From: Nitrospirota bacterium | GTDB taxonomy: Bacteria > Nitrospirota > Nitrospiria > Nitrospirales > Nitrospiraceae | DNA: 64,000 nt | Reading direction: 5' to 3' | Assembly (NCBI GenBank): GCA_004296885.1 | Contig: SCVN01000008.1 | Coordinates: forward strand, 186,001 to 250,000 | Program-made: the position numbers and the translations under genes | Part shown: piece by piece, positions 1 to 64,000 of the stretch | Position numbering within the stretch: position 1 is the first letter of the stretch | How the letters are laid out: each line of letters begins with the position of its first letter | The notes under the pieces: model-generated | Told to the model about the DNA's origin: nothing | Seen by the model: only the letters and a program-made list of their open reading frames with translations | The model's database searches: none

Positions 1-238
1 TTCCAGGCTCGATTGCGCATTCGGAGCGATATCTACTTTAAAAATTGGCTTCACCACGATCTCCAGTAGGTCGAACTATTGAATATACTGACCGACGTAG
101 CACACTCGTGCAGACTACACATTATCGAGTAGTTTTCCGCTGATTTCAGTGACTTGTCAACGAAGCCCACAGCGCAGAGGTCGCGTACTATGCTGGTCGG
201 CATAGTCCCATTTCTCAATTTTGAAACGTGCTCCGAGC
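1..238. other. Gene-free left edge
   Basis: I see no convincing open reading frame, RNA gene or repeat here. The base composition is visibly richer in A and T than the dcw genes that follow. It may be the 3' flank or leader of something that begins left of the window, because the hairpin at 239-284 would terminate rightward transcription. Confidence 0.4.
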
Positions 239-284
239 AACGGGGACCGGCCTACAAGCGGTCGGTCCCCGTCACTCTCTTTTT
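239..284 (+). terminator. Terminator-like hairpin
   Basis: A perfect 10-bp stem (ACGGGGACCG pairing with CGGTCCCCGT) encloses a 13-nt loop that can pair further, and is followed after a short CACTCTC spacer by a run of seven T. In this orientation it would stop transcription entering from the left edge. The spacer before the T-run is longer than in a classical intrinsic terminator. Confidence 0.5.
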
Positions 285-308
285 TTAGAGCCGCAGAACC
301 TTCCACAA

Positions 309-499
309 GGAGGCATGTGCCTGGAGCGAACGTCCGCCGGAGCGGCGGGGTCCCCGCCCGGCGTCAGGAGAAGGAAAGCTGGAACTGACCACCGCACCGT
401 GGTCGCAGGCCACGGCGACGGGAATTCCAGAAGGCTTCCGCTCCTGACACCGTGGAAGGGGTGCCGCGAGAGGCGCGAAAGCGAGAGGCACATGCCTCC
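309..499. repeat. 191-bp palindromic element, copy A
   Basis: The ends are a perfect 14-bp inverted repeat (309-322 against 486-499, GGAGGCATGTGCCT). Nested inside are GTCAGGAG/CTCCTGAC arms and a conserved core (about 370-391 and 421-439) that folds back on itself around a CGTGG/CCACG tip. The core is shared with copy B at 4898-5081, while the outer arms differ in sequence but keep pairing. The element sits just past the stop codon of the minus-strand serine hydrolase gene. No coding capacity is visible. Confidence 0.7.
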
Positions 500-523
500 G
501 TCCATCCTTCGCCGGAAGAGCCA

Positions 524-1651
524 TCAGCCCTCGGCCACCAGCTCTTTATAGATGATGTCGTGAATCTTCGGGCGAAACTCCCGGATCTTGTCGTTCTTCC
601 GCGTCGGGTGGACGCGGTTCGACAGCAGGACCACCTCCAATTCCCGCTCCGGATCGACCCAGAGGGACGTGCCAGTAAATCCGAGGTGGCCGAACGACTT
701 GGGCGAGAACTTCGTGCCGGATGAGGACGGCGGCGAGGGACTGTCCCACCCCAAGCCCCAGCTCGATCCAGGCACGATCTCCTGCCTGCTGGTGAACCGC
801 CGCGCGAGGTCCGCCCGCAGCAAGGACGGCTTGCCCGTCACTGCATCCAACCAACAGCCGGAGACGGCCAGCACCGCCTCGGCTGTCCCGAACAGGCCTG
901 CATGGCCGGCAATCCCCCCCAACGCGTAGGCATTTTCGTCATGCACTTCCCCCCGCAGCATCCGGCCCCGCCAGGGATCGTCCTCCGTCGGCGCGATCGT
1001 CTCGACCGCGACACGAGCAGGCCCTCCCGTTGTCGGCAGGAAGCAGAGCGGTTCCGCATTGATCGGACCATAGACCCGCTCCCGGATGAAATCCGCCAGC
1101 GACCGGCCGACCAGCCGTTCCACCAGCAGGCTCAAGAGCATAAACCCCAAATCGCTATAGATCGCTTTGGTTCCGATCGGCGCCGCGAGTGCTTCCGCTC
1201 CGATCAATTGCAGAACATAGTCCTTCGCCGCCTGGCTGCCGAGAAAACCCGGCTGGAGCTTGTCTTGTTCGGCAATCCGTTCGTAAAAGGGGCACCAGGC
1301 GGGAAGCCCGGAACTGTGGGTCAAGAGGTGCGCGATGGTCGCCCGACCGACCGGACAGCTTTGAAGTTCAGGAAGATAGCCCTGGACCGTAACGTCCAGG
1401 TCGAGTCGCCCGTCTTGAACCAGGCACAGGAGGGCGGTGGCGGTGGCGAGGGGCTTGGTCAGCGAGGCCAGGTCATAGATCTGGTCACGATGAAGCGGCT
1501 CCGGCGTTGGCACGGTAGCTGCGAGGCCGAAGGCCCGATGGTACCGGACCGCGCCCCGGAACCGGACCAGCAACACCGCCCCGGGGAAGACACCGGCCTC
1601 CACCGCAGATTGCATGGCGCCGGCAATCGGATCGGACGCATCCATCGTCAC
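524..1651 (-). CDS. Serine hydrolase, class C beta-lactamase / DD-peptidase family
   Basis: The 375-residue protein belongs to the beta-lactamase-like serine hydrolases (AmpC, EstB, PBP4*-type folds). It carries the S-x-x-K nucleophile motif as SLTK within LASLTKPLAT at about residues 62-71, a Tyr-Ser-Asp at about 163 in the place of Y-x-N, and an H-L-G-F-T-G segment near residue 320 resembling the third active-site motif. No clear signal peptide is seen, so a cytoplasmic esterase or peptidase role is possible. GTG at 1651 opens the frame and ATG at 1645 is an alternative; neither has a strong ribosome-binding site. It is the last gene of the leftward cell-wall cluster, 92 bp after divIVA. 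Substrate cannot be told from sequence. Confidence 0.8.
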   Translation of the reverse strand: MTMDASDPIAGAMQSAVEAGVFPGAVLLVRFRGAVRYHRAFGLAATVPTPEPLHRDQIYDLASLTKPLATATALLCLVQDGRLDLDVTVQGYLPELQSCPVGRATIAHLLTHSSGLPAWCPFYERIAEQDKLQPGFLGSQAAKDYVLQLIGAEALAAPIGTKAIYSDLGFMLLSLLVERLVGRSLADFIRERVYGPINAEPLCFLPTTGGPARVAVETIAPTEDDPWRGRMLRGEVHDENAYALGGIAGHAGLFGTAEAVLAVSGCWLDAVTGKPSLLRADLARRFTSRQEIVPGSSWGLGWDSPSPPSSSGTKFSPKSFGHLGFTGTSLWVDPERELEVVLLSNRVHPTRKNDKIREFRPKIHDIIYKELVAEG

Positions 1652-1743
1652 CCATCAGGGACACAAGGCATTGAGAGGCACAAGGCAGGTACGCGGGTAT
1701 AGCAGGGGCAGGCCCCGGAACGGCCGTCAGGAAGGCGGCACGG

Positions 1744-2232
1744 TCAGCCGCCGATCAGCTTTTCCGCCTGGTCCGCGTGCGCCTCGTCGCCCATCTCGAT
1801 CTCCACCATCCGCTCAAACGAACGCAGGGTCGAGCGCAGCCGCTCGATGGCCATAAGCCGTTGTTTGCGCAGGTCCAGAATCTCCCGCTGGGTGCCGGCA
1901 AGTTCGGCCTGAGCTTCACGGACCAGCTCCGCCGCCTTCAACTCCGCTTCCTTCATGATGAGCTCGGCATCCCGCTGCGCCGCCTGCTTGAGATCGTCCG
2001 TGAACGCCTGCGCGGTCACCAGCGCGTGGCTGAGGGTGGATTCGGACTTCTTGAGGACAGCCAGTTGCTCTTCGGTGGCCGCCAATTTGTCGCGCAGGGC
2101 TTGGTTCTCGCGCGTGAGCCCCTCGACCGTTTGCGCCAGATCTTCGAGGAAGTGATCCACTTCCCGCTTCGAATAACCGCGCAGGCTGGTCCGGAACTGC
2201 ATTTGCTGGATGTCGAGCGGCGTAATTTTCAT
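1744..2232 (-). CDS. divIVA: DivIVA-domain protein
   Basis: The 162-residue protein has the conserved N-terminal DivIVA lipid-binding segment: ITPLDIQQMQFRTSLRGYSK, then EVDHFLEDL. A long heptad-rich coiled coil follows (about residues 30-150). DivIVA proteins bind curved membrane at poles and septa and recruit wall-growth or division factors. The start is fixed by GAGAGGTG 6 nt upstream of the ATG. It lies 19 bp beyond yggT in the same leftward operon, as is common in dcw-distal segments. The N-terminal motif makes the family secure; the exact role in this organism is inferred. Confidence 0.92.
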   Translation of the reverse strand: MKITPLDIQQMQFRTSLRGYSKREVDHFLEDLAQTVEGLTRENQALRDKLAATEEQLAVLKKSESTLSHALVTAQAFTDDLKQAAQRDAELIMKEAELKAAELVREAQAELAGTQREILDLRKQRLMAIERLRSTLRSFERMVEIEMGDEAHADQAEKLIGG

Positions 2233-2251
2233 GGCGCACCTCTCTAAAGGC

Positions 2252-2548
2252 TCAGTGCATGCGGGCGGCGAAATCCTTGAGCGTTTGCACCACGGCCAAT
2301 TGCAGGAACATGATAATCAAAAACGCGATGATCGGCGACACGTCGATGCCCATCCGCCAGCCAAGCTTCCGCCGGATCGGTCCCAGGACCGGCTCGGTGG
2401 CGCGATCCAGAAACTGTACGATCGGGTTCCACGGGTCCGGGTTGACCCAGGAAATCAAGGCCCGCGCGATGATCACCCACATGTACAGCCAGAGCACATA
2501 GTCCACGACCGTCGCGAACGCGTTGAGCAGATTGCCGGCGACAAACAT
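2252..2548 (-). CDS. yggT: YggT family membrane protein
   Basis: A 98-residue protein with two hydrophobic segments (about 5-30 and 68-93) flanking the family signature RALISWVNPDPWNPIVQFL and a following PIRR. YggT/YlmG proteins are small integral membrane proteins linked to osmotic tolerance, cell division and, in plastids, nucleoid distribution; the molecular activity is unknown. Its ATG overlaps the proC stop codon (ATGA), so it is translationally coupled. Conserved order proC-yggT-divIVA supports the call. Confidence 0.9.
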   Translation of the reverse strand: MFVAGNLLNAFATVVDYVLWLYMWVIIARALISWVNPDPWNPIVQFLDRATEPVLGPIRRKLGWRMGIDVSPIIAFLIIMFLQLAVVQTLKDFAARMH

Positions 2549-3378
2549 CAGCTTCCCAGCTCCTTGGATCGGTTCGTTGCCGCCTCGACCGCCGCGATCA
2601 GAGTCGCCCTTAGCCCCCCCTGCTCCAGCTCGTGCAACCCGGCAATGGTCGTACCGCCCGGTGACGCCACACGGTCTTTCAACCGGGCCGGATGCTCCTC
2701 CGTCTCCAGCACCATCTTCGCCGCGCCTAGCACGGTCTGGGCTGCCAGCAGGGCGGCCACGGACCGGGGCAGGCCCATCTTCACCCCTCCGTCCGCCAGG
2801 GCTTCGATCGCCAGAAATACATAGGCCGGTCCGCTGCCGCTCAGGCCGGTCACCGCGTCCATGAGACGCTCCTCGACCATCACCACCCGTCCGACGGATT
2901 CGAAGAGCGTCCGCGCCAGCTCCGCATCCGCTTCGCTCACGCCGGACCCGCAGGCGATGGCGGACATGCCCTCGCGCACCAAGGCGGGGGTATTGGGCAT
3001 CACCCGCACGACACGCGGCGCCTTGTCTCCCAATTTTTCAAACCGCCGACCAAGACTCCCGATGGACCAGCCGGCGGCGATCGAAATGACCAGACGGCCC
3101 GGCAGAACCGGCGCAAGGTCGTCCAGCACCGTCTCCATCATTTGCGGCTTGACCGCGAGCAGGACCACCTCGCCCCAGGCCGCCGCCTCCTTGTTGTCGG
3201 CGCCGGCCAGGATGCCGAACCGGCTCTTCATGAGATCCCGTCGCTCCTGGCTCACGTCGGCCGCACGCACCAACGACGGCTCGCAGCAGCGGGAGGCGAA
3301 CAGTCCTCCCAACAGCGCTTCCGCCATCTGGCCGGCCCCGATAAAGGCCAGTTTCTTGGAGATCGTCCGATCAGCCAC
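2548..3378 (-). CDS. proC: Pyrroline-5-carboxylate reductase
   Basis: This enzyme reduces 1-pyrroline-5-carboxylate to L-proline with NAD(P)H. The 276-residue product starts with a Rossmann motif FIGAGQMAEALLGG and contains VKPQM and the family signature segment around VTGLSGSGPAYVFL (about residues 160-175), with SPGGTTIAGL near the C terminus. I place the start at GTG 3378 because GGAG lies 6 nt upstream; the frame stays open further upstream, but that stretch is the end of yggS. The gene overlaps yggS by 8 bp and shares ATGA with yggT, typical of the yggS-proC-yggT string in many bacteria. Confidence 0.93.
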   Translation of the reverse strand: MADRTISKKLAFIGAGQMAEALLGGLFASRCCEPSLVRAADVSQERRDLMKSRFGILAGADNKEAAAWGEVVLLAVKPQMMETVLDDLAPVLPGRLVISIAAGWSIGSLGRRFEKLGDKAPRVVRVMPNTPALVREGMSAIACGSGVSEADAELARTLFESVGRVVMVEERLMDAVTGLSGSGPAYVFLAIEALADGGVKMGLPRSVAALLAAQTVLGAAKMVLETEEHPARLKDRVASPGGTTIAGLHELEQGGLRATLIAAVEAATNRSKELGS

Positions 3379-4078
3379 GTCTCGCTCCGAAAATCGCGGT
3401 GCCCACACGGACCATCGTGGCGCCTTCTTCCACCGCCACGGCATAATCCTGCGACATCCCCATCGACAGTTCCTTCACGTCTTCGTACGGCAGCGACAAA
3501 ACCAGCTCGCGCAGACGCCGGAAGTAGGGCCTGGCCGCCTCGGGATCGGTTGCAAGCGGCGGCACGGCCATCAGCCCCTGCACGGAGAGATTCGGCAGGT
3601 CTTTGATCGCCGCCACCGCTTCGGCCACCGCAGCGGGAGCCAGCCCCCCCTTGGTCGCCTCCTCTCCGATGTTCACTTCCATCAAGACCGCCTGGACGAG
3701 CCCCGCTTCCGCCGCTCGCCGGTTGATCTCCGCAGCGAGATCCAGGCTGTCCACCGAATGGATCATCTGGAACCGCCCGACCACCGCCTTCACCTTGCGC
3801 CGTTGCAAGCGGCCGATGAAATGCCAGGCGATCCCCTGACAGTCCCCCACGGCCTCGATCTTCGGCAGCGCTTCCTGGAGCCGGCTCTCGCCCAGAAGAT
3901 GCACGCCGGCCTCGATGGCCGACCGGACCAGATCCGGCGCGACGGTCTTGGTCGCCGCGATCAGGCGAACCGCTTCGGGCCGGCGGCCCGTGCGCAGCGC
4001 CGCCTGCCGGATGTTGTCAAAGACCGCCCGCACATTGCGGGCGATGGCATCCGGGCTTTGTGCGTCCGCCACATTCAC
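3371..4078 (-). CDS. yggS: PLP homeostasis protein YggS/PROSC
   Basis: A 235-residue alanine-racemase-like TIM-barrel protein that binds pyridoxal phosphate without known catalysis and keeps free PLP balanced. Visible motifs are the PLP-lysine segment LIAATKTV (about 40-47), HFIGRLQRRK, and the C-terminal SMGMSQDYAVAVEEGATMVR followed by VGTAIFG. The frame opens with GTG at 4078 (a second GTG is at 4072). Neither has a Shine-Dalgarno sequence, because the bases directly upstream belong to a heptamer hairpin array. It is followed by proC with an 8-bp overlap. Confidence 0.92.
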   Translation of the reverse strand: MNVADAQSPDAIARNVRAVFDNIRQAALRTGRRPEAVRLIAATKTVAPDLVRSAIEAGVHLLGESRLQEALPKIEAVGDCQGIAWHFIGRLQRRKVKAVVGRFQMIHSVDSLDLAAEINRRAAEAGLVQAVLMEVNIGEEATKGGLAPAAVAEAVAAIKDLPNLSVQGLMAVPPLATDPEAARPYFRRLRELVLSLPYEDVKELSMGMSQDYAVAVEEGATMVRVGTAIFGARRG

Positions 4079-4178
4079 TCAACGATGAAGGCAGAAGGCT
4101 GAACGATGCTTGCGACTGCGTAGGAGTAATGGATGACATGTTACACCATTCATCGTTCGGCCTTCATCATTCATCGTT
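4079..4178. repeat. Heptamer hairpin array 1 (yggS/pgeF junction)
   Basis: The left arm is made of 7-nt units (AACGATG, AAGGCTG types) and the right arm of units such as CATTCAT and CCTTCAT. The right arm is close to the reverse complement of the left arm. The right arm provides the TGA stop codon of pgeF (4171-4173), and the left arm replaces the ribosome-binding region of yggS. Confidence 0.75.
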
Positions 4179-4878
4179 TCTTCGAGCGGCTCGTCAGCAG
4201 GATGCCGCTCACCATCGTGCCTCGGGCCGTCCCTTCGCGACGATAGGAGTGAAACAACGCCGGGTGGCAGATCGTGCAGGCGTTGACCGTCCGGATGGAG
4301 GGACGGGCCGCCCCCATGGCCTGGGCCTGGCGCAGGAGCAGGTCACGCAAGTCCAACAGCCAGGTTCCCGGGCCCGTCTCCCGCACGACGAGAGACCAGT
4401 CGGGGAACCCCTGGCGCAGCTGCGCCAGCACCGGCTCGTCCACTTCGTAGCAGCAGGAGCCGGCCGATGGGCCGATGCCAATCCGCAGCGCGCCGGGGTC
4501 CGAACCGAACCGTTCCTGCATCACCGCCAGGGTGCGCGGCAGGATGCCTGCAACGGCGCCCCGCCAGCCGGCATGGATCGCCGCCACGACCCCCTCACGC
4601 GGGTCATGCACCAAGATCGGCACGCAATCGGCCGTCTTGACCGTGAGCCAGACCTCCCGCTGGTTCGTCACCAGCGCATCCCATCCGCCGGCAAAGGTCT
4701 CGCCCGGCTCGACCGGCCGATCCAGCACCAAGGCCTCCGTGCCATGCACTTGCGTGACCGACACCACCAGACGCGCAGCCTGGTCCGGGCGGCCCGCTTC
4801 ATGTCGCGTCCCGAAGAAATGCCGGACGCCTTCGCGCGCGTCGGCAAACGCCGGAACCGTGATGTGTCCCTTGCTCAT
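4171..4878 (-). CDS. pgeF: Peptidoglycan editing factor PgeF / YfiH-type purine nucleoside phosphorylase
   Basis: A 235-residue member of the DUF152/Cu-oxidase_4 (laccase-domain) family. These proteins act as purine nucleoside phosphorylases/deaminases, and one is reported to restrict mis-incorporation of amino acids into murein precursors. Metal-site motifs are visible: QVHGTEAL, TADCVPILVHD, AIHAGWRG and IGPSAGSCCYEV. The start ATG 4878 has GGGGAGAAGAG just upstream, although the frame stays open to 5082 through a palindromic element. It sits between ftsZ and yggS as in many dcw clusters. Its stop codon lies in a heptamer array. Confidence 0.9.
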   Translation of the reverse strand: MSKGHITVPAFADAREGVRHFFGTRHEAGRPDQAARLVVSVTQVHGTEALVLDRPVEPGETFAGGWDALVTNQREVWLTVKTADCVPILVHDPREGVVAAIHAGWRGAVAGILPRTLAVMQERFGSDPGALRIGIGPSAGSCCYEVDEPVLAQLRQGFPDWSLVVRETGPGTWLLDLRDLLLRQAQAMGAARPSIRTVNACTICHPALFHSYRREGTARGTMVSGILLTSRSKKR

Positions 4879-4897
4879 CTCTTCTCCCCACACAGCC

Positions 4898-5081
4898 TGG
4901 CAGGTCCTCGGCAAGGACTTCGCCAAAAGAGCGGTCAGCCCGACCAAGCCTCTCGGCGAAGGAAAGCCGGAACTGACCGAGGCACCGCGGCATGGCCGCG
5001 GCCGCGGGAATTCCGGAAGGCTTCCTCGCCGAGGGGCTCGGAGGGCGGCCCCGGAGGTGCGGACGCGCCGAGGACCTGCCA
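4898..5081. repeat. 184-bp palindromic element, copy B
   Basis: A perfect 15-bp terminal inverted repeat (4898-4912 against 5067-5081, TGGCAGGTCCTCGGC) encloses a second stem and a core (4958-4978 and 5007-5025) nearly identical to copy A at 309-499. The core tip GGCACCGCGG/CCGCGGCC is also self-complementary. It fills the gap between the ftsZ stop codon (5087) and the pgeF ribosome-binding site. As with copy A, it directly follows the 3' end of a minus-strand gene. Confidence 0.75.
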
Positions 5082-5086
5082 TGGCC

Positions 5087-6283
5087 TCAGTCCGCTTGCT
5101 TTCTCAGAAACGTGGGCACGTCCCACTTCTCGTTTTCGTCCATGACCAGACCCAACCGCTCTTGTCCTTCCCGCTGCGCGGACAATTTGCGGAGGAAGGT
5201 CGGGCGTTCGAGGTTTTTCTTCGGCGCCTCCGCCGACGTTTTGGCGCCCACGCCGGCCAGGGCCGGTTGCGGAGCGCGCGCCGGGGCCGGGCGCTCGAGC
5301 AAGGACCGCTCCGGCAGTCCGGCCTCCTCCCGGTCGAATCCGGTGGCGATCACGGTCACCACCAGCTCTTCGTTCAGCGCTTCGTTGATGACCTGCCCGA
5401 CGATGATGTTGGCTTCGGGATCGGCCGTTTCGCGGATGATCGAGGCCGCCTGGTCCACCTCGTGCAGGGTCATGTTCAGCCCGCCCGTGATATTGAGCAG
5501 CACGCCCCTGGCGCCGGCGATGCTCCCGTCCTCCAGCAAGGGGCTGGAGATGGCTTTTTGCGCCGCCTCGACGGCCCGGGTCTCGCCCCGCGACACGCCC
5601 ATGCCCATCACCGCCCGGCCCGTGTAGGTCATGACCGTCCGCACATCCGCGAAGTCCACGTTCACGTGGCCCGTCGTGGTGATCACGTCCGCGATACCCT
5701 TGATCGCCTGCAACAACACATCGTCGGCCACCTTGAAGGCCTCCAGCATCGAGGTGCTCTTGTCCACAATCTGGAGCAGGCGCTGGTTCGGGATGACGAG
5801 CAGCGTGTCCACGTGCTTCTTGAGTTCCCGGAGCCCGTCCTCGGCGTGGCTCATCCGCCGGTTGCCTTCGTAGGTGAAGGGCTTGCTCACAACCGCCACG
5901 GTCAGGATGCCCAGTTCCTGCGCGATCCCGGCAACCACCGGCGCGGCCCCGGTCCCGGTGCCGCCGCCCATGCCGGCCGTGACGAAGACCATCTCGGCGC
6001 CCTCCAGGCTCTCCCGGATGCGGTCCTTGCTTTCCATCGCCGATTCCCGGCCCACTTCCGGCTTGGCGCCGGCCCCCAATCCCCTGGTCTTCTCCGGCCC
6101 CAGCTGGATTTTAAACGTGGCCATGGAACGGCCCAACGCCTGCACGTCTGTGTTGGCCGCGATGAACTCGACCCGGCCGAGGCCGGAGCCGATCATCGTA
6201 TTGATCGCATTGCAGCCGGCCCCCCCGACCCCGACGACCTTGATCCGGACCGGCATGATGTCTTCTTCTTCAAATGAGAACAT
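5087..6283 (-). CDS. ftsZ: Cell division protein FtsZ
   Basis: The tubulin-like GTPase that forms the Z-ring. The 398-residue product shows the nucleotide-binding segments [19 protein letters not shown], the tubulin signature [11 protein letters not shown] (about residues 102-112) and [11 protein letters not shown] of the T7-side domain. The start ATG 6283 is preceded by AAGGGAGGAAGC; a longer in-frame reading to 6325 has no such site. The C terminus is odd: the FtsA-binding peptide PTFLRK occurs twice, at about residues 358-363 and 391-396, separated by a 27-residue charged linker. It lies downstream of ftsA behind a heptamer hairpin. Confidence 0.97.
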
Positions 6284-6311
6284 CGTGCTTCCTCCCTTTT
6301 CTGAAGAGCCG

Positions 6312-6386
6312 TCGGCTTTCAGCAATCAGCTCTCAGCAGAACAAATTCTTCATGCTGATGGCTGAACGCTGACGGCTGACGGCTCA
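6312..6386. repeat. Heptamer hairpin array 2 (ftsZ/ftsA junction)
   Basis: Left-arm units such as AGCAATC and AGCTCTC are followed by right-arm units ATGGCTG and ACGGCTG, so the two arms are near reverse complements around a loop near 6340-6350. It occupies nearly the whole gap between ftsA and the ftsZ ribosome-binding site. Confidence 0.75.
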
Positions 6387-6388
6387 TT

Positions 6389-7621
6389 TTAGAAAAACTC
6401 CTGCAACAGTTGCCGCATCCGACCGAAGGCCCGCCCGACCCGCCGTCCGCCCCGGCCGACCGATTCCAGATCGCCCATGTGATGGCAGGCATGCAAAATG
6501 AGCCCGACCGCCGTCGCATGCATCGGCGTCCCCGCGATGTCCCGCAGCCCGTCCACCCCGGTCGGCACGCCGCGGCGCGCCGGCAGATTGAGCACCCGCT
6601 CTGCCGCATCGGGCATCCCTTCCAACATCGAGGTCCCGCCCGTGATGACCACCCCGGCCCCCAGCCTTCCGTCATAGCCGGCATGGTTGATCTCGTCGCG
6701 AACCAACTCGAACATCTCCTCGACGCGCGGCTCGATGACCAGCGCCAGCTCCCGCCTCGCGATGCTTCTGGCCGGCCGGTCCCCCGCGCTCGGCACCTCG
6801 ACCATGTCGCCGTCGTTGACCAGGTCCACCCGCGCAATCCCGTGCTTGATCTTGATCTTCTCCGCCTCGGTCTGGGAGGTCAGCAGCCCGATCGCGATAT
6901 CCTTCGTCAAATTCTGGCCGCCGATCGGCAGGACCGCCGTGTGCCGGATGCTCCCGTCCACGAAGATCGCCAGATCGGTCGTCCCGCCGCCCAGATCCAC
7001 CATCACCACGCCGAGGTCCCGCTCCTCGCTGCTCAGCACCGCCTCGCTGGAGGCCAGCGGCTGCAGCACGATCTCCACTACGTCCAGGCCGGCCCGGTTC
7101 ACGCTCTTGCTGATGTTCTGCACCGAGGTGACCGCCCCGGTGATGATGTGGGCCTCCACGGCCAGCCGCGCCCCGGACATGCCCAACGGTTCCCGCACCC
7201 CGTCCTGGTCGTCCACCACGAATTCGCGCGGGATCACGTGCAGGATTTCCCGCCCCGGTTCGACCATGATGCCGGCGCGGACCTGCTCCATCACCCGGTC
7301 CACATCCTGGCGGGTCACCTCCTGCCGCTTCAGCGCGAGTACCCCGCGCGCCTGGGCCACGGAGATGTGGCTGCCGGCGATGCCCGTATAGACGGCGTTG
7401 ATCTGGCCGCCGGTCATCAGCTCGGCTTCCTCCACCGCCTTCTTGATGGAATCCACCGTCAGGTCGATGTCGACCACGACCCCTTTCTTGAGCCCGCGGG
7501 ACGGGCTGGAGCCCACGCCGATGATGTTGACGGTCCCGTCCTCGGTCATTTCCGCGACGACCGCGCAAATCTTCGTCGTGCCGATGTCCAGCCCGACCAC
7601 TACGTGATCACGTCTCCCCAC
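6389..7621 (-). CDS. ftsA: Cell division protein FtsA
   Basis: The actin-like ATPase that anchors FtsZ to the membrane. The 410-residue protein begins VVVGLDIGTTKICAVVAEM (phosphate 1), has the SHVT-like SHISVAQARG of the 1C subdomain, MVDLGGGTTDLAIF (phosphate 2, about residues 205-218) and VITGGTSMLEGM (adenosine motif, about 332-343). A basic C-terminal amphipathic membrane-targeting helix is plausible (GRAFGRMRQLLQEFF). It starts at GTG 7621 with AAGGGGGTGA upstream, and the ftsQ stop lies inside that ribosome-binding region. Order ftsQ-ftsA-ftsZ is standard. Confidence 0.96.
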   Translation of the reverse strand: MGRRDHVVVGLDIGTTKICAVVAEMTEDGTVNIIGVGSSPSRGLKKGVVVDIDLTVDSIKKAVEEAELMTGGQINAVYTGIAGSHISVAQARGVLALKRQEVTRQDVDRVMEQVRAGIMVEPGREILHVIPREFVVDDQDGVREPLGMSGARLAVEAHIITGAVTSVQNISKSVNRAGLDVVEIVLQPLASSEAVLSSEERDLGVVMVDLGGGTTDLAIFVDGSIRHTAVLPIGGQNLTKDIAIGLLTSQTEAEKIKIKHGIARVDLVNDGDMVEVPSAGDRPARSIARRELALVIEPRVEEMFELVRDEINHAGYDGRLGAGVVITGGTSMLEGMPDAAERVLNLPARRGVPTGVDGLRDIAGTPMHATAVGLILHACHHMGDLESVGRGGRRVGRAFGRMRQLLQEFF

Positions 7622-7627
7622 AGTCGG

Positions 7628-8485
7628 TCACCCCCTTTCGCGAACGATCACCTTGCCCGGATAGCGCAAGTCGATCTCATGCTTTGGATTCGCCTGCTCG
7701 TCGCCGACGCTGACGTGCAGCGTCCGGTCGATCTTGCGATACCGCTCCCATTTCTCCTCGAACGACGCCGGCCCGAATTGAAACCGCAGGCCTTGCACGT
7801 AGGCGACGGCATTCTCCGGGTTGCCCAGGTCGATTTCCGGCAGCCCGTCGAACTCATCGCCCAGCAGGCCGGCCAGCCGGATCCCGTTCCGCACCAACTG
7901 GCGGGCCCGGTCGTCCCCTTGCATCACGCGATCCGGGTCCACGCCGATCAGGATCGGAAACTCGGCGCCCTCCAGCACGGACAGCGGCGTCAAGACCTGG
8001 CCTTCCTTGTCCAGCAACAGCGCCGAGGACGAAGACTTCAGCATGACCACCGGCTGGCGCTCAACCAGAGTCACGATCAACTGATGGGGCAGCGACCGGG
8101 TCACGGAGGCCTGCTTGATCCAGGGATGCGTCATCAGCCGCTCGCTCAGAACCGCGGGATTGGCCGACCAGAGCGTCTCCCCCGGTTGCAGCCCCAACCG
8201 ATCCAGCACTTCCTCCCGCGACAAGTGCTGGATGCCCGCAAGCGTCACCTCCCGGACCTCCAGCCAATCATGCAGGATCGGCTGGGCCTGCCGGTACGCC
8301 TGTAACCCGCCCCACCCGGTCGCACCCGCAACGAGGATGCCCAGGCAAGCCCACCCGATCCACTTGCTCACACGCCCCAGCTTGGAGGACAGCCGCCAAC
8401 GAGCAGACGACCGACCGGCCCGCCTCGGCGCCCACATCGGCCGGGCGGCCCGCGCCCGCTGCTTGGCGCCTTTCCACTGTTTCAT
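7628..8485 (-). CDS. ftsQ: Cell division protein FtsQ/DivIB
   Basis: A bitopic septal protein that joins FtsL/FtsB and regulates septal wall synthesis. The 285-residue product has a basic cytoplasmic head (about 1-45), one membrane segment (WIGWACLGILVAGATGWGGL), and a POTRA domain beginning near VREVTLAGIQHLSREEV and running through LPHQLIVTLVERQPVVML, followed by the FtsQ beta domain. ATG 8485 is chosen for GGGAGA 7 nt upstream and because it forms ATGA with the ddl stop. Strong context support. Confidence 0.94.
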   Translation of the reverse strand: MKQWKGAKQRARAARPMWAPRRAGRSSARWRLSSKLGRVSKWIGWACLGILVAGATGWGGLQAYRQAQPILHDWLEVREVTLAGIQHLSREEVLDRLGLQPGETLWSANPAVLSERLMTHPWIKQASVTRSLPHQLIVTLVERQPVVMLKSSSSALLLDKEGQVLTPLSVLEGAEFPILIGVDPDRVMQGDDRARQLVRNGIRLAGLLGDEFDGLPEIDLGNPENAVAYVQGLRFQFGPASFEEKWERYRKIDRTLHVSVGDEQANPKHEIDLRYPGKVIVRERG

Positions 8486-9495
8486 CGTGTCTTTCTCCCT
8501 CCCGCCATGGCACGGAGCGCAGGCGAAGCAGCCCGGCAAGCGGCTTGGCCGGCCGCCGCGCGGGCGAGGGCGGACCGGAGGATCAACTCGGTCAAGGTGT
8601 CATAGTCCAACCCGGCTTGCGCGGCGGCCATCGGCAGGAGGCTGGTCTCGGTCATGCCGGGGATCGTGTTGATTTCGAGCACGTAGGGTTTGCCGCGTTG
8701 CGTCACGCGAAAATCCACCCGCGCCGCCCCGTCGCAGCCGACGGCCCGATAGGTCCGGACGGCCAGGTCCTTCAACAGCCGGGCCAGCTCCGGCTTGAGC
8801 GGAGCCGGGCAGAGGTAGCGCGTGCGGCCCTTCGTATACTTGGCCGCATAGTCATAGAAGCCGCCCGGCGCCACGATCTCCACCGCGGGCAGCGCCACGA
8901 TCTTGCCGGTATCGCCCAACACCGACACCCCGATCTCGCGTCCGGGAATGTAGGTTTCCACGAGCGCTTCCTCGTCGTAGGCATGGGCGCGACGCAGCGC
9001 GGGGCGCCAGTCGGAGCGCCGCCGCACGATCGAGACCCCGATCGTGGAGCCCTCCGAAGCCGGTTTCACCACCAGCGGCAGATGCAGGCCGGCCGGCAAC
9101 CCGGCGGACCGGCCCTGTTCGCGCCGGATCACCGTTCCCTCCGCCACGGGGATACCGGCATAGGCCAGCAGGGCCTTCGTCGCTACCTTGTGCATGCCGA
9201 TCGCGCTGGCCCGCACGCCCGATCCCGTGTAGGGCATCCCGATGGATTCCAGCAAACCCTGTATCGTCCCATCCTCTCCGCCGGGACCATGCAGCGCCAG
9301 GAACACCAGCCCCACCCGTTTGGCCCGAAGTTGTTGCACCAGGGACTCGCTCACATCGATGGCCACCGCCTCGTAGCCGCGACGCTGCAGCGCGCCGTGC
9401 ACCGCGCGCCCCGTCCGGAGCGACACCTCCCGCTCGGAAGATTGCCCCCCCATCAGGACACCGATGCGCGCTTTCGTCAGCGGCTTTCTCCTCAC
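8482..9495 (-). CDS. ddl: D-alanine--D-alanine ligase
   Basis: This enzyme makes the D-Ala-D-Ala dipeptide added by MurF. It is a 337-residue ATP-grasp enzyme with VLMGGQSSEREVSLRTG at the N terminus, the serine-loop EGSTIGVS (about residues 148-155), and the Mg-binding DFRV...YVLEINTIPGMTETSLLP (about 270-300). The GTG start at 9495 has AAAGG upstream, the region being the degraded heptamer stretch after murB. The gene is coupled to ftsQ by an ATGA overlap. Confidence 0.96.
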   Translation of the reverse strand: MRRKPLTKARIGVLMGGQSSEREVSLRTGRAVHGALQRRGYEAVAIDVSESLVQQLRAKRVGLVFLALHGPGGEDGTIQGLLESIGMPYTGSGVRASAIGMHKVATKALLAYAGIPVAEGTVIRREQGRSAGLPAGLHLPLVVKPASEGSTIGVSIVRRRSDWRPALRRAHAYDEEALVETYIPGREIGVSVLGDTGKIVALPAVEIVAPGGFYDYAAKYTKGRTRYLCPAPLKPELARLLKDLAVRTYRAVGCDGAARVDFRVTQRGKPYVLEINTIPGMTETSLLPMAAAQAGLDYDTLTELILRSALARAAAGQAACRAASPALRAMAGGRKTR

Positions 9496-9521
9496 CGTTT
9501 ACCTTTCACTGTTCACAATCC
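9492..9521. repeat. Short single-arm heptamer run (murB/ddl junction)
   Basis: On the minus strand the 26-bp gap reads as loose 7-nt units of the type GTGAACA and GTGAAAG. It resembles one arm of the heptamer arrays but lacks a recognisable complementary arm, so it may be a decayed or nascent copy, or chance. Confidence 0.35.
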
Positions 9522-10511
9522 TCACGGCTGCCCCACGATCTTGAGTTCCAGTTCCAGCGTAATGCCCGTCTGCTCTTGCACCGCACGGCCGACTTGCTTG
9601 ATCAGGGTGATCACGTCGGCGGCGCGCGCCTGTCCCAGGTTCACCACGAAGTTGGCATGTTTCTCCGACACCTGGGCGTCGCCGACTCGGGCCCCCTTCA
9701 TGCCCGCGGCTTCGATCACGCGCCCGGCCGCATCGTTCGGGGGATTCTTGAACACGCAGCCGGCGCTGGGCTGGGCCAGCGGCTGGGTATCCCGCCGATG
9801 ATGCAAGTAGTCCTTCACCACGGTCTCGATCTGTTCGCGGTTCCCGGGCCGGAGTTGCAGCCAGGCCCCGGCCACGATGCCGCGCGGCAGCTTGGCGCGC
9901 CGATAGCTGAACCGGATGGCCGAGGCCGGTACGTCCAGGACCTTCCCCTTCGGGTCCACCAGACGCACCGCCTTCAGCACTTGCCGCATCTCCCCCAGTC
10001 TGGTTCCCGCGTTCATCACGACCGACCCGCCCAGGGTGCCGGGAATCCCGGCGGCCCATTCGAGCCCGGTCAACGATCGGGTGATCGCATGTTTCATCAA
10101 CGTCGGCATGCCCACGCCGCCTTCCGCATAGACCACGGAGTCCGGTTCGTCCCGGATCGCCGTGAGCTTCGCCAGACTCACCACCAAGCCGCGGATGCCC
10201 CGATCGCGCACCAGCAGATTCGTGCCTCCCAACACGAAGATCGGCACCTTCGCGGCCTTGGCCTGACCGACGAGCCGGCCCAAGTCCTCCACGTCGGCGG
10301 GGAAGCACAAGACATCGGCCGGCCCGCCGATGTGAAACGACGTCAGATCCCGCAGCGAGGCATTGAATCGGACCTCTCCGCGCAGACCGGCCACGGCCGC
10401 ATGCAGGTCTCTGGCCTGCGCCCCCTTGCGAGCCGGCGCGGACGCGATCGCCTTGGGCCCCGGACTCAGCCCCTGTCTGCCGCCGTCCCGCATCACGACC
10501 TCCACGATCAT
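9522..10511 (-). CDS. murB: UDP-N-acetylenolpyruvoylglucosamine reductase
   Basis: A flavoenzyme reducing UDP-GlcNAc-enolpyruvate to UDP-MurNAc with NADPH. The 329-residue product has the FAD-binding segments [14 protein letters not shown] (about residues 60-73), [11 protein letters not shown] and [17 protein letters not shown] (about 153-169), the YRRAKLP segment and the C-terminal [11 protein letters not shown] with the catalytic Ser/Glu region; this pattern is type I MurB. An N-terminal extension of about 45 residues precedes the FAD domain. ATG 10511 forms ATGA with the murC stop and has GGAG upstream. Confidence 0.95.
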
Positions 10512-12007
10512 AGCCGCTCCAACAACCCGGGACCGGCCTTCCAGATATCGCCCGCTCCGAGCGTGATCACCAGATCGCCCGGCTGGACTTCCGCCCTGAC
10601 CTGCTCGGTCAATTGTTCTTTCCGTTCCACCCAACGGACGGCCGGATGGCCGGCGGCCCGGATGGCCGCCGCGAGCTTCTCGCCGGTGATGCCGGGGATC
10701 GCCGCCTCGCCGGCCGGATAGATGTCGGTGACGAACAGGAGATCGGACTGGCCGAAGGCCTGGGCGAACTCCTCCATCAGGTCGCGCGTGCGCGTGTAGC
10801 GGTGGGGCTGAAAGAGCACGACCAGCCGGCGCTTCCACCCCTGTTTGGCGGCGGCCAGCGTCGCCTTGATCTCGCTCGGATGGTGGCCGTAATCGTCCAC
10901 GACCATCACCCCGCCTTTTTCGCCGCGCAGCTGGAAGCGCCGCTCGACCCCGGCGAAGGAGGCCAGCCCCTTGCGGATCAAATCCACCGGCACATCCAGC
11001 TCGATGCCGATGGCGATGGCGACCAGCGCGTTGCTCACGTTATGGATCCCCGGAATGGATATCCGGAACGGCCCCAAATTCTTGTCTCGGTGGTAGGCCC
11101 GGAATTCCGACTCCCACTGGTTCGCCGTGATGTCGCTCGCGCGGAAGTCCGGCGCCGGCACCCCAGGCCGCTCCTGCAACCCGTAGGTCTGGTAGCGCTT
11201 GACCACCCGAGGCAGCAGGGCGCGGATCCGCTCGTCGTCGGCGCAGAGCACGGCGAGTCCATAGAAGGGCACGCGGTTGATGAATTCCAGGAAGCTGCCC
11301 TCCAGCCGTTCCATCGTGCCGTAGTGCTCCAGATGCTCCTTGTCGATGTTGGTCACGGCGACGACCGAGGGCGAGAGCTTGAGGAACGACCCGTCGCTCT
11401 CGTCCGCTTCGGCCACCAGCAGATCGCCCCGGCCCAGCCGCGCGTGACTGCCCAGCGCGTTGACTTTTCCGCCGATCACCACGGTCGGGTCCAACCCGGC
11501 TTGCGCCAGCACCGCCGCCACCAGGGAGGTCGTCGTGGTCTTGCCGTGCGCGCCGGCGATGGCGATCCCATACTTCAGGCGCATCAGCTCGGCCAGCATC
11601 TCGGCGCGCGGGATAACCGGGATGACCTTCGCGCGGGCCGCCACCACCTCCGGATTGGTCGGCGCCACGGCCGACGAGATGACCACCACCTGCGCGTCCC
11701 CCACGTTGGCCGCGTCATGTCCGATGAATATCCGCCCGCCCAATTCCTCCAGACGCTTCACTGTCTCCGAGTAATTTAAATCTGAGCCCGTCACCTTGTA
11801 GCCGAGCGTCAAGAGCACCTCGGCGATCCCGCTCATGCCGGAACCCCCGATCCCGACCAGGTGAATGTGCTGAATCTTCCTGAACATCGTCGGTCCCACG
11901 CGAACGCTCACTCCGCTCCGTCTGGCGGACGACTCGTCCGAACCGAGCCTGTCCGGACGAAGGCTCTGCTCACGACCTGGTTGCTCCAAGAGGTTGGTTG
12001 GTCCCAT
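10508..12007 (-). CDS. murC: UDP-N-acetylmuramate--L-alanine ligase
   Basis: The enzyme adds L-Ala to UDP-MurNAc using ATP. Visible are the Rossmann [17 protein letters not shown], the P-loop [11 protein letters not shown] (about residues 153-163), [22 protein letters not shown], and [10 protein letters not shown]. Two starts compete: ATG 12007 has an excellent AAAGGAGG five bases upstream but adds 40 low-complexity residues and overlaps murG by 38 bp. ATG 11887 (MFRKIQH) matches the family's usual N terminus but has only GGGAC upstream. GGGACC occurs just before or after both, suggesting a small duplication or insertion. I report the longer form on ribosome-site grounds. Confidence 0.93.
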
Positions 12008-13163
12008 AGTCCTCCTTTAGGAGTTTTCGGCACATCTCCACGATGGTTTCGGAGGCGTCGGGTCGCCCCAGGGCCGCGCTCCGCTCCCCCATCGAACGCA
12101 GACGACCGGCATCGGACAGTAAAGCTGCAATCTGGTTCGCCAATGAGGTCCCCGTGAGTTCGGATTGTCTCAGCAAGACCGCCGCTCCTGCTTGCTCCAT
12201 CACCAGCGCATTCTTCTCTTGATGCTGATAGATCGCCGTCGGCAACGGGACCAAAATAGCCGGCTTGCCGCAGGCGGACAATTCGGCCAGCGTGATCGCC
12301 CCGGCGCGCGACACCACCAGGTCGGCAGACCGCAGCGCCTTCGGCATGTCATAGATAAACGGCGTCACCTCTGCCTCCAGCCCGGCTGCCACATAAGCGG
12401 CGCGCACGGATGCACAATCCGACTCGCCGGTCTGATGGACGATGGCCAACCGGTCCTTCATGGCTTGCACATGAGGCAGGGCCTCCACCATCGCCTGATT
12501 GATCGCATGCGCTCCCTGGCTGCCGCCGAACACCAACAGTCGATACACCGGGCGATCGGTGCGACGCGGGGACGCGGCGACGGGGGGATGTAGCAGTGCC
12601 GTTGTGTCCCCGCGTCCCCGTGTCTCCGCGTCCCCTCCTGCCCTCGTAGCTTCCTCGTAGAACTCCCGCCGGATCGGCATCCCCGTGACCCTGACCTTGG
12701 CGGACGAAAACGAGCCGGCCGCCGCGCCGTAGGACAGGAACACGAGGTCGGCCAAGGGCCCCGTCGCCTTGTTCGCCAGTCCAGGAGAGGCATTGGGCTC
12801 CAACAATACCCGGCGGATCCGTAGCAGCCAGGCCGCCAGGATCACCGGCGGACTGCTGTATCCCCCGACGCCGATAACGAGGTCAGCCCGCCGCGCGCGC
12901 AGGATCGCAACCGCCTGCCGGACCGCCACAGGTAAAGATAGACAAGCCAGGACCGCCTGCCGCCAACCCCGTCCCATCACCGGCCTGGCCGCGATCATCT
13001 GCAATGCAAATCCCTCATGCGGGAGCACCTTGCTTTCGATTCCCCTGGCCGTCCCGACGAACAGCACCTCCGTGGCTCGGTCCTGACGCAGAAACTCGCG
13101 GGCCAAGGCCACAGCCGGATACAGATGGCCGCCGGTCCCGCCGGCCGCAATGACAATCCTCAT
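11970..13163 (-). CDS. murG: MurG transferase (lipid II synthesis)
   Basis: Undecaprenyldiphospho-muramoylpentapeptide GlcNAc transferase, a GT28 enzyme at the inner membrane face. The 397-residue protein starts [19 protein letters not shown], has GVGGYSSPP (about 97-105), [13 protein letters not shown], the second-domain [10 protein letters not shown] and the donor site [23 protein letters not shown] stretch of about 33 residues (about 174-206, rich in [10 protein letters not shown]) between the two domains is unusual; it is encoded by a period-8 inverted repeat array. ATG 13163 forms ATGA with ftsW and has GGAGGGAG upstream. Confidence 0.94.
12557..12638. repeat. Period-8 inverted tandem array inside murG
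   Basis: Left units such as CGCGGGGA and CGCGGCGA are mirrored by right units such as CGCGTCCC and TGTGTCCC around a short centre. The architecture is that of the intergenic heptamer arrays, but the period is 8. It is translated in frame as part of the MurG interdomain region. Confidence 0.65.
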
Positions 13164-14362
13164 CTCCCTCCGGCCTGACGAGCGGCCCCCGGCGCCGGTC
13201 TGCCTCCCTGCCGATCGCGCGAAATGCTGAGCAGAATGCCGATCGCCAACAGACTCACCATGAGCGACGACCCGCCGTAGCTGACCAGAGGCAGGGTCAA
13301 CCCTTTGGTCGGCAACATGCCGGTCACGACACCCGCATTGATCAAGGCCTGACATCCGATCAACAACGTGATGCCCAGGGCCAAGTGCCGGCCGAAGGGT
13401 TCCCGCGCCCGGTTCGCGATTTGAAACCCCTTCACCACCAGCAGGGCATAGAGGAGCATGATACAGGCCGTGCCGAGCAGGCCCACTTCTTCGCCCACCA
13501 GGGCCAACACGAAATCCGTATGGGCCTCCGGCAGGAAAAAGAGTTTCTGCTTGCCTTCGCCCAACCCCACGCCCAACAGGCCGCCGCTCCCGAAGGCCAA
13601 AAAGGACTGGTTCACCTGAAAGCCGGCCCCAGTCGGGTCCTTCATCGGATCCAGAAAGGTCATGAGCCGCTGCATCCGATAGGGCGACCGCCAGACCAAC
13701 AGCCCCACCACCGGCAACGCCATCAGCACCAACCCCAGCAGATGCCCGAGCCTGGCCCCGCCCAGAAACAATAAGACCAACGTCACCAGACCGACCACGA
13801 TCACCGTGCCCAAATCCGGTTCCAGCACCACCAGCCCGGCCAGCAATCCAATGACCAGCAGCGGCGGCAAAAACCAGGTGGTGAATTCCGTCGCCCGTCC
13901 CTCCTTCTTGGTGAGATAGGCCGCCAGGTAGAGCACCACCACCAGCTTGACCATCTCGGCCGGTTGAATCGAGATGGGGCCGAAGCGCAGCCAGCGCCGC
14001 GCGCCCTTCACCACCGTGCCCACGTGCGGGATCAGCACCAGCATCAGGAGCAGGACCGTGACGCAGAGAATCGGCAGCGCCATCCGCTGCCAGACCGTGT
14101 AGTCCACACGCGACGCCACGTGCAGCAGCAGAAACCCGAAGGCCAGCCAGGCCAATTGCCGCTTGAGGTAGTAGATCGAATCGTGGAACCGATTGCCCGC
14201 CACCACCCCGCTGGCGCTGAACACCATCACCAGCCCGATCAACGCCAACAGCAACGTGATGGTCAACAGGACCCCGTCGGCCTTCGCCACCGCCTTGGGC
14301 CTGGCACCGCCCCCCGGCCAAGGAAGCGCCAACGTGCCCCCCTGCATTCCCTTGCGCGACAT
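13160..14362 (-). CDS. ftsW: Lipid II polymerase / SEDS protein FtsW
   Basis: A polytopic SEDS-family glycosyltransferase of the septal machinery. The 400-residue protein has about ten membrane segments and family motifs such as VFSASGVVAGNRF (first helix end), PAEMVKLVVVLYLA (about residues 133-146), VVLEPDLGTVIVV (about 183-195) and LPLVSYGGSSLMVSLLAIGILLS split around the last helix, ending in a basic tail. ATG 14362 has GGAG 7 nt upstream. It is coupled to murG by ATGA and lies beside murD, favouring FtsW over RodA. Confidence 0.93.
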   Translation of the reverse strand: MSRKGMQGGTLALPWPGGGARPKAVAKADGVLLTITLLLALIGLVMVFSASGVVAGNRFHDSIYYLKRQLAWLAFGFLLLHVASRVDYTVWQRMALPILCVTVLLLMLVLIPHVGTVVKGARRWLRFGPISIQPAEMVKLVVVLYLAAYLTKKEGRATEFTTWFLPPLLVIGLLAGLVVLEPDLGTVIVVGLVTLVLLFLGGARLGHLLGLVLMALPVVGLLVWRSPYRMQRLMTFLDPMKDPTGAGFQVNQSFLAFGSGGLLGVGLGEGKQKLFFLPEAHTDFVLALVGEEVGLLGTACIMLLYALLVVKGFQIANRAREPFGRHLALGITLLIGCQALINAGVVTGMLPTKGLTLPLVSYGGSSLMVSLLAIGILLSISRDRQGGRPAPGAARQAGGR

Positions 14363-14375
14363 TCATATGCTCCGC

Positions 14376-14454
14376 TTTAGCTCTCAGCCTTCAGCCATCA
14401 GCTCCGATCTTCCCTACTTCATCCCAGACTGAAAGCTGACGGCTGATAGCTCTT
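14376..14454. repeat. Heptamer hairpin array 3 (ftsW/murD junction)
   Basis: Left arm units of the CTCTCAG/CTTCAGC type are mirrored by right arm units AAAGCTG and ACGGCTG. The array spans the complete gap and its right end reaches the murD stop codon (14453-14455). Confidence 0.75.
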
Positions 14455-15853
14455 ACGGCAGTTCTTTCACCAACGCTTTGAACTGCCGCCCCCGGTCCTG
14501 ATAATCGGCAAACATGTCGAAGCTGGCGCAGGCAGGCGAGAGGAGCACCGCGTCGCCCGCGGTCGCCTCCCGCGCCGCCAGGTCCACCGCGTCCCGCAAC
14601 GTCGCCGCCTTGCTGATCCGGTCGAATCCGGCCAACGCCGCCTGGATCAACGGCGCCGCGTCTCCGATCAGGATCAGCCGCTTGACCCGCTGCATGACCG
14701 TCTGGCGCAGCTTGCTGAAATCCCCGCCCTTGTCCTTACCGCCCGCGATCAACAGGATCGGCTGCGACAGACTCTCCAAGGCCTTGAGCGTCGCATCCAC
14801 GTTCGTGCCCTTGGAGTCGTTGATGAACCGCACCCCCTCCCGCTCCCGCACGAACTCCAGGGCATGTTCCAAACCGGGAAAGGTGCGGAGCACCTGCCGC
14901 ATGGACGGAATCGGGCAGCCACAAGCCAGACCGATGGCCGCGGCGGACAAGGCATTGGACAGGTTGTGATCGCCCAACAGCCGCAACTCCTCCCGGCGGC
15001 AAATCTCCTGCCGCTTCCCTCCGATGGTCGCCACCAACGCTCCCCCGTCGAGAAAGGTTCCTTCGCAGCCGGCGCGATCCGGGGACAAGACCCGGCTGAA
15101 GCCCAGGGTCCTGGCGCTCAGCTTCCCCGCCAACCCCGCAACCCGCTCGTCATCCAGATTCAACAGGGCCAGGTCCCCCTGCGCCTGGTTCTCGAACAGC
15201 CGGCTCTTGGCCGCCACATAGTCGTCCAGCGAGTCATAGCGATCCAGGTGATCCGGCGTGATGTTCAGCAGGGCCGCCACCCTGGGATGAAACCGTTCGA
15301 CCGTTTCCAGTTGAAAGCTCGACACTTCAGCCACCACATAGTCGTAGGGACCGGCGCCAGGCCCAGCCTGATAGGAGGCCAGCGCCGCCTCGCACAGAGG
15401 CGTACCGAGATTGCCCCCGACGAACGCCCGCTTGCCGCTCTCGGCCAGCAACAGCCCCACTAACGTCACCGTCGTGCTCTTCCCGTTCGTCCCGGTGACG
15501 GCAAGAATCGGCGCGCGCAGAAACCGGGAGGCCAGCTCCAATTCTCCAATCACCCGCACGCCGCGCCCTCGCACCGCCTCGAGCGCGGGAAGCCGGCTGG
15601 GCACGCCGGGGCTGATCACCACCAGTTCCGCCCCGTTCAGCGCCGCCTCGTAACCGGCCCCGACCCGCACCGATACCGCCGACCGGTCCAGCCGCGAGAG
15701 GGGTTCGGCCAGGGCCGACTCCTCTTTTCCGTCCGCCACCGTGACCTGCGCACCCACTGTTTGCAGGAGCCGAGCCGCCGCGACCCCGCTGCGGGCCAAG
15801 CCCACCACGGTCACGCGCTTGCCCCTGATCTCCGCTTCCGCTGGGAATGACAT
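14453..15853 (-). CDS. murD: UDP-N-acetylmuramoylalanine--D-glutamate ligase
   Basis: This cytoplasmic ligase adds D-Glu to UDP-MurNAc-L-Ala. The 466-residue protein shows [17 protein letters not shown] (uracil-binding Rossmann), the P-loop [14 protein letters not shown] (about residues 114-127), [38 protein letters not shown] and [17 protein letters not shown] near the C terminus. The ATG is preceded closely by GGAGGAGG. It is separated from mraY by the 123-bp element at 15892-16014. Confidence 0.96.
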
Positions 15854-15891
15854 CCTCCTCCACTGGATCAGCCTGTAGGATTCAGACCCAA

Positions 15892-16014
15892 CAGGATGCT
15901 CAAACGGCTATCCAACGAGGCCGCAGGGAGTAAGAGCCCCGAGGCGTACTGAAGAAGTACGTTGAGGGGATCGAGCGACCGAGAACAAAGTTGGGAGCCA
16001 TTTTCAGCATCCTG
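15892..16014. repeat. Palindromic element with AGGATGCT ends, long form (123 bp)
   Basis: The left end CAGGATGCTCAAA is mirrored by the right end TTTTCAGCATCCTG. The interior is non-coding and contains a small GTACTGAAGAAGTAC hairpin. The same ends and adjoining arm sequences recur at 18850-18912 with the middle missing, so these are long and short forms of one element. It lies directly after the mraY stop codon. Confidence 0.7.
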
Positions 16015-16017
16015 CCA

Positions 16018-17094
16018 TTACCGTAGTTTCAACGTGCTCAAGCTCAAGAGCGCCAGAAGAATGGCAACGATCCACAGCCGCACCACGACTTTCGGTTCCT
16101 CCCATCCTTTCATCTCGAAATGATGATGGATGGGCGCCATCAGAAAGATCCGCTTCCCCCGCGACTTGAACGACGCCACCTGAAAGATGACCGAGATCGC
16201 CTCGATCACGAACACCCCGCCGACCAGCAGGAGCAGCAGCTCATGCTTGCTCACGACCGCCACGGTCCCAAGCGCCGCCCCGAGGGGCAAGGAACCCACA
16301 TCCCCCATAAATACGGAGGCCGGGTAGGTATTGAACCAGAGGAAGCCCAGGCTGGCGCCAAAAATTGCGGCAGTGAAGACCGCCAGTTCCCCGGCGCCCT
16401 CGATGTAGGGAATCAGCAAATATTCCGACGTAATCTTGTTGCCGACCACGTAGGCGACAATCGTATAGGCCAGGGACGCGATCATGATCGGGCCGACCGC
16501 GAGCCCGTCCAGTCCGTCGGTCAGATTCACGGCATTGGAGGCCCCCACGATAACCAGGACGGCGAACGGGATATAGAGGAGGCCCAAGTCGGGCGTGAAG
16601 TTCTTGAAGAACGGCACGCTGAGTTGGGTGGAGTAGCCGGGCAGGAAATAGAAGACCAAGCCGATGCTGAGCGCCACGAGCCCCTGCGCCAGAATTTTCT
16701 GCGTGGCCGAGAGTCCCTTGGAGCGGCCCCGCACGAACTTGAGATAGTCGTCGGCAAACCCCACGGCCCCGAATCCCAACGTGGCCAGCACGACCAGCCA
16801 GACATAGCGATTGGTGATGTCCGCCCACAGGAACGTGGCCAGCACCACCGCGAAGAGGATCAGCAGCCCGCCCATCGTCGGCGTGCCCGACTTCGAGAGA
16901 TGCGTGCTGGGCCCGTCCTCCCGCACCTGCTGGCCCATCCGGATCTCCTGCAATTTCCGAATCAGCGGGGGGGCCAGCACGAAGGCGACGAGGAAGGCCG
17001 TGACCGCCGCATAGATGATTCGGAAGCTCAGATACCGGAAGACGTTCAGGAACGAAAACTCGGTGTGCAACGGATAGAGCCACAGATACAGCAT
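16018..17094 (-). CDS. mraY: Phospho-N-acetylmuramoyl-pentapeptide-transferase
   Basis: The membrane enzyme that makes lipid I from UDP-MurNAc-pentapeptide and undecaprenyl phosphate. The 358-residue protein has ten predicted helices and the family motifs SKSGTPTMGG (about residues 68-77), FADDYLKF (Asp-Asp, about 113-120), NAVNLTDGLDGLA (about 186-198), FMGDVGSLPLGAALG and the cytoplasmic loop APIHHHFEMKGWEE. The ATG has only GGAA upstream. It sits between murF and murD in the usual order. Confidence 0.97.
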   Translation of the reverse strand: MLYLWLYPLHTEFSFLNVFRYLSFRIIYAAVTAFLVAFVLAPPLIRKLQEIRMGQQVREDGPSTHLSKSGTPTMGGLLILFAVVLATFLWADITNRYVWLVVLATLGFGAVGFADDYLKFVRGRSKGLSATQKILAQGLVALSIGLVFYFLPGYSTQLSVPFFKNFTPDLGLLYIPFAVLVIVGASNAVNLTDGLDGLAVGPIMIASLAYTIVAYVVGNKITSEYLLIPYIEGAGELAVFTAAIFGASLGFLWFNTYPASVFMGDVGSLPLGAALGTVAVVSKHELLLLLVGGVFVIEAISVIFQVASFKSRGKRIFLMAPIHHHFEMKGWEEPKVVVRLWIVAILLALLSLSTLKLR

Positions 17095-17109
17095 GCGTCA
17101 GTTCCAGGT

Positions 17110-17193
17110 AAAACGATAAACGATGAGTGATGAATGATGAACGGAGAACGGATGTCGCCTCAGTTCATCATTCATCAATCACCCTTCATCAAT
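17110..17193. repeat. Heptamer hairpin array 4 (mraY/murF junction)
   Basis: Left arm units are AACGATA, AACGATG and AATGATG; right arm units are CATTCAT, CAATCAC and CCTTCAT. The murF stop codon (TCA at 17175-17177 on this strand) is part of the right arm. Confidence 0.75.
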
Positions 17194-18647
17194 GTTTCGA
17201 CGACCCGTTCCATCGTCATCCCGCGCGAGCCCTTGACCAGTACCACGTCCCCCGCCCGCGCCAGCTCCTTGCAGAGGTCCGCGGCGGCAGACGAATCGGC
17301 CACCGTATGAATCCGCCCGGCTTCCATACCGGCCGAACGAGCGCCTGCCGCCAGGTTCCGCGCCAACGGCCCGCAGGCGATGAGCTGCGTAATGCCCCGG
17401 GACGCCAGATGGACACCGACATCCCGATGCAGGGCCGGCGACTCGGGGCCCAGTTCCAGCATGTCGCCCAGCGCCGCAATCGTCCCGCCTCCGCCGGCCA
17501 GTTCGGCCAGCAGTGTCAGGGCCGCCTTCATGGAGGCCGGATTGGCGTTGTAGCAATCGTTGATGATCGTGATCCCGCGGCAGACCGTCACCTGCGAACG
17601 CATCTCGGCTGGCCTGAAATGCCCCAGCCCGCGCGCAATCGCCGCGCCGCTCATGCCCAGGGCGTGCCCCACAGCCGCAGCCGCCAGGGCGTTGGAGAGG
17701 TTGTGGACGCCATGCGCCGCCAACTGGACCTTCGTGCCGCGCGCCCGGTCCGGGAGGATGAGGCTGAACGTCGTGCCCCGGCTGAGATCCATCGTCACAT
17801 CGGCGGCGCGAATCAGCGCGCGCGAAGACTGGCCGAACGGCAGGACGCGGCAGCGCGCCCGCGAGGCCAGGTAGTCGAAATAGGCATCGTCCGCGTTCAG
17901 CACCGCCGTTCCGTCTTCCGGAATCCAGTCCAGCAGTTCGGCCTTGGCATGGGCGGAGTCGTCCAGGCTGCCGAAGAATTCCAAATGGTCCGGGCCGATA
18001 TTGGTGATCAGGCCGATCGTCGGATGGGCGATCTCGCACAGGCGCGTCGTCTGCCCCTTCCGGTCCACGCCCATCTCCACCACGGCCGCGTCATGGCGCT
18101 GGGTCAGACGCAACAAGGTCTGCGGCACCCCGATCCGGTTGTTGAAATTCCCTTCCGTTTTGAGCACCGATCCCCGCTCGGCCAGAACGGAGGCCGTCAT
18201 CTCTTTGCAGGTGGTCTTGCCGTTGCTCCCGGTCACCGCGACCAACGGCATCGAAAATCGCTGGCGATGGTGCGCGGCCAACTGCTGATACGCGAGCACG
18301 GCATCGGGCACGCCGAAGATCGGCTTGGTCGCCGTCTTGCCCCAAGACTGGCCCTGGATGAGGGCGCCGGCCGCCCCCTTCCGGATCGCGGCCTCCACGA
18401 ACTCCCGGCCGTTGAAGCGCTCCCCCGGCAGGCCCACGAACAGATCGCCGCGCCGGATCTGGCGCGAATCCGTGCAGAGACGGCGGAACCCGCTGCGCGC
18501 GAGTCGACCGGCGCCGGAAGCCAGCACCCGCGCCCCAGTCACCTCGAGGATCTCTTCCACCGTAAACAGCGGCATGACATCCCACGGATATGGCTGGCCG
18601 GGCCTCAGCGCCGGTTGTTCAGCGATGGACCCTGTGACCGCCCCCAT
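17175..18647 (-). CDS. murF: UDP-N-acetylmuramoyl-tripeptide--D-alanyl-D-alanine ligase
   Basis: The enzyme attaches D-Ala-D-Ala to UDP-MurNAc-tripeptide. The 490-residue protein has FTVEEILEVTGARVL at its head, the P-loop AVTGSNGKTTCKEM (about residues 137-150), NFNNRIGVPQTLLRL, NIGPDHLEFFGS, GVHNLSNALAAAA and IINDCYNANPASMKAAL. I choose ATG 18647 for the AAAGGGAG four bases upstream; ATG 18575 (MPLFTVEE) matches the usual MurF start but has a poor site. The start lies inside the end of a 71-codon gene, indicating coupling. Confidence 0.95.
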   Translation of the reverse strand: MGAVTGSIAEQPALRPGQPYPWDVMPLFTVEEILEVTGARVLASGAGRLARSGFRRLCTDSRQIRRGDLFVGLPGERFNGREFVEAAIRKGAAGALIQGQSWGKTATKPIFGVPDAVLAYQQLAAHHRQRFSMPLVAVTGSNGKTTCKEMTASVLAERGSVLKTEGNFNNRIGVPQTLLRLTQRHDAAVVEMGVDRKGQTTRLCEIAHPTIGLITNIGPDHLEFFGSLDDSAHAKAELLDWIPEDGTAVLNADDAYFDYLASRARCRVLPFGQSSRALIRAADVTMDLSRGTTFSLILPDRARGTKVQLAAHGVHNLSNALAAAAVGHALGMSGAAIARGLGHFRPAEMRSQVTVCRGITIINDCYNANPASMKAALTLLAELAGGGGTIAALGDMLELGPESPALHRDVGVHLASRGITQLIACGPLARNLAAGARSAGMEAGRIHTVADSSAAADLCKELARAGDVVLVKGSRGMTMERVVETLMKGD

Positions 18648-18834
18648 GGCTCCCTTTCATCGCTTCGCGGTAGCGCTCCTCCACCCGCTCCAGCGCCGCC
18701 CCGATAGTCTCGCCCGGATGGACGGCGAACGTCGTCCCCGTTTCCGGATCATTGCAGAGGATGTATGAGCCCCCTTGCTGTCTCGTCTGGACGCCCAAGA
18801 CCGTGATGCCTTGCATTCGTTGGATATCCGTCAC
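18619..18834 (-). CDS. Small conserved-looking protein between murE and murF
   Basis: A 71-residue protein I do not recognise. It starts at GTG 18834 behind an excellent GAGGAGG seven bases upstream, and its end overlaps the murF start by 29 bp, so it looks genuinely translated and coupled. The sequence is soluble, with beta-prone VLGVQTRQQGGSYILCND and an acidic helix (ALERVEERYREAMKG); there is no signal peptide or cysteine motif. Position in the wall operon suggests a minor role in murein synthesis or division, but this is only context. Confidence 0.65.
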   Translation of the reverse strand: MTDIQRMQGITVLGVQTRQQGGSYILCNDPETGTTFAVHPGETIGAALERVEERYREAMKGSHGGGHRVHR

Positions 18835-18849
18835 GGCTCCTCCTCAGTT

Positions 18850-18912
18850 AGGATGTTGAAAAAGTCCGCCAGCTTTGCTCTCGCATCGCTGGACGGCCTC
18901 TTTGAACATCCT
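18850..18912. repeat. Palindromic element with AGGATGTT ends, short form (63 bp)
   Basis: The ends AGGATGTTGAA and TTGAACATCCT form an imperfect hairpin with a GTCCGCCAG/CTGGACGGC inner stem. In reverse orientation it matches both flanks of the 123-bp element at 15892-16014 and lacks its centre. It immediately follows the murE stop codon. Confidence 0.65.
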
Positions 18913-18913
18913 G

Positions 18914-20422
18914 TTAGGCGCGGCTCCGCTTGCGCAACGCCTCTCGCGCCACTTCGCGATCGTCGAAATGCAGCTTCTGGCTGCCGATGATCTGGTAATC
19001 CTCGTGACCCTTTCCGGCGATCAGGACCGTATCTCCCGTCCGCGCCTCGCGGATGGCCGCCTCGATGGCCTGGCGTCGGTCGGCGATCACCCGGTACTGC
19101 GCGCGCGCCGGCGCGGCTGCCAGGGCCTCCTTCACGCCCACCTCGACTTCGCGCAAGATCGCCGCGGGATCCTCGCTGCGCGGATTGTCGGAGGTCAGCA
19201 CCACGACGTCGCTCTGCTCCGCCGCCACACGCCCCATCTTCGGCCGCTTGCCACGATCTCGGTCCCCGCCGCAGCCGAACAGGGTGATGACCCGGCCCGT
19301 CTTGAGACGGTTGGCCGCGGCCAGCAGACGCATCAGCGCATCCTCGGTATGGGCATAGTCCACCACGACGGTGAAATCCTGGCCCGCCTCGACGCGTTCG
19401 AAGCGTCCCGGCACGTTCTCGACCGACGCCAACCCGGCGCGGATCTGTTCCTGCGTCAGCCCCTCCTGCAACCCCACGCCGATGGCCGCGAGCAGGTTGT
19501 AGACGTTGTGCTCCCCCACCAGCTTGCTGGCCACCTCGAACCGGCCGACCGGGGTCACGACCGTGAAGTTCGTGCCTGCCAGCGAGAGCCGCACCGCTTC
19601 GGCGCGGATGTCGGCCGGACGCCGGATCGCATAGGTCCACACGGGAACGCGGCAGGCCTGGCACACGCGCGGGCCCCGCTCATCGTCCACATTCACGATG
19701 GCGCGCTTGGGCTTGAGCTTTCGCCCGGTCGGCGACAGGGCGGAGAAAAGGCGCACCTTTGCCTGAAAATACTCTTCGAGGTCGGCGTGGAAATCCAAAT
19801 GGTCCTGGGTCAGGTTCGTGAACACCGCCAGGTCGAATTCGCAGCCGGCCGTGCGATCCAACGCCAGCGCATGAGACGACACTTCCATGACCGCCGTATC
19901 CAGCCCCGCGGCCACCATGCGCGCCAGCAGTGCCTGTAGCTCGACCGCCCCGGGAGTCGTGTGGGAGGCGGGGATCACTTCGGCCCCGATCTGATAGGCC
20001 ACGGTACCGATCACCCCCACCTTCCGGCCGGCCGCTTCTAGCACGGCCCGGCAGAGATAGGTGATCGTGGTCTTTCCGTTCGTCCCGGTCACACCGATCA
20101 TCGTCAGCCTGGACGAAGGATCCCCGTGAAACCGGCCGGCCAGCAGGCCGACGGCGCGCCGGGAATCCGGCACCTGAATGACCGGCACCGCCGGCGGCAC
20201 CGACCCTCCCGCCGGCGGCTCCTGCACCACCAACGCGGCTGCGCCGGCCTGGACCGCCTGGACCAGATGCCGGTGGCCGTCCGCCTTGCCGCCCTTCACC
20301 GCGACAAACACATGGCCCGGCTTGACGCAACGCGAGTCGTCGGTTAGTCCGGTCACCTCGACTCCGAGGCCTCCGGGCCGCGTGACCGCTTCCAGAGGTT
20401 CGATGAGTTCGGCCAGCCTCAC
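18914..20422 (-). CDS. murE: UDP-MurNAc-L-Ala-D-Glu--meso-DAP ligase
   Basis: The 502-residue ligase carries GLTDDSRCVKPGHVFVAVKG, the P-loop GVTGTNGKTTITYL (about residues 114-127), the lysine-carbamate region, NLTQDHLDFH (about 186-195), VDYAHTEDALMRLL, and TSDNPRSEDP, the DNPR motif that specifies meso-diaminopimelate rather than lysine. This predicts a DAP-type, diderm-like wall. GTG 20422 overlaps the ftsI stop (GTGA) and has GGGAGA upstream. A short palindromic element follows the stop. Confidence 0.96.
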   Translation of the reverse strand: MRLAELIEPLEAVTRPGGLGVEVTGLTDDSRCVKPGHVFVAVKGGKADGHRHLVQAVQAGAAALVVQEPPAGGSVPPAVPVIQVPDSRRAVGLLAGRFHGDPSSRLTMIGVTGTNGKTTITYLCRAVLEAAGRKVGVIGTVAYQIGAEVIPASHTTPGAVELQALLARMVAAGLDTAVMEVSSHALALDRTAGCEFDLAVFTNLTQDHLDFHADLEEYFQAKVRLFSALSPTGRKLKPKRAIVNVDDERGPRVCQACRVPVWTYAIRRPADIRAEAVRLSLAGTNFTVVTPVGRFEVASKLVGEHNVYNLLAAIGVGLQEGLTQEQIRAGLASVENVPGRFERVEAGQDFTVVVDYAHTEDALMRLLAAANRLKTGRVITLFGCGGDRDRGKRPKMGRVAAEQSDVVVLTSDNPRSEDPAAILREVEVGVKEALAAAPARAQYRVIADRRQAIEAAIREARTGDTVLIAGKGHEDYQIIGSQKLHFDDREVAREALRKRSRA

Positions 20423-22203
20423 GAGGGATCTCCCACCGAAGCCAATCGCACAAGCGTTCGATCCACCCCGCCGCGCCTTGCTTCCCCATATTCATCATAC
20501 CGGGCCAGCTTGATCGGCGACTTGGAGGAGACGCCCAGGTGCGGAAGCGCCTGCTCCGCCACGCGCCGGAACACCGGCGCCGCAATCGTGCCGCCCCATT
20601 GCTCCGTGCGCGGCTCGTCCACCACCACCAGGATCGCCAGCCGCGGATCGTCCGCCGGCAGGTAGCCGACGAAGGAGGCCACGAAGAGGGTCGGCGAATA
20701 GCGGCCAGTCTGAGGATCGATCTTCTGCGCGGTGCCGGTCTTGCCCGCCACCCGGAATCCGGCAATGGCCGCCTTGGCGCCGGTCCCATGGGTCACCACG
20801 CCTTCCAGAATCGCCGTCAGGGACTGGGCGGTCTCGGCGGACACGGCCCGGCGCCGGATTTGCGGGCCCGTCTGCGCCACCACCGCCCCCTTGCCGTCGC
20901 GAATCTCCGACACGACGTAGGGCTTCATCAGCCAGCCGCCGTTCGCGACGGCCGCCGTCGCGTTGAGCAACTGCAGGGGCGTGACGCCGACTTCCTGCCC
21001 GAACGCGATCGAGGCCAACGACTGGCGGCCCCAGTCCTTCGGATCCCGCACGAGCCCCGCCGCTTCACCCGGCAAATCGATTTCGGTCCGCTCGCCGAAG
21101 CCAAACGCCTTGAGATACCGGTGCAGCCGCTCTTCGCCCAGCGCCATCCCGGTTTTTGCCGCGCCGATGTTGCTCGACTTCTGCACCATCTGGGCAAAGG
21201 TCATCCAGCCGAGCTTTTCATGGTCGTGGATGTTCCGCCCGGCCGCGGAGAACTGTCCATTCTCGCCGTTAATCAGGGTGCCGGGCCCCATGACTTTTTC
21301 TTCCAGGGCGGCCGCGGCGGTAATCACTTTCATCGTCGAGCCAGGTTCATAAGCGTCGGTGAGCGCCCGGTTCCGCCAGCGTTCCGGCGTGAGGTTGCCC
21401 ATGCTGTTCGGATCGAATTTCGGGTTGATGGCCATGGCCAGGATCGCACCGGTACGAGGCTCCATGACCAACACGACCCCGCCCTTCGCCCTGGAATTCG
21501 TCACCGCTTCGTCCAATTCCTTTTCCGCGATGTACTGGATCACCTCGTCGATCGTCAGGGTGAGGCTATGCCCAGGGGCCGGCCCCTGTTCGTTCAGCCC
21601 CTTCGGAAAGACGGTGCGGCCCAGCGCATCCCGCTGCAGGACCACCTTCTGCGTTTCCCCCCGCAGGTACGATTCGTACCGCCGCTCGATCCCCTCCAGC
21701 CCCTGCCCGTCCATCCCAGCAAACCCCAGCACATGCGCCAGCAGCGGCCCCTTCGGATAGAAACGCCGCCCCTCCATCCTGGTCCCGATCCCCTCCAGCG
21801 ACAGACGCTCCAGGCTCCGTCCCTGCTCCGGGTCCAGCTTGCGGGCGATCCAGACGAATTTCTGCTCCCGCCTCAGCTTCCGTTCGATGTCATCGGCCCG
21901 GACGTGGAGCACCCGCGCCAAGTCGCGCGCCACGCCGGCAGGATTCTCCAGCGACGCCGGAATGCCGTAGACCGAGGGCACCTCCATGTTCATCGCCAGG
22001 ACCTTGCCCTGCCGGTCGTAGATGCCGCCGCGCCCGCCTTCCACCGTCACGGACATCCGGTGCTGCCGGTCCGCCTTTTCCGTCAGTTCCGCCGCCTGCA
22101 ATACTTGCAGCGTGAACAGCCGGAAGAGCACGCCGGCAAACCCGAGCATCAGGATGAGCCCGGCGACGATCCTCCGCCACCGATAGGGGTCTGCCGAAGT
22201 CAC
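20419..22203 (-). CDS. ftsI: Septal transpeptidase FtsI (PBP3)
   Basis: Class B penicillin-binding protein, 594 residues. One N-terminal membrane helix (IVAGLILMLGFAGVLFRLF) is followed by the pedestal domain with GRGGIYDRQGKVLA, then the transpeptidase domain with the nucleophile S-T-M-K (in YEPGSTMKVI, about residue 290), SSN (in KSSNIGAAK) and KTG (in VAGKTGTAQK). No PASTA domains are seen. The GTG start at 22203 overlaps ftsL by GTGA. The frame stays open upstream but that part is the antisense-like reading of rsmH and ftsL. Confidence 0.95.
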   Translation of the reverse strand: MTSADPYRWRRIVAGLILMLGFAGVLFRLFTLQVLQAAELTEKADRQHRMSVTVEGGRGGIYDRQGKVLAMNMEVPSVYGIPASLENPAGVARDLARVLHVRADDIERKLRREQKFVWIARKLDPEQGRSLERLSLEGIGTRMEGRRFYPKGPLLAHVLGFAGMDGQGLEGIERRYESYLRGETQKVVLQRDALGRTVFPKGLNEQGPAPGHSLTLTIDEVIQYIAEKELDEAVTNSRAKGGVVLVMEPRTGAILAMAINPKFDPNSMGNLTPERWRNRALTDAYEPGSTMKVITAAAALEEKVMGPGTLINGENGQFSAAGRNIHDHEKLGWMTFAQMVQKSSNIGAAKTGMALGEERLHRYLKAFGFGERTEIDLPGEAAGLVRDPKDWGRQSLASIAFGQEVGVTPLQLLNATAAVANGGWLMKPYVVSEIRDGKGAVVAQTGPQIRRRAVSAETAQSLTAILEGVVTHGTGAKAAIAGFRVAGKTGTAQKIDPQTGRYSPTLFVASFVGYLPADDPRLAILVVVDEPRTEQWGGTIAAPVFRRVAEQALPHLGVSSKSPIKLARYDEYGEARRGGVDRTLVRLASVGDPS

Positions 22204-22529
22204 GGGATTCTCACCCCCACGTCGCTCTTGGCCAGCCGCAACTCCGCCCCCCGGCCGGGCGCGAAATCCGGCGTCACCTTCACCAGCACCACCTGCCCCT
22301 GCTCCGGCGGCCCCATCCCCAGCTTCTCCGTGGCCGCCCGCGCGATCCGCTCCGGCGCCGTCATGCTGGACACCTTCACCCGCAACTCGTCCCGCTCCCG
22401 CTGGAGCTGCACCTTCTGCTGCTTGAGCTGCTCGATGTGATAGCCGACGCGCACGATGTCCACGCGCTCCCACACACAGAGCAGCAACAGGAGCAGGCCC
22501 GTCACGGTCATTCCGGCCAAGGTTTTCAT
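22200..22529 (-). CDS. ftsL: Cell division protein FtsL
   Basis: A 109-residue bitopic protein: a single membrane helix (about residues 4-19, VTGLLLLLLCVW), then a coiled coil (about 25-55, QLKQQKVQLQRERDELRVKV) and a short beta tail. FtsL is divergent in sequence, and the identity rests on this layout and on its position between rsmH and ftsI. ATG 22529 overlaps the rsmH stop as ATGA. Confidence 0.88.
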   Translation of the reverse strand: MKTLAGMTVTGLLLLLLCVWERVDIVRVGYHIEQLKQQKVQLQRERDELRVKVSSMTAPERIARAATEKLGMGPPEQGQVVLVKVTPDFAPGRGAELRLAKSDVGVRIP

Positions 22530-23470
22530 GCGGCCCTCCCCACGGTCAGGCGTTCGGCAACCCGCAACTTCGCGCTCCGGGCGCGCGGATTGCCCGCCCG
22601 TTCTTCCTCGGACGCCACGAGCGGCCTCTTGGTGAGTACGGACAAGCAAGGAGACTCCCCTCGCGACAACGCGCGGAAAGTCTGCTTGGCGATACGATCT
22701 TCGAGGGAATGGAACGAGATCACGCAGAGCCGCCCCCCCGGCGCCAGCACCTCCACCGCATCCTTGAGCGCGCCCTCCAGCACATCCAGTTCGCGATTGA
22801 CGGCGATCCGCAGGGCTTGAAACGTGCGCGTCGCGCAGTGGATGCGCCCGTGGCGATAGGGCGGCGGGACCGATCCGCGAATCACAGACGCCAACTCCAG
22901 GGTCCGGGCCAGCGGGTGGATCGCCCGCGCGCGGACGATGGCCCGCGCGATCCGTCGCGAATACCGCTCTTCCCCATAGCGATAGATCAGGTCGGCCAGT
23001 TCTTGCTCGGGCAGGTCGTTCACGAGAGAGGCGGCGGAGAGAGCGGCACGCTGATCCATCCGCATATCCAGCGGGCCGTCGGCAAGAAAGCTGAAACCCC
23101 TCGTCGGTTCGTCCAGTTGCGCTGACGACACCCCCAGATCAAACATCACGCCGTCAACCTCCGCGACGCCCATTGAGCGTAACTGTTGCTTCAGCTCTTG
23201 AAAATTTCCCCGAACGAGACGCACGCGACCGGCATAGGGCTGTAGCCGTTCCCCGGCCGCACGCAGGGCCGCCTCATCCTGATCCATGCCGATGAGCACA
23301 CCATCAGGGGCGCTGCGCTCCAGAATGAGGGCTGCATGCCCTCCATACCCAACGGTGCAGTCCACATATCGGCCTCCGGGCTTGCAGCCCAGGCCCGCGA
23401 CCACTTCTTCAGCCAATACCGGAATATGGAGATCTTTCTCATGTTCACCAGGCAAACCATTTACTCCCAC
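22526..23470 (-). CDS. rsmH: 16S rRNA (cytosine(1402)-N(4))-methyltransferase
   Basis: RsmH/MraW methylates N4 of C1402 in the ribosomal decoding centre. The 314-residue product has HIPVLAEEVV, the SAM-binding VDCTVGYGGHAALIL (about residues 37-51), GMDQDEAAL, FDLGVSSAQLDEPTRGFSF (about 109-127) and the C-terminal VISFHSLEDRIAKQTF. GTG 23470 has GGGAAGAA immediately upstream. It is the first gene of the dcw cluster; the promoter and TGGGA boxes lie just upstream, and mraZ is not found beside it. Confidence 0.96.
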   Translation of the reverse strand: MGVNGLPGEHEKDLHIPVLAEEVVAGLGCKPGGRYVDCTVGYGGHAALILERSAPDGVLIGMDQDEAALRAAGERLQPYAGRVRLVRGNFQELKQQLRSMGVAEVDGVMFDLGVSSAQLDEPTRGFSFLADGPLDMRMDQRAALSAASLVNDLPEQELADLIYRYGEERYSRRIARAIVRARAIHPLARTLELASVIRGSVPPPYRHGRIHCATRTFQALRIAVNRELDVLEGALKDAVEVLAPGGRLCVISFHSLEDRIAKQTFRALSRGESPCLSVLTKRPLVASEEERAGNPRARSAKLRVAERLTVGRAA

Positions 23471-23506
23471 TTCTTCCCACTTTTCTCGCGTAATATACTC
23501 CCATGC
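23466..23506 (-). promoter_or_regulatory. TGGGA direct repeats (MraZ-like operator)
   Basis: Reading toward rsmH, two TGGGA motifs are separated by exactly five bases (TGGGAAGAAGTGGGA), the second one including the GTG start codon. A third TGGGA occurs about 27 bases further upstream inside the promoter spacer. MraZ, the dcw repressor, is known to bind such 10-bp-phased TGGGN repeats. The match is by eye only and no mraZ gene is adjacent. Confidence 0.5.
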
Positions 23507-23519
23507 ATATACTTGTCAA
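23492..23519 (-). promoter_or_regulatory. Strong sigma70 promoter of the dcw cluster
   Basis: On the minus strand a perfect TTGACA (23514-23519) is followed after 16 bases by TATATT (23492-23497), or after 17 bases by ATATTA. It lies about 20-45 bp before rsmH and is the only consensus-like promoter found before this gene string. Confidence 0.75.
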
Positions 23520-23743
23520 GAAAATTTTGCGGTTTCTTAATAGGATATGGATGGCTGTGAATTCACAGAATGAATGCGAAATTCACGCTTCCAGGGGGGC
23601 GAATAGACTAAGTGGTGCAGAAGGCGAGCAAGAACTTTCAAATGACTTTTAGCTAAAAATGAAGCTCATAGAGATCACGATTGCTCGTTTGATACAGGGT
23701 TAGGGGCATGGTACCGTAGCGCAAATCTCAAGAGGGGTGCGCC

Positions 23744-24406
23744 ATGGCTTTTGATTGGAGATGGGCATGGGCGGGTTTCTGGGAATCGCTTCCCTCCCCA
23801 GTTCAAGACGCGATCAAAAATTGGTTTTGGCAAACTCTCATTGGGTTTGCTTGCATGATGGCCTACTTCGCATGGGCGGCGTTCCAGGAAGTGCAGCAGT
23901 GGCCGGGAGAGATAATAGTTCTGATCGGTTTTGCCTTTTTCGTGATCGGCTTTGCCTTGGTAAATCAGATTCGATGGCGTCAATTACAACAAAAAATGCG
24001 AGCGAACATTGAGCAAGGCGAGGTACCGAAACAAAAGCTTCCAGATGCTACACCAGCACAATTAGCGCAAAGACGTATATCCGGCGTGCGTTTGCACCTT
24101 GCAGATTTGGTTAAAGATGGCCCCATTCTTCGAGATAAGATTATAGAGGGCTGTCAGATTGTTGGGCCAGCCGTGATTGCGTTATTGGGTGGCAATACAA
24201 TAAGTCGCAATGAACTTGACGGAGGCCGACCAACATTTACGGACTATGTTTGGATTGTTCCTGAAGGCCATTCATTGGTAGGCACTGTCGGCCTGGAAAA
24301 CTGCGAGTTTCGACGGAGCCATTTTTTACACATTTCCTTTATTGCCACTGAGCAGCAAGCATCGGAGTGGCGAAAGGAATTTCATGAACTTCCGCGACGA
24401 TCATGA
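23744..24406 (+). CDS. Orphan two-helix membrane protein, AT-rich, probably acquired
   Basis: I do not recognise this 220-residue protein. It has two hydrophobic helices (about residues 28-46 and 56-73), then a basic linker and a soluble domain of about 130 residues with no catalytic motif I can name. The start ATG is preceded by AGAGGGG. Its base composition is clearly AT-richer than the genes on both sides, and its 3' end overlaps an IS1595-type transposase remnant on the other strand, so horizontal acquisition is likely. Such one-domain membrane orphans occur in mobile islands; a defence role is possible but unsupported. Confidence 0.6.
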   Translation: MAFDWRWAWAGFWESLPSPVQDAIKNWFWQTLIGFACMMAYFAWAAFQEVQQWPGEIIVLIGFAFFVIGFALVNQIRWRQLQQKMRANIEQGEVPKQKLPDATPAQLAQRRISGVRLHLADLVKDGPILRDKIIEGCQIVGPAVIALLGGNTISRNELDGGRPTFTDYVWIVPEGHSLVGTVGLENCEFRRSHFLHISFIATEQQASEWRKEFHELPRRS

Positions 24407-24571
24407 CGCCACTAATTCCTTGTACTCCACATTGGATGAATTGAGCAGCTTAATGAGCGCGTCCCGAAACAGGTATGGATTCTAACGGTCGTCAAACCGC
24501 CATTCCAGTTCATCGAGGCAGGCGTCCAGATTGGACACCTCGTGCAAGTATATAATCGTGAACCCGATGAG
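24401..24571 (-). pseudogene. IS1595-family (ISXO2-like) transposase C-terminal remnant
   Basis: Translating the minus strand gives a tail with the pattern VSNLDACLDELEWRFDDR, an in-frame TAG (24482-24484), then NPYLFRDALIKLL and EYKEL before the stop at 24401-24403. The Y-L-x-E-x-x-x-R-F-N-x-R and NPYLFRD features are typical of the ends of ISXO2-like DDE transposases. The catalytic part is missing, and the upstream side runs into a heptamer half-array. This is a decayed insertion sequence. Confidence 0.65.
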
Positions 24572-24582
24572 GTTCTTCTTCC

Positions 24583-24616
24583 ACAAGCTGAAGGCTGATT
24601 GCTGACGGCTGACCAC
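24583..24616. repeat. Single-arm heptamer run beside asnS
   Basis: Units AAGCTGA, AGGCTGA and CGGCTGA type repeat with a 7-nt period, matching one arm of the nnnCAGC/GCTGnnn arrays. No complementary arm is seen, so the other half was probably lost with the insertion-sequence decay next to it. Confidence 0.55.
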
Positions 24617-24621
24617 CTCTT

Positions 24622-25914
<1,293 letters not shown>

Positions 25915-26049
25915 GTGAACCTCCCTGCGTCTCCGTCGTCGGCCTTGCGCGGCCACGGCGGATGCAGCCTATCCCAACGTCAACCGGCTTTCAAGATCGC
26001 CGACCGCACCGCGTCAACCGCGTCCGCCCCGCGCAAACCCCGCTCCGGT

Positions 26050-26079
26050 TTGACATTGTTCGGCGGCGGCGAGCAGAAT
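26050..26079 (+). promoter_or_regulatory. Putative sigma70 promoter
   Basis: TTGACA (26050-26055) and CAGAAT (26074-26079) are separated by 18 bases, ending 17 bp before the first ATG of the secreted repeat protein. The -35 is perfect and the -10 is moderate. Confidence 0.5.
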
Positions 26080-26096
26080 GAAACCGTCGGCAGCGG

Positions 26097-27053
26097 ATGG
26101 ACGCGCTCATGCGACACACCACGATGACAGACGGTCTGCTGGTCCTCGGCCTCGTCCTGGCCGGAGCCGGCGTGTTCTTCCTTCAGGAGTCCGCGCAGGC
26201 GACCATGTACCTCTGCCCCGGCAAGGTCGGGGACACGATCCAACTCCAGCCTGGCCCAGGCTGCAAGCCGCTGGTCGATCCCAAGGCCGAGCTCAAGGCC
26301 GAGGCGGACAAGAAGCCGGCCAAGCCCAGACCCGACATCGGCGTCACACCGGACAATATCGAGGCCTCGGTGGCGTCCTTCCTGAAGCGATACCGCGAAT
26401 TCATGTCCTGCTGCTCGACGGATCCGGCGATGATCAAGGACATCGACGATCTGGACTACGAGGCAGGGGAGATTCTCAAGCAGACGGACAAACTGGTCGG
26501 CCAACGGTTCTCGCTGGTCGCCTCTCATGGGGCGCTGGTGCTGCCGGTGGTCGAGGCGCGGGACAAACTGCACGCCCTGAAGGCGAAACACCAACAGCTC
26601 GACCAGGCGTATGAAAAGGCGGAGGGCCTGGATTACGACGCGGCGGGGCGGGCACGGCGCAAGATACAAGAGGAAGAAGCGACGATGCAGCGTGAGTTCC
26701 AGCCGGCCCCTCAGCCGAGCCGCGCCCCGACGGGGAAAGACGTGGGCGATTCCCGCTTCAACGCGACGAGCCAAACGGGCCCGGCCCTCGGCGGCACCTC
26801 GACCTTGAACCGCGACGCGGCCGTGGGTCCGGCGGCCGGGCAAGGCACCCTCGACAAGGCGGCCCGTACCGGCACCGAAAGCGTGGGGCAATCAGGCCTG
26901 AACGACGCCAGCCAGACCGGTCCGGCCCTCGAGGACACATCCAGCTTCAATCGCGACAGCCAGATCGGCCCAGGCCTCAAGGGCAGCAGCTCCCTCAACG
27001 AGCAATCTTCCACCGGCCCCTCGGTCGGCCAGTCCGACCTGAATAAGCGCTAG
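26097..27053 (+). CDS. Secreted protein with C-terminal LN-x-S-Q-T-G-P repeats
   Basis: A 318-residue protein of unknown function. It has an N-terminal hydrophobic export segment (LLVLGLVLAGAGVFFL) with a likely cleavage near QATMY, a lysine/proline linker, a helical domain (about 80-210) with CC at about 102-103, and then about 110 residues of degenerate 15-16-residue repeats of the form LN-x-x-S-Q-T-G-P-x-L-x-x-T-S. Two in-frame ATGs follow the first (26112, 26124), and no start has a clear ribosome-binding site. The repeats are low-complexity and probably disordered at the cell surface or periplasm. Confidence 0.7.
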   Translation: MDALMRHTTMTDGLLVLGLVLAGAGVFFLQESAQATMYLCPGKVGDTIQLQPGPGCKPLVDPKAELKAEADKKPAKPRPDIGVTPDNIEASVASFLKRYREFMSCCSTDPAMIKDIDDLDYEAGEILKQTDKLVGQRFSLVASHGALVLPVVEARDKLHALKAKHQQLDQAYEKAEGLDYDAAGRARRKIQEEEATMQREFQPAPQPSRAPTGKDVGDSRFNATSQTGPALGGTSTLNRDAAVGPAAGQGTLDKAARTGTESVGQSGLNDASQTGPALEDTSSFNRDSQIGPGLKGSSSLNEQSSTGPSVGQSDLNKR

Positions 27054-27088
27054 TCATTCGCTGCAAATAGGCCGTAAGCCGAGCGAGA

Positions 27089-27160
27089 AGGTTTTCAGTA
27101 TTCAGTTCTCCGTAGTCAGTTCCGGAAACTGACAACCGAAAACTGCTTACCGACAACTTC
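27089..27160. repeat. Heptamer hairpin array 5
   Basis: Units GTTTTCA, GTATTCA and GTAGTCA in the left arm are mirrored by AAACTGA, CAACCGA and TTACCGA in the right arm, with unbroken 7-nt phase across the centre. It lies between two convergent genes. Confidence 0.8.
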
Positions 27161-27164
27161 TTCT

Positions 27165-28205
27165 TTAGGCGGCCGGTTTCACCGGCGGCATGGGCGTCCA
27201 CGTTTCGCCCCCGTCCTGGCTCCGGTAGAGCCCGCTCCCGTTCGTGCCCACGTACCAGACCTTCGGATCGACCTGGCTCTGAACCAACGAACGGACGTTG
27301 AGCGTGGCCAGACCTTGATTCAATGCCTGCCAGGTCTCGCCCCGGTCCTTGCTCCGATGCACCCCCTCGCGGCTGGCCACATAGATCGTGCCCGGCTGCG
27401 CCCGATCCAGCAGCATGGCGCTGATCATCTGGTCCGGCAGCTTCTGGGCGATGCGCGTCCAGGACTGAGCCTGATCCCGGGACCGGTAGATTCCGTTCAG
27501 GGTGGCGGCATAGATCGTATCGGGCGCATAGGGGTCCACTTGCATGACGGTCACGCCCAGAGCGCGGGAGGACTTGAGCACTTCCGGCGGCACGAGGCCG
27601 TTGTTGGCCTTCTCCCATCCCTTGCCGCCGTTGACGGTTTTGTACACGCCCCCGCTCGTGCCCGCATACATGACCTGGGGTCTCGTCGGGTCCAGCGCCA
27701 GCGTCACGACCATCAACACTTCCTTCATCCCGTCCATGCGCTTCTGCCACTGCTCCCCGGCATTCTGCGTCTCGAAGACTCCCATCGTGGTCGCGACAAA
27801 GATGTGGGCTGGCTCCGCCGGGTCGAACACGAACTGGTTGACGACCGAGGTGATCGTCACATCCTCCAGCCCGGCCCGCAGCGAGACCCAGCGCTGGCCC
27901 CCATCGTAGCTCTTGAAGACCGCATCCCCTTTGGTGCCGGCATAGACGGTGGCGGGATAGGCGGGATCGACGGCCATCGAGATCACGCGCGAGTGGCTCA
28001 TGCCTTTGGAGAGATTCTCCCAGGTCTCGCCGCCGTCGCGCGTCTTGTAGATGTAATCGTTGGTCGCGACGTAGAGGATGTTCGGATTGGCCGGATGCAC
28101 CGTGATCACGACGATCGCGTCGGCGCGTCCGCAGCCGGAGAGGAACAGCGCCGCCAGCAGACAGCAGGTGAGAAGCAGGCCTCGAAGGCAGGTCGGCATC
28201 GTCAC
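27165..28205 (-). CDS. YCF48/BNR-repeat beta-propeller lipoprotein
   Basis: A 346-residue lipoprotein with an N-terminal signal ending in the lipobox LSGC (about residues 22-25). The rest consists of about seven beta-propeller blades with recurring Y-K-T-x-D-G-G-E-T-W and S-x-D-G-G-x-x-W motifs (Asp-box/BNR type), as in YCF48 photosystem-assembly factors and sialidase-like propellers. Sialidase activity cannot be claimed from Asp-boxes alone. The start is GTG 28205 or the ATG two codons later. The next gene upstream on the strand is yajQ. Confidence 0.8.
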   Translation of the reverse strand: MTMPTCLRGLLLTCCLLAALFLSGCGRADAIVVITVHPANPNILYVATNDYIYKTRDGGETWENLSKGMSHSRVISMAVDPAYPATVYAGTKGDAVFKSYDGGQRWVSLRAGLEDVTITSVVNQFVFDPAEPAHIFVATTMGVFETQNAGEQWQKRMDGMKEVLMVVTLALDPTRPQVMYAGTSGGVYKTVNGGKGWEKANNGLVPPEVLKSSRALGVTVMQVDPYAPDTIYAATLNGIYRSRDQAQSWTRIAQKLPDQMISAMLLDRAQPGTIYVASREGVHRSKDRGETWQALNQGLATLNVRSLVQSQVDPKVWYVGTNGSGLYRSQDGGETWTPMPPVKPAA

Positions 28206-28220
28206 GCCCGAGGCAGGAGC

Positions 28221-28718
28221 CTACCGATAATTAAGGAATTGCAGATCAATGCCAAAGTCCTTTTGCTTTAAGAATGCGATCACCGCCTGGAGTTCATCCC
28301 GGCTCTTGCTCTGGATCCGCACCTGGTCCCCCTGGATCTGCGCCTGGGCCTTGAATTTCCCGTCGCGGATCGCCTGGCTGATCTCCTTGGCCTTGTCGGA
28401 GGCGATGCCGCTTTGCAGCGTGATCGTCTGCCGCACCGTCCCGGCCAGCGCCGGCTCCACGGCCCCGTAGGTCAGGGCTTTCAGCGATACGTTGCGCTTG
28501 ACGAACTTGGCCTTCAGGATTTCCAGCACCGCCTTGAGCTTGTACTCGTCGTCCGAGACCACGACCAGCGTCTTGTCCTTTTCCGTCAGCGTGAGCTCGG
28601 TCTTGGAATCTTTGAAGTCGAAGCGCTGGCGGATTTCCTTCGTGGCCTGCTCCACCGCGTTCTTCACTTCCTGCATGTCGATCTGCGACACCACGTCGAA
28701 CGAATTCTGATCGGCCAT
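28221..28718 (-). CDS. yajQ: YajQ family nucleotide-binding protein
   Basis: The 165-residue protein matches YajQ throughout: SFDVVSQIDMQEVKNAVEQA at the start, RFDFKDSKTEL, the central DDEYKLKAVLEILKAKFVKR, and the C-terminal VRIQSKSRDELQAVIAFLK before a D-F-x-L-Q-F-x-N-Y-R end. YajQ proteins bind nucleotides/RNA; one homologue is a cyclic-di-GMP effector. ATG 28718 is chosen over GTG 28721 for spacing to AAAGGGG. A heptamer array separates it from cstA. Confidence 0.93.
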   Translation of the reverse strand: MADQNSFDVVSQIDMQEVKNAVEQATKEIRQRFDFKDSKTELTLTEKDKTLVVVSDDEYKLKAVLEILKAKFVKRNVSLKALTYGAVEPALAGTVRQTITLQSGIASDKAKEISQAIRDGKFKAQAQIQGDQVRIQSKSRDELQAVIAFLKQKDFGIDLQFLNYR

Positions 28719-28729
28719 CACACACCCCT

Positions 28730-28804
28730 TTCAGCTATTAGCGGTCAGCTTTCAGCCTTCAGCTCCGGTCCGAAGTCAAAGCTGATGGCTAACGGCTGAC
28801 AGCT
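28730..28804. repeat. Heptamer hairpin array 6 (yajQ/cstA junction)
   Basis: Left arm units TTTCAGC, TATTAGC and GGTCAGC are mirrored by right arm units AAAGCTG, ATGGCTA and ACGGCTG around a TCCGGTCCGA centre. Confidence 0.8.
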
Positions 28805-28810
28805 TCTTGA

Positions 28811-30805
28811 TCAACAACAGCGATCCACGGTAATCCGCAACCCCTCCCCATGGGCCGGAGAAGCCCCGCCCAACGGCACTCCGCCCGGCCCCACTAACAC
28901 CTCGCTGCTCGTACAGGGCTTCCCTTCCACCAGATAGCCATACCATTGGCGCAGACTGTCCGCCAGCACGATCACCGCCAACAGGGCCACCGCTCCCACC
29001 AGCGCCGCATCCAGATAGAGGGGCAAGACCGGCTCGGCGGCCCCGGCTGTTGCCGCTTTGTGCAGGAACAAGAAAGCCAGCTCATAGCAGCCGGTCAACG
29101 TGATGGCGCCGACGAACAGCATCGGCCCGATCGTGATCCAGAGATACCGGGCCTTCTGCATCTTGATCAAGACAGTCGTCCCGATACAGAGGGCCAGGGT
29201 GCCGAGCAGTTGGTTCGCCGCCCCGAACATGGGCCAGATCGTCGAGATGCTGCCGGTCCCGATCAGATAGCCCCAGGCCCCCACCACGAGGGCGCTGCTG
29301 GCCAGCACGCCCGGCCACCAGGATATCTGCCGCAAGGGCCGATAGAGGCGCCCGCCCATTTCCTGCACCAGATAGCGGGCCACGCGGGTGCCTGCGTCGA
29401 TCGTGGTCAGGATGAACAGGGCTTCGAACAGGAGCGCGAACTGGTACCAATAGGCCATCAAGTGCGCCATGCCGGGGAGACCGGAAAAGATCGAGGCCAT
29501 CCCGACCGCCAACGACACGGCTCCGCCCGGCCGCCCGGCCACGTCCGACTCGACGAGGTGGGACAGCTCCTCGATCCGCGAAACGGGAAAGCCCATGGCC
29601 GCCAGCGCCTCCGGCGAGAGCAGCGTGTTGATCGCCAGATAATCGCCCGGCACCAGGACCGACGCGGCGATCAGCGCCATCACGCCCACAAAGCTTTCCA
29701 TCAGCATGGCCCCGTAGCCCACGATGGAGTAGGACTCCCGCGCGATCATCTTGGGCGTCGTGCCGGACGAGACCAGCGAATGGAACCCAGAGATGGCGCC
29801 GCAGGCGATCGTAATGAAGAGAAACGGGAAGAGCGTCCCGGGAATGATCGGCCCACCTCCGTGCACGAAGGCCGTGACCCGCGGCATCTCGATGATCGGG
29901 GCCATCGCCATCACCCCGGCCGCCAGGAGCACGACCACGCCGATCTTCATGAAAGTGGACAGGTAGCCGCGCGGGTCCAGGAGCATCCAGCCCGGCAGGA
30001 TGCTCGCGAGAAACCCGTAGCCGGCCAGGAGCCACACCAGCGTCGGCCGCTCGAAATGGAACCAGCTTGCCGTATCGGATTGGGCCACGAGGCGCCCGCC
30101 CCAGACGGCCAACAGGAGCAGCGCAACCCCCAGCACCGTCATCTCCCCGACGCGGCCCGGACGGAATTTCTGCAGGTAGAACCCCATAAGGAACCCGATG
30201 GGCACCGTCATGGCGATCGTAAACGTCCCCCAGGCATTCCGATACAAGGCGTTGACCACGGCGAGTCCCAGCCCCGCCAGCGCCACGACCACGATGAACA
30301 GCACCGCCACGGCGGTCGTCGCCCCGGTGACGATCCCGACTTCATCCTGCGCGATCTCCGGCAGGGACCGGCCATTGCGCCGCATCGAGGCCACGAGGAT
30401 GATGAAGTCCTGCACCGCCCCCGCCAGCACGGCGCCGATCACGAGCCAGAGGAAGCCGGGCAGGTAGCCGAACTGGGCCGCCAGCACCGGCCCCAGCAGC
30501 GGGCCGGCTCCGGCGATGGCGGCGAAGTGGTGGCCGAAGAGAACATACTTGTTGGCCGGGTAGAAATTCTTGCCGTCTTTGAGCCGGTGCGCGGGCGTCA
30601 CCCGCTCGTCGTTCAGCTCCATGACCCGTCGCGCCAGAAACCGGGCGTAGAACCGGAAGGCGAGGACGTAGAAGCAGGCCGCCGCCACGACCAGCCAGAG
30701 GCCGTTCACCTTTTCGCCCGGATTGACCAGGCCCGTGACGAAGCCGAAGGCCAGCGCGCAGACCGACGCGATCAGCATCCACAGAGCTTTCATCGCCACG
30801 CTCAT
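28811..30805 (-). CDS. cstA: Carbon starvation protein CstA family transporter
   Basis: A polytopic inner-membrane protein of about 664 residues. CstA/BtsT proteins import pyruvate or peptides, usually on starvation. Family motifs include HRLKDGKNFYPANKYVLFGHH (given in part), FAAIAGAGPLLGPVLAAQFGY, SSGTTPKMIARE and the C-terminal MFGAANQLLGTLAL. About sixteen to eighteen helices are apparent. I start at ATG 30805 (MSVAMKALW), upstream of which lies AGGA at a long spacing; the frame remains open further. It stands next to an aminotransferase-like gene and a split decarboxylase, which may hint at a pyruvate-related substrate. Confidence 0.88.
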   Translation of the reverse strand: MSVAMKALWMLIASVCALAFGFVTGLVNPGEKVNGLWLVVAAACFYVLAFRFYARFLARRVMELNDERVTPAHRLKDGKNFYPANKYVLFGHHFAAIAGAGPLLGPVLAAQFGYLPGFLWLVIGAVLAGAVQDFIILVASMRRNGRSLPEIAQDEVGIVTGATTAVAVLFIVVVALAGLGLAVVNALYRNAWGTFTIAMTVPIGFLMGFYLQKFRPGRVGEMTVLGVALLLLAVWGGRLVAQSDTASWFHFERPTLVWLLAGYGFLASILPGWMLLDPRGYLSTFMKIGVVVLLAAGVMAMAPIIEMPRVTAFVHGGGPIIPGTLFPFLFITIACGAISGFHSLVSSGTTPKMIARESYSIVGYGAMLMESFVGVMALIAASVLVPGDYLAINTLLSPEALAAMGFPVSRIEELSHLVESDVAGRPGGAVSLAVGMASIFSGLPGMAHLMAYWYQFALLFEALFILTTIDAGTRVARYLVQEMGGRLYRPLRQISWWPGVLASSALVVGAWGYLIGTGSISTIWPMFGAANQLLGTLALCIGTTVLIKMQKARYLWITIGPMLFVGAITLTGCYELAFLFLHKAATAGAAEPVLPLYLDAALVGAVALLAVIVLADSLRQWYGYLVEGKPCTSSEVLVGPGGVPLGGASPAHGEGLRITVDRCC

Positions 30806-30898
30806 GACGATCGGTATCCTTGCAACTCTGCTGAGTCCTGTACAAGAGGCACGCGAGAGGAGGGCGCCGCGGCGGCAGCGCATCGGTTCAGGCAACCA

Positions 30899-31990
30899 TC
30901 ACCGGGCCGCAATCGTGCGTATCGTGCCCTGGAAAGCCGTGAGGAATCCGTCGATCTGCTGCCCGGTCAAGGCGCCCATGTTGGCCACGCGAAAGATCTT
31001 CCCCTCCAACAACCCCTGCCCCGGATAGATGACGTAGCCCTGCTCCTTCAGCTTGTCGTGGAGCGCCTGATAGGTCACTCCGTCCGGCAGATGATAGGCC
31101 GTGAGACTGTTGGACTGCAGTTCCACCGGTAGGACCGGTTTCATCCCCAGTGCGTCCATCTTTTTCCGAATCTGTGCCGCGGCGTTCTTGTAGCGCTGGA
31201 TCCGGGCGGCCACTCCCTCCTCCAACAATTCGTTGAGCGCTTCGTCGAACGCCTGAAAGACTTGCACCGCCGGGGTGACGGGGCTGCTCCCCTTCTCCGC
31301 GTCTTCATAGTAATGGGGCAGGTGCAGATACCAGGACCGTTTGGGATAAGCCTTCATCCGCTCCATGAACCCCTTGCGAACCAGCACGAAGGACACGCCG
31401 GGCACCCCCTGGAGACAGTCATGAGCCGTGCCGGCCACCATATAGAGGTGCGGCCCAGCCACGTCGAGTTCTTCCCCGCCCAGGCCGCTGACCGAGTCCA
31501 GGACGAAGACGCGGTTCAGGCTGTCGGCCACCTCGGCCATCTCCTTCACGGGATTGATCAAGCCCGTCGTGGTCTCATGGTGCACCATCGCGACCACGTG
31601 GACTTCCGGGTGCTGGCGCAACGCCAGCCGCAGCTTCTCCGGGTCCGGCCTCGTGCCCCAATCCAGCTTGAACTCGTTGACCCCCAGCCGGTGCACGCCG
31701 ACGATGGAGGAGAGGCGCTCGCCGTAGACGCCATTGTTGATCACCAGCGCTCGCTTGCCGTTCGGGAGCGAGGAGAGCACCGCCGCTTCCACGGCCGCGC
31801 TGCCCGAGCCGGTCAGGAGCACCGCGGTATAGTCCGCCTCCGCCCCTGGCACGAACGCCTGAACCAGCTTTCGCCTGATCCCTTGCATGAGGTCCGCAAA
31901 CTCAGACTCCCGATGGCAGAGATCGGGACGTTGAAGTGCCGCGCGCACGCGCGCCGACACATTGACCGGGCCGGGGCTTAACAGAATCAT
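30899..31990 (-). CDS. PhnW-like aminotransferase-fold protein lacking the PLP lysine
   Basis: The 363-residue protein aligns by eye over its length with 2-aminoethylphosphonate--pyruvate transaminase (PhnW): ILLSPGPVNVSARVR, GSGSAAVEAAVLSSLP, VHHETTTGLINPV, VLDSVSGLGGEELDV and DCLQGVPGVSFVLV. In PhnW the last block is preceded by Asn-Lys (NKCxQGVPG) and that lysine binds PLP. Here the same place reads His-Asp (AHDCLQGVPG), and no lysine lies in the preceding 35 residues. The Asp that contacts the PLP ring nitrogen (VLDSVSG) is retained. It follows the two decarboxylase subunit genes, so a phosphonate- or sulfonate-linked role is likely, but transamination is doubtful. Confidence 0.75.
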   Translation of the reverse strand: MILLSPGPVNVSARVRAALQRPDLCHRESEFADLMQGIRRKLVQAFVPGAEADYTAVLLTGSGSAAVEAAVLSSLPNGKRALVINNGVYGERLSSIVGVHRLGVNEFKLDWGTRPDPEKLRLALRQHPEVHVVAMVHHETTTGLINPVKEMAEVADSLNRVFVLDSVSGLGGEELDVAGPHLYMVAGTAHDCLQGVPGVSFVLVRKGFMERMKAYPKRSWYLHLPHYYEDAEKGSSPVTPAVQVFQAFDEALNELLEEGVAARIQRYKNAAAQIRKKMDALGMKPVLPVELQSNSLTAYHLPDGVTYQALHDKLKEQGYVIYPGQGLLEGKIFRVANMGALTGQQIDGFLTAFQGTIRTIAAR

Positions 31991-31997
31991 AACAAGT

Positions 31998-32068
31998 CCT
32001 CAGCTTTCAGCCATCAGCCATCAGTTCCCAGCCTCGACCTGAAGGCTGAACGCTGACGGCTGACAGCG
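31998..32068. repeat. Heptamer hairpin array 7
   Basis: Units CCTCAGC, TTTCAGC and CATCAGC (left) and TGAAGGC, TGAACGC and TGACGGC (right) keep one 7-nt phase through the centre. It fills the gap between the decarboxylase beta-subunit stop and the aminotransferase-like start. Confidence 0.8.
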
Positions 32069-32069
32069 A

Positions 32070-32648
32070 TTATTCGATGGCTTTCCGGAACCGTTCGGCA
32101 ATCTGGGCCGGTGGGAGCGGAACCCAGGGCACATCTTCCACTTGCTCGGTGATCTTGACCAGCAACAGACTGGGCCCGTCCTTCCCCAGCATGTCCTTGA
32201 ACTCGTAGACCAGGTCCTCCCGCTCACGCACCCGCTCCACGTTCACGTAGCCGGCGGCCTTGGCGACCTGGTCCAGCTTCACGACCCGCGAATAGGACGG
32301 CTGGTTGCCCCCGCTCCCATAGACTTCGTTATCCAGCACCACGTGGATGAAGTTTTTCGGTTTCAGCGCGCCGACCGTCGCCAACGTGCCCAGGCCCATC
32401 AGCACGTTCCCGTCCCCGTCCAGCACCACGACCTTTTTCTGCGGCTTGTGCAGCGCCACTCCCAGCCCGATCGCCGCCGCCATGCCCATGGAGCCGGTCA
32501 TATAAAAATTCTCGGGACGGTCTTTGACCTTGAAGGCTTCCCGCGAGGCGAACCCATTGCAAATGATGACCGGCTGATCGCTGACCAGGTCCAACAGGGC
32601 TTGGATCGCCCTGGCCCGGCTCTGCATGGTCCCTTCTTCCGGTCTCAT
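32070..32648 (-). CDS. ThDP-dependent decarboxylase beta subunit (phosphonopyruvate/sulfopyruvate type)
   Basis: A 192-residue C-terminal (pyrophosphate) domain of a split ThDP decarboxylase. The ThDP/Mg motif is clear: VVVLDGDGNVLMGLGTL and, about 27 residues after GDG, the N of VLDNEVYGSGGNQ. SMGMAAAIGLGVAL precedes it. Proteins of this layout are the beta chains of phosphonopyruvate decarboxylase (Ppd) and of sulfopyruvate decarboxylase (ComE). The start is ATG 32648 (alternative ATG 32627, with AAGGG upstream). It pairs with the alpha-type gene upstream and is followed by the PhnW-like gene. The substrate cannot be chosen between phosphono- and sulfopyruvate. Confidence 0.83.
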   Translation of the reverse strand: MRPEEGTMQSRARAIQALLDLVSDQPVIICNGFASREAFKVKDRPENFYMTGSMGMAAAIGLGVALHKPQKKVVVLDGDGNVLMGLGTLATVGALKPKNFIHVVLDNEVYGSGGNQPSYSRVVKLDQVAKAAGYVNVERVREREDLVYEFKDMLGKDGPSLLLVKITEQVEDVPWVPLPPAQIAERFRKAIE

Positions 32649-32679
32649 TCCTAGTCCTCACTCATCGCCGTTCGTAAAG

Positions 32680-32758
32680 AGTTATCAGTGTTCTGTGATC
32701 AGTTCTCAGTTTCCGGAACTGACTACTGAGAACTGGATACTGACAACTTTGATTCACG
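32680..32758. repeat. Heptamer hairpin array 8
   Basis: Left units GTTATCA, GTGTTCT and GTGATCA; right units CTACTGA, GAACTGG and ATACTGA. This is the cleanest array: ten consecutive 7-nt units with an inverted symmetry centre near 32715. It closely resembles array 5 and lies between the two decarboxylase subunit genes. Confidence 0.85.
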
Positions 32759-32760
32759 TT

Positions 32761-33258
32761 TCACGGCTGAATCCCACGCACCACGCCGCTTTTCAGGAGC
32801 AGCGCGACGGGAATGCGTTCCTTCATGAACGTCTGCGCGACCCAGCGAAAATCATCGGAAGCCGTCTGCTCAGACAGGGTCCGGTGAGGAATGCGGACCG
32901 TCTCCAGCACCTGCGTCACGGTCCGGCCCATGACAAGGTGCTCCGGCGCGTCTTTTCCATCGAAGCCCCGCCAGGCGATGACCAGCAGGCAGGGCTGGCG
33001 ATAGAGCAGGTTCAACGAGGCCAGTGTATTCAGGCTGTTTCCCACGCCGGCATTCGCCATCAGCACCGCCGGGACCCTGCCGGCCATGAAGGCGCCGGCC
33101 GCCATCGCCACGGCTTCATCTTCGCGGACCGCCGGCGTGTAGAGGCGCCGTTCGATCAGCGTCTCGATCACGCCCGCCAGCAACACATCCGGCACACCCG
33201 TGAAGAAGTCGAACCCGATATCCTGCAAGGCCTGGCAAAACGCATCGCTCTCGATCAT
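32761..33258 (-). CDS. ThDP-dependent decarboxylase alpha subunit (phosphonopyruvate/sulfopyruvate type)
   Basis: A 165-residue N-terminal (pyrimidine) domain. FFTGVPDVLLAGVIE, then the catalytic glutamate in VREDEAVAMAAGAFMAG (Glu that activates the ThDP aminopyrimidine), then MANAGVGNSLNTLASL and VIAWRG...DAPEHLVMG, the last being characteristic of phosphonopyruvate decarboxylase. ATG 33258 (MIESDAF) matches the family start and has TGGGG upstream; ATG 33288 would add ten residues without a site. No PEP mutase gene is present in the window. Confidence 0.83.
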   Translation of the reverse strand: MIESDAFCQALQDIGFDFFTGVPDVLLAGVIETLIERRLYTPAVREDEAVAMAAGAFMAGRVPAVLMANAGVGNSLNTLASLNLLYRQPCLLVIAWRGFDGKDAPEHLVMGRTVTQVLETVRIPHRTLSEQTASDDFRWVAQTFMKERIPVALLLKSGVVRGIQP

Positions 33259-33374
33259 GACGCCCCATGACGAAGGATTCGCCGACATCCGCCGATTGAA
33301 GAACGGCGCATTATAGCGAAGCCCCTCCCGACTTCACAAGGAACGGGTCGCCCGCGCCCCTCGCGCCGCGCCGA

Positions 33375-33404
33375 TTGAGTTCGCTTCCCCAAAGATGCTA
33401 TGGT
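33375..33404 (+). promoter_or_regulatory. Putative promoter of the tandem secreted-protein genes
   Basis: TTGAGT (33375-33380) and TATGGT (33399-33404) are separated by 18 bases and lie 29 bp before the chosen ATG. The match to sigma70 consensus is moderate. Confidence 0.4.
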
Positions 33405-33432
33405 TTCGCGACCTGCGACGGAATGGACACCG

Positions 33433-33984
33433 ATGCCCCCTCTGATTGCCCACAGCCGGCCCCGTCTGACTGCAGCACTGATCTTGCTGGCTTGGCTCTG
33501 GCCGGCCCCGTTTCTCCCGGCCACCGTCGAGGCAGGCACCTTGCTCAACGACCCCAAGGGATTCCGCAACATCCCCTGGGGCTCCCCGCTCACCAATCAG
33601 GCGGAGCTGGCCCTGATCCAGAACATGGACCGGGTGAAGGGCTATGAAGTCCCGAAAGAGCCGCCTCATCTGGGAGAGACCACCGTCGAATCGGTCCGAC
33701 TCTTCACGATCGACGGCCAGTTCGGCCGGGTCACCATCCGGTATCAGGGCAAAGACACTCATGACGCGGTCCTGGCGTATCTCCAATCCCAATTCGGCCC
33801 GATCGACCGGTCGCCCGGCTCCATGATGCGAGGCCTCAACCAGCAGTACAATTGGCGGGGGACCGACACGGAGATCAACCTGACCTATGAGGCCAAGCGG
33901 GAGCGGGGCTACCTGTTCATCGAAAGCCGCACCCTTTCCCCCCGGTTCAACGATGCTCTGGCAGACACAGGCTCCAGTTACTGA
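33433..33984 (+). CDS. Secreted protein, first of a tandem paralogous pair
   Basis: A 183-residue exported protein of unknown function. A signal peptide with hydrophobic core LTAALILLAWLWPAP probably ends near VEAGT; the mature part has NDPKGFRNIPWGSPL, TIDGQFGRVTIRYQG and GLNQQYNWRGTDTEINLTYE. These three blocks recur in the next gene. ATG 33433 is used because the earlier ATG at 33400 lies in the -10 region. Single-domain periplasmic proteins of this form are common in Nitrospira-like genomes, to my knowledge without assigned function. Confidence 0.75.
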   Translation: MPPLIAHSRPRLTAALILLAWLWPAPFLPATVEAGTLLNDPKGFRNIPWGSPLTNQAELALIQNMDRVKGYEVPKEPPHLGETTVESVRLFTIDGQFGRVTIRYQGKDTHDAVLAYLQSQFGPIDRSPGSMMRGLNQQYNWRGTDTEINLTYEAKRERGYLFIESRTLSPRFNDALADTGSSY

Positions 33985-34522
33985 CGCCCGCCCGCGCCGG
34001 TTGCGGCGCGCGTCCGGTTCGTCCACATTCTGCCTGCTGGCTTTCGCGATCCTTTACCTGTCGTCCCCCTCTCCCGCTTGGGCTGTCACGATGGCCACCG
34101 ATCCCAAAGGGTTCGAGGGAATTCCCTGGGGCGCGGCGCTGGCCGAAGCGCCGACGTTTCCGCTCACGTACTCGGAAGACCGAATCAAGGAATACCAGCT
34201 CAAGCAGGAGCCCCTGCTGATCGGGACTGTTCCCGTCCAATCCATGAAGTTCTCCACCGTGGATGGGAAGTTCGCCCGTGTAACCGTCCGCTACCAGGGC
34301 GCGCTCCAGCACGAAGCCATGCTCCGCTACCTCCAGGCCCGCTACGGCCCGCTCGACCTGACGCCGGGCCAGACCATGGCCGGCGCCAACCAGCAGTACA
34401 ACTGGCGCGGCCCCGAGACCGAAGTCAACCTGACCTATGACGGCAAACAAGAGACCGGCGTCGTCTTTTTTGAGAGCCGCGCCCTCGGGGCCAAGTTCGC
34501 CGAAATCATGAGCGGGTTCTGA
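33953..34522 (+). CDS. Secreted protein, second of a tandem paralogous pair
   Basis: A 189-residue paralogue of the preceding gene: ATDPKGFEGIPWGAAL, TVDGKFARVTVRYQG and GANQQYNWRGPETEVNLTYD match block for block, giving a clear tandem duplication. A signal peptide (FCLLAFAILYLSSPSPAWA) follows a basic N terminus. ATG 33953 overlaps the end of the first gene by 32 bp; no good ribosome-binding site is visible, so coupling is likely. Function unknown. Confidence 0.72.
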   Translation: MLWQTQAPVTDARPRRLRRASGSSTFCLLAFAILYLSSPSPAWAVTMATDPKGFEGIPWGAALAEAPTFPLTYSEDRIKEYQLKQEPLLIGTVPVQSMKFSTVDGKFARVTVRYQGALQHEAMLRYLQARYGPLDLTPGQTMAGANQQYNWRGPETEVNLTYDGKQETGVVFFESRALGAKFAEIMSGF

Positions 34523-34581
34523 CCGACCCGACCCGTTTCCCCGCCGCTTGCCGCGCCAAACGGCTTATGATAACATCTCCG

Positions 34582-34597
34582 GTGAGTAATCACTCAC
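34582..34597. promoter_or_regulatory. Palindromic operator upstream of tetR
   Basis: GTGAGT-AATC-ACTCAC is a perfect 6-bp inverted repeat with a 4-bp centre, 15 bp before the tetR start. Operators of this form are typical of TetR/AcrR repressors that control RND efflux operons, so autoregulation of the downstream three genes is likely. Confidence 0.65.
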
Positions 34598-34611
34598 TTA
34601 CCGAGTATCCG

Positions 34612-35298
34612 ATGCCGACGTTGCACGCCGTCAAACCGCACAAACCGCTTAGGGGCGTTCCCCGATCGCTCCGGCCTTCCGGGCAGGAACGGCAAGCGAG
34701 CATCATCACCGCCGCCGCCGCACTCTTTGCCGCCAACGGATTCAAGGGCACGACCACAAAAGAAATCGCCAAGTCCGTGGGGATCAGCGAGGCCCTGCTC
34801 TTCAAGCATTTCCCCACCAAACGCGCCCTCTACGCGGCGATCTTGAAGGAAAAGGTGTCCATTCCCGAACTGCTGGCCAGCGTGGAAGAGGCGGCCAAGA
34901 AGCGGGACGACCGGCAAGTCTTCACGTTGATCGCCAGTCACCGCATCCGCCGGGGCGCGGACCCGACGTTGCTCCGCCTGCTCCTGTTCAGCGCGCTCGA
35001 AGGGCACGAGATCTCGGCCATGTTCTTCCGCACCCAGCACCGAATCTTCTACGATTTTCTGGCCGGCTACATCGCGCAGCGGGCCAAGGAGGGCGCGTTC
35101 CGGCACGTAGACCCGATGCTTGCGGCCAGGGCCTTCACCGGCATGATCGCCCACCACCGGATGTTGCACGAAATCTTCGGCATCCCGGCCCACCGGAGCC
35201 CCGAAGATAGCGTGGCCGCCTATGTGACGCTGTTTCTGGATGGCTTGCTGGCCGCCCGTCCCGAAGGCCGCACGCCCGCCGCCCGGAGGCAGTCATGA
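34612..35298 (+). CDS. TetR/AcrR family transcriptional regulator
   Basis: A 228-residue regulator. The N-terminal helix-turn-helix spans about residues 25-70: ASIITAAAALFAANGFKGTT, then IAKSVGISEALLFKHFPTK, exactly the TetR pattern; the ligand-binding C-terminal domain is divergent. It likely represses the RND efflux genes that follow, through the palindrome at 34582-34597. ATG 34612 is taken because the earlier ATG (34567) lies before the operator. The stop codon overlaps the next start (ATGA). Confidence 0.88.
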   Translation: MPTLHAVKPHKPLRGVPRSLRPSGQERQASIITAAAALFAANGFKGTTTKEIAKSVGISEALLFKHFPTKRALYAAILKEKVSIPELLASVEEAAKKRDDRQVFTLIASHRIRRGADPTLLRLLLFSALEGHEISAMFFRTQHRIFYDFLAGYIAQRAKEGAFRHVDPMLAARAFTGMIAHHRMLHEIFGIPAHRSPEDSVAAYVTLFLDGLLAARPEGRTPAARRQS

Positions 35299-36554
35299 AC
35301 CACATCCGCCGCCATCCGGGCCTGACGGTGGCCGCGATTCTGATCCTGGCGCTCGCCGGCCTGGTCGTGTTCCGCCTGACCAGCAGCGGGGCCAAGCCCG
35401 ACACGAAGAAGGGCCGCGTGATCACGGTCGGCATCGGCACGCCGATCCGCCAGGATCTGGACGTGCGCCTGACTTTTACGGCCGATATCGAGCCGGATCA
35501 GCAGATCAACGTCTTTTCCCGTGTGGACGGCTACATCGCCAAGTTCCACGTGGACGAAGGCGACTACGTGAAAGCCCACCAGTTGCTGGTCGAAATCGAC
35601 CACACGGATTACGTCCACGCCGTCAACCGCGCCAAAGCCAACCTGGCCGCAGCCAGGGCCGATGTGCTCCGGCAGGAAGCCAACATCCGCAACGCCAAAC
35701 TGACCCTCGACCGGATGCAGAAGTTGATCAAAGATCAGTTCGTGTCCCAGCAGGACCTGGACAACGCCCAGGTCAACTACGACATGGCCCTGGCCCAGAT
35801 CGAATCCGTGCGCGCCCAGGTCAAGCAGATGGAGGTGGCGCTGCAACAGGCCGAAACGAATTTGACCTACTCCTACATCCGCGCCCCCTTCGCCGGCTAC
35901 ATCGCGGAGCGGACGCTCGACACCGGCGCCTCCGTCACCGGTTCCACCGCCAGCACCTCGACGACGGCGCGCGGCATCCTGACGTTGCAGAGCATCGGGA
36001 CGGTCCGCACGATGATCGAAGTGGTCGAGAAGAACGTGCCCCTGATCAAGATCGGGCAGAAAGCGGAAGTGCGGGCCGAGGCGTACCCGGACAAAGTTTT
36101 CATGGGCCAGGTCACCCGGATCGTCCAGGCGCTGAACCGCGGCACCAGGACCATGACGGTCGAGGTGGATCTGCCGAACAAGGACCTGGCGCTGAAGGGC
36201 GGCATGTTCGCGCGCGTCGAGATTCTGGTGGGCAGGCATCCGAACGCGATTCAGATCCCCATCGATGCCCTGACCAAGCTGGAAGAGGCCCAATACGTCT
36301 ACGTGGTCCGGGACGGCAAGGCCCACCAGATGCCCGTCGAAGTGGGGGTCCGGTCCGGGAACATGATTGAGGTGACCAAAGGACTCGCCGGCACCGAACA
36401 GGTGATCGTGTCGGGCAAAGACTTGGTCGGAGAAGGGACCCCCGTGCAGACCAGGCCGGCCGACCCGACGCCCGGTCCCGGCATGTCGCCCGAGCCGACC
36501 CCGCAAACGGTCCCGACGGACAAGCCGGCCGGGCCGGTGAAACGCGAGGGGTGA
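35295..36554 (+). CDS. RND efflux periplasmic adaptor (membrane fusion protein)
   Basis: A 419-residue HlyD/AcrA-type adaptor. One N-terminal membrane anchor (LTVAAILILALAGLVVF), then a lipoyl half (INVFSRVDGYIAKFHVDEGD), a long alpha-hairpin coiled coil (about 110-190), the second lipoyl half (LTYSYIRAPFAGYIAERTLD), beta-barrel and membrane-proximal domains, and a proline-rich tail. It connects the inner-membrane pump to an outer-membrane channel. Translationally coupled to tetR. The substrate is unknown. Confidence 0.9.
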   Translation: MNHIRRHPGLTVAAILILALAGLVVFRLTSSGAKPDTKKGRVITVGIGTPIRQDLDVRLTFTADIEPDQQINVFSRVDGYIAKFHVDEGDYVKAHQLLVEIDHTDYVHAVNRAKANLAAARADVLRQEANIRNAKLTLDRMQKLIKDQFVSQQDLDNAQVNYDMALAQIESVRAQVKQMEVALQQAETNLTYSYIRAPFAGYIAERTLDTGASVTGSTASTSTTARGILTLQSIGTVRTMIEVVEKNVPLIKIGQKAEVRAEAYPDKVFMGQVTRIVQALNRGTRTMTVEVDLPNKDLALKGGMFARVEILVGRHPNAIQIPIDALTKLEEAQYVYVVRDGKAHQMPVEVGVRSGNMIEVTKGLAGTEQVIVSGKDLVGEGTPVQTRPADPTPGPGMSPEPTPQTVPTDKPAGPVKREG

Positions 36555-36561
36555 CACGCCG

Positions 36562-36650
36562 TGCAGGCACAGGCTGAATGATGCATTACTCGCCGACCAA
36601 AATCTCATGCCTGCGATGCAGCGTTCAGCGTTCATCGTTCGTCATTTGTT
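36562..36650. repeat. Heptamer hairpin array 9 (adaptor/pump junction)
   Basis: The right arm has clear units GCGTTCA, GCGTTCA and TCGTTCG; the left arm (AGGCTGA, ATGATGC) is shorter and more decayed. It separates two genes of one operon, so transcription must pass through it. Confidence 0.65.
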
Positions 36651-36653
36651 GAT

Positions 36654-39600
36654 ATGTGGCTGACTCTCCTCGCCCTCAGAAACCGCATCGGCATCCTCAT
36701 GCTCTCGCTCGCGATGGTCGTGCTGGGCTGGACCTCGCTGGATCGCCTGCCCGTGGACTTGTTCCCCAACATCCAGGTGCCGGTCGCCTTCGTCGGCGTG
36801 ATCTACAAGGGCGCGCCGCCCCTGGACGTCGAGCAAAGCGTCGTCTACCCGATCGAGAAAGCCGTCAGCTCCGCCTCCAACGTCGAGCACGTGGAATCGT
36901 TCGCCAAGCACGGCATCGGCGCCGTCCAGATCTGGTTCAACTGGGGGGCCGACATCAATGTGGGTCAGATGGAGGTGATGCAGCGCGTCACCCAAATCTT
37001 GAATCAGCTGCCGCCCGGCATCCTCCAACCGTTCATCGTCAAATTCGACGTGTCGAACATCCCCGTCGCCCTGGTCACCGTGACCGGCCCCAACATGGAC
37101 GAACGGGCCTTGTACGACCTGGCCTACAACACGATCGCGCCCCAGATCGAACAGATCGCCAACGTCGCCGCCGCCACGGTCGAGGGCGGCAAGATCCGGC
37201 AGATCAACATCAACCTGGACCCGGCCCTCCTCCACGCGCGCGGGCTGTCGATCCTGGACGTCGTCAAGGCCGTGAAAGCCTCGAACCTGATCCTGCCGTC
37301 CGGTGACATCAAGGCCGGCAATCTGGACTACAACGTCTTCACCAACAACCAGTTCAAGACCGTCGAGCCGATCAACGACGTGATCGTGAGGCTGACTCCG
37401 CAAGGCAACCCCGTGCGGGTGCGCGACCTGGGCACCGTCACGGATTCCTCCGACATCCAGACCAACATCGTCCATACGGACGGCCAGCGGTCCGTCTACC
37501 TGCGCGTGAACAAGCAGCCGACCGCCAACACGGTGGCCGTGGTGGACGCGCTCCGCAAAGCCCTGCCCAAGATGGTCGGCATTCCGCCGGGGGTTCAACT
37601 CGGCGTCTCCTTCGACCAGTCGCTCTACATCCGGCAATCCATCAACAACCTCATGGAGCAAGCCTTGCACGGCTCTCTGCTGGCCGCGGCCGTGATCCTG
37701 GTGTTCCTCCGGAACTTGGCCAGCACGATGATCATCTCGGTGGCCATCCCCCTCTCGATCATGGTCACGTTCATCGTCCTCTACTTCAGCGGCGAGACCC
37801 TGAACGTGTTCACGCTGGGCGGCCTCGCCCTGGGGATCGGCCGCCTGGTGGACGACTCGATCGTCGAACTGGAGAACATCCAACGCCACCTGAACGCCAG
37901 CCACCAGCGGTGGGAAGAGGTCCAGGCCCTGGCCAAGGACGTCGCGCCGGAGGCCAGACTTAACCTGTCGGTCCCGACCAAGTGGGAAGCGCTGCTGGAG
38001 GCGGCCCGCGAAGTAGCCATGCCGATCTTCGCCTCCACGGTCACGACCGTCGTCGTGTTTCTCCCGATCCTCTTCGTGGTGGGCATCGCCAAGCTGTTGT
38101 TCATCCCGCTCACGCTGACGATCGCGATCTCCCTCTTCACCTCCTTTTTCATCTCGCGCACCGTCACGCCGGCCCTCTGCTACAAATTCCTGAAGCCCGA
38201 GCAGGACGCCCTCCGCTCCATGCCGGCCTGGTGGGTCCGCCTGATGCATTGGAGCGAGGCCCGGTACGACGCGCTGGACGCCAGCTACCAAACGCTGCTC
38301 ACCTGGGTGCTGGGACACAAGAAGGCGCTGGTCGGCGTGATCGTGCTGGTGTTCGCCGCCTCGCTGACCCTGATCCCGGCCATCGGCACCGAGTTCATTC
38401 CGGTGACGGACGAGAGCCAGTTCCGCATCAACGTCCGCGCGCCGGTGGGCCAGCGGGTGGAGAAAACCGAGCAGCAGGTGTCGGAGATCGAACGGGTGAT
38501 CCGCGAGACGATCCCGCCGAACGAGCTGGAGACGGTCGTCTCGAGCACCGGCGTGCTCGCGCAAGGCCGCTCGTCGCTGTTTAACCGCAACACCGGTCCC
38601 CATACCTCGCAGATCCAGGTCTACCTGACCTCGCCGGACAAGCGCCGGCGCAATCAGGTCCAGATCATGAGCGAGGTGCGGCCCAAGATCCTCAAGCTGT
38701 TCCCCGGCGTGGCCATGTTCTTCGACCCGGGCGGCATCATCAAGCGGGTGACCAGCTTCGGGTCCCAGAAAGCGGTGGATGTGGAGATTTACGGCTACGA
38801 CCTGGAAAAGGGCCGGGCCGTGATCAAGCAGGTGGAAGCCGCCATGCACCAGGTCCACGGCCTGGCCGACATCGAGGTCAGCCGGGAGGAAAACTATCCG
38901 GAGCTGGACATCGAGGTGGATCGGGAAAAAGCGGCGCTGCTGGGCGTGAGCGAGACCGACGTGGCCAATGCCGTTCTGTTTTCGCTGAACGGCAACGGGC
39001 AGACCGATCCGATCATTTTCACGGACCCGCAGACCGGCAACGAGTACTACATCAGCGCCTGGCTCGCCGAGCCCTACCGCAAGAACCTGACGGACCTGGA
39101 CGACATCCTGCTCACGACCCGGGGCGGCTCCCCGGTGCTGCTCAAGAACGTGGCCCAGGTCCACATGAACGCCGGCCCGGTGCAAATCGAGCGCAAATAC
39201 TTCCAGCGCATCGTGCACATCACCGCCAACCCGGTGAACCGCGACCTCGGGGCCATTGCGGCCGATCTGGAGGACCGCTTCGCCGAGCTGCAAATGCCCC
39301 AGGGGTTCAGCGTCCGGCTGGCCGGCCAGATCCAGCAACAGCGCGAGACCTTCGAGGGCTTGGTCTTCGCCACGATTCTGGCCTTGCTGCTGGTGTACAT
39401 GGTAATGGCCGCCCAGTTCAAATCGTTGCTGGACCCCTTCATCATCATGTTTTCGGTGCCGATGGGATTGCCGGGCGTGATCCTGATGCTCTTCCTCACC
39501 CACACGACCCTGTCCACCACCTCGTTCATGGGGATGATCATGATGCTGGGGATCGTGGTGTCGAACGGGGTGCTGCTCGTGGACTACACCAACGTGTTGC

Positions 39601-39896
39601 GGCGGCGCGGGGTGGGCCTGCACGAAGCGGTGGTGCTGGCGGCCCGGACCAGACTGAGGCCGATTTTGATGACCTCGCTGGCCACCGTCTTCGGCCTGTT
39701 GCCGATGGCGATGGGGCTGGGCACCGGGGGCGAGACCAACGCGCCGCTGGCCCGCGCCGTGATCGGGGGGCTCAGCGTCTCCACGATCCTGACCCTCTTC
39801 CTGATCCCGACGCTCTATTTGCTCCTGGAGCAGCGGTTCCCGCGGAAGACCGAACCGGAGATGGAACGACAGGCAGGCGGCGTTCGTATCTCGTGA
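36654..39896 (+). CDS. RND efflux pump permease (AcrB/HAE1 type)
   Basis: A 1080-residue inner-membrane proton-driven pump. The duplicated RND plan is clear: RLPVDLFPNIQVPVAFV, the TM4 acidic pair in GRLVDDSIVELENI, FASTVTTVVVFLPILFV, and in the second half TEFIPVTDESQF and GIVVSNGVLLVDY, where AcrB has a proton-relay lysine and this protein has serine. An insertion of about 25 residues (around ASHQRWEEVQALAKDV) lies after TM4. No outer-membrane factor gene is adjacent. The last codons (VRIS-stop) fall in heptamer array 10. Confidence 0.92.
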   Translation: MWLTLLALRNRIGILMLSLAMVVLGWTSLDRLPVDLFPNIQVPVAFVGVIYKGAPPLDVEQSVVYPIEKAVSSASNVEHVESFAKHGIGAVQIWFNWGADINVGQMEVMQRVTQILNQLPPGILQPFIVKFDVSNIPVALVTVTGPNMDERALYDLAYNTIAPQIEQIANVAAATVEGGKIRQININLDPALLHARGLSILDVVKAVKASNLILPSGDIKAGNLDYNVFTNNQFKTVEPINDVIVRLTPQGNPVRVRDLGTVTDSSDIQTNIVHTDGQRSVYLRVNKQPTANTVAVVDALRKALPKMVGIPPGVQLGVSFDQSLYIRQSINNLMEQALHGSLLAAAVILVFLRNLASTMIISVAIPLSIMVTFIVLYFSGETLNVFTLGGLALGIGRLVDDSIVELENIQRHLNASHQRWEEVQALAKDVAPEARLNLSVPTKWEALLEAAREVAMPIFASTVTTVVVFLPILFVVGIAKLLFIPLTLTIAISLFTSFFISRTVTPALCYKFLKPEQDALRSMPAWWVRLMHWSEARYDALDASYQTLLTWVLGHKKALVGVIVLVFAASLTLIPAIGTEFIPVTDESQFRINVRAPVGQRVEKTEQQVSEIERVIRETIPPNELETVVSSTGVLAQGRSSLFNRNTGPHTSQIQVYLTSPDKRRRNQVQIMSEVRPKILKLFPGVAMFFDPGGIIKRVTSFGSQKAVDVEIYGYDLEKGRAVIKQVEAAMHQVHGLADIEVSREENYPELDIEVDREKAALLGVSETDVANAVLFSLNGNGQTDPIIFTDPQTGNEYYISAWLAEPYRKNLTDLDDILLTTRGGSPVLLKNVAQVHMNAGPVQIERKYFQRIVHITANPVNRDLGAIAADLEDRFAELQMPQGFSVRLAGQIQQQRETFEGLVFATILALLLVYMVMAAQFKSLLDPFIIMFSVPMGLPGVILMLFLTHTTLSTTSFMGMIMMLGIVVSNGVLLVDYTNVLRRRGVGLHEAVVLAARTRLRPILMTSLATVFGLLPMAMGLGTGGETNAPLARAVIGGLSVSTILTLFLIPTLYLLLEQRFPRKTEPEMERQAGGVRIS

Positions 39897-39988
39897 AGCG
39901 TATCTCGTCGCTCAAAAAACGTATCTCGTATCTCACGAAGCATTATTCGCAGGGAAGCCGTCTTTCTTCACGCTTCACGAGGGACGCT
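39882..39988. repeat. Heptamer hairpin array 10 (after the RND pump)
   Basis: Left units GTATCTC, GTGAAGC and GTCGCTC; right units ACGAAGC, ACGCTTC and ACGAGGG, with a longer centre. The first unit codes the C-terminal residues and TGA of the pump gene. Its unit family is shared with array 11. Confidence 0.7.
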
Positions 39989-40001
39989 TAACGGTCTTCG
40001 G

Positions 40002-40334
40002 CTAGCGAACAGAGGGGAAGAGCGACTTGAGCTGAATGGCCAGCGTGAGATCGCCGCTGATTTGAAGACGGCCGGTCATGGCCACTTGCATTCCGTCCAG
40101 CCGCCCGGCCAGGATTCCCACGCAGTCCTCCCCCGACAGAGCCAGCGTCACATCGGGGCCTGGATGCACTCCCTCCTGCACCTGACACACGCTGTCCTTG
40201 ATGGAGAGAATATACTGTCCGCCCTGAGGACCGCTGAGGTCGAACTGGTAAACCGCGGCGACGCCCTCCGCCGCGTCCGCATCAAGACGTTGCGGCAAGG
40301 TGTCGAAGAACTCTTTGGTGGTGCGCGGCGGCAT
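40002..40334 (-). CDS. SCP2 sterol-carrier-domain protein
   Basis: A 110-residue protein consisting of one SCP2 domain: FFDTLPQRLDADAAEGV, VYQFDLSGPQGGQYILSIKD, PDVTLALSGEDCVGILAG and the hydrophobic GRLQISGDLTLAIQLKSLF end. Such domains bind lipids or acyl chains in a hydrophobic tunnel. No good ribosome-binding site is seen before the ATG; it lies 48 bp after the SpeD-like gene and may be co-transcribed. A link to hopanoid or carotenoid lipids elsewhere in the window is speculative. Confidence 0.82.
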   Translation of the reverse strand: MPPRTTKEFFDTLPQRLDADAAEGVAAVYQFDLSGPQGGQYILSIKDSVCQVQEGVHPGPDVTLALSGEDCVGILAGRLDGMQVAMTGRLQISGDLTLAIQLKSLFPSVR

Positions 40335-40382
40335 GCAGTAGAGCCAGGCCCAGCGAGGCCGGGCCTGACCCCTGTGTCTTCG

Positions 40383-40805
40383 TCAGTACCGAACGGTGAC
40401 CGACGCGGTGCTGGACTTGGCCCCGAAGAAGTCCCGCGAGAAGGCCTCGACCACGTTCGGGTCGTACCCCTTGCAGCTGAAGATGTCCAGGTAGGCGCGG
40501 TTGGTGTCGTTGGCGAAGTGCCCGCTGATCAGCGAGGTCTCGATGAGCTGAACCATTGAGTAGCCCGCCACCCGACCCTCCCCGAAATTGACGACCTGGC
40601 ATGCTCCGAAGCGCTTCATCCCGATAACCTTGCACAGGGCGATCACATAGGCTTCGATTTGGTCCCGGTCGCGGATCGTCTCGGGGTTGCAATCCTGCAG
40701 GTCCACGGAGGTGCACAGGCCCCAGGCCTTGCCTTCCCCGACCAGGTCCTGGGCGGTTTCGACGGCGGACGGTAAGATGGTGGCGTCGACGGCTGCAACG
40801 TTCAT
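40383..40805 (-). CDS. SpeD-like pyruvoyl-enzyme homologue (variant active site)
   Basis: A 140-residue protein with the fold pattern of prokaryotic S-adenosylmethionine decarboxylase: AWGLCTSVDLQDCNPE, YSMVQLIETSLISGHF and AYLDIFSCKGYDP. In class 1B SpeD the motif E-S-H-I-S-I-H contains the serine that becomes the pyruvoyl group, a catalytic histidine five residues later, and a cysteine twenty residues later. Here Ser, His (+5) and Cys (+20) are all kept, but the residue before Ser is Thr instead of Glu and the one after is Leu instead of His. Some SpeD relatives have changed to arginine or ornithine decarboxylation, so the substrate is open. AAAGGTGAG precedes the ATG. Confidence 0.75.
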   Translation of the reverse strand: MNVAAVDATILPSAVETAQDLVGEGKAWGLCTSVDLQDCNPETIRDRDQIEAYVIALCKVIGMKRFGACQVVNFGEGRVAGYSMVQLIETSLISGHFANDTNRAYLDIFSCKGYDPNVVEAFSRDFFGAKSSTASVTVRY

Positions 40806-40875
40806 TGTTGGGGCTCACCTTTCGGCTAAAGTGTGGGGGGTCGGGCGGGTTATTCCCAGCCGATTGACGGCGCAC

Positions 40876-40903
40876 TATATAACAGGATTTCGCCTGCTGT
40901 CTA
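40876..40903 (-). promoter_or_regulatory. Putative promoter of the SpeD-like gene
   Basis: On the minus strand TAGACA (40898-40903) and TATATA (40876-40881) are separated by 16 bases, 71 bp before the start codon. The local sequence is AT-rich compared with its surroundings. Confidence 0.5.
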
Positions 40904-40930
40904 GGGACGGCGGCAACTTTTTATACTTTA

Positions 40931-40960
40931 TTGACAGACGCCAAACCGCTCCGACACAAT
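40931..40960 (+). promoter_or_regulatory. Putative promoter of the small zinc protein
   Basis: TTGACA (40931-40936) and CACAAT (40955-40960) are 18 bases apart. The expected transcription start falls almost on the ATG codons at 40959 and 40968, so the message could be leaderless or nearly so; no Shine-Dalgarno sequence is visible. Confidence 0.45.
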
Positions 40961-41174
40961 GACGCCCATGACGACTCCGTCCTCACCTCCCCCCCGTCAG
41001 GCGACGCAGGCCACGACGCCGGATACGGCGTCGGCCGCCATCCCGGACCGAACCTGCGCCTGGTGCAAAGTGCCGATGACGAAGCGCCTGGTCGGCGGCG
41101 GCCTGTACATCCACTATACCTGCCCCAAGTGCATCTTCCAGCACACGTCGAAGCGGGAAAAGAAGAGCGGCTGA
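40959..41174 (+). CDS. Small zinc-ribbon protein
   Basis: A 71-residue protein (68 if started at ATG 40968). The N-terminal third is Thr/Pro-rich and probably disordered; the rest has two C-x2-C knuckles, CAWC and CPKC, about 24 residues apart, forming a likely single zinc ribbon. It is divergent from the SpeD-like gene. Function unknown; regulators and protein-interaction modules often look like this. Confidence 0.6.
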   Translation: MTPMTTPSSPPPRQATQATTPDTASAAIPDRTCAWCKVPMTKRLVGGGLYIHYTCPKCIFQHTSKREKKSG

Positions 41175-41498
41175 TGGACGGCACGTGCGTTCAGCGGCGG
41201 CATGATGCGGCCATATCACAGGCCCTTCAGCGTCATACTGTTGGCCTCTCGTTCATAGGACTATAAGAGTCCACTCGCGGCACTCTCTCCGCATCCCACA
41301 CCGGTATTCCCCGCCATACCGCCTGCCTCAGCGCCATCCGTTCCAGCCGCTAAAGAGAAGAGAGAACGGGTAACAAGTCGCTTGTAGACCTGTCACCCGT
41401 AGTCAGTTCAAGCAGGCATGATTAAACTCAGCAGTGTCTGGTTAACGAGGATATTAGGTTTTCGTCCACGTTCGCGGGGGCACCTTATCTCGACGTCG
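41175..41498. other. Gene-free interval with two small hairpins
   Basis: No plausible gene is seen. A short perfect hairpin GGACT-ATAAG-AGTCC lies at 41258-41272, and an imperfect longer one (ACGGGTAACAAGT against ACCTGTCACCCGT) near 41366-41400 could serve as a transcription stop. The interval may be remains of an inserted segment, since the gene after it is AT-richer than the norm. Confidence 0.4.
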
Positions 41499-42029
41499 CT
41501 ATCCTTTCGTCAAGATAGGTTCGATCGCAGGGATGAGTTCACTCAAAGCCGTTCCGTAGGCCACAGCTACTCGGGAATAGGAAAGTATTTCTCGTGATCC
41601 GGTGTAATCAGTGTCCGCACCTTCAACCTGCCATTGATGCTCGGACTGCTGAGGTGTTTTCACATAGGAATAGTGGATGATTCGCACTCGAATCCGCCGA
41701 AGGTCGAGGCCGATTGGCTTCTCGAACCAGTCCTTCATTTCTGGAACCCGCTTGCCGAGTTCGGTCATAGCTCCGTTCACGAGTTCGCTCTGGCTCAGGT
41801 GGAGGCCAAAGGCAGAATTGGCTGCCTGCGCAACCTTGTCAACAGCAGCCATTACCGAGACAATCACGCCCTCGAAATGCGCTTGGACTTGGATCAGTGG
41901 TGTATTTTGGTCCGGGTCAGGCGATCCTAACTTTTCTTCAAGGGACTTCACGCGATACTCAGCAATCAAGCATTGGCGCTTGGCTGCATCAACATAATGG
42001 GTCCAGTTATCAAGAGTCCCGGGCATCAT
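41499..42029 (-). CDS. Hypothetical protein, possible HEPN-like domain
   Basis: A 176-residue, mostly helical soluble protein without a family I can name. Near residue 110 it has DLRRIRVRIIHYSYVK, which resembles the R-x4-6-H segment of HEPN domains (often LRNxxxHY), with Val in place of the usual Asn. Codon composition is less GC-rich than neighbours and no partner (MNT, toxin-antitoxin or CRISPR gene) is beside it. It could be an acquired solitary gene. The start is a double ATG with a weak site. Confidence 0.55.
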   Translation of the reverse strand: MMPGTLDNWTHYVDAAKRQCLIAEYRVKSLEEKLGSPDPDQNTPLIQVQAHFEGVIVSVMAAVDKVAQAANSAFGLHLSQSELVNGAMTELGKRVPEMKDWFEKPIGLDLRRIRVRIIHYSYVKTPQQSEHQWQVEGADTDYTGSREILSYSRVAVAYGTALSELIPAIEPILTKG

Positions 42030-42055
42030 TCACCGACAATTTAACTTGAGTGTGT

Positions 42056-43072
42056 TTACCGGTCGAAGTCGCGGAGTTTGCGGCGCTGGCCGGCGGGGCG
42101 GTTCTGGGGCCCGTCCAGTTCCTGTAGCTTGTGCTGTACTCTTTCGATCAGGCGCTGGTTCGCCGGCGTCGGTTTGACGACCCTGAGGAACATCCGGAAT
42201 TCTCTTGCTGCGTCGTCGCGGCGGCCGTCGGCAAGCAAGGCCCGGCCGAGACCCGCGTGGGCCCTGGCGAGGTCCGGGTTGAGCCGGAGCGCCTCGCGGA
42301 ATTCGCGCGCGGCCCCTTTGAAGTTGCCCTCCTCCTGCAGGAGATGCCCCAGGGTCAGATGGGCCCTGGCATTGGCCGGGTCCAGGGTGATGGCCTGCAG
42401 GAGTATGGCTTTCATGCTCGCCCGATCCTGCGCGGGTAACGGTTCCCCCTCCACAAACCCGCCTCGCGCGCCGATCGGCCGCCAGGCCCGGACGACGAGG
42501 TCCTGCGCATCGAGTTTTGCAAAGGCCTGCTCCCGCTCTTTCAGGAGGGGCTCCGCTCCGGCTTTGGATTTGAGGGCCGCGAGTTCCCTGCCCTTGGCCT
42601 CGACTTCCTGCTTCAACCGCTCGGCTTCGGCGCGGGCCTGCTGCAGTTCCTCCTTGGCATGCTCGTTCTTACGCAACGCGTCGATCTGCCGGGCCACCAC
42701 GGCCGTATCGATCTGCACGGTCACGTCCACGCGCACGACCGTGGTTTCCCCCTCCATCTTGCTGCTCGCGGCCTGTTCCTTCACCTCCACGATGCCCGCC
42801 GCATAGGTGCGGATCTCATCGCGGGTGACCTGCAGATTCTTGACCTCACTCACGCTTTCCAGATAGATCCCCGCCTGCTCCAGCGCGAGACGTTTGGCAT
42901 CCATCAAGGCCAGCCGCTTGGCGTCGGTGCGGGTGTCGTTGTCGCCCATTCGGTATTCGCCGGTCGCCGTGATCGTGCGCAGTTCCGCGTCGGCGGGGGA
43001 AGCGGCAAGCAAGGCAAGGAGGCCGGCTGGGGCCGACAGGAGGAGGAACAGGTTTTGCCGGTAATGAGACAT
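42056..43072 (-). CDS. Periplasmic coiled-coil and TPR protein
   Basis: A 338-residue exported protein. A signal peptide (LFLLLSAPAGLLALLAASPADA) is followed by a domain resembling the N-terminal domain of FlgT/LPP20-type proteins (ITATGEYRMGDNDTRTDAKR and ALEQAGIYLESV), then a long coiled coil (about 125-185), and two or three TPR repeats (AHLTLGHLLQEEGNFKGAAR, AHAGLGRALLADGRRDDAAR). It probably scaffolds envelope proteins. It forms part of a leftward string of uncharacterised genes. Confidence 0.72.
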   Translation of the reverse strand: MSHYRQNLFLLLSAPAGLLALLAASPADAELRTITATGEYRMGDNDTRTDAKRLALMDAKRLALEQAGIYLESVSEVKNLQVTRDEIRTYAAGIVEVKEQAASSKMEGETTVVRVDVTVQIDTAVVARQIDALRKNEHAKEELQQARAEAERLKQEVEAKGRELAALKSKAGAEPLLKEREQAFAKLDAQDLVVRAWRPIGARGGFVEGEPLPAQDRASMKAILLQAITLDPANARAHLTLGHLLQEEGNFKGAAREFREALRLNPDLARAHAGLGRALLADGRRDDAAREFRMFLRVVKPTPANQRLIERVQHKLQELDGPQNRPAGQRRKLRDFDR

Positions 43073-43171
43073 CGTGATGGCTCTTCAGCGGTCAATACTT
43101 GCGGCTAGCCTATCGCCCATCGCGTAAAATGTCCAGCAACCGGCCCGTTCGATTCATCGAACACGATCGCA

Positions 43172-44269
43172 TCAGTCCGTGACGCTCTCCAATGCCAACA
43201 GTGCCTCCGCCTGCGGCTCCACCTGGAAGGCAATGCGGCCGATGATGCGGTCGTCCGCCGTCTCCACGTCCACGCGCCAATCGCCCGGCGCCAGCTTTTG
43301 TTTCACCGTGTAACCCCGGTAGCCTCCCTCCCGCCCCCCTGAGATCGTCATGCCGATCCGGTCGGTTTGGGCGAAGTCTCCATTGGCTTGCCGATGCTGC
43401 CAGCGGTGGTAGATTGTGCCGTGCAGACGCACGGGCGCATAGATAGCCGTGAAGCAGTAGGCGGGCCCTTCGCCGTGGAATAGATCGTCTGAGCGTTTCC
43501 ACGCCTGGTACCAGCCCCCCTGCTCGAACGTCAGCCGATAGATCCCGTCCTCCCTGGCCACCTGATGATAAATACCGCCCCGTTTCATGGAGAGGGGCAC
43601 CGGAGGAATCCAGTTGAGGAAGTAGAACCCCACAAGGGCGCTCACCCCCAGCACCGCCGGCGTCCCATGCCACCAGACATCCCGGTGCGACCAGTCGTCG
43701 GTCCCTCGATGGACCAGATGCACCAATCCGACGGCGATGCCCGCGCTCAGCCCGGCTCCGATCAGAAAGACGGCCGTATTCATCAGGCCCGTGACGACGG
43801 GCAGAAAGAACGTGATGAAGCTGAAACAGACCAGCGCATAGAGGCAGGCCAGCAAGCGCAGACTGTACAGCCGCTCGAGCAGAAACTCGTTGGCCAGCAG
43901 CAGCGCGACCAGGACGACCAGAAAGAGAGCCGTGGTGCTCCAGGAAGCGCTCTTGAGATAGAAGATGGATTGTGCGCTGAAGAGACTCCCCAGGAAGAAA
44001 TGGATCGCCATGGGGTAGTAGGGACGGAGGCGCCCCGCAAGCCCCGCACCCCCGGCGCCTGCCTCAACCCGCTGAGCCGCGATCCGCTCCGCCCGGAACG
44101 TGAGCACGATCAACAGACCGACCAGCGCGAGGTAGCCGAGCAAGATCAGATCGTCCAGGAGACTGTCGATCTGGGTCAGGGTGACGCTGTCGAAGGTCAC
44201 GCCGGAAAAGAAGAACGCCGCCGGCATGAAGGGATGGCTGATGAGAGAGCGAATCCTGGCGATCACCAT
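43172..44269 (-). CDS. DUF2914 membrane protein
   Basis: A 365-residue protein with about seven or eight membrane helices in the first 215 residues and a periplasmic C-terminal domain. That domain has the DUF2914 pattern: HRWQHRQANGDFAQTDRIGM, RGYTVKQKLAPGDWRVDVET and GRIAFQV. The function of this family is unknown; the domain is often found fused to membrane segments as here. It ends next to heterogeneous envelope genes. Confidence 0.8.
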   Translation of the reverse strand: MVIARIRSLISHPFMPAAFFFSGVTFDSVTLTQIDSLLDDLILLGYLALVGLLIVLTFRAERIAAQRVEAGAGGAGLAGRLRPYYPMAIHFFLGSLFSAQSIFYLKSASWSTTALFLVVLVALLLANEFLLERLYSLRLLACLYALVCFSFITFFLPVVTGLMNTAVFLIGAGLSAGIAVGLVHLVHRGTDDWSHRDVWWHGTPAVLGVSALVGFYFLNWIPPVPLSMKRGGIYHQVAREDGIYRLTFEQGGWYQAWKRSDDLFHGEGPAYCFTAIYAPVRLHGTIYHRWQHRQANGDFAQTDRIGMTISGGREGGYRGYTVKQKLAPGDWRVDVETADDRIIGRIAFQVEPQAEALLALESVTD

Positions 44270-44281
44270 GTTGAAAGCCGA

Positions 44282-45343
44282 TCAGGGGAATGGAGGCAAC
44301 GGCGCATAGGTCATCGGAAGGCCAGTCAGCGATTCCAGCCACCCGGCCATGGCTTCTTCCGGCAGAGGCGCCCGATTCAAGCGGACCTCGATCTGGAACC
44401 CTCCCTCCATCCCGACCACGCCGACAATAGCCGAGGCATCCTCACCGCCGGGCTGCAAGATTTGCGTCTGAAATTCGCAGAGGGTGGCGTACAAGCGCCC
44501 CTCCGGGGCAATCGCCTGCAGAATCTCCGGCAGTTCGTCCAGTTGGCAGTGGGCCGAGCACCGGTACGCATACCGCGCGCCCCCCTCAACGGTTTGAAAT
44601 TCGCGGAGCGCCTCTTCCGAAAATCCCGTCAGGTAGGTGCGGACCGTCGCCGGCGCCCCGTTCCAGGTCGCGGCCAGCCGGCTGGCCGGGACCAGAAACT
44701 CGAAGGCGTCGGACGTGTTGTACTCGAACTGGCCGGGGCCGAAGGCGTCCGGCCAGGAACAGAGAAACGGCACCGCCTGGTCGCGCGAGCGGAGGGCCAC
44801 CGACCGTTGTTCGACCGCCACATCCACCGGCAGATCCAGCAAGGCGATCGCATCCTCGAAGATCCGTTGCCGCTCTTCCAGCCACAGATCGCGCCGGGCA
44901 TCCGCCCGCGTCTCGCCCGGCGGGACCACGTCCGTCGTGTGCACCCGCACGCGGATGAAGGCATGGGCATGGCGAAACCCCAGCCAGAACATCGCCCGCG
45001 GATGGTGCAGGCGCAAGGGGCCGGCGAGCCGGAACGGGTGGCTGACCGAGCAATAGGTCCCGAGTTCCTGGTACCGCTGGTAGACCGTATGGTAGGCGCC
45101 GGCCAACAGGAAAAAGTCTCCCTGCCAGTCCTCGCGGATATGCACCAGCGTCACGTCTTCCGTCGCCCAGGGGTCCAGCTGATCCAACTCGTCCGGCGCG
45201 GCGACGGTCCATTCCTCGACGTAACAGATCACGTCCTTGGCCGGTGGCGACGGGGTCAGCCCCAGCGCGGCCAGCCGCTCTCCCAACGCCAGCACCTCGC
45301 CGAAGCTCAGTTGGGCGGGCGACTCCCAGCGCCGCTCACGCAT
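44282..45343 (-). CDS. Conserved-looking hypothetical protein
   Basis: I do not recognise this 353-residue soluble protein. It has no signal peptide, helices or metal-binding signature. Features that can be seen are an aromatic central block (HPRAMFWLGFRHAHAFIRVR), a run of acidic residues in the N-terminal third, and a C-terminal GVVGMEGGFQIEVRLNRAP. It lies 12 bp before the DUF2914 gene on the same strand, suggesting an operon with it. Confidence 0.6.
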   Translation of the reverse strand: MRERRWESPAQLSFGEVLALGERLAALGLTPSPPAKDVICYVEEWTVAAPDELDQLDPWATEDVTLVHIREDWQGDFFLLAGAYHTVYQRYQELGTYCSVSHPFRLAGPLRLHHPRAMFWLGFRHAHAFIRVRVHTTDVVPPGETRADARRDLWLEERQRIFEDAIALLDLPVDVAVEQRSVALRSRDQAVPFLCSWPDAFGPGQFEYNTSDAFEFLVPASRLAATWNGAPATVRTYLTGFSEEALREFQTVEGGARYAYRCSAHCQLDELPEILQAIAPEGRLYATLCEFQTQILQPGGEDASAIVGVVGMEGGFQIEVRLNRAPLPEEAMAGWLESLTGLPMTYAPLPPFP

Positions 45344-45387
45344 CGCAATCTCCCGGGATGTTCGGCACAGTGGTCACGACTGGACGG

Positions 45388-45462
45388 AACATGCTCCTCG
45401 TCTCTCGTCGTTCGTATCTCGTGCTTGGTAGAGAAGCCCTCTTTCTTCACGCTTCGTCAGGA
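45388..45462. repeat. Heptamer array 11 (degraded)
   Basis: Units such as GTCTCTC, GTCGTTC and GTATCTC on the left and TTCTTCA/CGCTTCG on the right belong to the same unit family as array 10, but the right arm is short. It separates two minus-strand genes. Confidence 0.5.
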
Positions 45463-46119
45463 TTTAAGCCGCCATGACTTCCCCTCCACAGAGATATTCT
45501 CCAGCAGCCGGTTTAAACTGTCCGTCAGCATGGCGTTGACCAACTCCTGCACGTCCTCCGGCTCGAACCAGAAGACGGTCCGAGACCGGGACCCCTCTAA
45601 GACGCGCCTGACCGTACTCCCGTCGGCCTTGTTTTTCGCCAGGATCAGGACGTGAAACTTGGCGGAAATCTCGGTGGAGCCGAATCGGCTCTTGGCATGG
45701 ACGGACAACTCTTCCACCTGCCCGGTGACGATCACGTCCGCCCCTCCCTGCGTCACAGCAGGCGTGCCGGGACGATCCGGTTGGTTCACGACATTGATCG
45801 TGACCTGCCGGCCGGTCTTCGCCAGATACTCCCCGACCAGGCGGGCCACCGACGCACCGGGCAGGCCGCCGGGCACGTCGAAATAGGTCACCCCTCCCCA
45901 GAGATGAGTCCGCAGGCCGGTCTTGCCCTTTTCCGGCCGCAGGTCTTCGAAGGCCTCGACCAGCACCAGCTCCGGACTGTCTTTCTGCGACGCCGCAGCC
46001 CGTAGTCCCGGCTGTAAATCCAGCCAGACCGTCTCCCCCTTGCCGGCACAGCCGGTCATGTTCACCAACCCCATCGCCCCCAACAGCCACAGGCTCAATC
46101 CCCACATACGGTGCCGCAT
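45457..46119 (-). CDS. DUF4410-like outer-membrane lipoprotein
   Basis: A 220-residue lipoprotein with a signal peptide ending in the lipobox MTGC (about residues 19-22). The mature part, with VLVEAFEDLRPEKGKTGLRT, VARLVGEYLAKTGRQV, ADVIVTGQVEEL and a C-terminal ELVNAMLTDSLNRLLEN, follows the plan of DUF4410/DUF4136-type lipoproteins that resemble TolB-N or LptE-like beta-alpha folds. ATG 46119 is preceded by GGAGGGG. Function unknown. Confidence 0.7.
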   Translation of the reverse strand: MRHRMWGLSLWLLGAMGLVNMTGCAGKGETVWLDLQPGLRAAASQKDSPELVLVEAFEDLRPEKGKTGLRTHLWGGVTYFDVPGGLPGASVARLVGEYLAKTGRQVTINVVNQPDRPGTPAVTQGGADVIVTGQVEELSVHAKSRFGSTEISAKFHVLILAKNKADGSTVRRVLEGSRSRTVFWFEPEDVQELVNAMLTDSLNRLLENISVEGKSWRLKS

Positions 46120-46162
46120 CGGCGTTCCCCTCCAAGCTACAGGCCCCATATTCGCCCCCTTT

Positions 46163-46561
46163 TTATACCAGGCCGAGTCCCGGCCATTGGACTTCGATCT
46201 GCTCGCCGCCCCGCCACCATTGAAACCGCTTGTGACATTGGGAGAGCGCCGCCAGCATGACCAGCACGATGAGCAGCACTATCGCCCGCCTGGTATTCCT
46301 CGGCAGCCCGGCCGACTCGGCGACGGGCACCGCTCGCCCGCAGAAGCGGCAGAGGACCGCGGTCGGCTGAATCGGCTCCGCGCAAAACGGACAGGGGCGC
46401 CGGCGCGGCGGCAAGAGAAACAACAGCAAGCCGACCAACGGCGTGAAAATGAGCGCCAGCAGGAACCAGCGGAAGCCGGAGCGGCCGAATTCCCTGGTCG
46501 CCAGGATTCCGACAGCCAAGGCCAACAGCAGCCACAAGCCTGCGCCCATTTCAAATGACAT
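46163..46561 (-). CDS. Membrane protein with zinc ribbon
   Basis: A 132-residue protein with two N-terminal membrane helices (about 8-22 and 32-50), a cytoplasmic zinc ribbon CPFC-x10-CRFC (about 57-73), and a third helix (about 92-106). The combination of helix pair and double-knuckle zinc ribbon is seen in many uncharacterised bacterial proteins. No ribosome-binding site is obvious. Function unknown. Confidence 0.65.
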   Translation of the reverse strand: MSFEMGAGLWLLLALAVGILATREFGRSGFRWFLLALIFTPLVGLLLFLLPPRRRPCPFCAEPIQPTAVLCRFCGRAVPVAESAGLPRNTRRAIVLLIVLVMLAALSQCHKRFQWWRGGEQIEVQWPGLGLV

Positions 46562-46619
46562 GCCGTGAGTGTAGCCGATGGCCGAGGCTCAGTCCACCAG
46601 AGGACACGGCGCGACTTGG

Positions 46620-47240
46620 TTATGGGGTGATGACCGGAAGCAGGCTGCGCCAGGTCTCACGGCCGATCGCCGGCACGCGCCCGTCACGGACTGCCGGATC
46701 GTCCACAGAGACATAGCGCGCCAGCTTGAAGAAGCGCCGGCCGGAGAGGACGGCGGCCACTTCCGGCTTGCGATCATGGGTCAGCGGCAGGGTATAGCCT
46801 TCGCCGCTCTTCCATTCCCAGGGCGTCGGGGCCAGGCTGAGTTGCAGCTCCTTCGCGGCGACTTCATGGTACCGGTTGATGAGGTTTCGCTTGTACTGCA
46901 GAAGGTGCGGCCCTTCGAGGATCAGCGCGAAGACGAACGCGTGGCCCCACCAGAACAACGACCGAAACGTGAACGTTTCATCGCCGGCAAAGTGCTTGGG
47001 AAAATCCAGGTACTGGTAGGGAAATTCTTCGAGGTGTTCGCCCTTCATCAACTGGAACTTGGCGGGATCGAACGTCTGCGGCGTCACCAGCGCGACCCCG
47101 GCCAGATCGGCCGTGAGCCCGACGTGGACGGCGTCCAAGGTCGCCCGCACCTTGGCCATGACGCGGGCCTTGGCCGGGAAAAACTGCCGATCCGCCACGA
47201 GGCGGAGTTCATCGGGCGTGAAGAGGGCCGGCTCATCCAT
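46620..47240 (-). CDS. Conserved-looking hypothetical protein
   Basis: A 206-residue soluble protein that I cannot place. It starts at ATG 47240 (MDEPALFTPDEL); the frame is open upstream but that part is heptamer array 12. It contains a Trp/Phe-rich segment (TFRSLFWWGHAFVFALILEG) and HEVAAKELQLSLAP. No signal peptide or cofactor motif is seen. Confidence 0.62.
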   Translation of the reverse strand: MDEPALFTPDELRLVADRQFFPAKARVMAKVRATLDAVHVGLTADLAGVALVTPQTFDPAKFQLMKGEHLEEFPYQYLDFPKHFAGDETFTFRSLFWWGHAFVFALILEGPHLLQYKRNLINRYHEVAAKELQLSLAPTPWEWKSGEGYTLPLTHDRKPEVAAVLSGRRFFKLARYVSVDDPAVRDGRVPAIGRETWRSLLPVITP

Positions 47241-47333
47241 GTGAACGATGCATGCACAACGCTGAATGATGGATGAAAGAGGACAGCCGCCTCTTCCGCC
47301 ATTCATCATTCGTCATTCCGCACTCTGCATGGT
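47241..47333. repeat. Heptamer hairpin array 12
   Basis: Left units GAACGAT, GCATGCA, CAACGCT and GAATGAT; right units GCCATTC, ATCATTC and GTCATTC. The 7-nt phase is clear in both arms. It lies between the two flanking minus-strand genes and abuts the start codon of one. Confidence 0.75.
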
Positions 47334-47337
47334 CGCG

Positions 47338-47703
47338 TCAGCGTTGATGGGTTTCGAAGAGGGCGACGTCCATATCATAGGCCAGGCGGCAGTCCGCGCA
47401 CCGCAGCCCGACACGATCTTGCACCACGTCCATCTCGCTCATCGCCAGGGCCGCCGGATGCGAGGCGAAACAATCGCCGAAACTGACGGATGCATCCCGC
47501 TCGACCGATTCCTCGCCAAGCCGGCCCTCGACCTGGGCACGGCGGGCGGTAAGCGATCGCAGCGTAAGCCGATGGAGCAAGTTGCAGGAACTGCAGCTGA
47601 GAAGGATCTTGTCCGGAAGGCCGACTTTCTTGACGTTCAGGCACAGCCGATGGGCGGCAAAGCACTGTTGGATAAAGGCGCCGCTTGTATAGAAAAGGGC
47701 CAT
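47338..47703 (-). CDS. Small cysteine-rich hypothetical protein
   Basis: A 121-residue protein with two C-x2-C pairs (CSSC at about 37-40 and CADC at about 104-107) some 64 residues apart, which could bind one metal ion if brought together. It resembles PilZ-adjacent or DnaK-suppressor-like zinc proteins only loosely, and I do not assign a family. The ATG has GGCGTAGG just upstream. Coding status is probable rather than certain. Confidence 0.5.
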   Translation of the reverse strand: MALFYTSGAFIQQCFAAHRLCLNVKKVGLPDKILLSCSSCNLLHRLTLRSLTARRAQVEGRLGEESVERDASVSFGDCFASHPAALAMSEMDVVQDRVGLRCADCRLAYDMDVALFETHQR

Positions 47704-47796
47704 CCTACGCCCCGTGGCTCCCTTGCCTGGTTCCGGTGGTTCCGGGTTCCGATAGACAAGCCCGCGCCGATCGCCCGGCGCATCGAATCGAAGGGA

Positions 47797-48162
47797 TCAG
47801 GAAGCAAGCCGGGCAAGGGCCAGCAGCGCGAGGACCCCGATCCCATAGGGCAGGAGACAAGAATACAGGACCGTCTTCAGCGGAGGCATTGCCCCCTGGT
47901 CCGTCTGCTTGGTCTTCTGTTCTTTGTAGACGAACTCGTATGACAGAATCGCAACGGTCAGCGTCAGAGCCAGAGCCCGGCTCGTGCGCGGCCAGGTATA
48001 GGCCCCGCTCAGGAGAAAATCGGCGGTGAAAAATCCGCTCAGGAAGAGGATCAGCGGCGCAACCACGAACCGGACCCCTTCGGCAAACCACGTCTGCCAG
48101 GGGACACTCTGCAGGCTGTTCGTCAGGGGGACAGCGGAACGGTCGTCGGCCGGACGACTCAT
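47797..48162 (-). CDS. Small membrane protein coupled to the zinc-finger gene
   Basis: A 121-residue protein with three hydrophobic segments (about residues 29-47, 57-74 and 96-119) and short charged loops (YKEQKTKQTDQG). The frame is open further upstream, but ATG 48162 forms ATGA with the stop codon of the zinc-finger gene, so translation is coupled. Together they may form a membrane protein and cytosolic adaptor pair. Function unknown. Confidence 0.62.
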   Translation of the reverse strand: MSRPADDRSAVPLTNSLQSVPWQTWFAEGVRFVVAPLILFLSGFFTADFLLSGAYTWPRTSRALALTLTVAILSYEFVYKEQKTKQTDQGAMPPLKTVLYSCLLPYGIGVLALLALARLAS

Positions 48163-48452
48163 GTCCCAACCGCTTGGGTGGAAGGCCCCCCCACGGAGGA
48201 CGCAGCCCCCGAAGCGGGAGCCTGGGCTCCGCGGCAGGCTTTGCAGATGCGCGGACGCTGCTTGAGAAAGGACACTTTTCCGCTGGCCAGACAACTGTAG
48301 TGCACGAACTGGTCGCAGACCGCGCAACGCGACCAGCCGCCCCGGAAGAAGGTCATGTCCCGATAAAGGCCCTTGTGGCAGACCGAGCAATTCCGGGGTT
48401 CGATCCCCAGCAGCATCGGCTCCCACGTGCCACCGGCTTTGCGAATACTCAT
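48159..48452 (-). CDS. Small protein with PHD-finger-like C4HC3 zinc module
   Basis: A 97-residue protein. Residues about 22-72 carry C-x2-C-x17-C-x2-C-x4-H-x2-C-x15-C-x2-C (CSVC, CAVC, HYSC, CKAC), which is exactly the ligand spacing of a cross-braced PHD finger, including the x4-H-x2-C step. PHD fingers are chiefly eukaryotic chromatin readers, so this could be convergent or a RING-like bacterial module. The tail is Ala/Ser/Gly-rich. It is coupled by ATGA to a membrane protein. Function unknown. Confidence 0.68.
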   Translation of the reverse strand: MSIRKAGGTWEPMLLGIEPRNCSVCHKGLYRDMTFFRGGWSRCAVCDQFVHYSCLASGKVSFLKQRPRICKACRGAQAPASGAASSVGGPSTQAVGT

Positions 48453-48495
48453 GGGCGGCAGTATAGCGAAGCTATCGGCGCAATTACAAGCGCGC

Positions 48496-48584
48496 CGAAT
48501 GCAGAACGATGCCCGCAGAATGATGCGTATCCGAATTCGCGCCTCTGCCGTTCATCGTTCATCATTCCTCGTTCATCATTTTCA
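48496..48584. repeat. Heptamer hairpin array 13
   Basis: Twelve consecutive 7-nt units (GAATGCA, GAACGAT, GAATGAT on the left; CATCGTT, CATCATT on the right) keep phase through the centre. It lies between divergent genes, the zinc-finger gene and ispA, so here it is in a promoter-side rather than a 3' position. Confidence 0.75.
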
Positions 48585-48680
48585 CCCGGTTTGACACCCC
48601 GCGAAACCATTTGTTACTCTCTCGCCTCGTAAAAGCCTAGCCGTGAGTTTTTGGCCGTCAGCCAGGAGCCCTTCCCCCTC

Positions 48681-49571
48681 ATGAACATTCGCGAATACTT
48701 GGAGCAGAAGCGCGAGGCGGTGGATCGTTTTCTGGAGTCGGTCATCCCCGATGTCAAGACCCAGCCGACAACACTCCACGAGAGCATCCGGTACAGCCTC
48801 TTTGCAGGCGGCAAGCGGGTCCGGCCGATTCTGGCGATCGCGGCGGCGGAGGCCATCGGACCCTTGTCGCCGGCCACCCTTCCCATCGCTTCGTCGCTCG
48901 AATTGATCCATACCTACTCCCTGATCCACGACGACCTGCCCGCCATGGACAACGACGACTACCGGCGGGGCAAGCTCACCAACCACAAGGTCTACGGCGA
49001 GGCCATGGCGATCCTGGCCGGGGACGCGCTGCTGACGCTCGCGTTCGAGCTCTGCAGCCGGCGCGACCTGGTGGACGGGCTGGCCCCGGCCCGTCAGGTC
49101 CAGCTTATTTACGAACTCGCCGTCGGCTCCGGCAACTTGGGCATGGTCGGCGGGCAGGTATTGGACATCCAGGCCGAGAACAAGGACATCGACCTCGTCA
49201 CGCTACAGAACATCCACAAACACAAGACCGGCATGCTCATTCGCGCCGCGGTTCGGATGGGCGCGATCGTCGCCGACGCAACGCCCGAGCAGTTGGGCCG
49301 GCTGACCGGCTATGCCGAAGACATCGGGCTGGCGTTTCAGATCGCGGACGACGTCTTGAACGTGACCGGCACGCGCGAAGAACTCGGCAAGAACGCCAAT
49401 ACCGACGCCCAGCGCGGCAAGAAAACCTACCCGACGTTCTATGGAGTCGACGGGGCCAAGGCTCTGGCGGACCAGGTTCGGGACCGCGCAATCGCGCATC
49501 TCGACGGATTCGGACCGAGCGCCGACCCGCTCCGGGAACTGGCCAAATACATCACGGCGCGCAAAAATTGA
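48681..49571 (+). CDS. ispA: Polyprenyl (farnesyl/geranyl) diphosphate synthase
   Basis: Class I trans-prenyltransferase, 296 residues, making short-chain isoprenoid diphosphates for quinones, hopanoids, carotenoids and undecaprenyl carrier. The first aspartate-rich motif is HDDLPAMDNDD (about residues 83-93), the second is IADDVLNVTG (about 225-234), and LFAGGKRVRP binds the diphosphate. The insertion pattern DDxxxxD and the length suit farnesyl diphosphate synthase. ATG 48681 follows AGGAG at about 10 nt; a TTG at 48651 is less likely. hpnA follows. Confidence 0.9.
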   Translation: MNIREYLEQKREAVDRFLESVIPDVKTQPTTLHESIRYSLFAGGKRVRPILAIAAAEAIGPLSPATLPIASSLELIHTYSLIHDDLPAMDNDDYRRGKLTNHKVYGEAMAILAGDALLTLAFELCSRRDLVDGLAPARQVQLIYELAVGSGNLGMVGGQVLDIQAENKDIDLVTLQNIHKHKTGMLIRAAVRMGAIVADATPEQLGRLTGYAEDIGLAFQIADDVLNVTGTREELGKNANTDAQRGKKTYPTFYGVDGAKALADQVRDRAIAHLDGFGPSADPLRELAKYITARKN

Positions 49572-49656
49572 AGAGCCTATAGCTGATAGCTTATGGCTAA
49601 TAGCCTGATAGTCCGGCCTCCTGCCATACGCCATCGGCCATTCGCCATACGCTCTT
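49572..49656. repeat. Heptamer array 14 (ispA/hpnA junction)
   Basis: Left units TGATAGC, TTATGGC and TAATAGC; right units GCCATAC, GCCATCG and GCCATTC. The arms pair only partly (TATGGC with GCCATA). It separates two genes that are probably co-transcribed. Confidence 0.65.
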
Positions 49657-49660
49657 GCCT

Positions 49661-50647
49661 ATGAAAGCTCTCGTCACCGGCGCGACAGGTTTCGTCGGCG
49701 CGGCCGTCGCCCGCGCGGCCGCCGCAGCCGGAGTGGACGTGCGGGTCCTCGTCCGGCCCGAGAGCGACCTGCGCAACCTTGACGGGCTGAACCTCGAACG
49801 GGCCCTGGGGGATTTGCGGGACCCGGCTTCGCTCCGCCGCGCCCTGACCGGCTGCCAGCAGCTCTACCACGTCGCCGCCCACTATGCCCTCTGGGCGCAA
49901 GATCCCCGCATCTTTTACGACATCAACGTGACCGGCACCCGTACGCTGCTGGAGGCGGCGCGCGCCGCCGGCACGGCGCGCATCGTCTATACCAGCACGA
50001 TCGGCGCGATCGGGCTGCCCGAGGGCGGCGGCCTCGGCACGGAAGAGACCCCTGTGTCACTGGCCCAGATGGCGGGGGACTATAAACGATCCAAGTACCT
50101 GGCCGAACAGGAAGTGCTGAAGATGGCGCGGGAAGGGCTGCCGGTAGTCATCGTGAACCCCTCGGCCCCGGTGGGCGAGCGGGACATCAAGCCGACTCCT
50201 ACCGGCCAGATGATCGTGGATTTTATGAAAGGCCGCATGCCGGCCTATATCGAGACCGGCATGAACCTGATCGACGTGGAGGACGTGGCGGCCGGCCATG
50301 TCCATGCCATGGAGCGGGGCCGCATCGGCGAACGGTACATCCTGGGAAACAAGAATCTGATGTTGAAGGAGATCTTCGAGATTCTCAGCCGGCTGACCGG
50401 CGTCCCGGCGCCGAGGATCAAGCTGCCCCGGCTGGCCATCCTGCCGCTGGCCTACGCCAACCAGTGGCTGGCCGACCACATCACCCACCGGCCGCCCCGC
50501 ATCCCACTGGAGGGGGTCAAGATGGCCAAGTACCGGATGCATTACGATTGCGGCAAGGCGGCGAGGGAGTTGGGCCAACCGCAGATTCCGGTGGAAGTGG
50601 CGCTGGGAAAGGCCGTACGCTGGTTCCGCGCCCAGGGCTATGCGTAG
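49661..50647 (+). CDS. hpnA: Hopanoid-associated sugar epimerase HpnA
   Basis: A 328-residue extended short-chain dehydrogenase with the NAD-binding ALVTGATGFVGAAVARA at the start, the catalytic YKRSKYLAEQE (Tyr-x3-Lys), and HVAAHYALWAQDP, NPSAPVGERDIKPTPTGQ, which are characteristic of HpnA. HpnA acts in hopanoid side-chain or head-group processing. The position after ispA supports an isoprenoid role. ATG 49661 is used instead of the TTG two codons upstream. Confidence 0.85.
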   Translation: MKALVTGATGFVGAAVARAAAAAGVDVRVLVRPESDLRNLDGLNLERALGDLRDPASLRRALTGCQQLYHVAAHYALWAQDPRIFYDINVTGTRTLLEAARAAGTARIVYTSTIGAIGLPEGGGLGTEETPVSLAQMAGDYKRSKYLAEQEVLKMAREGLPVVIVNPSAPVGERDIKPTPTGQMIVDFMKGRMPAYIETGMNLIDVEDVAAGHVHAMERGRIGERYILGNKNLMLKEIFEILSRLTGVPAPRIKLPRLAILPLAYANQWLADHITHRPPRIPLEGVKMAKYRMHYDCGKAARELGQPQIPVEVALGKAVRWFRAQGYA

Positions 50648-50662
50648 GCAAATGCGACGGGG

Positions 50663-51058
50663 CTATGAGAACATGGATTCGATGTCGCGGTCCAGGGTAA
50701 AGACGATGATGCGCTCGCCGATCTGGGTATCGATGTCGGTAAACAGGCCGACCGTTTTGGCCCTGGTAATCTCGTCCACCTGCTGACTGAGTTTCTCCCG
50801 TCCTTGCGCAATCAGATTCTGTCGTAGACGTCGCACCATCTCGATTCCTTCGGCCGTCTTGGCGAGCTGCCGTTCGGCCGGCGTCAGCACCCCCTTCAGA
50901 CGAACCAGCACGATATCTTTGATGATAAAGGCCCGGACATCCTCGGGCCCCCGCCCCATGAATTCCTGCTCGAACTTGATGACAGCGTTGCGAATGGCGC
51001 TTTCCGCTTCGCCTTTCGTTTGTCCGCTTTTCGCAGACCCTGATTGACTATGGGGCAT
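50663..51058 (-). CDS. DUF2294 family protein
   Basis: A 131-residue protein matching DUF2294: KFEQEFMGRGPEDVRAFIIK, VRLKGVLTPAERQLAKTAEG and ERIIVFTLDRDIE are the conserved blocks. The family lacks a known mechanism and is often seen near inorganic-carbon or anion uptake genes, which fits the dab genes diverging from it. ATG 51058 is taken; the frame continues ten codons upstream to 51088. It is convergent with hpnA, separated by only 15 bp. Confidence 0.8.
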   Translation of the reverse strand: MPHSQSGSAKSGQTKGEAESAIRNAVIKFEQEFMGRGPEDVRAFIIKDIVLVRLKGVLTPAERQLAKTAEGIEMVRRLRQNLIAQGREKLSQQVDEITRAKTVGLFTDIDTQIGERIIVFTLDRDIESMFS

Positions 51059-51125
51059 ACCCGAAAGCCCTATCCGGCTTGAGTCCAATAACAGGTTGTG
51101 CGTTCCGGCGCGCTATGGTAAGACA

Positions 51126-51263
51126 CCTACTCGAAGAATTGCAAACGATGGGGCCGCTGTCCTGTCACGCCAGACAAGCGGACCCATGCTCGATAGATTG
51201 CAGCGATTGCGGCAGTAGGGTAGCCGGCTTCCTCATGTTCTCGCAGGAGGTCGGCCACAGTAC
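51126..51263 (+). ncRNA. Structured leader (or small RNA) before the dab operon
   Basis: The region folds by eye into a closed multi-stem form: CCTACT (51126-51131) pairs with AGTAGG (51214-51219), a hairpin within it joins 51151-51161 to 51173-51185, and a second hairpin joins CCGGCTTCCT (51224-51233) to AGGAGGTCGG (51245-51254) with G-U pairs. It is followed by the intrinsic terminator at 51265-51315 and the dabB start. CCGGCT at 51224-51229 could instead pair with AGCCGG in the terminator's 5' arm, giving an antiterminator. No known riboswitch family is recognised. Confidence 0.5.
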
Positions 51264-51264
51264 A

Positions 51265-51315
51265 AGCCAGCCGGACGCCCCTGGGTTCTGCCAGGGCGCC
51301 GGCTGGCTTTTTTTC
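51265..51315 (+). terminator. Intrinsic terminator in the dab leader
   Basis: A 10-bp perfect stem (AGCCAGCCGG 51265-51274 with CCGGCTGGCT 51299-51308) continues inward as CGCCC-CTGG/CCAGGGCG and ends in a run of seven T (51308-51314). Its end is about 20 bp before dabB, so transcription from upstream would be attenuated or stopped here. Confidence 0.85.
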
Positions 51316-51336
51316 TGTCCTGATGCGTAGGTGCCC

Positions 51337-53037
51337 ATGGCCCCTGTGATGCTCGTCCCGCTACTGCCGCTGGTGGCGGCGTTCGTGCTTCTGATCGGCG
51401 GCTCCGAGTCTCGCGATCGGCGGGCCAAGCTCGGCGTGCTGCCCCTCCTGGCGGCATTCGTGGGGGCCGTCGTGACGTTGGCGCTCGTGTCCTCCGGTGG
51501 ACCGGTCAGCCTTCGCTTCTATGACCTGGGGCCCGCCGCCTCTCTCGCCTTGCCGCTCGGCTTCTACATCGACCGGCTCAGCGCGGTCATGATGGTCCTG
51601 ATTTCACTGGTCGGCGCCATCATCTACCGGTACTCCACGGGCTACATGTATCAAGACCGCTTCTATATCCGGTACCTCGCGCTCATCGCCTGTACGACCT
51701 TCGTCTTGCTCTGCATGGTCTCCAGCGCCAACCTGGTGATGCTGTTTGTATTCTGGCAACTGCTGAGCTATCTACTCTATCTCCTGGCCCACAACCATTC
51801 ACACGCGGCCACGCTCGAGGGGGCGTTCAGAACCTTCACGCTCTTGCGCGTCGGCGACGTGGCCTTTCTCGCGGGCATCGTGCTGGCCCATCAACTGTAC
51901 GGCACGATCGAGTTCCAGGAGCTGTTTGTCCGGGCGGCGGCGACACCCGTGACGCTCTCCCCGCTGCCGGGGGTGGAAATCGGCGGAACCACCGCCGTGA
52001 CGCTGCTCCTTTTCATCGGGGCCATGAGCAAGTCGGCGCAGTTTCCCCTCCATATCTGGCTGCCCCGCTCCCTCTATGCACCCACGCCGGTCCACGCCCT
52101 GCTCCATGCGGGGATCATCAATGCCGGCGGGTTTCTGATGAACCGGCTGGCCCCGCTCTATGGCCTGAGCCCGACGACCCTGCACGTGGCCTTCGTCGTC
52201 GGGACACTCACAGCCATTCTCGGCGCGTCGATGATGCTGGTGCAGAACGACATCAAGAAAACCCTCGGATTCTCCACGATCGGGCAGATGGGCTACATGA
52301 TCATGGAGTGCGGCTTGGGCGCCTTCTCCCTCGCGGTCTTCCACCTGATCGCGCACGGGCTCTTTAAGGCCACGGTCTTCCTGAACTGCGGCAACGTGAT
52401 TCACAAGGCCCGCCAGGAACCGACCTTCCCCCATATGCACCATGCCGTCGAAGAGCATGAGCTGTCTCGTCTCACGTGGCTGACCGGCTTTCTCACGTCG
52501 TTGCTGATGCCGCTCGTCATTCTCCTGGTCACGCACGGCGTGCTGGCCATTCCCTTGCGGGACGCGCAGGGGACCGTGATCTTCATGTTTTTCATCTGGG
52601 TCACGTCCTCGCAGGCCATCCTGACGCTCACCCGTCTGCGGGCCGTGGCTTCGTGGAAAGTGTCCGTGGCCATGCTGGTGACGCTGCTCTTCGTGGTCTT
52701 CACCTATCTGTTTGCGGCCGAGGCGTTCACGGCGTTTCTCTATCCCAACCCACAGGACGTGTCCTCCTACTTCCGGGCCGCGGCGCTCCCCCGCGGGTTC
52801 TTCGATGGGATCGTGATCGGAACCACGCTGCTGACCATGTTGAGTTGGGGCTATCTCTATGCCCAAGCCCACGGGCGCACGATGTGGATGCCCGCCTGGG
52901 CTGGCACGCTTCGAGTCCGCCTGTACGTGCTGTTCATGAACCGCCTGTATCTGGACGAACTGCACCGGAAACTCGGGCAAATCGTGATGCGGATCGCCCA
53001 TCGCCTAGACGTGAGCGCAATGGGGAGGCCCTGGTGA
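51337..53037 (+). CDS. dabB: DabB-type proton-channel subunit (NuoL/MrpA-like)
   Basis: A 566-residue polytopic protein of the complex-I antiporter family, coupled here to DabA rather than to NADH oxidation. It has about fourteen helices and the family blocks FYIDRLSAVMMVLISLVGAI, FWQLLSYLLYLLAHNH, MSKSAQFPLHIWLPRS, PTPVHALLHAGIINAGGFLM and VQNDIKKTLGFSTIGQMGYM, with the key lysines. In DAB systems this subunit is thought to pass protons that energise bicarbonate uptake. The start is ATG 51337 (GTG 51331 two codons earlier). It follows the terminator-bearing leader and overlaps the next gene. Confidence 0.9.
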   Translation: MAPVMLVPLLPLVAAFVLLIGGSESRDRRAKLGVLPLLAAFVGAVVTLALVSSGGPVSLRFYDLGPAASLALPLGFYIDRLSAVMMVLISLVGAIIYRYSTGYMYQDRFYIRYLALIACTTFVLLCMVSSANLVMLFVFWQLLSYLLYLLAHNHSHAATLEGAFRTFTLLRVGDVAFLAGIVLAHQLYGTIEFQELFVRAAATPVTLSPLPGVEIGGTTAVTLLLFIGAMSKSAQFPLHIWLPRSLYAPTPVHALLHAGIINAGGFLMNRLAPLYGLSPTTLHVAFVVGTLTAILGASMMLVQNDIKKTLGFSTIGQMGYMIMECGLGAFSLAVFHLIAHGLFKATVFLNCGNVIHKARQEPTFPHMHHAVEEHELSRLTWLTGFLTSLLMPLVILLVTHGVLAIPLRDAQGTVIFMFFIWVTSSQAILTLTRLRAVASWKVSVAMLVTLLFVVFTYLFAAEAFTAFLYPNPQDVSSYFRAAALPRGFFDGIVIGTTLLTMLSWGYLYAQAHGRTMWMPAWAGTLRVRLYVLFMNRLYLDELHRKLGQIVMRIAHRLDVSAMGRPW

Positions 53038-54341
53038 TGGCTGGGCCGGCGCTTCAGTTCGCCCTCGTCGTGATTCCCTTGGCGGGCGCAGCGCTGGGAC
53101 TGGCTGTCTGGTCGAACCCCCGGCGGCTGAAACAGTGGGCGCTCCTCGTCGCCATCGCCAGCGGGCTCCTGCTGCTCGGCATGGCGGGACGACTGACGGC
53201 TCCCGCCGAGGGCATGCTGCCGCTCGCCCTGCTTCCGATGGCCGCATTCCTGACACTGCTCGGGCAACCGACTCATCCGGACAACCGCCAGGCCTGGCTG
53301 ATGACGTTGGCGCTGCTGGGACTGGGACTCGGCGTGCGCATCAGCCACGATCATCTGGGATCGATCTTCCTGCTTCTCCTGCTCGGTCTGGTCGCGGCGC
53401 TGCTGTATCGACACCGCGCCATGTCGGGATCCGTGCCTTGGTGGGGCATCGGCACCTGCGGTCTCGGCGTGATCGGCCTCCTCCTCTCGCTGATCGCGCC
53501 CCCTTCTGTATCTGCTGGTGCGCTCCTCATGGCCTGCGCGATCCTGTTGCCGCTGCCTCCCTTGCATGGAAGTTATGTCGCCGCCTTCAGGGGGTTGCCG
53601 GGCAACCTTCCGGCGTTTCTGGCCCTGCTGTTGCCCAGTCTTGGGTTCCATCGCCTGCTGGACTTGATGCCGAGCCTGCCGGAGCCTCTTGTCGAGGCGC
53701 TGGTCCTGCCGGCATTGGCGGGCATGCTCTACGGCTCGATGAAGGCCCTGACGCAATCGCGGGTACGGTTGCTCCTGGCCTATGCCGGTCTGTCGTTCTT
53801 CTCCATCCTCTGGTGGTATGTGGCGGCCACGCGGACGGCTCCGCCGCAGGCCGGCGTCTACCTCTGTTCCGTCGGGCTGGCCACCGGCGGGCTCCTGCTG
53901 GCCTGGCATGCGATTCAGGCCCGGTACGGCGAAGTAGACCGGCGCGCGGTCACCGGGCTGGTCTATCGCATGCCGCGCTTCGCCGTGCTGGTTTCGCTGC
54001 TGGCGCTGGCCGCCATGGGATTGCCGCCGTTCGGTCTCTTCTCCGGCTTCCTGAGCCTGCTGCTCGCCCCGTCTCTGCCTCGTTCCGGCGCCTGGCTCAT
54101 CGTCTTCGGCGCCTGGCTCACGGCCTCCTGGTACATCCTCGACATGGTGCAGGGCCTGCTCTTCGGCCGCCAACGGTCGGATCTGCGGTACACGGATCTC
54201 CGCCGATCCGAGTTCGCGTCGCTGGTCCTGTGCCTGCTGTTGTTGATCGCCCTGGGACTCACGCCGGCCCGCTTCTTCCAGCCCGGCACCTCGACGCCGC
54301 AGCTTCGAACGGCGATGGAGTCACTCTCATGGAACCGGTAA
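53037..54341 (+). CDS. Additional NuoM/N-like membrane subunit of the DAB locus
   Basis: A 434-residue membrane protein with about thirteen helices. It is a diverged relative of the antiporter-like complex I subunits: PPLHGSYVAAF, ALAGMLYGSMKALTQSRV and RLLLAYAGLSFFSILW correspond to the region around the discontinuous helix, but the usual Q-x-D-x-K-R-x-L-A-Y has become Q-S-R-V-R-L-L-L-A-Y, losing the lysine and aspartate. The ATG overlaps dabB's stop by one base, with GGGAGG upstream, and the 3' end overlaps dabA by 13 bp. Standard two-gene DAB operons lack this third membrane subunit. Confidence 0.78.
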   Translation: MAGPALQFALVVIPLAGAALGLAVWSNPRRLKQWALLVAIASGLLLLGMAGRLTAPAEGMLPLALLPMAAFLTLLGQPTHPDNRQAWLMTLALLGLGLGVRISHDHLGSIFLLLLLGLVAALLYRHRAMSGSVPWWGIGTCGLGVIGLLLSLIAPPSVSAGALLMACAILLPLPPLHGSYVAAFRGLPGNLPAFLALLLPSLGFHRLLDLMPSLPEPLVEALVLPALAGMLYGSMKALTQSRVRLLLAYAGLSFFSILWWYVAATRTAPPQAGVYLCSVGLATGGLLLAWHAIQARYGEVDRRAVTGLVYRMPRFAVLVSLLALAAMGLPPFGLFSGFLSLLLAPSLPRSGAWLIVFGAWLTASWYILDMVQGLLFGRQRSDLRYTDLRRSEFASLVLCLLLLIALGLTPARFFQPGTSTPQLRTAMESLSWNR

Positions 54342-57300
54342 CGGCCGCGCCGCACCGCGATACGCAGCGGATGGAGATCCGCGGGATCATCCGCCTCTCC
54401 AGCGAGATCATCGCCCGGTATTGGCCGATGCGGACCTTCGTGCACCACAATCCCCTGCACAGTCTCGAATATCTCCCGTTCGACGACACGGTGAAGCGCA
54501 GCCGGCAGATTCTGGGAGGCAGCGGGTATCTGCCCGGCGACACGTATCGAGCCTATGTCCGTGCCGGCCGGATTCGTCTCGCACATCTCAATGCCGCCCT
54601 GAAGCCCTTGGCGCACGAGCAGCACGTCACGCTGGGGGCGCGGCGCGTGACGCACGGGGACGTCCTGCGCGCCTGCCTTACGCACGGCCTCGGCGCGCTT
54701 ACGGTCGAGCCGCTCGATGCGTTGCCGGATCAGGGATCGGACCTGCGGCCGGTCGAGACGCTGGCGGACCGGCTGGGCTCGTGGCTGAAGGCTCCGACGG
54801 TGCATGAACGCATCGCGACGGCGGCGCGGGAGGACCAGGCGTCGCTGGGGCGGCAGGTCACGCTCTCGCACTGGTGCGATCGCATCCTGGGCACGCACAT
54901 CGTCGAGCAGATCAACGGCGAACTCATCAAGTGGTGTGAAGCGTTTTTGGACGAAGGCCATGCCACGTGGCCCATGCCCGGTCGGGAACAGGGATTGTAT
55001 GGAGCGTGGAAATCCCTGGCCCGGCATGAATGGTCGCCCTGCGGCATTGCAGACAGCCGGCTCAAAATCGCGGGCCTGCCGGAGGAACCGGAGGACGCGG
55101 TGCTCGACAGTCTCGAGATTCTGGGAATCCCCCAGGCATTCCGACAGGACTACCTGTCGCTCCAGTTCGCGGCCTTGCCCGGCTGGGCCGGGTTCATCAA
55201 GTGGCGGGGCGATCAGCCCAACTATGAATGGCAGCAAGCTTATCCGGCCGGGCTGGTGAAATTTATGGCCATCCGCCTGTGGTACGTGCGGGAGTTGGTT
55301 CAGCAAGCCTGCCGTGAAGAGTTGGGAATTGCGGGCAATTATCACTCGGTCTTCGCCTACATGCAGGACCAATCCCATGCCTACTATTGGAGAAGAGAGC
55401 GGCTGGCCGGACGGTTGCCGGCCGTCTACGCCGAGCAGGTCGATCGGCTTGCCCGGAAGCAAATCGATGGCTGGGAACGTTTGACCGAGCTGTATCAGAC
55501 GGAGTTCGGACCCCGCAATGACCGGGCCAGGCAGCGCGCCGAAGCCAGGCGCCTGCTCGCGCTGGCGCAAGTGCTGGAGATGCCACCGGCCGCGCTCATG
55601 GACAGCTCGCCGGAGGATCTCGCGGCCCTCGTGGGTTGGATGGAGGCCTTCCCGGAATCGGACCATGGCCCGGTCTGGCTCAGGGCCTTCGAAGCCGGTT
55701 ATCACGAACAGCTGTTCGGAAAGCTCACACGCAATGGGCGTTCGGCAAACGTCTTGTCTGGACAATCCAGCGCGCACAGCGCGCGTGAGGGAGAGGCTCC
55801 TCCGGCTAAGCCGGAGGAGGGGGCGACGCGAGCCCCTGCAATAGTCCGGCCTGCCTCCCAGTCGGTCTATTGCATCGACGTGCGATCGGAACCGTTCCGG
55901 CGCCACCTGGAATCGACCGGCGCAAACGAGACCTACGGATTTGCCGGTTTCTTCGCCGTCTTTATTCGGTACCGGGCCTGGGGCAGGGAGCACGACACCG
56001 AACAGTTCCCGGTCATCATGCGAGCCAAACATGAAGTGCGCGAACTGCCCCGCGGCGCGCTCGATCACGTGGTGTCCCAACATGAGGCCAGAAGCAAACT
56101 GGTCCGTGCGGGCCACACGCTCTTGCACGATCTGAAGGAAAACGTGGTCACCCCCTATGTCATGGTGGAGTCGCTGGGATGGTTTTACGGCCTCCCCATC
56201 ATCGGCAAGACGGCGCTGCCGGCCCTGTATCGGCGCGGGACCGCCTGGCTGAGGCGCCGTTTGGTGCCGTCTCTGGCCACCTGCGTCCCCATCGACAAGC
56301 TGTCGCCGGCAGAAGCCGAGGCCATGCTGACGTCCGAGCAGGGCGCGACGATCCGCAAAGCCTTGCAGGACCGGCTGGGGCTGCACGAATCGCGGATCAC
56401 GCCGGAATTCGTTGAGGCCTTGCGGAAACGGGCCTTGAACGGAGAGGGATCGTCGGAGCCGTCCCTTGTCGAGGCGATTCGGCCGGCGGGCCTGACGACG
56501 GAGCAGCTGACTGCGTTTGTGGAAGCCCTGCGGCGCTACTACGCCATCGATCGGCGTTCGGCGTCACGGCAGCGGGAGCGCATTACCAGGATGGGCTTCA
56601 CGCCGGAGGAACAGGTCGCCACGGTCGACACGGCGCTGCGCATGATGGGGTTGACCCGAAACTTCGCGCGCCTCGTGTTGTTCTGCGCGCACGGGAGCAC
56701 CACGGAGAACAACCCGTTTGAGTCCGCCCTGGACTGCGGAGCCTGCGGGGGCAACGAGGGGAAGCCCAACGCCCGCGTGCTCGCTGCCATGGCCAACAAG
56801 CCTCAGGTCAGGGAACGGCTGGCCAAGAACGGGCTCGCCATTCCGGCCGATACCCACTTCCTGGCCGGGCAAGTGGACACAACGACGGAAGCAGTGGAGC
56901 TCTTCGATCTGGAAGATCTGCCTCCAACTCATCGCGCGGACGTCGCTCGGCTGCGTGAGGACCTGCGCCAGGCCGCGCGGCTGACCAGCCAGGAGCGCTG
57001 CGCGCGTCTTCCGGACATCGCCGCCGGCTTGCCGCCGGACCGGGCCTCGGCCCTGGCGCGCGAACGCAGCGTCGACTGGAGCCAGGTGAGGCCCGAGTGG
57101 GGCTTGTCCGGCAACACCTCCTTCATCATCGGCCGGCGCGAGCTCACCGCAGGGCTCGATCTGGAGGGGCGGGTCTTTCTCCATTCCTACGACTATCGGG
57201 AAGACCCGACCGAGCGCCTGCTCGAAGTGCTGATGACCGCACCGCAAGTCGTCGCCCAGTGGATCAACATGGAGCATTATTTTTCGGCCGTGGACAACGA

Positions 57301-57625
57301 CGTGTACGGCGGGGGCAGCAAGATTTATCATAACGTGGTGGGGCGCATCGGCATCATGTCCGGCCCCTGGAGCGATCTCCGCCTGGGATTGGCCTGGCAG
57401 ACCGTGATGAACGGCGACATGCCATACCATGAGCCCATGCGTTTGCTGACGATCGTCGAGGCGCCGCGCGGGCGCATTGAAAAACTGATCGCGCGACACG
57501 AGGTCCTGCAGCATTTCTATCACAACGAGTGGGTGCATCTGGCGGCATTGGACCCGGCGGACGGCCTGTGGTACCGCTACCTGCCGTCCGGCGCCTGGAG
57601 CCAAATCGCACCGACTTGTGTATAA
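54329..57625 (+). CDS. dabA: DabA-type inorganic carbon transporter subunit (DUF2309)
   Basis: A 1098-residue cytoplasmic-membrane-associated protein with a beta-carbonic-anhydrase-like core that, with DabB, accumulates bicarbonate. The presumed zinc site is visible: Cys and Asp in VYCIDVRSEPFRRHLE (about residues 511-526), and His and Cys in LFCAHGSTTENNP and LDCGACGGNEGKPN (about 785-820). FVHHNPLHSLEYLPFDD opens the protein. Just before the C-x-D motif lies an odd Ala/Pro/Glu-rich stretch of about 30 residues encoded by a palindromic DNA insertion (55754-55847). ATG 54329 overlaps the preceding gene. Confidence 0.92.
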   Translation: MEPVTAAPHRDTQRMEIRGIIRLSSEIIARYWPMRTFVHHNPLHSLEYLPFDDTVKRSRQILGGSGYLPGDTYRAYVRAGRIRLAHLNAALKPLAHEQHVTLGARRVTHGDVLRACLTHGLGALTVEPLDALPDQGSDLRPVETLADRLGSWLKAPTVHERIATAAREDQASLGRQVTLSHWCDRILGTHIVEQINGELIKWCEAFLDEGHATWPMPGREQGLYGAWKSLARHEWSPCGIADSRLKIAGLPEEPEDAVLDSLEILGIPQAFRQDYLSLQFAALPGWAGFIKWRGDQPNYEWQQAYPAGLVKFMAIRLWYVRELVQQACREELGIAGNYHSVFAYMQDQSHAYYWRRERLAGRLPAVYAEQVDRLARKQIDGWERLTELYQTEFGPRNDRARQRAEARRLLALAQVLEMPPAALMDSSPEDLAALVGWMEAFPESDHGPVWLRAFEAGYHEQLFGKLTRNGRSANVLSGQSSAHSAREGEAPPAKPEEGATRAPAIVRPASQSVYCIDVRSEPFRRHLESTGANETYGFAGFFAVFIRYRAWGREHDTEQFPVIMRAKHEVRELPRGALDHVVSQHEARSKLVRAGHTLLHDLKENVVTPYVMVESLGWFYGLPIIGKTALPALYRRGTAWLRRRLVPSLATCVPIDKLSPAEAEAMLTSEQGATIRKALQDRLGLHESRITPEFVEALRKRALNGEGSSEPSLVEAIRPAGLTTEQLTAFVEALRRYYAIDRRSASRQRERITRMGFTPEEQVATVDTALRMMGLTRNFARLVLFCAHGSTTENNPFESALDCGACGGNEGKPNARVLAAMANKPQVRERLAKNGLAIPADTHFLAGQVDTTTEAVELFDLEDLPPTHRADVARLREDLRQAARLTSQERCARLPDIAAGLPPDRASALARERSVDWSQVRPEWGLSGNTSFIIGRRELTAGLDLEGRVFLHSYDYREDPTERLLEVLMTAPQVVAQWINMEHYFSAVDNDVYGGGSKIYHNVVGRIGIMSGPWSDLRLGLAWQTVMNGDMPYHEPMRLLTIVEAPRGRIEKLIARHEVLQHFYHNEWVHLAALDPADGLWYRYLPSGAWSQIAPTCV
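55754..55847. repeat. Palindromic insertion inside dabA
   Basis: The centre is an 11-bp perfect stem with one-base loop (CTCCTCCGGCT/AGCCGGAGGAG, 55797-55819). The flanks show GCGCGC palindromes and weak terminal repeats (GTCTGGAC and ATAGTCCGG). It is translated in frame as part of DabA, and the encoded segment has no counterpart I know of in other DabA proteins. Confidence 0.55.
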
Positions 57626-57626
57626 T
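57621..57626 (+). promoter_or_regulatory. Perfect -10 element before the P-II-like gene
   Basis: TATAAT covers the dabA stop codon (57623-57625), 30 bp before the P-II-like ATG. No convincing -35 is present at 16-18 bp upstream, so it may be a weak secondary promoter or a chance match. Confidence 0.3.
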
Positions 57627-57656
57627 GGCGCCGACGCCGAGCAAGGGAGTTCACGC

Positions 57657-57998
57657 ATGGACGGATTGACGCTGCACCCGATGAAGGAAATCCGGGTGAT
57701 CGTTTCGGGTGAAAACCGGGCGTATGTGACGGACGTGCTGGACAAGATCCGGGCGAGCGGGTACACGATCATCGGCAACGTCTCGGGCAAGGGCCATCAT
57801 GGCGTGCGCGAGGCCCACTTCATGTTCAGCGAGCAGGAGAGTCTCGTGATGATTATGGCCGTCGTGCCGGAAGAAAAGGTCGAGCCGATCCTGGCCGGGC
57901 TGCGTCCGCTGTTCGACCGCCACTCCGGCGTGATGTTCGTCAGCGACGTCGCCGTGAGCCGCCGGGAGTATTTCGGCAAACCGGCAGGCGGCTCTTGA
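57657..57998 (+). CDS. P-II-like regulatory protein of the DAB locus
   Basis: A 113-residue protein with the P-II (GlnB) ferredoxin-like fold pattern: KEIRVIVSGENRAYVTDVLD, SGYTIIGNVSGKGHHGVRE and IMAVVPEEKVEPILAGLRPL. The T-loop tyrosine of GlnB is not evident, so it belongs to the P-II-like carbon group (SbtB/CPII-like) that binds adenine nucleotides or bicarbonate. ATG 57657 has GGGAG upstream; an ATG at 57681 is an alternative. Its place directly after dabA suggests that it gates the transporter. Confidence 0.82.
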   Translation: MDGLTLHPMKEIRVIVSGENRAYVTDVLDKIRASGYTIIGNVSGKGHHGVREAHFMFSEQESLVMIMAVVPEEKVEPILAGLRPLFDRHSGVMFVSDVAVSRREYFGKPAGGS

Positions 57999-58017
57999 CC
58001 CGCTCCACGGAGACCTT

Positions 58018-58893
58018 GTGGACCTTCCAGGCCTGCTGCTAGGCACCCTCCTACTCCGCCCCTATGTCTTCGTGTTCATGGCCGCGTTTTTGTTCTGCGC
58101 TCAGCGGCTCCTGGGCTGGCGGCGCATGCTGCTCTTTTGGGTGGTGACCTGGGCCACGGCCTTCCTCTGCGAAGCCTCCTCCATCCGCACCGGCATCCCC
58201 TTCGGCTGGTACTTTTACACCAACTCGACGACCGACCAGGAACTGTTCATCTTCGGCGTGCCGTTCTTCGATTCTCTCTCGTTTTCCTTTCTCCTCTATG
58301 CCAGTTACTGCCTGGCCCTGTTCTACTTGCTGCCCGCCCGCGGCAATCATGAAGCCGAACCAGTCAACCTGCTTCAGCGGAAGACTTGGCCGGCCCTCTT
58401 GTTCAGCAGCCGCATCCGCACCTCCTGGCCGGTGCTCAAGCTCACCGTGCTCTTCTTCACCTTCATCGACATCATCATCGATCCGGTTGCCCTACGCGGG
58501 GAACGGTGGTTCCTGGGCCAGATTTATTATTACCCGGAGCCGGGGGTGTATTACGGAGTCCCCATCGCCAACTTCGTCGGCTGGGCCGTGGTGGGGCTGC
58601 TCGCCCTGTCGGCCTATTTCTTTCTCGATCGTCAACTGTCGCCGGCGCGCGGACATCGGGACGGGGACGCCACGGTCATGACGGGCAACGTGCTTCTGGG
58701 CGTCGGCCTCTACTACGGGGTCCTGGCCTTCAACCTGGGCGTCACCTTTTGGATCGGCGAATACCAGTTGGGCATGACCGGCCTGCTGATTTTCCTTCCC
58801 CTCACCGCGCTGTTGGTCTTGCGTCTCCTGGGCCGCCTCTCCCCTCCGAGCCACGTCCCAACCCAGAGTTCCGGCGTGCAAAGCGACCCATGA
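58018..58893 (+). CDS. cruF: Carotenoid biosynthesis protein, CruF-like 1',2'-hydratase
   Basis: A 291-residue membrane protein of the carotenoid-synthesis family (formerly DUF422). About eight helices are visible, with conserved acidic residues between them: FLCEASSIRTGIPFGWYFYT, FFDSLSFSFLLYASYCLAL and FTFIDIIIDPVALRGERW. CruF hydrates the 1',2' double bond of psi-end carotenoids; in archaea a relative is the bacterioruberin hydratase. The GTG at 58018 has CGGAGA upstream. It is coupled to the cupredoxin gene by ATGA. No carotene synthase or desaturase is seen in the window. Confidence 0.78.
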   Translation: MDLPGLLLGTLLLRPYVFVFMAAFLFCAQRLLGWRRMLLFWVVTWATAFLCEASSIRTGIPFGWYFYTNSTTDQELFIFGVPFFDSLSFSFLLYASYCLALFYLLPARGNHEAEPVNLLQRKTWPALLFSSRIRTSWPVLKLTVLFFTFIDIIIDPVALRGERWFLGQIYYYPEPGVYYGVPIANFVGWAVVGLLALSAYFFLDRQLSPARGHRDGDATVMTGNVLLGVGLYYGVLAFNLGVTFWIGEYQLGMTGLLIFLPLTALLVLRLLGRLSPPSHVPTQSSGVQSDP

Positions 58894-59741
58894 TCCTTCG
58901 CACCTTGGCGCCTATGTCGAGTGCGCTCTGCACGGCGATGCTGGCATGGGCCTGGGGCCTCATCCTGCTGCCCGGATGGAGCGGGGCCGCCATGGTGGCC
59001 GATATCACATTCACGGCACAGGAGTTCGCCTTCACGGGACCGGACCGGATCGACCAGGGATGGCGCTCCGTTCGGCTGGCCAATCAGGGGCGGGACATCC
59101 ATCAGGTTTTGTTTTTGAAGTTGCCTCCGAACAAGACCGCCGAGGATTTCCGCTCGGCCATCGAAGCCGACTGGTCGCAGCTCCCGTCCTGGATTCAACG
59201 GGCGGGCGGCGTGAACAGCGTGGCGCCAGGACAGGAGGCTAGGGCCATCATCCTGCTGGAACCGGGAGACTATGTCGTGATCTGCGGAATCCCCGATGTC
59301 CGCGGACGCCCTCATGTCCTGCATGGCATGATGCGTTCCTTGCAGGTGACCGCCTCCGTGCAACCGGCAACGCAGCCGCCCGACGCGGACGTCACGATCA
59401 CGGCGCGGGATTTTTCCTTTTCGAGCGACACGTCGCTGCGCGTCGGGACACAGACGGTTCGGATGCGCAACAGCGGCCGCCAGGCGCACGAGATCGTCTT
59501 CGTTCAACTGGCACCGGGAGCGACGACCCAAGACTTCGTCGATTCGTTCGTCCCCGGCAAACCGGACAATCAAGCCGGCCGCCACATCGGAGGCTTGACC
59601 GGCCTTGCCCCAGGACAGGAAGCGTTCTTTTCGGTCGATCTCCAGCCGGGCCGATATGGCTTGATCTGCTTTCTCTCCGACCCGGTCACGCGAGCCCCGC
59701 ACTTTGCGTACGGCATGCTGCTGGACATGGACGTGCGTTGA
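58890..59741 (+). CDS. Secreted protein with two tandem cupredoxin-like domains
   Basis: A 283-residue exported protein. After a signal peptide (AMLAWAWGLILLPGWSGAAM), two domains of about 115-120 residues repeat the same plan: a His after the first strands (RDIHQVLF and RQAHEIVF) and near the end Cys-x-n-His-x-n-Met (VVICGIPD...HVLHGMM and GLICFLSD...HFAYGML). This is the arrangement of type 1 copper ligands, so each domain could hold one copper. It may carry electrons in the periplasm. It overlaps the carotenoid gene by ATGA and a methyltransferase follows 9 bp later. Confidence 0.75.
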   Translation: MILRTLAPMSSALCTAMLAWAWGLILLPGWSGAAMVADITFTAQEFAFTGPDRIDQGWRSVRLANQGRDIHQVLFLKLPPNKTAEDFRSAIEADWSQLPSWIQRAGGVNSVAPGQEARAIILLEPGDYVVICGIPDVRGRPHVLHGMMRSLQVTASVQPATQPPDADVTITARDFSFSSDTSLRVGTQTVRMRNSGRQAHEIVFVQLAPGATTQDFVDSFVPGKPDNQAGRHIGGLTGLAPGQEAFFSVDLQPGRYGLICFLSDPVTRAPHFAYGMLLDMDVR

Positions 59742-59750
59742 CCTGACACC

Positions 59751-60746
59751 ATGCTGAAGACCTACGCCCAATTGATGGCGCTGGCCAATGACTATGCCGG
59801 GTCCAAGGCATTGTTGGTTGCCAACGAATTGGGGCTCTTCACCGCCATCGGAGCAGAGTGGCGAACAGTCGAGGACCTGGCCATTCGATGCAAGGCCGAC
59901 CGAGAAGGCCTGCGCTTGCTCCTCAACGCCTTGGTCGGAATGGACCTGCTCCGGCTCCGATGCCGCCGGTACGGCAATACCGTTCTGGGCCGGCACTATC
60001 TGGACGGGAACAGCCCCACGGCCATCACCAACCTGCTCTGGCTCCTGAACCACCACTGGTCGGACTGGACGGACATGGCGGCCACGATCAGGAGCGGGAG
60101 GCGAGGCTGGGCGGCACTGACGGCCAGATCCTCGTTCCGCCGCCGGTTCGCCCTGGCCATGCACGAGCGCAGCCACATCCTCGCGCCGCCGACGATCGCA
60201 GCCATGCGCATCCCGCGAGGCGCCACGCGGTTTTTGGACGTCGCCGGAGGGCCTGGGTCCTATGCCGTCGCGCTGGCCCGGCGGTATCCCGGACTGACCG
60301 GCATGATCGTCGACCAGCACGTGGCCACGGCAAAGGCCTTGATCCGCCGACACGACCTCCAGCGCCGCCTGACCCTGCGGCGCGGAGACGTCTTCTCCGC
60401 CGACTTCGGAAACGGGTACGACGCGGCCCTCGCAGCCAACATTCTGCACGATTTCAACGAGCGGGAGAACCAGGCCCTGCTGGGACGCATCCATGCCGCG
60501 CTGCGCCCGGACGGCAAGCTGTTCATCGTGGAGTTCTTCCTCGACAAGACCCTGACCGGCCCAACCGAGGCAGCCGTGTTTTCATTGGTCATGTACAAGT
60601 TCACCGCCAGCGGGCGATCCTATGGGTGGGCGGAAGTCGAAGGATGGTTGCGCGCGCTGGGGTTCGGCCGTTTCCGCCGACGACGGATTACCACCGGCGT
60701 CGGCCTCCTGGAGGCCACCAAGACCCAACGCAAAGACCCAAGCTGA
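59751..60746 (+). CDS. SAM-dependent methyltransferase (O-methyltransferase/CrtF-like)
   Basis: A 331-residue enzyme of the class II O-methyltransferase plan. An N-terminal winged-helix dimerisation domain (ANELGLFTAIG, GLRLLLNALVGMDLLR) is followed by the Rossmann SAM motif FLDVAGGPGSYAVALARRYP (about residues 162-181), an acidic residue at VDQH, and the catalytic-side NILHDFNERE (about 226-235). Hydroxyneurosporene methyltransferase (CrtF) has this architecture, and the CruF-like gene two places upstream makes a carotenoid 1-hydroxyl as substrate plausible. Substrate identity is inference. Confidence 0.75.
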   Translation: MLKTYAQLMALANDYAGSKALLVANELGLFTAIGAEWRTVEDLAIRCKADREGLRLLLNALVGMDLLRLRCRRYGNTVLGRHYLDGNSPTAITNLLWLLNHHWSDWTDMAATIRSGRRGWAALTARSSFRRRFALAMHERSHILAPPTIAAMRIPRGATRFLDVAGGPGSYAVALARRYPGLTGMIVDQHVATAKALIRRHDLQRRLTLRRGDVFSADFGNGYDAALAANILHDFNERENQALLGRIHAALRPDGKLFIVEFFLDKTLTGPTEAAVFSLVMYKFTASGRSYGWAEVEGWLRALGFGRFRRRRITTGVGLLEATKTQRKDPS

Positions 60747-60772
60747 ACCGGTCTGGAAGGGTTCGACAGGCG

Positions 60773-61948
60773 CTAGGCGGAGAAACCGGAAGGGCGCCGC
60801 GCGGCGATCATATCGTGGTAGGCCGCCAGATGCCGATACACGGGGATCATGAGCCGAGCCGGAAGCGGGGTCGTGATGATTTCCCGGCTGAAACTGAAGG
60901 GCCGCTCGTACCGCTTGACGCCCAGCACCACCTGCGCGATCGCCCAGGAGAGGTTCTCAACCCACTTGGAGGCAATGACGCGGTCCAGGAAATCATAGAG
61001 CACCCGCCGTTGGCGAATGGCCCCGCGAAACCCCTCCTTGATCTCCTGCAGCAGCGCCTCCTCGCTCTCAGTGCGGCTGTACAGCCCCTCCAGCACGTGG
61101 TTTAAGGAGATGAAGTCCTGGATGTCGAACCGCACGTCCACGTCCGGCGTGTCCGCCTTATAGGCATCCCAATCCGTGGTGTGGTAGAGCCGGGCCAGCC
61201 CCTCCAGCAAATCCCGCACGAGCACCTCTTCATACGTCTCGAATTCTTTGGAAAAGCGGACCTTCACAAACGTGCGGCGATCGTAGGTATGATCCGGGAA
61301 ATAATACACGCGAGAGAGTTCGACCAGGCGACCGGCGCCGTCACGCCTCGGGTTCCTGTACTGCCACTCGTCGGGAAGAGACAGCCCCTCGGACGCCAGG
61401 AGCCGGGTGTAGCGGGGCATGAACTCTTCGAAGAAAGGGCCGCCCTGCTCATGCAGCGACACGGCGGACAGGCTGCCGACAGCCAAGGTCAACCTGGCGA
61501 AGGGCATCCGCGTGTATCCATCGGAGCCCACTACGAAATTGAATCCGCCCCAGGGCCCGACGTCCAGGATCGTCCGGATTCCCCGACTGTTCAGGCACTC
61601 CTCCGTCTCGTTGGCCACGCGGCGCCACAGATGGAGCAACGTCCCGATGTGCACACGGCGGTGGTCAAGGAGGGGCGGCCATGTCTGGTCCGGCCGGCGG
61701 CGGGTCCGTGAAACAAACTTGGCAATCTCCCAGACGGCCGAGTCCGCCAACGTGCCGCCGCGAAGCTTGACCTTGGAATAGCCGGAACAGAGCAGCCCCA
61801 GTTGGGCCCACAAAGCCGGCGTGAGTTCGCTGCCGATGATGGTTTGAACAATCGGCTCGATCTCTTCCAGCCCCGTAAGACCGACGGAGTGAAACATGAC
61901 CTTCAATGAGGCTTGCAACATCTCCAGTGCTCGATCGAAACGGGACAT
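60773..61948 (-). CDS. Conserved-looking hypothetical protein
   Basis: A 391-residue protein without a family I recognise. It is probably soluble and mostly helical, has no signal peptide or cofactor motif, and is rich in acidic and aromatic residues (VYYFPDHTYDRRTFVKVRFS). ATG 61948 is chosen for GGGAGGAACGG upstream; the frame continues to 62041 without a better site. It is divergent from the cytochrome c gene and convergent with the methyltransferase. Confidence 0.65.
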   Translation of the reverse strand: MSRFDRALEMLQASLKVMFHSVGLTGLEEIEPIVQTIIGSELTPALWAQLGLLCSGYSKVKLRGGTLADSAVWEIAKFVSRTRRRPDQTWPPLLDHRRVHIGTLLHLWRRVANETEECLNSRGIRTILDVGPWGGFNFVVGSDGYTRMPFARLTLAVGSLSAVSLHEQGGPFFEEFMPRYTRLLASEGLSLPDEWQYRNPRRDGAGRLVELSRVYYFPDHTYDRRTFVKVRFSKEFETYEEVLVRDLLEGLARLYHTTDWDAYKADTPDVDVRFDIQDFISLNHVLEGLYSRTESEEALLQEIKEGFRGAIRQRRVLYDFLDRVIASKWVENLSWAIAQVVLGVKRYERPFSFSREIITTPLPARLMIPVYRHLAAYHDMIAARRPSGFSA

Positions 61949-62121
61949 CACCGTTCCTCCCAACAGGTAGCCGGCGTGAACAGTCGCACAGGTGACGATC
62001 GGCCTGATAGCACCAGTATCGAAACTCCACAGGGAAGTCAACTGGAACGCTTCAGGGCGGAACCGGTTCGACTGATCGCGGGCTTGGACATGACGGGTGT
62101 CGCCCCTCTTGCCGCTAAGCC

Positions 62122-62151
62122 TTGGCGAGGGACCAGTGAAGTCTGTATACT
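62122..62151 (+). promoter_or_regulatory. Putative promoter of the cytochrome c gene
   Basis: TTGGCG (62122-62127) and TATACT (62146-62151) are 18 bases apart. The predicted transcript starts near 62158, 12 bp before an AGGAG ribosome-binding site. Confidence 0.5.
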
Positions 62152-62184
62152 GACCCCGTCGTTTGTCGCAGGAGCAGGTGCGTC

Positions 62185-62808
62185 CTGACTACACATACCA
62201 AAATCTGGCTCGGCCTCCTGGCCCTCGTGATCGTCGCGGCCGCCGGCGCCGGCGGCTGGGTCGGCTATCGGATGTTCAGCACCGGCTTCAGCGCCAAGGA
62301 GGAGCCGGGGACGCTGGAGATCCTGATGGCGCGGCAGGCGCGGCACCTGGCCATTCCCCTGTCGCAGCGGAACGAACCCAATCCGATTCCCGCCTCACCC
62401 GCCATCCTGAAAGAAGCGCGGCAGCACTTCGCCGACCATTGCGCCACCTGCCACGCCAACGACGGGAGCGGCAACACCCCGATCGGCAAGAACGTGTATC
62501 CCAAAGCCCCGGATCTGCGTTTAGCCGATACCCAGTCTCTGTCGGACGGAGAGTTGTTTTTCGTCATCCATAACGGCATCCGCTTCACCGGCATGCCGGC
62601 CTGGGGCAAGGGCAAGCCGGAAGAGGACCAGGACAGTTGGAAGCTCGTGCACTTCCTCCGCCGTCTCCCCACGATCACGGCGGAGGAACTGGAGGAGATG
62701 AAGCGCTATAATCCGAAAACCGAGCGGGAACGGGAGGAAGAGGCCGCCTTCGAGCGGTTCCTCGGCGGCGAAGACGTTGCCCCGCCCGCGCCGGCCCATC
62801 ATCATTGA
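62185..62808 (+). CDS. Membrane-anchored monohaem cytochrome c
   Basis: A class I c-type cytochrome. One N-terminal anchor (IWLGLLALVIVAAAGAGGWV) is followed by the haem motif CATCH (about residues 90-94), the distal methionine in TGMPAWG and a charged tail ending in His residues. It probably passes electrons in the periplasm. The start is uncertain: the anchor reads in frame back to a CTG at 62185 that has AGGAG ten bases upstream, whereas the nearest ordinary start (GTG 62227) would delete half of the membrane segment and has no site. I report the CTG start. The length from that codon is 207 residues. Confidence 0.78.
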   Translation: MTTHTKIWLGLLALVIVAAAGAGGWVGYRMFSTGFSAKEEPGTLEILMARQARHLAIPLSQRNEPNPIPASPAILKEARQHFADHCATCHANDGSGNTPIGKNVYPKAPDLRLADTQSLSDGELFFVIHNGIRFTGMPAWGKGKPEEDQDSWKLVHFLRRLPTITAEELEEMKRYNPKTEREREEEAAFERFLGGEDVAPPAPAHHH

Positions 62809-62829
62809 CCGTTGTTCGCGAAGGAGACC

Positions 62830-63150
62830 ATGATGCGACGATTGTTCGGCATTCTTTTCTTCCTGGTCTTGTTCTCCCCCGTCTCTTGGGCGCATGAAGG
62901 CAGCGCCCACATCATGGGAACCGTGACGGAAATCGCGGCCGACCATGTCGTCGTCCAAACGACCGATGCCAAGACCGTGACGATCAAGACAACGGCCAAG
63001 ACCAGCTACCGCACCACCAAGGAGGCCAGCAGCCGCGACGCCCTCAAGGTCGGGCATCGCGTCGTGGCGGAAGTGACCAAGGACGCAACCGGAATGACGG
63101 CCAGCGAACTGCGCTTCTCCTCCGTGCCTCCGAAACCGGGAGCCCACTGA
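62830..63150 (+). CDS. Small exported protein, DUF5666-like
   Basis: A 106-residue exported protein. A signal peptide (LFGILFFLVLFSPVSWA) is followed by a single beta-barrel-like domain, HIMGTVTEIAADHVVVQTTD, KTVTIKTTAKTSYR, GHRVVAEVTKDATGMTAS, the pattern of DUF5666 (OB-like) domains. ATG 62830 follows AAGGAG; the next codon is also ATG. Its TGA overlaps the following start (TGATG), so the two are coupled. The role is unknown. Confidence 0.75.
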   Translation: MMRRLFGILFFLVLFSPVSWAHEGSAHIMGTVTEIAADHVVVQTTDAKTVTIKTTAKTSYRTTKEASSRDALKVGHRVVAEVTKDATGMTASELRFSSVPPKPGAH

Positions 63151-63542
63151 TGCGCGGGCTGCTCATCCGGTTCACGGTGACCGGCATCGCCGTATTCCTG
63201 GCCAGCCAGATCGTGCCGGGCATCACGGTCGAGACGGTCTCCGCCGGGGTGGCCGCCGTGATCCTGCTGGCGTTTCTGAATGCCATCGTCCGCCCCGTCC
63301 TCTACCTGTTCACGCTCCCCTTCATCATCCTCTCCCTCGGCCTGTTCATGGTCGTCATCAATGCGCTCCTCCTCCACCTGGTGGCCTTTCTGGTCAAAGG
63401 CTTCGTCGTCGAGGGGTTCTGGCCCTCGGTGTGGGGTGCGCTGATCATCAGCGTGACTAGCACGATCCTGACCCTCTGGGTGTCCGAGCAGGGACAGGTC
63501 GAGATGGTCATTCACCGCAAGCCGCCCCGGATCGTCAATTGA
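63150..63542 (+). CDS. Phage holin family 4 (DUF/PF04020) membrane protein
   Basis: A 130-residue protein with four hydrophobic segments (about 7-24, 29-48, 52-75 and 88-112) and the family features AFLNAIVRPVLYLFTLPFII and LPFxxLSLGLF. The family was named for mycobacterial four-helix holins, but it is widespread in bacterial chromosomes without phage links, and a membrane role unrelated to lysis is likely. Coupled to the DUF5666-like gene. Confidence 0.8.
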   Translation: MRGLLIRFTVTGIAVFLASQIVPGITVETVSAGVAAVILLAFLNAIVRPVLYLFTLPFIILSLGLFMVVINALLLHLVAFLVKGFVVEGFWPSVWGALIISVTSTILTLWVSEQGQVEMVIHRKPPRIVN

Positions 63543-63602
63543 CGTGTCCGTGCCGGCCATCTCTTCCCTGCCCAAGGGCAGAAGAAGGAAAAGGAATCCC
63601 CC

Positions 63603-64000
63603 ATGACACACCGGCAGACCGTCGCCCTCCTACTCACGCTGGCCTTGCTGCACGGCTGTGACACGACCAAGCACGCCACGGAGGTCCAGCCCTCCGGCTT
63701 CCTCGCCGAATATCGGACCTTGCTCCAACCCGGCAAGGAGGGAACGTGGGATCCGTTGCGCGTGTACCGCAACCCGAAGACCGACTTTGCCGCCATCAAG
63801 AAGATACAGCTCGAGCCCGTGACGATCTGGAATCAACCGAACTCCACCCTCTCCCCCGGACAGAAGGAGGATCTGCAGCGACTCGCCGACTACTTTTACA
63901 ACCTGCTCTACGTGAAGCTCTCCAAGGATTACGAGATGGTTCAAAAGCCGACTCCTGGCGCGGTGCGCGTGCAAGTCGCGATCACGCATGGCGAGGAATC
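63603..64000 (+). CDS. DUF3313-like lipoprotein, truncated by the window end
   Basis: The first 132 codons are present. A lipoprotein signal (VALLLTLALLHGC) puts the lipidated Cys at about residue 19. The mature part, with SGFLAEYRTLLQPGKEGTWD and a following VYRNPKTDFAAIKKIQLEPV, matches DUF3313, an uncharacterised outer-membrane lipoprotein family. The gene continues beyond 64000. A sixty-base gap separates it from the preceding gene. Confidence 0.75.
   Translation, partial: MTHRQTVALLLTLALLHGCDTTKHATEVQPSGFLAEYRTLLQPGKEGTWDPLRVYRNPKTDFAAIKKIQLEPVTIWNQPNSTLSPGQKEDLQRLADYFYNLLYVKLSKDYEMVQKPTPGAVRVQVAITHGEE

Follow-up and report, generated by a model that had tools for sequence, protein, structure and literature searches.

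The window analysed here, a 64,000-nucleotide stretch of a Nitrospirota genome (G000 in our comparison; contig C8), encodes a PhnW-like protein of the 2-aminoethylphosphonate (AEP) transaminase family in which the PLP lysine is replaced by aspartate. At the level of sequence, the descent of this gene from an AEP transaminase is shown by comparison with its relatives in the order Nitrospirales, which was taken as the comparison group. The protein is probably non-transaminating and has a new job, and the reading that we favour, with about an even chance of being correct, is that it is a PhnW-derived pseudoenzyme kept as the partner of a decarboxylase whose substrate has changed. The loss of transaminase activity, the partner role and the new decarboxylase substrate are the parts of this reading that we infer.

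The PhnW-like protein and its neighbours

The locus comprises the following features:
28811..30802, minus strand: CstA carbon-starvation transporter (PF02554; synteny)
30899..31990, minus strand: PhnW-like protein of the AEP transaminase family lacking the PLP lysine, 363 aa (TIGR03301; AlphaFold2 model)
31418..31423, minus strand: codons of His190-Asp191 (alignment to PhnW structures and codon reading)
32070..32648, minus strand: PP-domain subunit of a split phosphonopyruvate/sulfopyruvate-type ThDP decarboxylase, 192 aa (PF02775; TIGR03846, 193.5 bits; C half of TIGR03297; 9iz3_B)
32761..33288, minus strand: PYR-domain subunit of the split ThDP decarboxylase (PF02776; N half of TIGR03297; 9iz3_A)
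34523..34566, no strand: place of the PEP-mutase–nucleotidyltransferase fusion gene of many lysine-bearing relatives, absent here (synteny)

The PhnW-like gene runs from an ATG at 31990 to a stop codon ending at 30899, i.e., 363 codons on the minus strand in an intact reading frame. Full-length PhnW homology is indicated by the match to the PhnW-AepZ model TIGR03301 (E-value 3.6e-102, residues 2-354), and two other PhnW models are among the best matches. The TIGR03301 score of 342.4 bits is below the curated equivalog cut-off of 360.8 bits, as are those of lysine-bearing orthologues (348 and 350 bits). In an ungapped alignment, the window protein reads T-A-H-D-C-L-Q-G-V-P-G where the PhnW structures 1m32 and 9kk8 read S-A-N-K-C-I-Q-G-V-P-G, placing Asp191 at the PLP lysine (Lys194 of Salmonella PhnW) and confirming the absence of this lysine that a preliminary description of the locus had noticed in the motif AHDCLQGVPG.

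By that description's own terms, its reading would fail if there were a sequencing error at 31415-31425 or a nearby lysine at the Schiff-base position. A sequencing error is ruled out, since His-Asp-Cys is also found at this site in three other species of the window's genus, one of which uses different synonymous codons, and since Lys to Asp takes two base changes; these three species, together with other genera, likewise exclude an assembly error or frameshift. In the alignment, no compensating lysine was gained near the site and shared by the lysine-less clade, and Lys is enriched in the lysine-less proteins only at positions 119, 213 and 277, mostly through R/K exchanges. A second, lysine-bearing PhnW in the window's genome was also considered and rejected, as the other class-V matches are only 30-31% identical and are not orthologues.

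Residues S62, G63, H138, D165, Q194, T239 and R334 are kept in all ten lysine-less proteins of the alignment (see below), and some of them, as we assume from class V homology, contact the phosphate and the ring of PLP and the anionic substrate group. The PLP-ring Asp (D165), the substrate Arg (R334) and the phosphate-loop residues S62-G63 and T239 are all present in the window protein. Its AlphaFold2 model has an intact fold (pLDDT 93.4; TM 0.94 to both 9kka and 1m32, at 33-34% sequence identity), which bears out the earlier statement that fold and cofactor residues are preserved. The best Foldseek match, 9kka, is Vibrio vulnificus PhnW K193M solved with PLP and AEP, which shows that a PhnW without this lysine is able to hold cofactor and substrate. 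The same lysine is gone in both proteins; however, 9kka is an engineered mutant with Met at the site and represents no natural lineage. Non-covalently bound PLP has also been described in structures of PhnW and Tde1415 (PMC6697681).

The decarboxylase gene pair lies directly upstream on the same strand and forms with the PhnW-like gene a three-gene operon that is conserved across the Nitrospirales. The two subunits are homologous to the two chains of RhiEF, a heterodimeric phosphonopyruvate decarboxylase (PDB 9iz3), in agreement with the split phosphonopyruvate-type decarboxylase proposed earlier, and they match sulfopyruvate decarboxylase models as well. As in RhiEF (9iz3/9iz4) and ComDE, the PYR and PP domains are separate subunits and the ThDP motifs are kept, the alignment showing GDGN and the activating-glutamate region. 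The conserved start of the PYR subunit is probably an internal ATG (MIES...) near 33258. An imperfect inverted repeat with 24-nt arms (32687-32748) lies in the gap separating the two decarboxylase genes.

The window protein resembles known AEP transaminases (1m32, 9kk8 and the PntC-AEPT 6pd1) in fold (TM 0.94), length, PLP anchors and the adjoining phosphonopyruvate-type decarboxylase, whereas it differs from them in lacking the Schiff-base lysine, in the change of F196 and A323, positions that vary hardly or not at all across the order, and in its missing pathway partners.

Distribution of the lysine and of the pathway genes

Among 236 Nitrospirales genomes, 214 have a PhnW-like orthologue at E<=1e-70; at the same threshold, none was found in the genomes sampled elsewhere in the phylum. 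The lysine site was read in 101 orthologues (81 from the main alignment and 20 more), of which 91 have the lysine, usually as AGKCIQGFPG. The ten lysine-less proteins belong to nine genomes of four genera, g1, g8, g12 and g20 (the f1 clade), and to G060, a genome of another family. Genus g1, which includes the window, reads HDC, g8 QGG, g20 QEC and g12 HVG, while G060 reads SGAC and its genus mate G072 SGKC. Position 191 is thus occupied by D, G, V or E in the f1 clade and by A in G060, and position 190 is His or Gln throughout the f1 clade and mostly Gly elsewhere; Gln190 is also seen in lysine-bearing orthologues. Since Gln-Gly, His-Val and Gln-Glu stand at this site in the sister genera that have also lost the lysine, the sequences indicate that His-Asp is no conserved substitute and that the residue at the old lysine site can vary freely. 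The preliminary description had treated His-Asp as a specific substitute and called for orthologues that share it; these do exist in four species of the window's genus, but the other lysine-less genera differ, so that a conserved His-Asp dyad is rejected and the idea that His-Asp takes over the chemistry of the lysine is weakened.

The four genera form one clade in both the decarboxylase-pair and the PhnW-like trees (FastTree support 0.98 and 0.99; IQ-TREE support 97 for the decarboxylase pair), and a single clade of all ten lysine-less genomes is rejected (AU p 1e-28). The lysine has been lost at least twice independently. In family f2, the PhnW orthologues (L132, L133, L134 and L135) have a C-terminal extension of about 60-70 aa, which in L134 (2280-3578) is a charged low-complexity tail (KAAEEARKAEEA...).

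The gene set of lysine-bearing genomes comprises a PEP-mutase–nucleotidyltransferase fusion, the split phosphonopyruvate decarboxylase, PhnW, a PntC-like nucleotidyltransferase, a CDP-alcohol phosphotransferase and a flippase-like protein. In their operon, PhnW is followed by a LicC/PntC-like nucleotidyltransferase (PF12804), a CDP-alcohol phosphatidyltransferase (PF01066), an LPG_synthase_TM protein (PF03706) and then cstA, and in many of them the divergent upstream gene encodes a PEP-mutase domain fused to an NTP_transf_3 domain. In the window, cstA directly follows the PhnW-like gene, the three intervening genes being missing, and the gap at 34523..34566, between the DPKGF-type reading frames and a TetR gene, has nothing in it. 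These DPKGF-type frames (33400-34522, plus strand) encode two tandem, related, small, secreted-looking proteins with a DPKGF motif and no Pfam family, which are retained next to the operon across the family.

A genome-wide search found neither the PEP-mutase fusion nor the PntC-like nucleotidyltransferase in any of the ten lysine-less genomes and no CDP-alcohol phosphotransferase in nine of them, G060 having only pieces of one, while all ten retain the decarboxylase pair and the PhnW-like gene. In the window's genome, the PepM domain of the relatives gave no match at E<=0.001, and PF13714 gave only a partial match of 36.6 bits in a 264-aa reading frame. Wherever the locus of a lysine-bearing genome was read, that genome had the nucleotidyltransferase; in G070 and G078 it lies outside the operon, beside their PEP mutase. 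Apparent absence of PepM does not predict lysine loss well, as eight lysine-bearing draft genomes (G029, G056 and six others) without detected PepM all keep the lysine and the nucleotidyltransferase. The operon-linked nucleotidyltransferase is a good predictor of the lysine state, and PepM absence in drafts a poor one. Judged by gene content, the loss of the lysine is linked with the loss of the pathway ends, a link that rests on few events because there are only two independent losses.

Selection and changed sites

Within the lysine-less genera, pairwise dN/dS of the PhnW-like gene is 0.10-0.22 (NG86) or 0.04-0.14 (YN00), somewhat above the NG86 values of 0.04-0.12 for lysine-bearing pairs of the same family, and the reading frame is unbroken in all nine f1 genomes. 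The gene is under purifying selection in these genera, which, with its full 363-aa reading frame, upholds the earlier view that it is intact. A catalytic residue has been lost and purifying selection has been kept, and the gene is in this sense, judged from its sequence, a pseudoenzyme.

Root-to-tip distances in the lysine-less clade exceed those of its sister group 2.4-fold for PhnW and 1.9-fold for the decarboxylase; on a related measure, neighbouring genes give 1.1-1.2-fold and these two proteins about 1.3-1.4-fold. The order outside this clade has 77 invariant PhnW sites; the lysine-less clade departs from the invariant residue at 31 of them and a similarly sized sister set at 4 (Fisher p 1.8e-7). 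The remaining columns vary to the same extent in both groups. By homology, the changes appear to fall in active-site motifs, i.e., the N-terminal PGPVN loop, DLCHRE, GSGT, the lysine motif and the VIYAGQG loop; g8 and g20 have, in addition, lost the PGPVN loop along with further invariant residues of the motifs. Changed in all nine clade members are K191, F196 and A323 of PhnW, S80 and I95 of the PYR subunit, and I51, T113 and R175 of the PP subunit, whereas six control clades show zero or one such clade-wide change. In G060, K191A is accompanied by N5S and D312G, in parallel with the main clade, where these two sites have changed as well.

The decarboxylase changes include motif residues shared with RhiEF: S80A and T113G/S occur in nine of nine f1 genomes and Q78 is changed in eight. 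S80 lies in QNSGLG and T113 in STG, motifs that are kept in RhiE and RhiF, respectively; the window proteins read MANAGVG, as opposed to MQNSGLG in RhiE and the lysine-bearing relatives, and YGSGG, as opposed to STG in RhiF and the same relatives. The PhnW-like protein and the decarboxylase thus changed in a coordinated way on the clade stem, at otherwise invariant sites.

Proposed function and alternative explanations

We propose that the ancestral gene encoded the AEP transaminase of an order-wide Nitrospirales pathway, in which a PEP-mutase-type enzyme would be followed by the split phosphonopyruvate decarboxylase, PhnW, the PntC-like nucleotidyltransferase and the CDP-alcohol phosphotransferase, so that AEP would finally be placed on a lipid or another surface molecule. 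In the common ancestor of the four genera, the first and last steps would have been lost and the decarboxylase pair and PhnW kept; on the same branch, PhnW would have lost its PLP lysine and the decarboxylase would have changed at motif positions near its cofactor. The pseudo-transaminase would then have been retained, probably still binding PLP, PMP or an anionic ligand, as a structural or allosteric partner or a product binder of the ThDP decarboxylase, which in this clade may now use a non-phosphonate 2-oxoacid. The partner role is possible given that the TSB-like pseudoenzyme of eudicots activates its partner TSA (PMC12727527); this protein is likewise derived from a PLP enzyme, non-catalytic and retained alongside the protein with which its parent enzyme is paired, but it belongs to another fold type and pathway, and partner activation in the window system is inferred only. 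More boldly, and with a distinctly small chance of being right, the system may be a ThDP decarboxylase with an obligate third subunit, a PLP-binding, lysine-less ex-transaminase that catches or steers the aldehyde product, which would have arisen once the two ends of the pathway were gone, and once more in a different family.

The faster evolution of both proteins also fits partial relaxation, which counts against the partner reading. Slow decay is, with a lysine-independent PLP enzyme, one of the two main rival readings, though an unlikely one: the pathway would be gone, the decarboxylase would have been reused and the PhnW gene would be an operon passenger drifting towards a pseudogene. The active-site loops do erode differently genus by genus, at the 2.4-fold higher rate, and G060 has only a few changes, as in early decay. 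However, the frame is intact in nine of nine f1 genomes, within-genus dN/dS is far under 1, variation at the columns that are not invariant does not exceed that of the sister set, and the gene was never broken or lost in four genera, although other pathway genes were deleted.

The retained R334 and D165 are compatible equally well with an active, lysine-independent PLP protein, which counts against the pseudoenzyme reading. The preliminary description had leaned this way, suggesting a lysine-independent PLP enzyme, a dehydratase-like protein or a binding protein; it is supported in part, and it did not include the loss of the lysine together with the rest of the phosphonate pathway. A PLP/PMP enzyme that, like the ColD-type dehydratases, works without Lys and has new catalytic groups to replace it is again improbable, though several points speak for it: the fold is intact, the PLP and substrate anchors are complete in ten of ten lysine-less proteins, position 190 holds His or Gln throughout the f1 clade as against mostly Gly, and PLP is held non-covalently in the PhnW and Tde1415 structures (PMC6697681). 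Against it, the residue at 191 varies (D, G, V, E, A) with no conserved replacement, Gln190 also occurs in lysine-bearing orthologues, and in g8 and g20 the PGPVN loop is gone together with further invariant residues of the motifs. ColD-type PLP dehydratases, which are lysine-independent, have the aminotransferase fold and act on nucleotide-sugar substrates, carry a fixed His at the lysine position, whereas the window lineages have no conserved His there.

The matches of the decarboxylase halves to sulfopyruvate decarboxylase models could place the genes in coenzyme M/sulfonate metabolism or in phosphonate degradation rather than make them a relict of phosphonate synthesis, but this is very improbable: no ComA was found in the lysine-less or lysine-bearing genomes tested, no phosphonatase PhnX scored above cut-off, and the lysine-bearing relatives carry the PepM-family fusion and nucleotidyltransferases. 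An ordinary AEP transaminase using another lysine, or a sequencing or assembly error, has a next to negligible chance, since no supporting evidence was found, three more species and other genera exclude an error, the clade gained no lysine near the site, and the pathway supplying and using AEP is missing.

Under the preferred reading of a pseudoenzyme partner, the locus is a natural experiment on how a transaminase turns into a pseudoenzyme, with lysine-bearing and lysine-less states, lost pathway genes and partner-enzyme changes readable side by side in closely related genomes and in a second independent case, and it yields clear predictions for a system of three proteins that E. coli can produce. 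Automatic annotation would label the window gene an AEP transaminase, which is very probably wrong. The literature searched contained neither the pattern of a lysine-less PhnW kept after pathway loss nor anything relevant on phosphonate biosynthesis in Nitrospira, and no description was found there of the AEP-type phosphonate pathway, which is nearly universal in Nitrospirales.

Pnt-type clusters, which hold a gene set for AEP synthesis and cytidylyl activation (PMC6697681), share with the lysine-bearing relatives the PepM-family–NTP_transf_3 fusion, a second NTP transferase, Ppd and AEPT, whereas the window genome retains only the Ppd pair and AEPT. They differ from the relatives in that the operon-adjacent PepM of the latter lacks the EDKxxxxxNS motif: the fusion (L069 10431-12110 and relatives, e.g., L063, L068 and L102) reads EDN-V[FY]-PKRCSFYAG in its place, with a lyase-like Cys. 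Other Nitrospirales have a canonical EDKLFPKTNSF fusion at another genome position (the comparison of the fusions also took in L170, L178 and L180), and surveys filtering for EDKxxxxxNS would overlook the EDN-type fusion.

Follow-up and report, generated by a model that had tools for sequence, protein, structure and literature searches.

A conserved, riboswitch-like leader RNA predicted upstream of inorganic-carbon acquisition genes in Nitrospirales

The region between mpsC and dabB

The window, a 64,000-nucleotide stretch of a Nitrospirota genome (contig SCVN01000008.1, positions 186,001 to 250,000), includes the divergently oriented genes mpsC and dabB (ATG at 51337), which lie about 240 nt apart. 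A promoter-like pair of elements, a hairpin (P1), a linker, a second hairpin (P2), and a terminator lie in this gap in that order. The features are listed by position in the window; covariance models R1 and R2 and alignment A6 are described in the next section.

50663 to 51088, minus strand: mpsC, divergent and adjoining the leader element (PF10057, E = 4.5e-35)
51096 to 51124, plus strand: predicted promoter, with −35 TTGTGC (51096-51101), a 17-nt spacer ending in TGG, and −10 TAAGAC (51119-51124); start expected near 51131
51131 to 51315, plus strand: whole leader RNA element (R1, 174.8 bits at 51145-51315; R2, 132.5 bits)
51147 to 51188, plus strand: P1 hairpin, GAUGGG..CCCAU with a G51153/A51182 mismatch (13 pairs; about 86% of cells paired in A6)
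51211 to 51213, plus strand: 5′ side of P2a, GGC, the putative antiterminator strand that ends the linker (complementary to RCC in 83/88 sequences)
51215 to 51263, plus strand: P2 hairpin, with GUA/UAC closing pairs, a 2x2 internal loop, GU/AC pairs, and a GCCGG stem
51264 to 51314, plus strand: intrinsic terminator from a terminator scan (stem 51264-51309, U tract 51308-51314; −38.9 kcal/mol); its GCC at 51266-51268 is common to P2a
51337 to 53037, plus strand: dabB, ATG with AGGTG upstream, a GTG at 51331 also being possible (PF00361 and PF00662)
53037 to 54341, plus strand: second Proton_antipo_M gene of the operon (PF00361, 4.4e-12)
54329 to 57625, plus strand: dabA (PF10070, 2.8e-261)

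A gene for a PII-like protein (PF00543; 57618-57998), a possible posttranslational regulator of the pump, was also observed 3′ of dabA.

A 231-nt stretch of the region was predicted to fold more stably than 200 of 200 dinucleotide shuffles (z = −3.7), and the 3′ part (51258-51314) had a folding z of −6.0. An earlier note on this DNA had described a strong terminator about 20 bp before dabB, and the terminator indeed ends 16 nt from the GTG at 51331 and 22 nt from the ATG at 51337. The same note placed three paired regions before it; P1 and P2 were conserved and covarying among relatives, but the third, a long-range CCUACU/AGUAGG pairing, was not kept. This pairing, which closes P1 in the fold of the window, was rejected as part of the element, being absent in relatives and having its 5′ side upstream of the predicted transcription start.

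Conservation and gene context in the Nitrospirales

A blastn search of 41 related genomes produced clear homologues in 11, including that of the window (E values of 2e-117 to 2e-6). Model R1, built from ten sequences, matched 84 of 295 genomes in a phylum sample, and model R2, built from 90 matches aligned to the model (A6), matched 185 of the 235 genomes of the order Nitrospirales and 124 of its 153 good ones. R2 matched 117 genomes in a 395-genome sample of the phylum, the only one outside the order being G097, with a weak score. The weakest matches were treated as chance (L109 and L110, 20 to 21 bits with R1; L251 and L253, 26 to 29 bits with R2; G097, 30 bits with R2). An exact-pattern search of 84,980 genomes returned 59 stretches, 58 with titles beginning Nitrospir-. 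The other, L174, was titled Nitrosospira and agreed in score and coordinates with G373, which belongs to the same family as the window.

In A6, 88.7% of cells were paired, compared to 30 to 50% when the structure was slid by 1 to 3 columns, and two-sided changes occurred in 40 of 47 pairs (692 cells). These counts lean towards the structure because A6 was fitted to the model; in a ten-sequence MAFFT alignment that was not model fitted, two-sided changes were found in 11/47 pairs versus 6.8 in shuffles. All 13 pairs of P1 showed two-sided change somewhere in A6, and the basal stem of the terminator was paired in 92.9% of cells. The earlier note had named a covariance search in relatives as a check and lack of conserved pairing as grounds for refutation; that refutation did not materialize, with P1, P2, and the terminator being conserved and covarying.

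The GUA/UAC and GU/AC pairs of P2 were paired in 99.1% of cells. They flank the internal loop, in which GG (51218-51219) lies opposite AG (51259-51260). The unpaired G51219 and A51259 were invariant (88/88), and G51218 (84/88) and G51260 (83/88) were nearly so, a pattern expected of a binding site, for which there are no binding data. Four copies carried AG or CG opposite AA in place of GG/AG, two of them before SulP genes (L141 and L151) and two before dabB (L094 and L075); the AG/AA version included both SulP-linked copies.

The elements and spacing of the predicted promoter, which stops about 20 nt short of P1 in the window, were kept in relatives. Promoter scores of at least 9 were obtained for 24 of 91 loci versus 0 of 273 control windows, and scores of at least 8 for 62/91 versus 39/273 (91 of the 99 matches defined below were used; six were omitted as the weakest and two for want of enough upstream sequence). 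The window's own promoter scored only 7, and a stricter promoter scan of the window reported none at 51096-51124.

Genes downstream of the RNA were tallied for 99 of the 116 R1 matches, 17 having been removed by hand beforehand (terminator palindromes matched on the opposite strand, and weak secondary matches; 14.0 to 23.7 bits). The nearest matching downstream gene, scored by tblastn against reference proteins in the fetched flanks, was an inorganic-carbon gene in 95 of 99 cases: dabB in 66, SulP in 11, mnhE of an Mrp/Dab operon in 9, dabA in 8, and an LCIB-type carbonic anhydrase gene in 1. No such gene was matched in the remaining 4 (L140, at a contig end; L100; and the weak matches L109 and L110). 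Domains encoded downstream included DabA (PF10070), MNHE (PF01899), MrpF (PF04066), SulP (PF00916), and LCIB (PF18599). Copies lay on the same strand as the gene, with a median gap of 24 nt, and most adjoined mpsC. The best dabB match began 1.8 to 1.9 kb downstream in 11 of the 66 dabB cases because two dabB-like genes occur in succession; nine of these 11 had an ORF of about 560 to 590 aa beginning near the terminator. One copy upstream of dabB is that of Nitrospira moscoviensis (NZ_CP011801.1; L192:477-627). The mnhE operons mostly adjoined dabA or other Dab genes. Three of four SulP proteins tested were placed near the NCBIfam model for the bicarbonate transporter BicA, but the substrate is unproven because these matches fell far below the cutoff. 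An extra copy in a Nitrospira metagenome-assembled genome preceded a 400-aa protein (L208:1989-3191) weakly resembling the catalytic domain of the carboxysome shell carbonic anhydrase CsoSCA (PF20686, E = 3.5e-5; TIGR02701, 8.9e-7, below cutoff).

Most genomes carried only one copy. In one genome (G032), separate copies preceded SulP, dabA, and mnhE, all on one contig, and two others (G402 and G418) likewise had one copy per operon; this survey covered 40 chosen copies, not all. The RNA accompanied only some of the Dab genes in these genomes, and many DabA genes lacked it; G338, for example, had four DabA matches and one full-length copy.

Overlap of a putative antiterminator strand with the terminator

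Of 88 distinct sequences, 83 had a GGY motif, 0 to 5 nt before the GUA of P2, that was complementary to an RCC at the base of the terminator, compared to a mean of 22.7 of 90 when the upstream letters were shuffled. In the window, GGC (51211-51213) pairs with GCC (51266-51268), the two conserved G's being present in 86/88 (G51211) and 87/88 (G51212) sequences. The earlier suggestion that part of the second hairpin pairs with the 5′ arm of the terminator was thus right in spirit, but the pairing strand lies just 5′ of P2 and outside it. On sequence grounds, the extended P2 and the full terminator are mutually exclusive, as both need the RCC at the terminator base.

In simulated transcripts ending before the 3′ arm of the terminator, the median pairing probability of P2a was 0.99, and it exceeded 0.5 in 78 of 83. 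In the window, the P2a form had a predicted energy of −55.3 kcal/mol versus −62.5 for the terminator form, a difference of 7.2 kcal/mol that, by inference, a ligand or protein could bridge. Covariation support for P2a is thin because it has only 3 bp and is nearly invariant, offering one compensated pair and seven G-U pairs; in the compensated case, L096, the pairing is GGU/ACC and the terminator's 3′ arm carries a GGU to match. The strict form was missing in 5 of 88 sequences, one of which (L124) could pair through G-U. From general knowledge of terminators, the hairpin remaining in the P2a form, which is separated from the U tract by several nucleotides, should terminate more weakly; that this partial hairpin might still terminate counts against a readthrough model.

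Regulatory interpretation and alternatives

On comparative grounds, the element is likely (probability of roughly 0.7) a new cis-acting class of transcription-attenuation RNA, riboswitch-like, serving inorganic-carbon acquisition genes in Nitrospirales. The attenuation proposed in the earlier note gained strong support from same-strand copies before unrelated carbon genes, a promoter of the element's own, and the conserved antiterminator/terminator overlap. The class is probably a riboswitch, with neither a ligand nor the direction of switching demonstrated. Comparative sequence analysis documented the conserved structure, the P2a/terminator overlap, the predicted promoter, and the gene context. 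It is an inference, made without expression or binding data, that inorganic-carbon status is what the signal reports, that the signal is a small molecule and not a protein, and that its binding switches expression on. A carbon-related signal, also raised in the earlier note, is supported by gene context only, in the absence of ligand data.

Under the proposed mechanism, transcription would start about 15 nt before P1, and P1 and then P2 would fold as the RNA emerges. P2a (GGY-RCC) would lengthen the P2 helix and occupy bases needed for the foot of the terminator. A signal stabilizing P2 through the GG/AG loop would allow P2a to hold, leaving a hairpin away from the U tract and permitting readthrough into dabB or the other targets; without the signal, the terminator foot would displace P2a and transcription would stop. 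Readthrough with stabilized P2 predicts an ON switch, and if the genes rise at low carbon, the stabilizing signal should increase as carbon becomes scarce. Inorganic carbon itself could instead be the ligand and disfavor P2a, and sequence cannot decide between these. Dissolved inorganic carbon, as bicarbonate or as CO2/carbonate, might be sensed directly, perhaps together with a metal ion in the GG/AG loop; this is not excluded but remains speculative without ligand data. If true, this would be the first riboswitch for inorganic carbon, controlling DAB pumps, SulP transporters, Mrp-Dab complexes, and two unrelated types of carbonic anhydrase across Nitrospira. The Mrp genes leave Na+ as a signal that is not excluded; carbon accounts better for the SulP and dabA neighbors and for carbonic anhydrases of the LCIB and CsoSCA types.

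An RNA-binding protein that reads P1 and P2, including the GG/AG loop, and either blocks or favors the terminator would be served as well by an invariant internal loop and a two-hairpin layout, and candidates lie close at hand in the small-protein gene mpsC, divergent beside most copies, and in the PII-like gene 3′ of dabA in the window. No protein partner has been identified, ANTAR-type hexaloops are missing from P1 and P2, and no MpsC match was obtained in three RNA-bearing genomes of 98 to 100% completeness (G413, G264, and G038), so such protein-dependent antitermination is doubtful, though still a possibility to be reckoned with. MpsC as an obligate partner was rejected on account of these three genomes; a search of viral contigs for MpsC found none. 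Attenuation by a translated leader peptide could draw on the two alternative hairpins before the terminator and on an open frame spanning the region in the window. It is hardly tenable, as short ORFs (6 to 45 codons) with a Shine-Dalgarno sequence and start were not enriched (19/93 versus 27.5 in shuffles), leader length varies freely, and the invariant unpaired bases would go unexplained.

The earlier note had also allowed for a stand-alone small RNA, which would act in trans and merely lie beside dabB. Its own promoter, a strong terminator, and a single copy in most genomes are what such an RNA would have, but this reading is disfavored because genomes with several copies carry one per target operon, before unrelated genes within one genome. 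The consistent strand and short distance to the gene also argue against it, the 16- to 22-nt gap between terminator and start in the window is too short for a separate promoter, and a small RNA would have no need of the P2a/terminator exclusivity; it was considered very improbable.

Rfam 15 gave no match in the window at the gathering threshold and only two tRNAs in 14 further loci; at E ≤ 10, matches in the window were at chance level, the best below threshold being microRNA models (E of at least 0.2). The element resembles termination riboswitches in its 5′ leader position, structured domain with invariant unpaired bases, terminator/antiterminator overlap, and presence upstream of several families of genes within a single pathway, but it has no Rfam family or known ligand, and these searches found it in only one bacterial order. 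ANTAR leader motifs have hexaloops with A1 and G4. Like ANTAR/NasT leaders, the element has two hairpins followed by a terminator with which the second is exclusive; in contrast, its P2 overlaps the terminator only through P2a, nitrate genes are not downstream, and A1/G4 hexaloops were found in 0 of 25 P2 and 1 of 21 P1 hexaloops (90 rows). A T-box leader was rejected, as there was no Rfam match and no aminoacylation gene among the identified downstream genes. Guanidine (ykkC) riboswitches have been reported upstream of nitrate/sulfate/bicarbonate transporters among others (PMC7266159). The element shares the association with anion transporters but had no ykkC match at either threshold, and its genes are almost only inorganic-carbon genes.

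Nitrospira are abundant nitrifiers, major oxidizers of nitrite and ammonia, and fix CO2. No description of how they tune carbon uptake was found in the literature searched, and text searches turned up no riboswitch for bicarbonate or CO2; novelty is claimed only for the sources searched, which did not extend to supplements or to most of the subscription literature. “Nitrospirae” using the reductive tricarboxylic acid cycle are stated to typically encode multiple carbonic anhydrases, a dissolved inorganic carbon transporter, or both (PMC10880623), DAB2 is treated in PMC13144422, and both mentions of riboswitches in a Nitrospirales genome paper concern guanidine (PMC12342949). Term searches of PMC8632094, PMC2864571, and PMC6429828 returned nothing. 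The RNA looks like an unrecognized genetic switch adjusting carbon supply in this order. Its sharing by unrelated inorganic-carbon genes would define a regulon, and it makes direct sensing of bicarbonate or CO2 by RNA a testable question.

Two copies had other neighbors. One (L100:3001-3163, on G032:C81; 66 bits with R2) had no carbon gene within the next 2 kb; a phosphatidyltransferase-family gene lies about 0.4 kb downstream, with a CitMHS-like transporter-type ORF and a CBS-like ORF upstream (by eye), and the copy may be an orphan, a remnant, or trans-acting. The other (L243:1951-2116, on G393:C553, as well as L191; 80 bits with R2) precedes a gene for a 797-aa protein (L243:2208-4601) that had no Pfam or NCBIfam match and is a candidate new carbon-related gene, an example of how the RNA could serve as a handle for finding new carbon-uptake genes.
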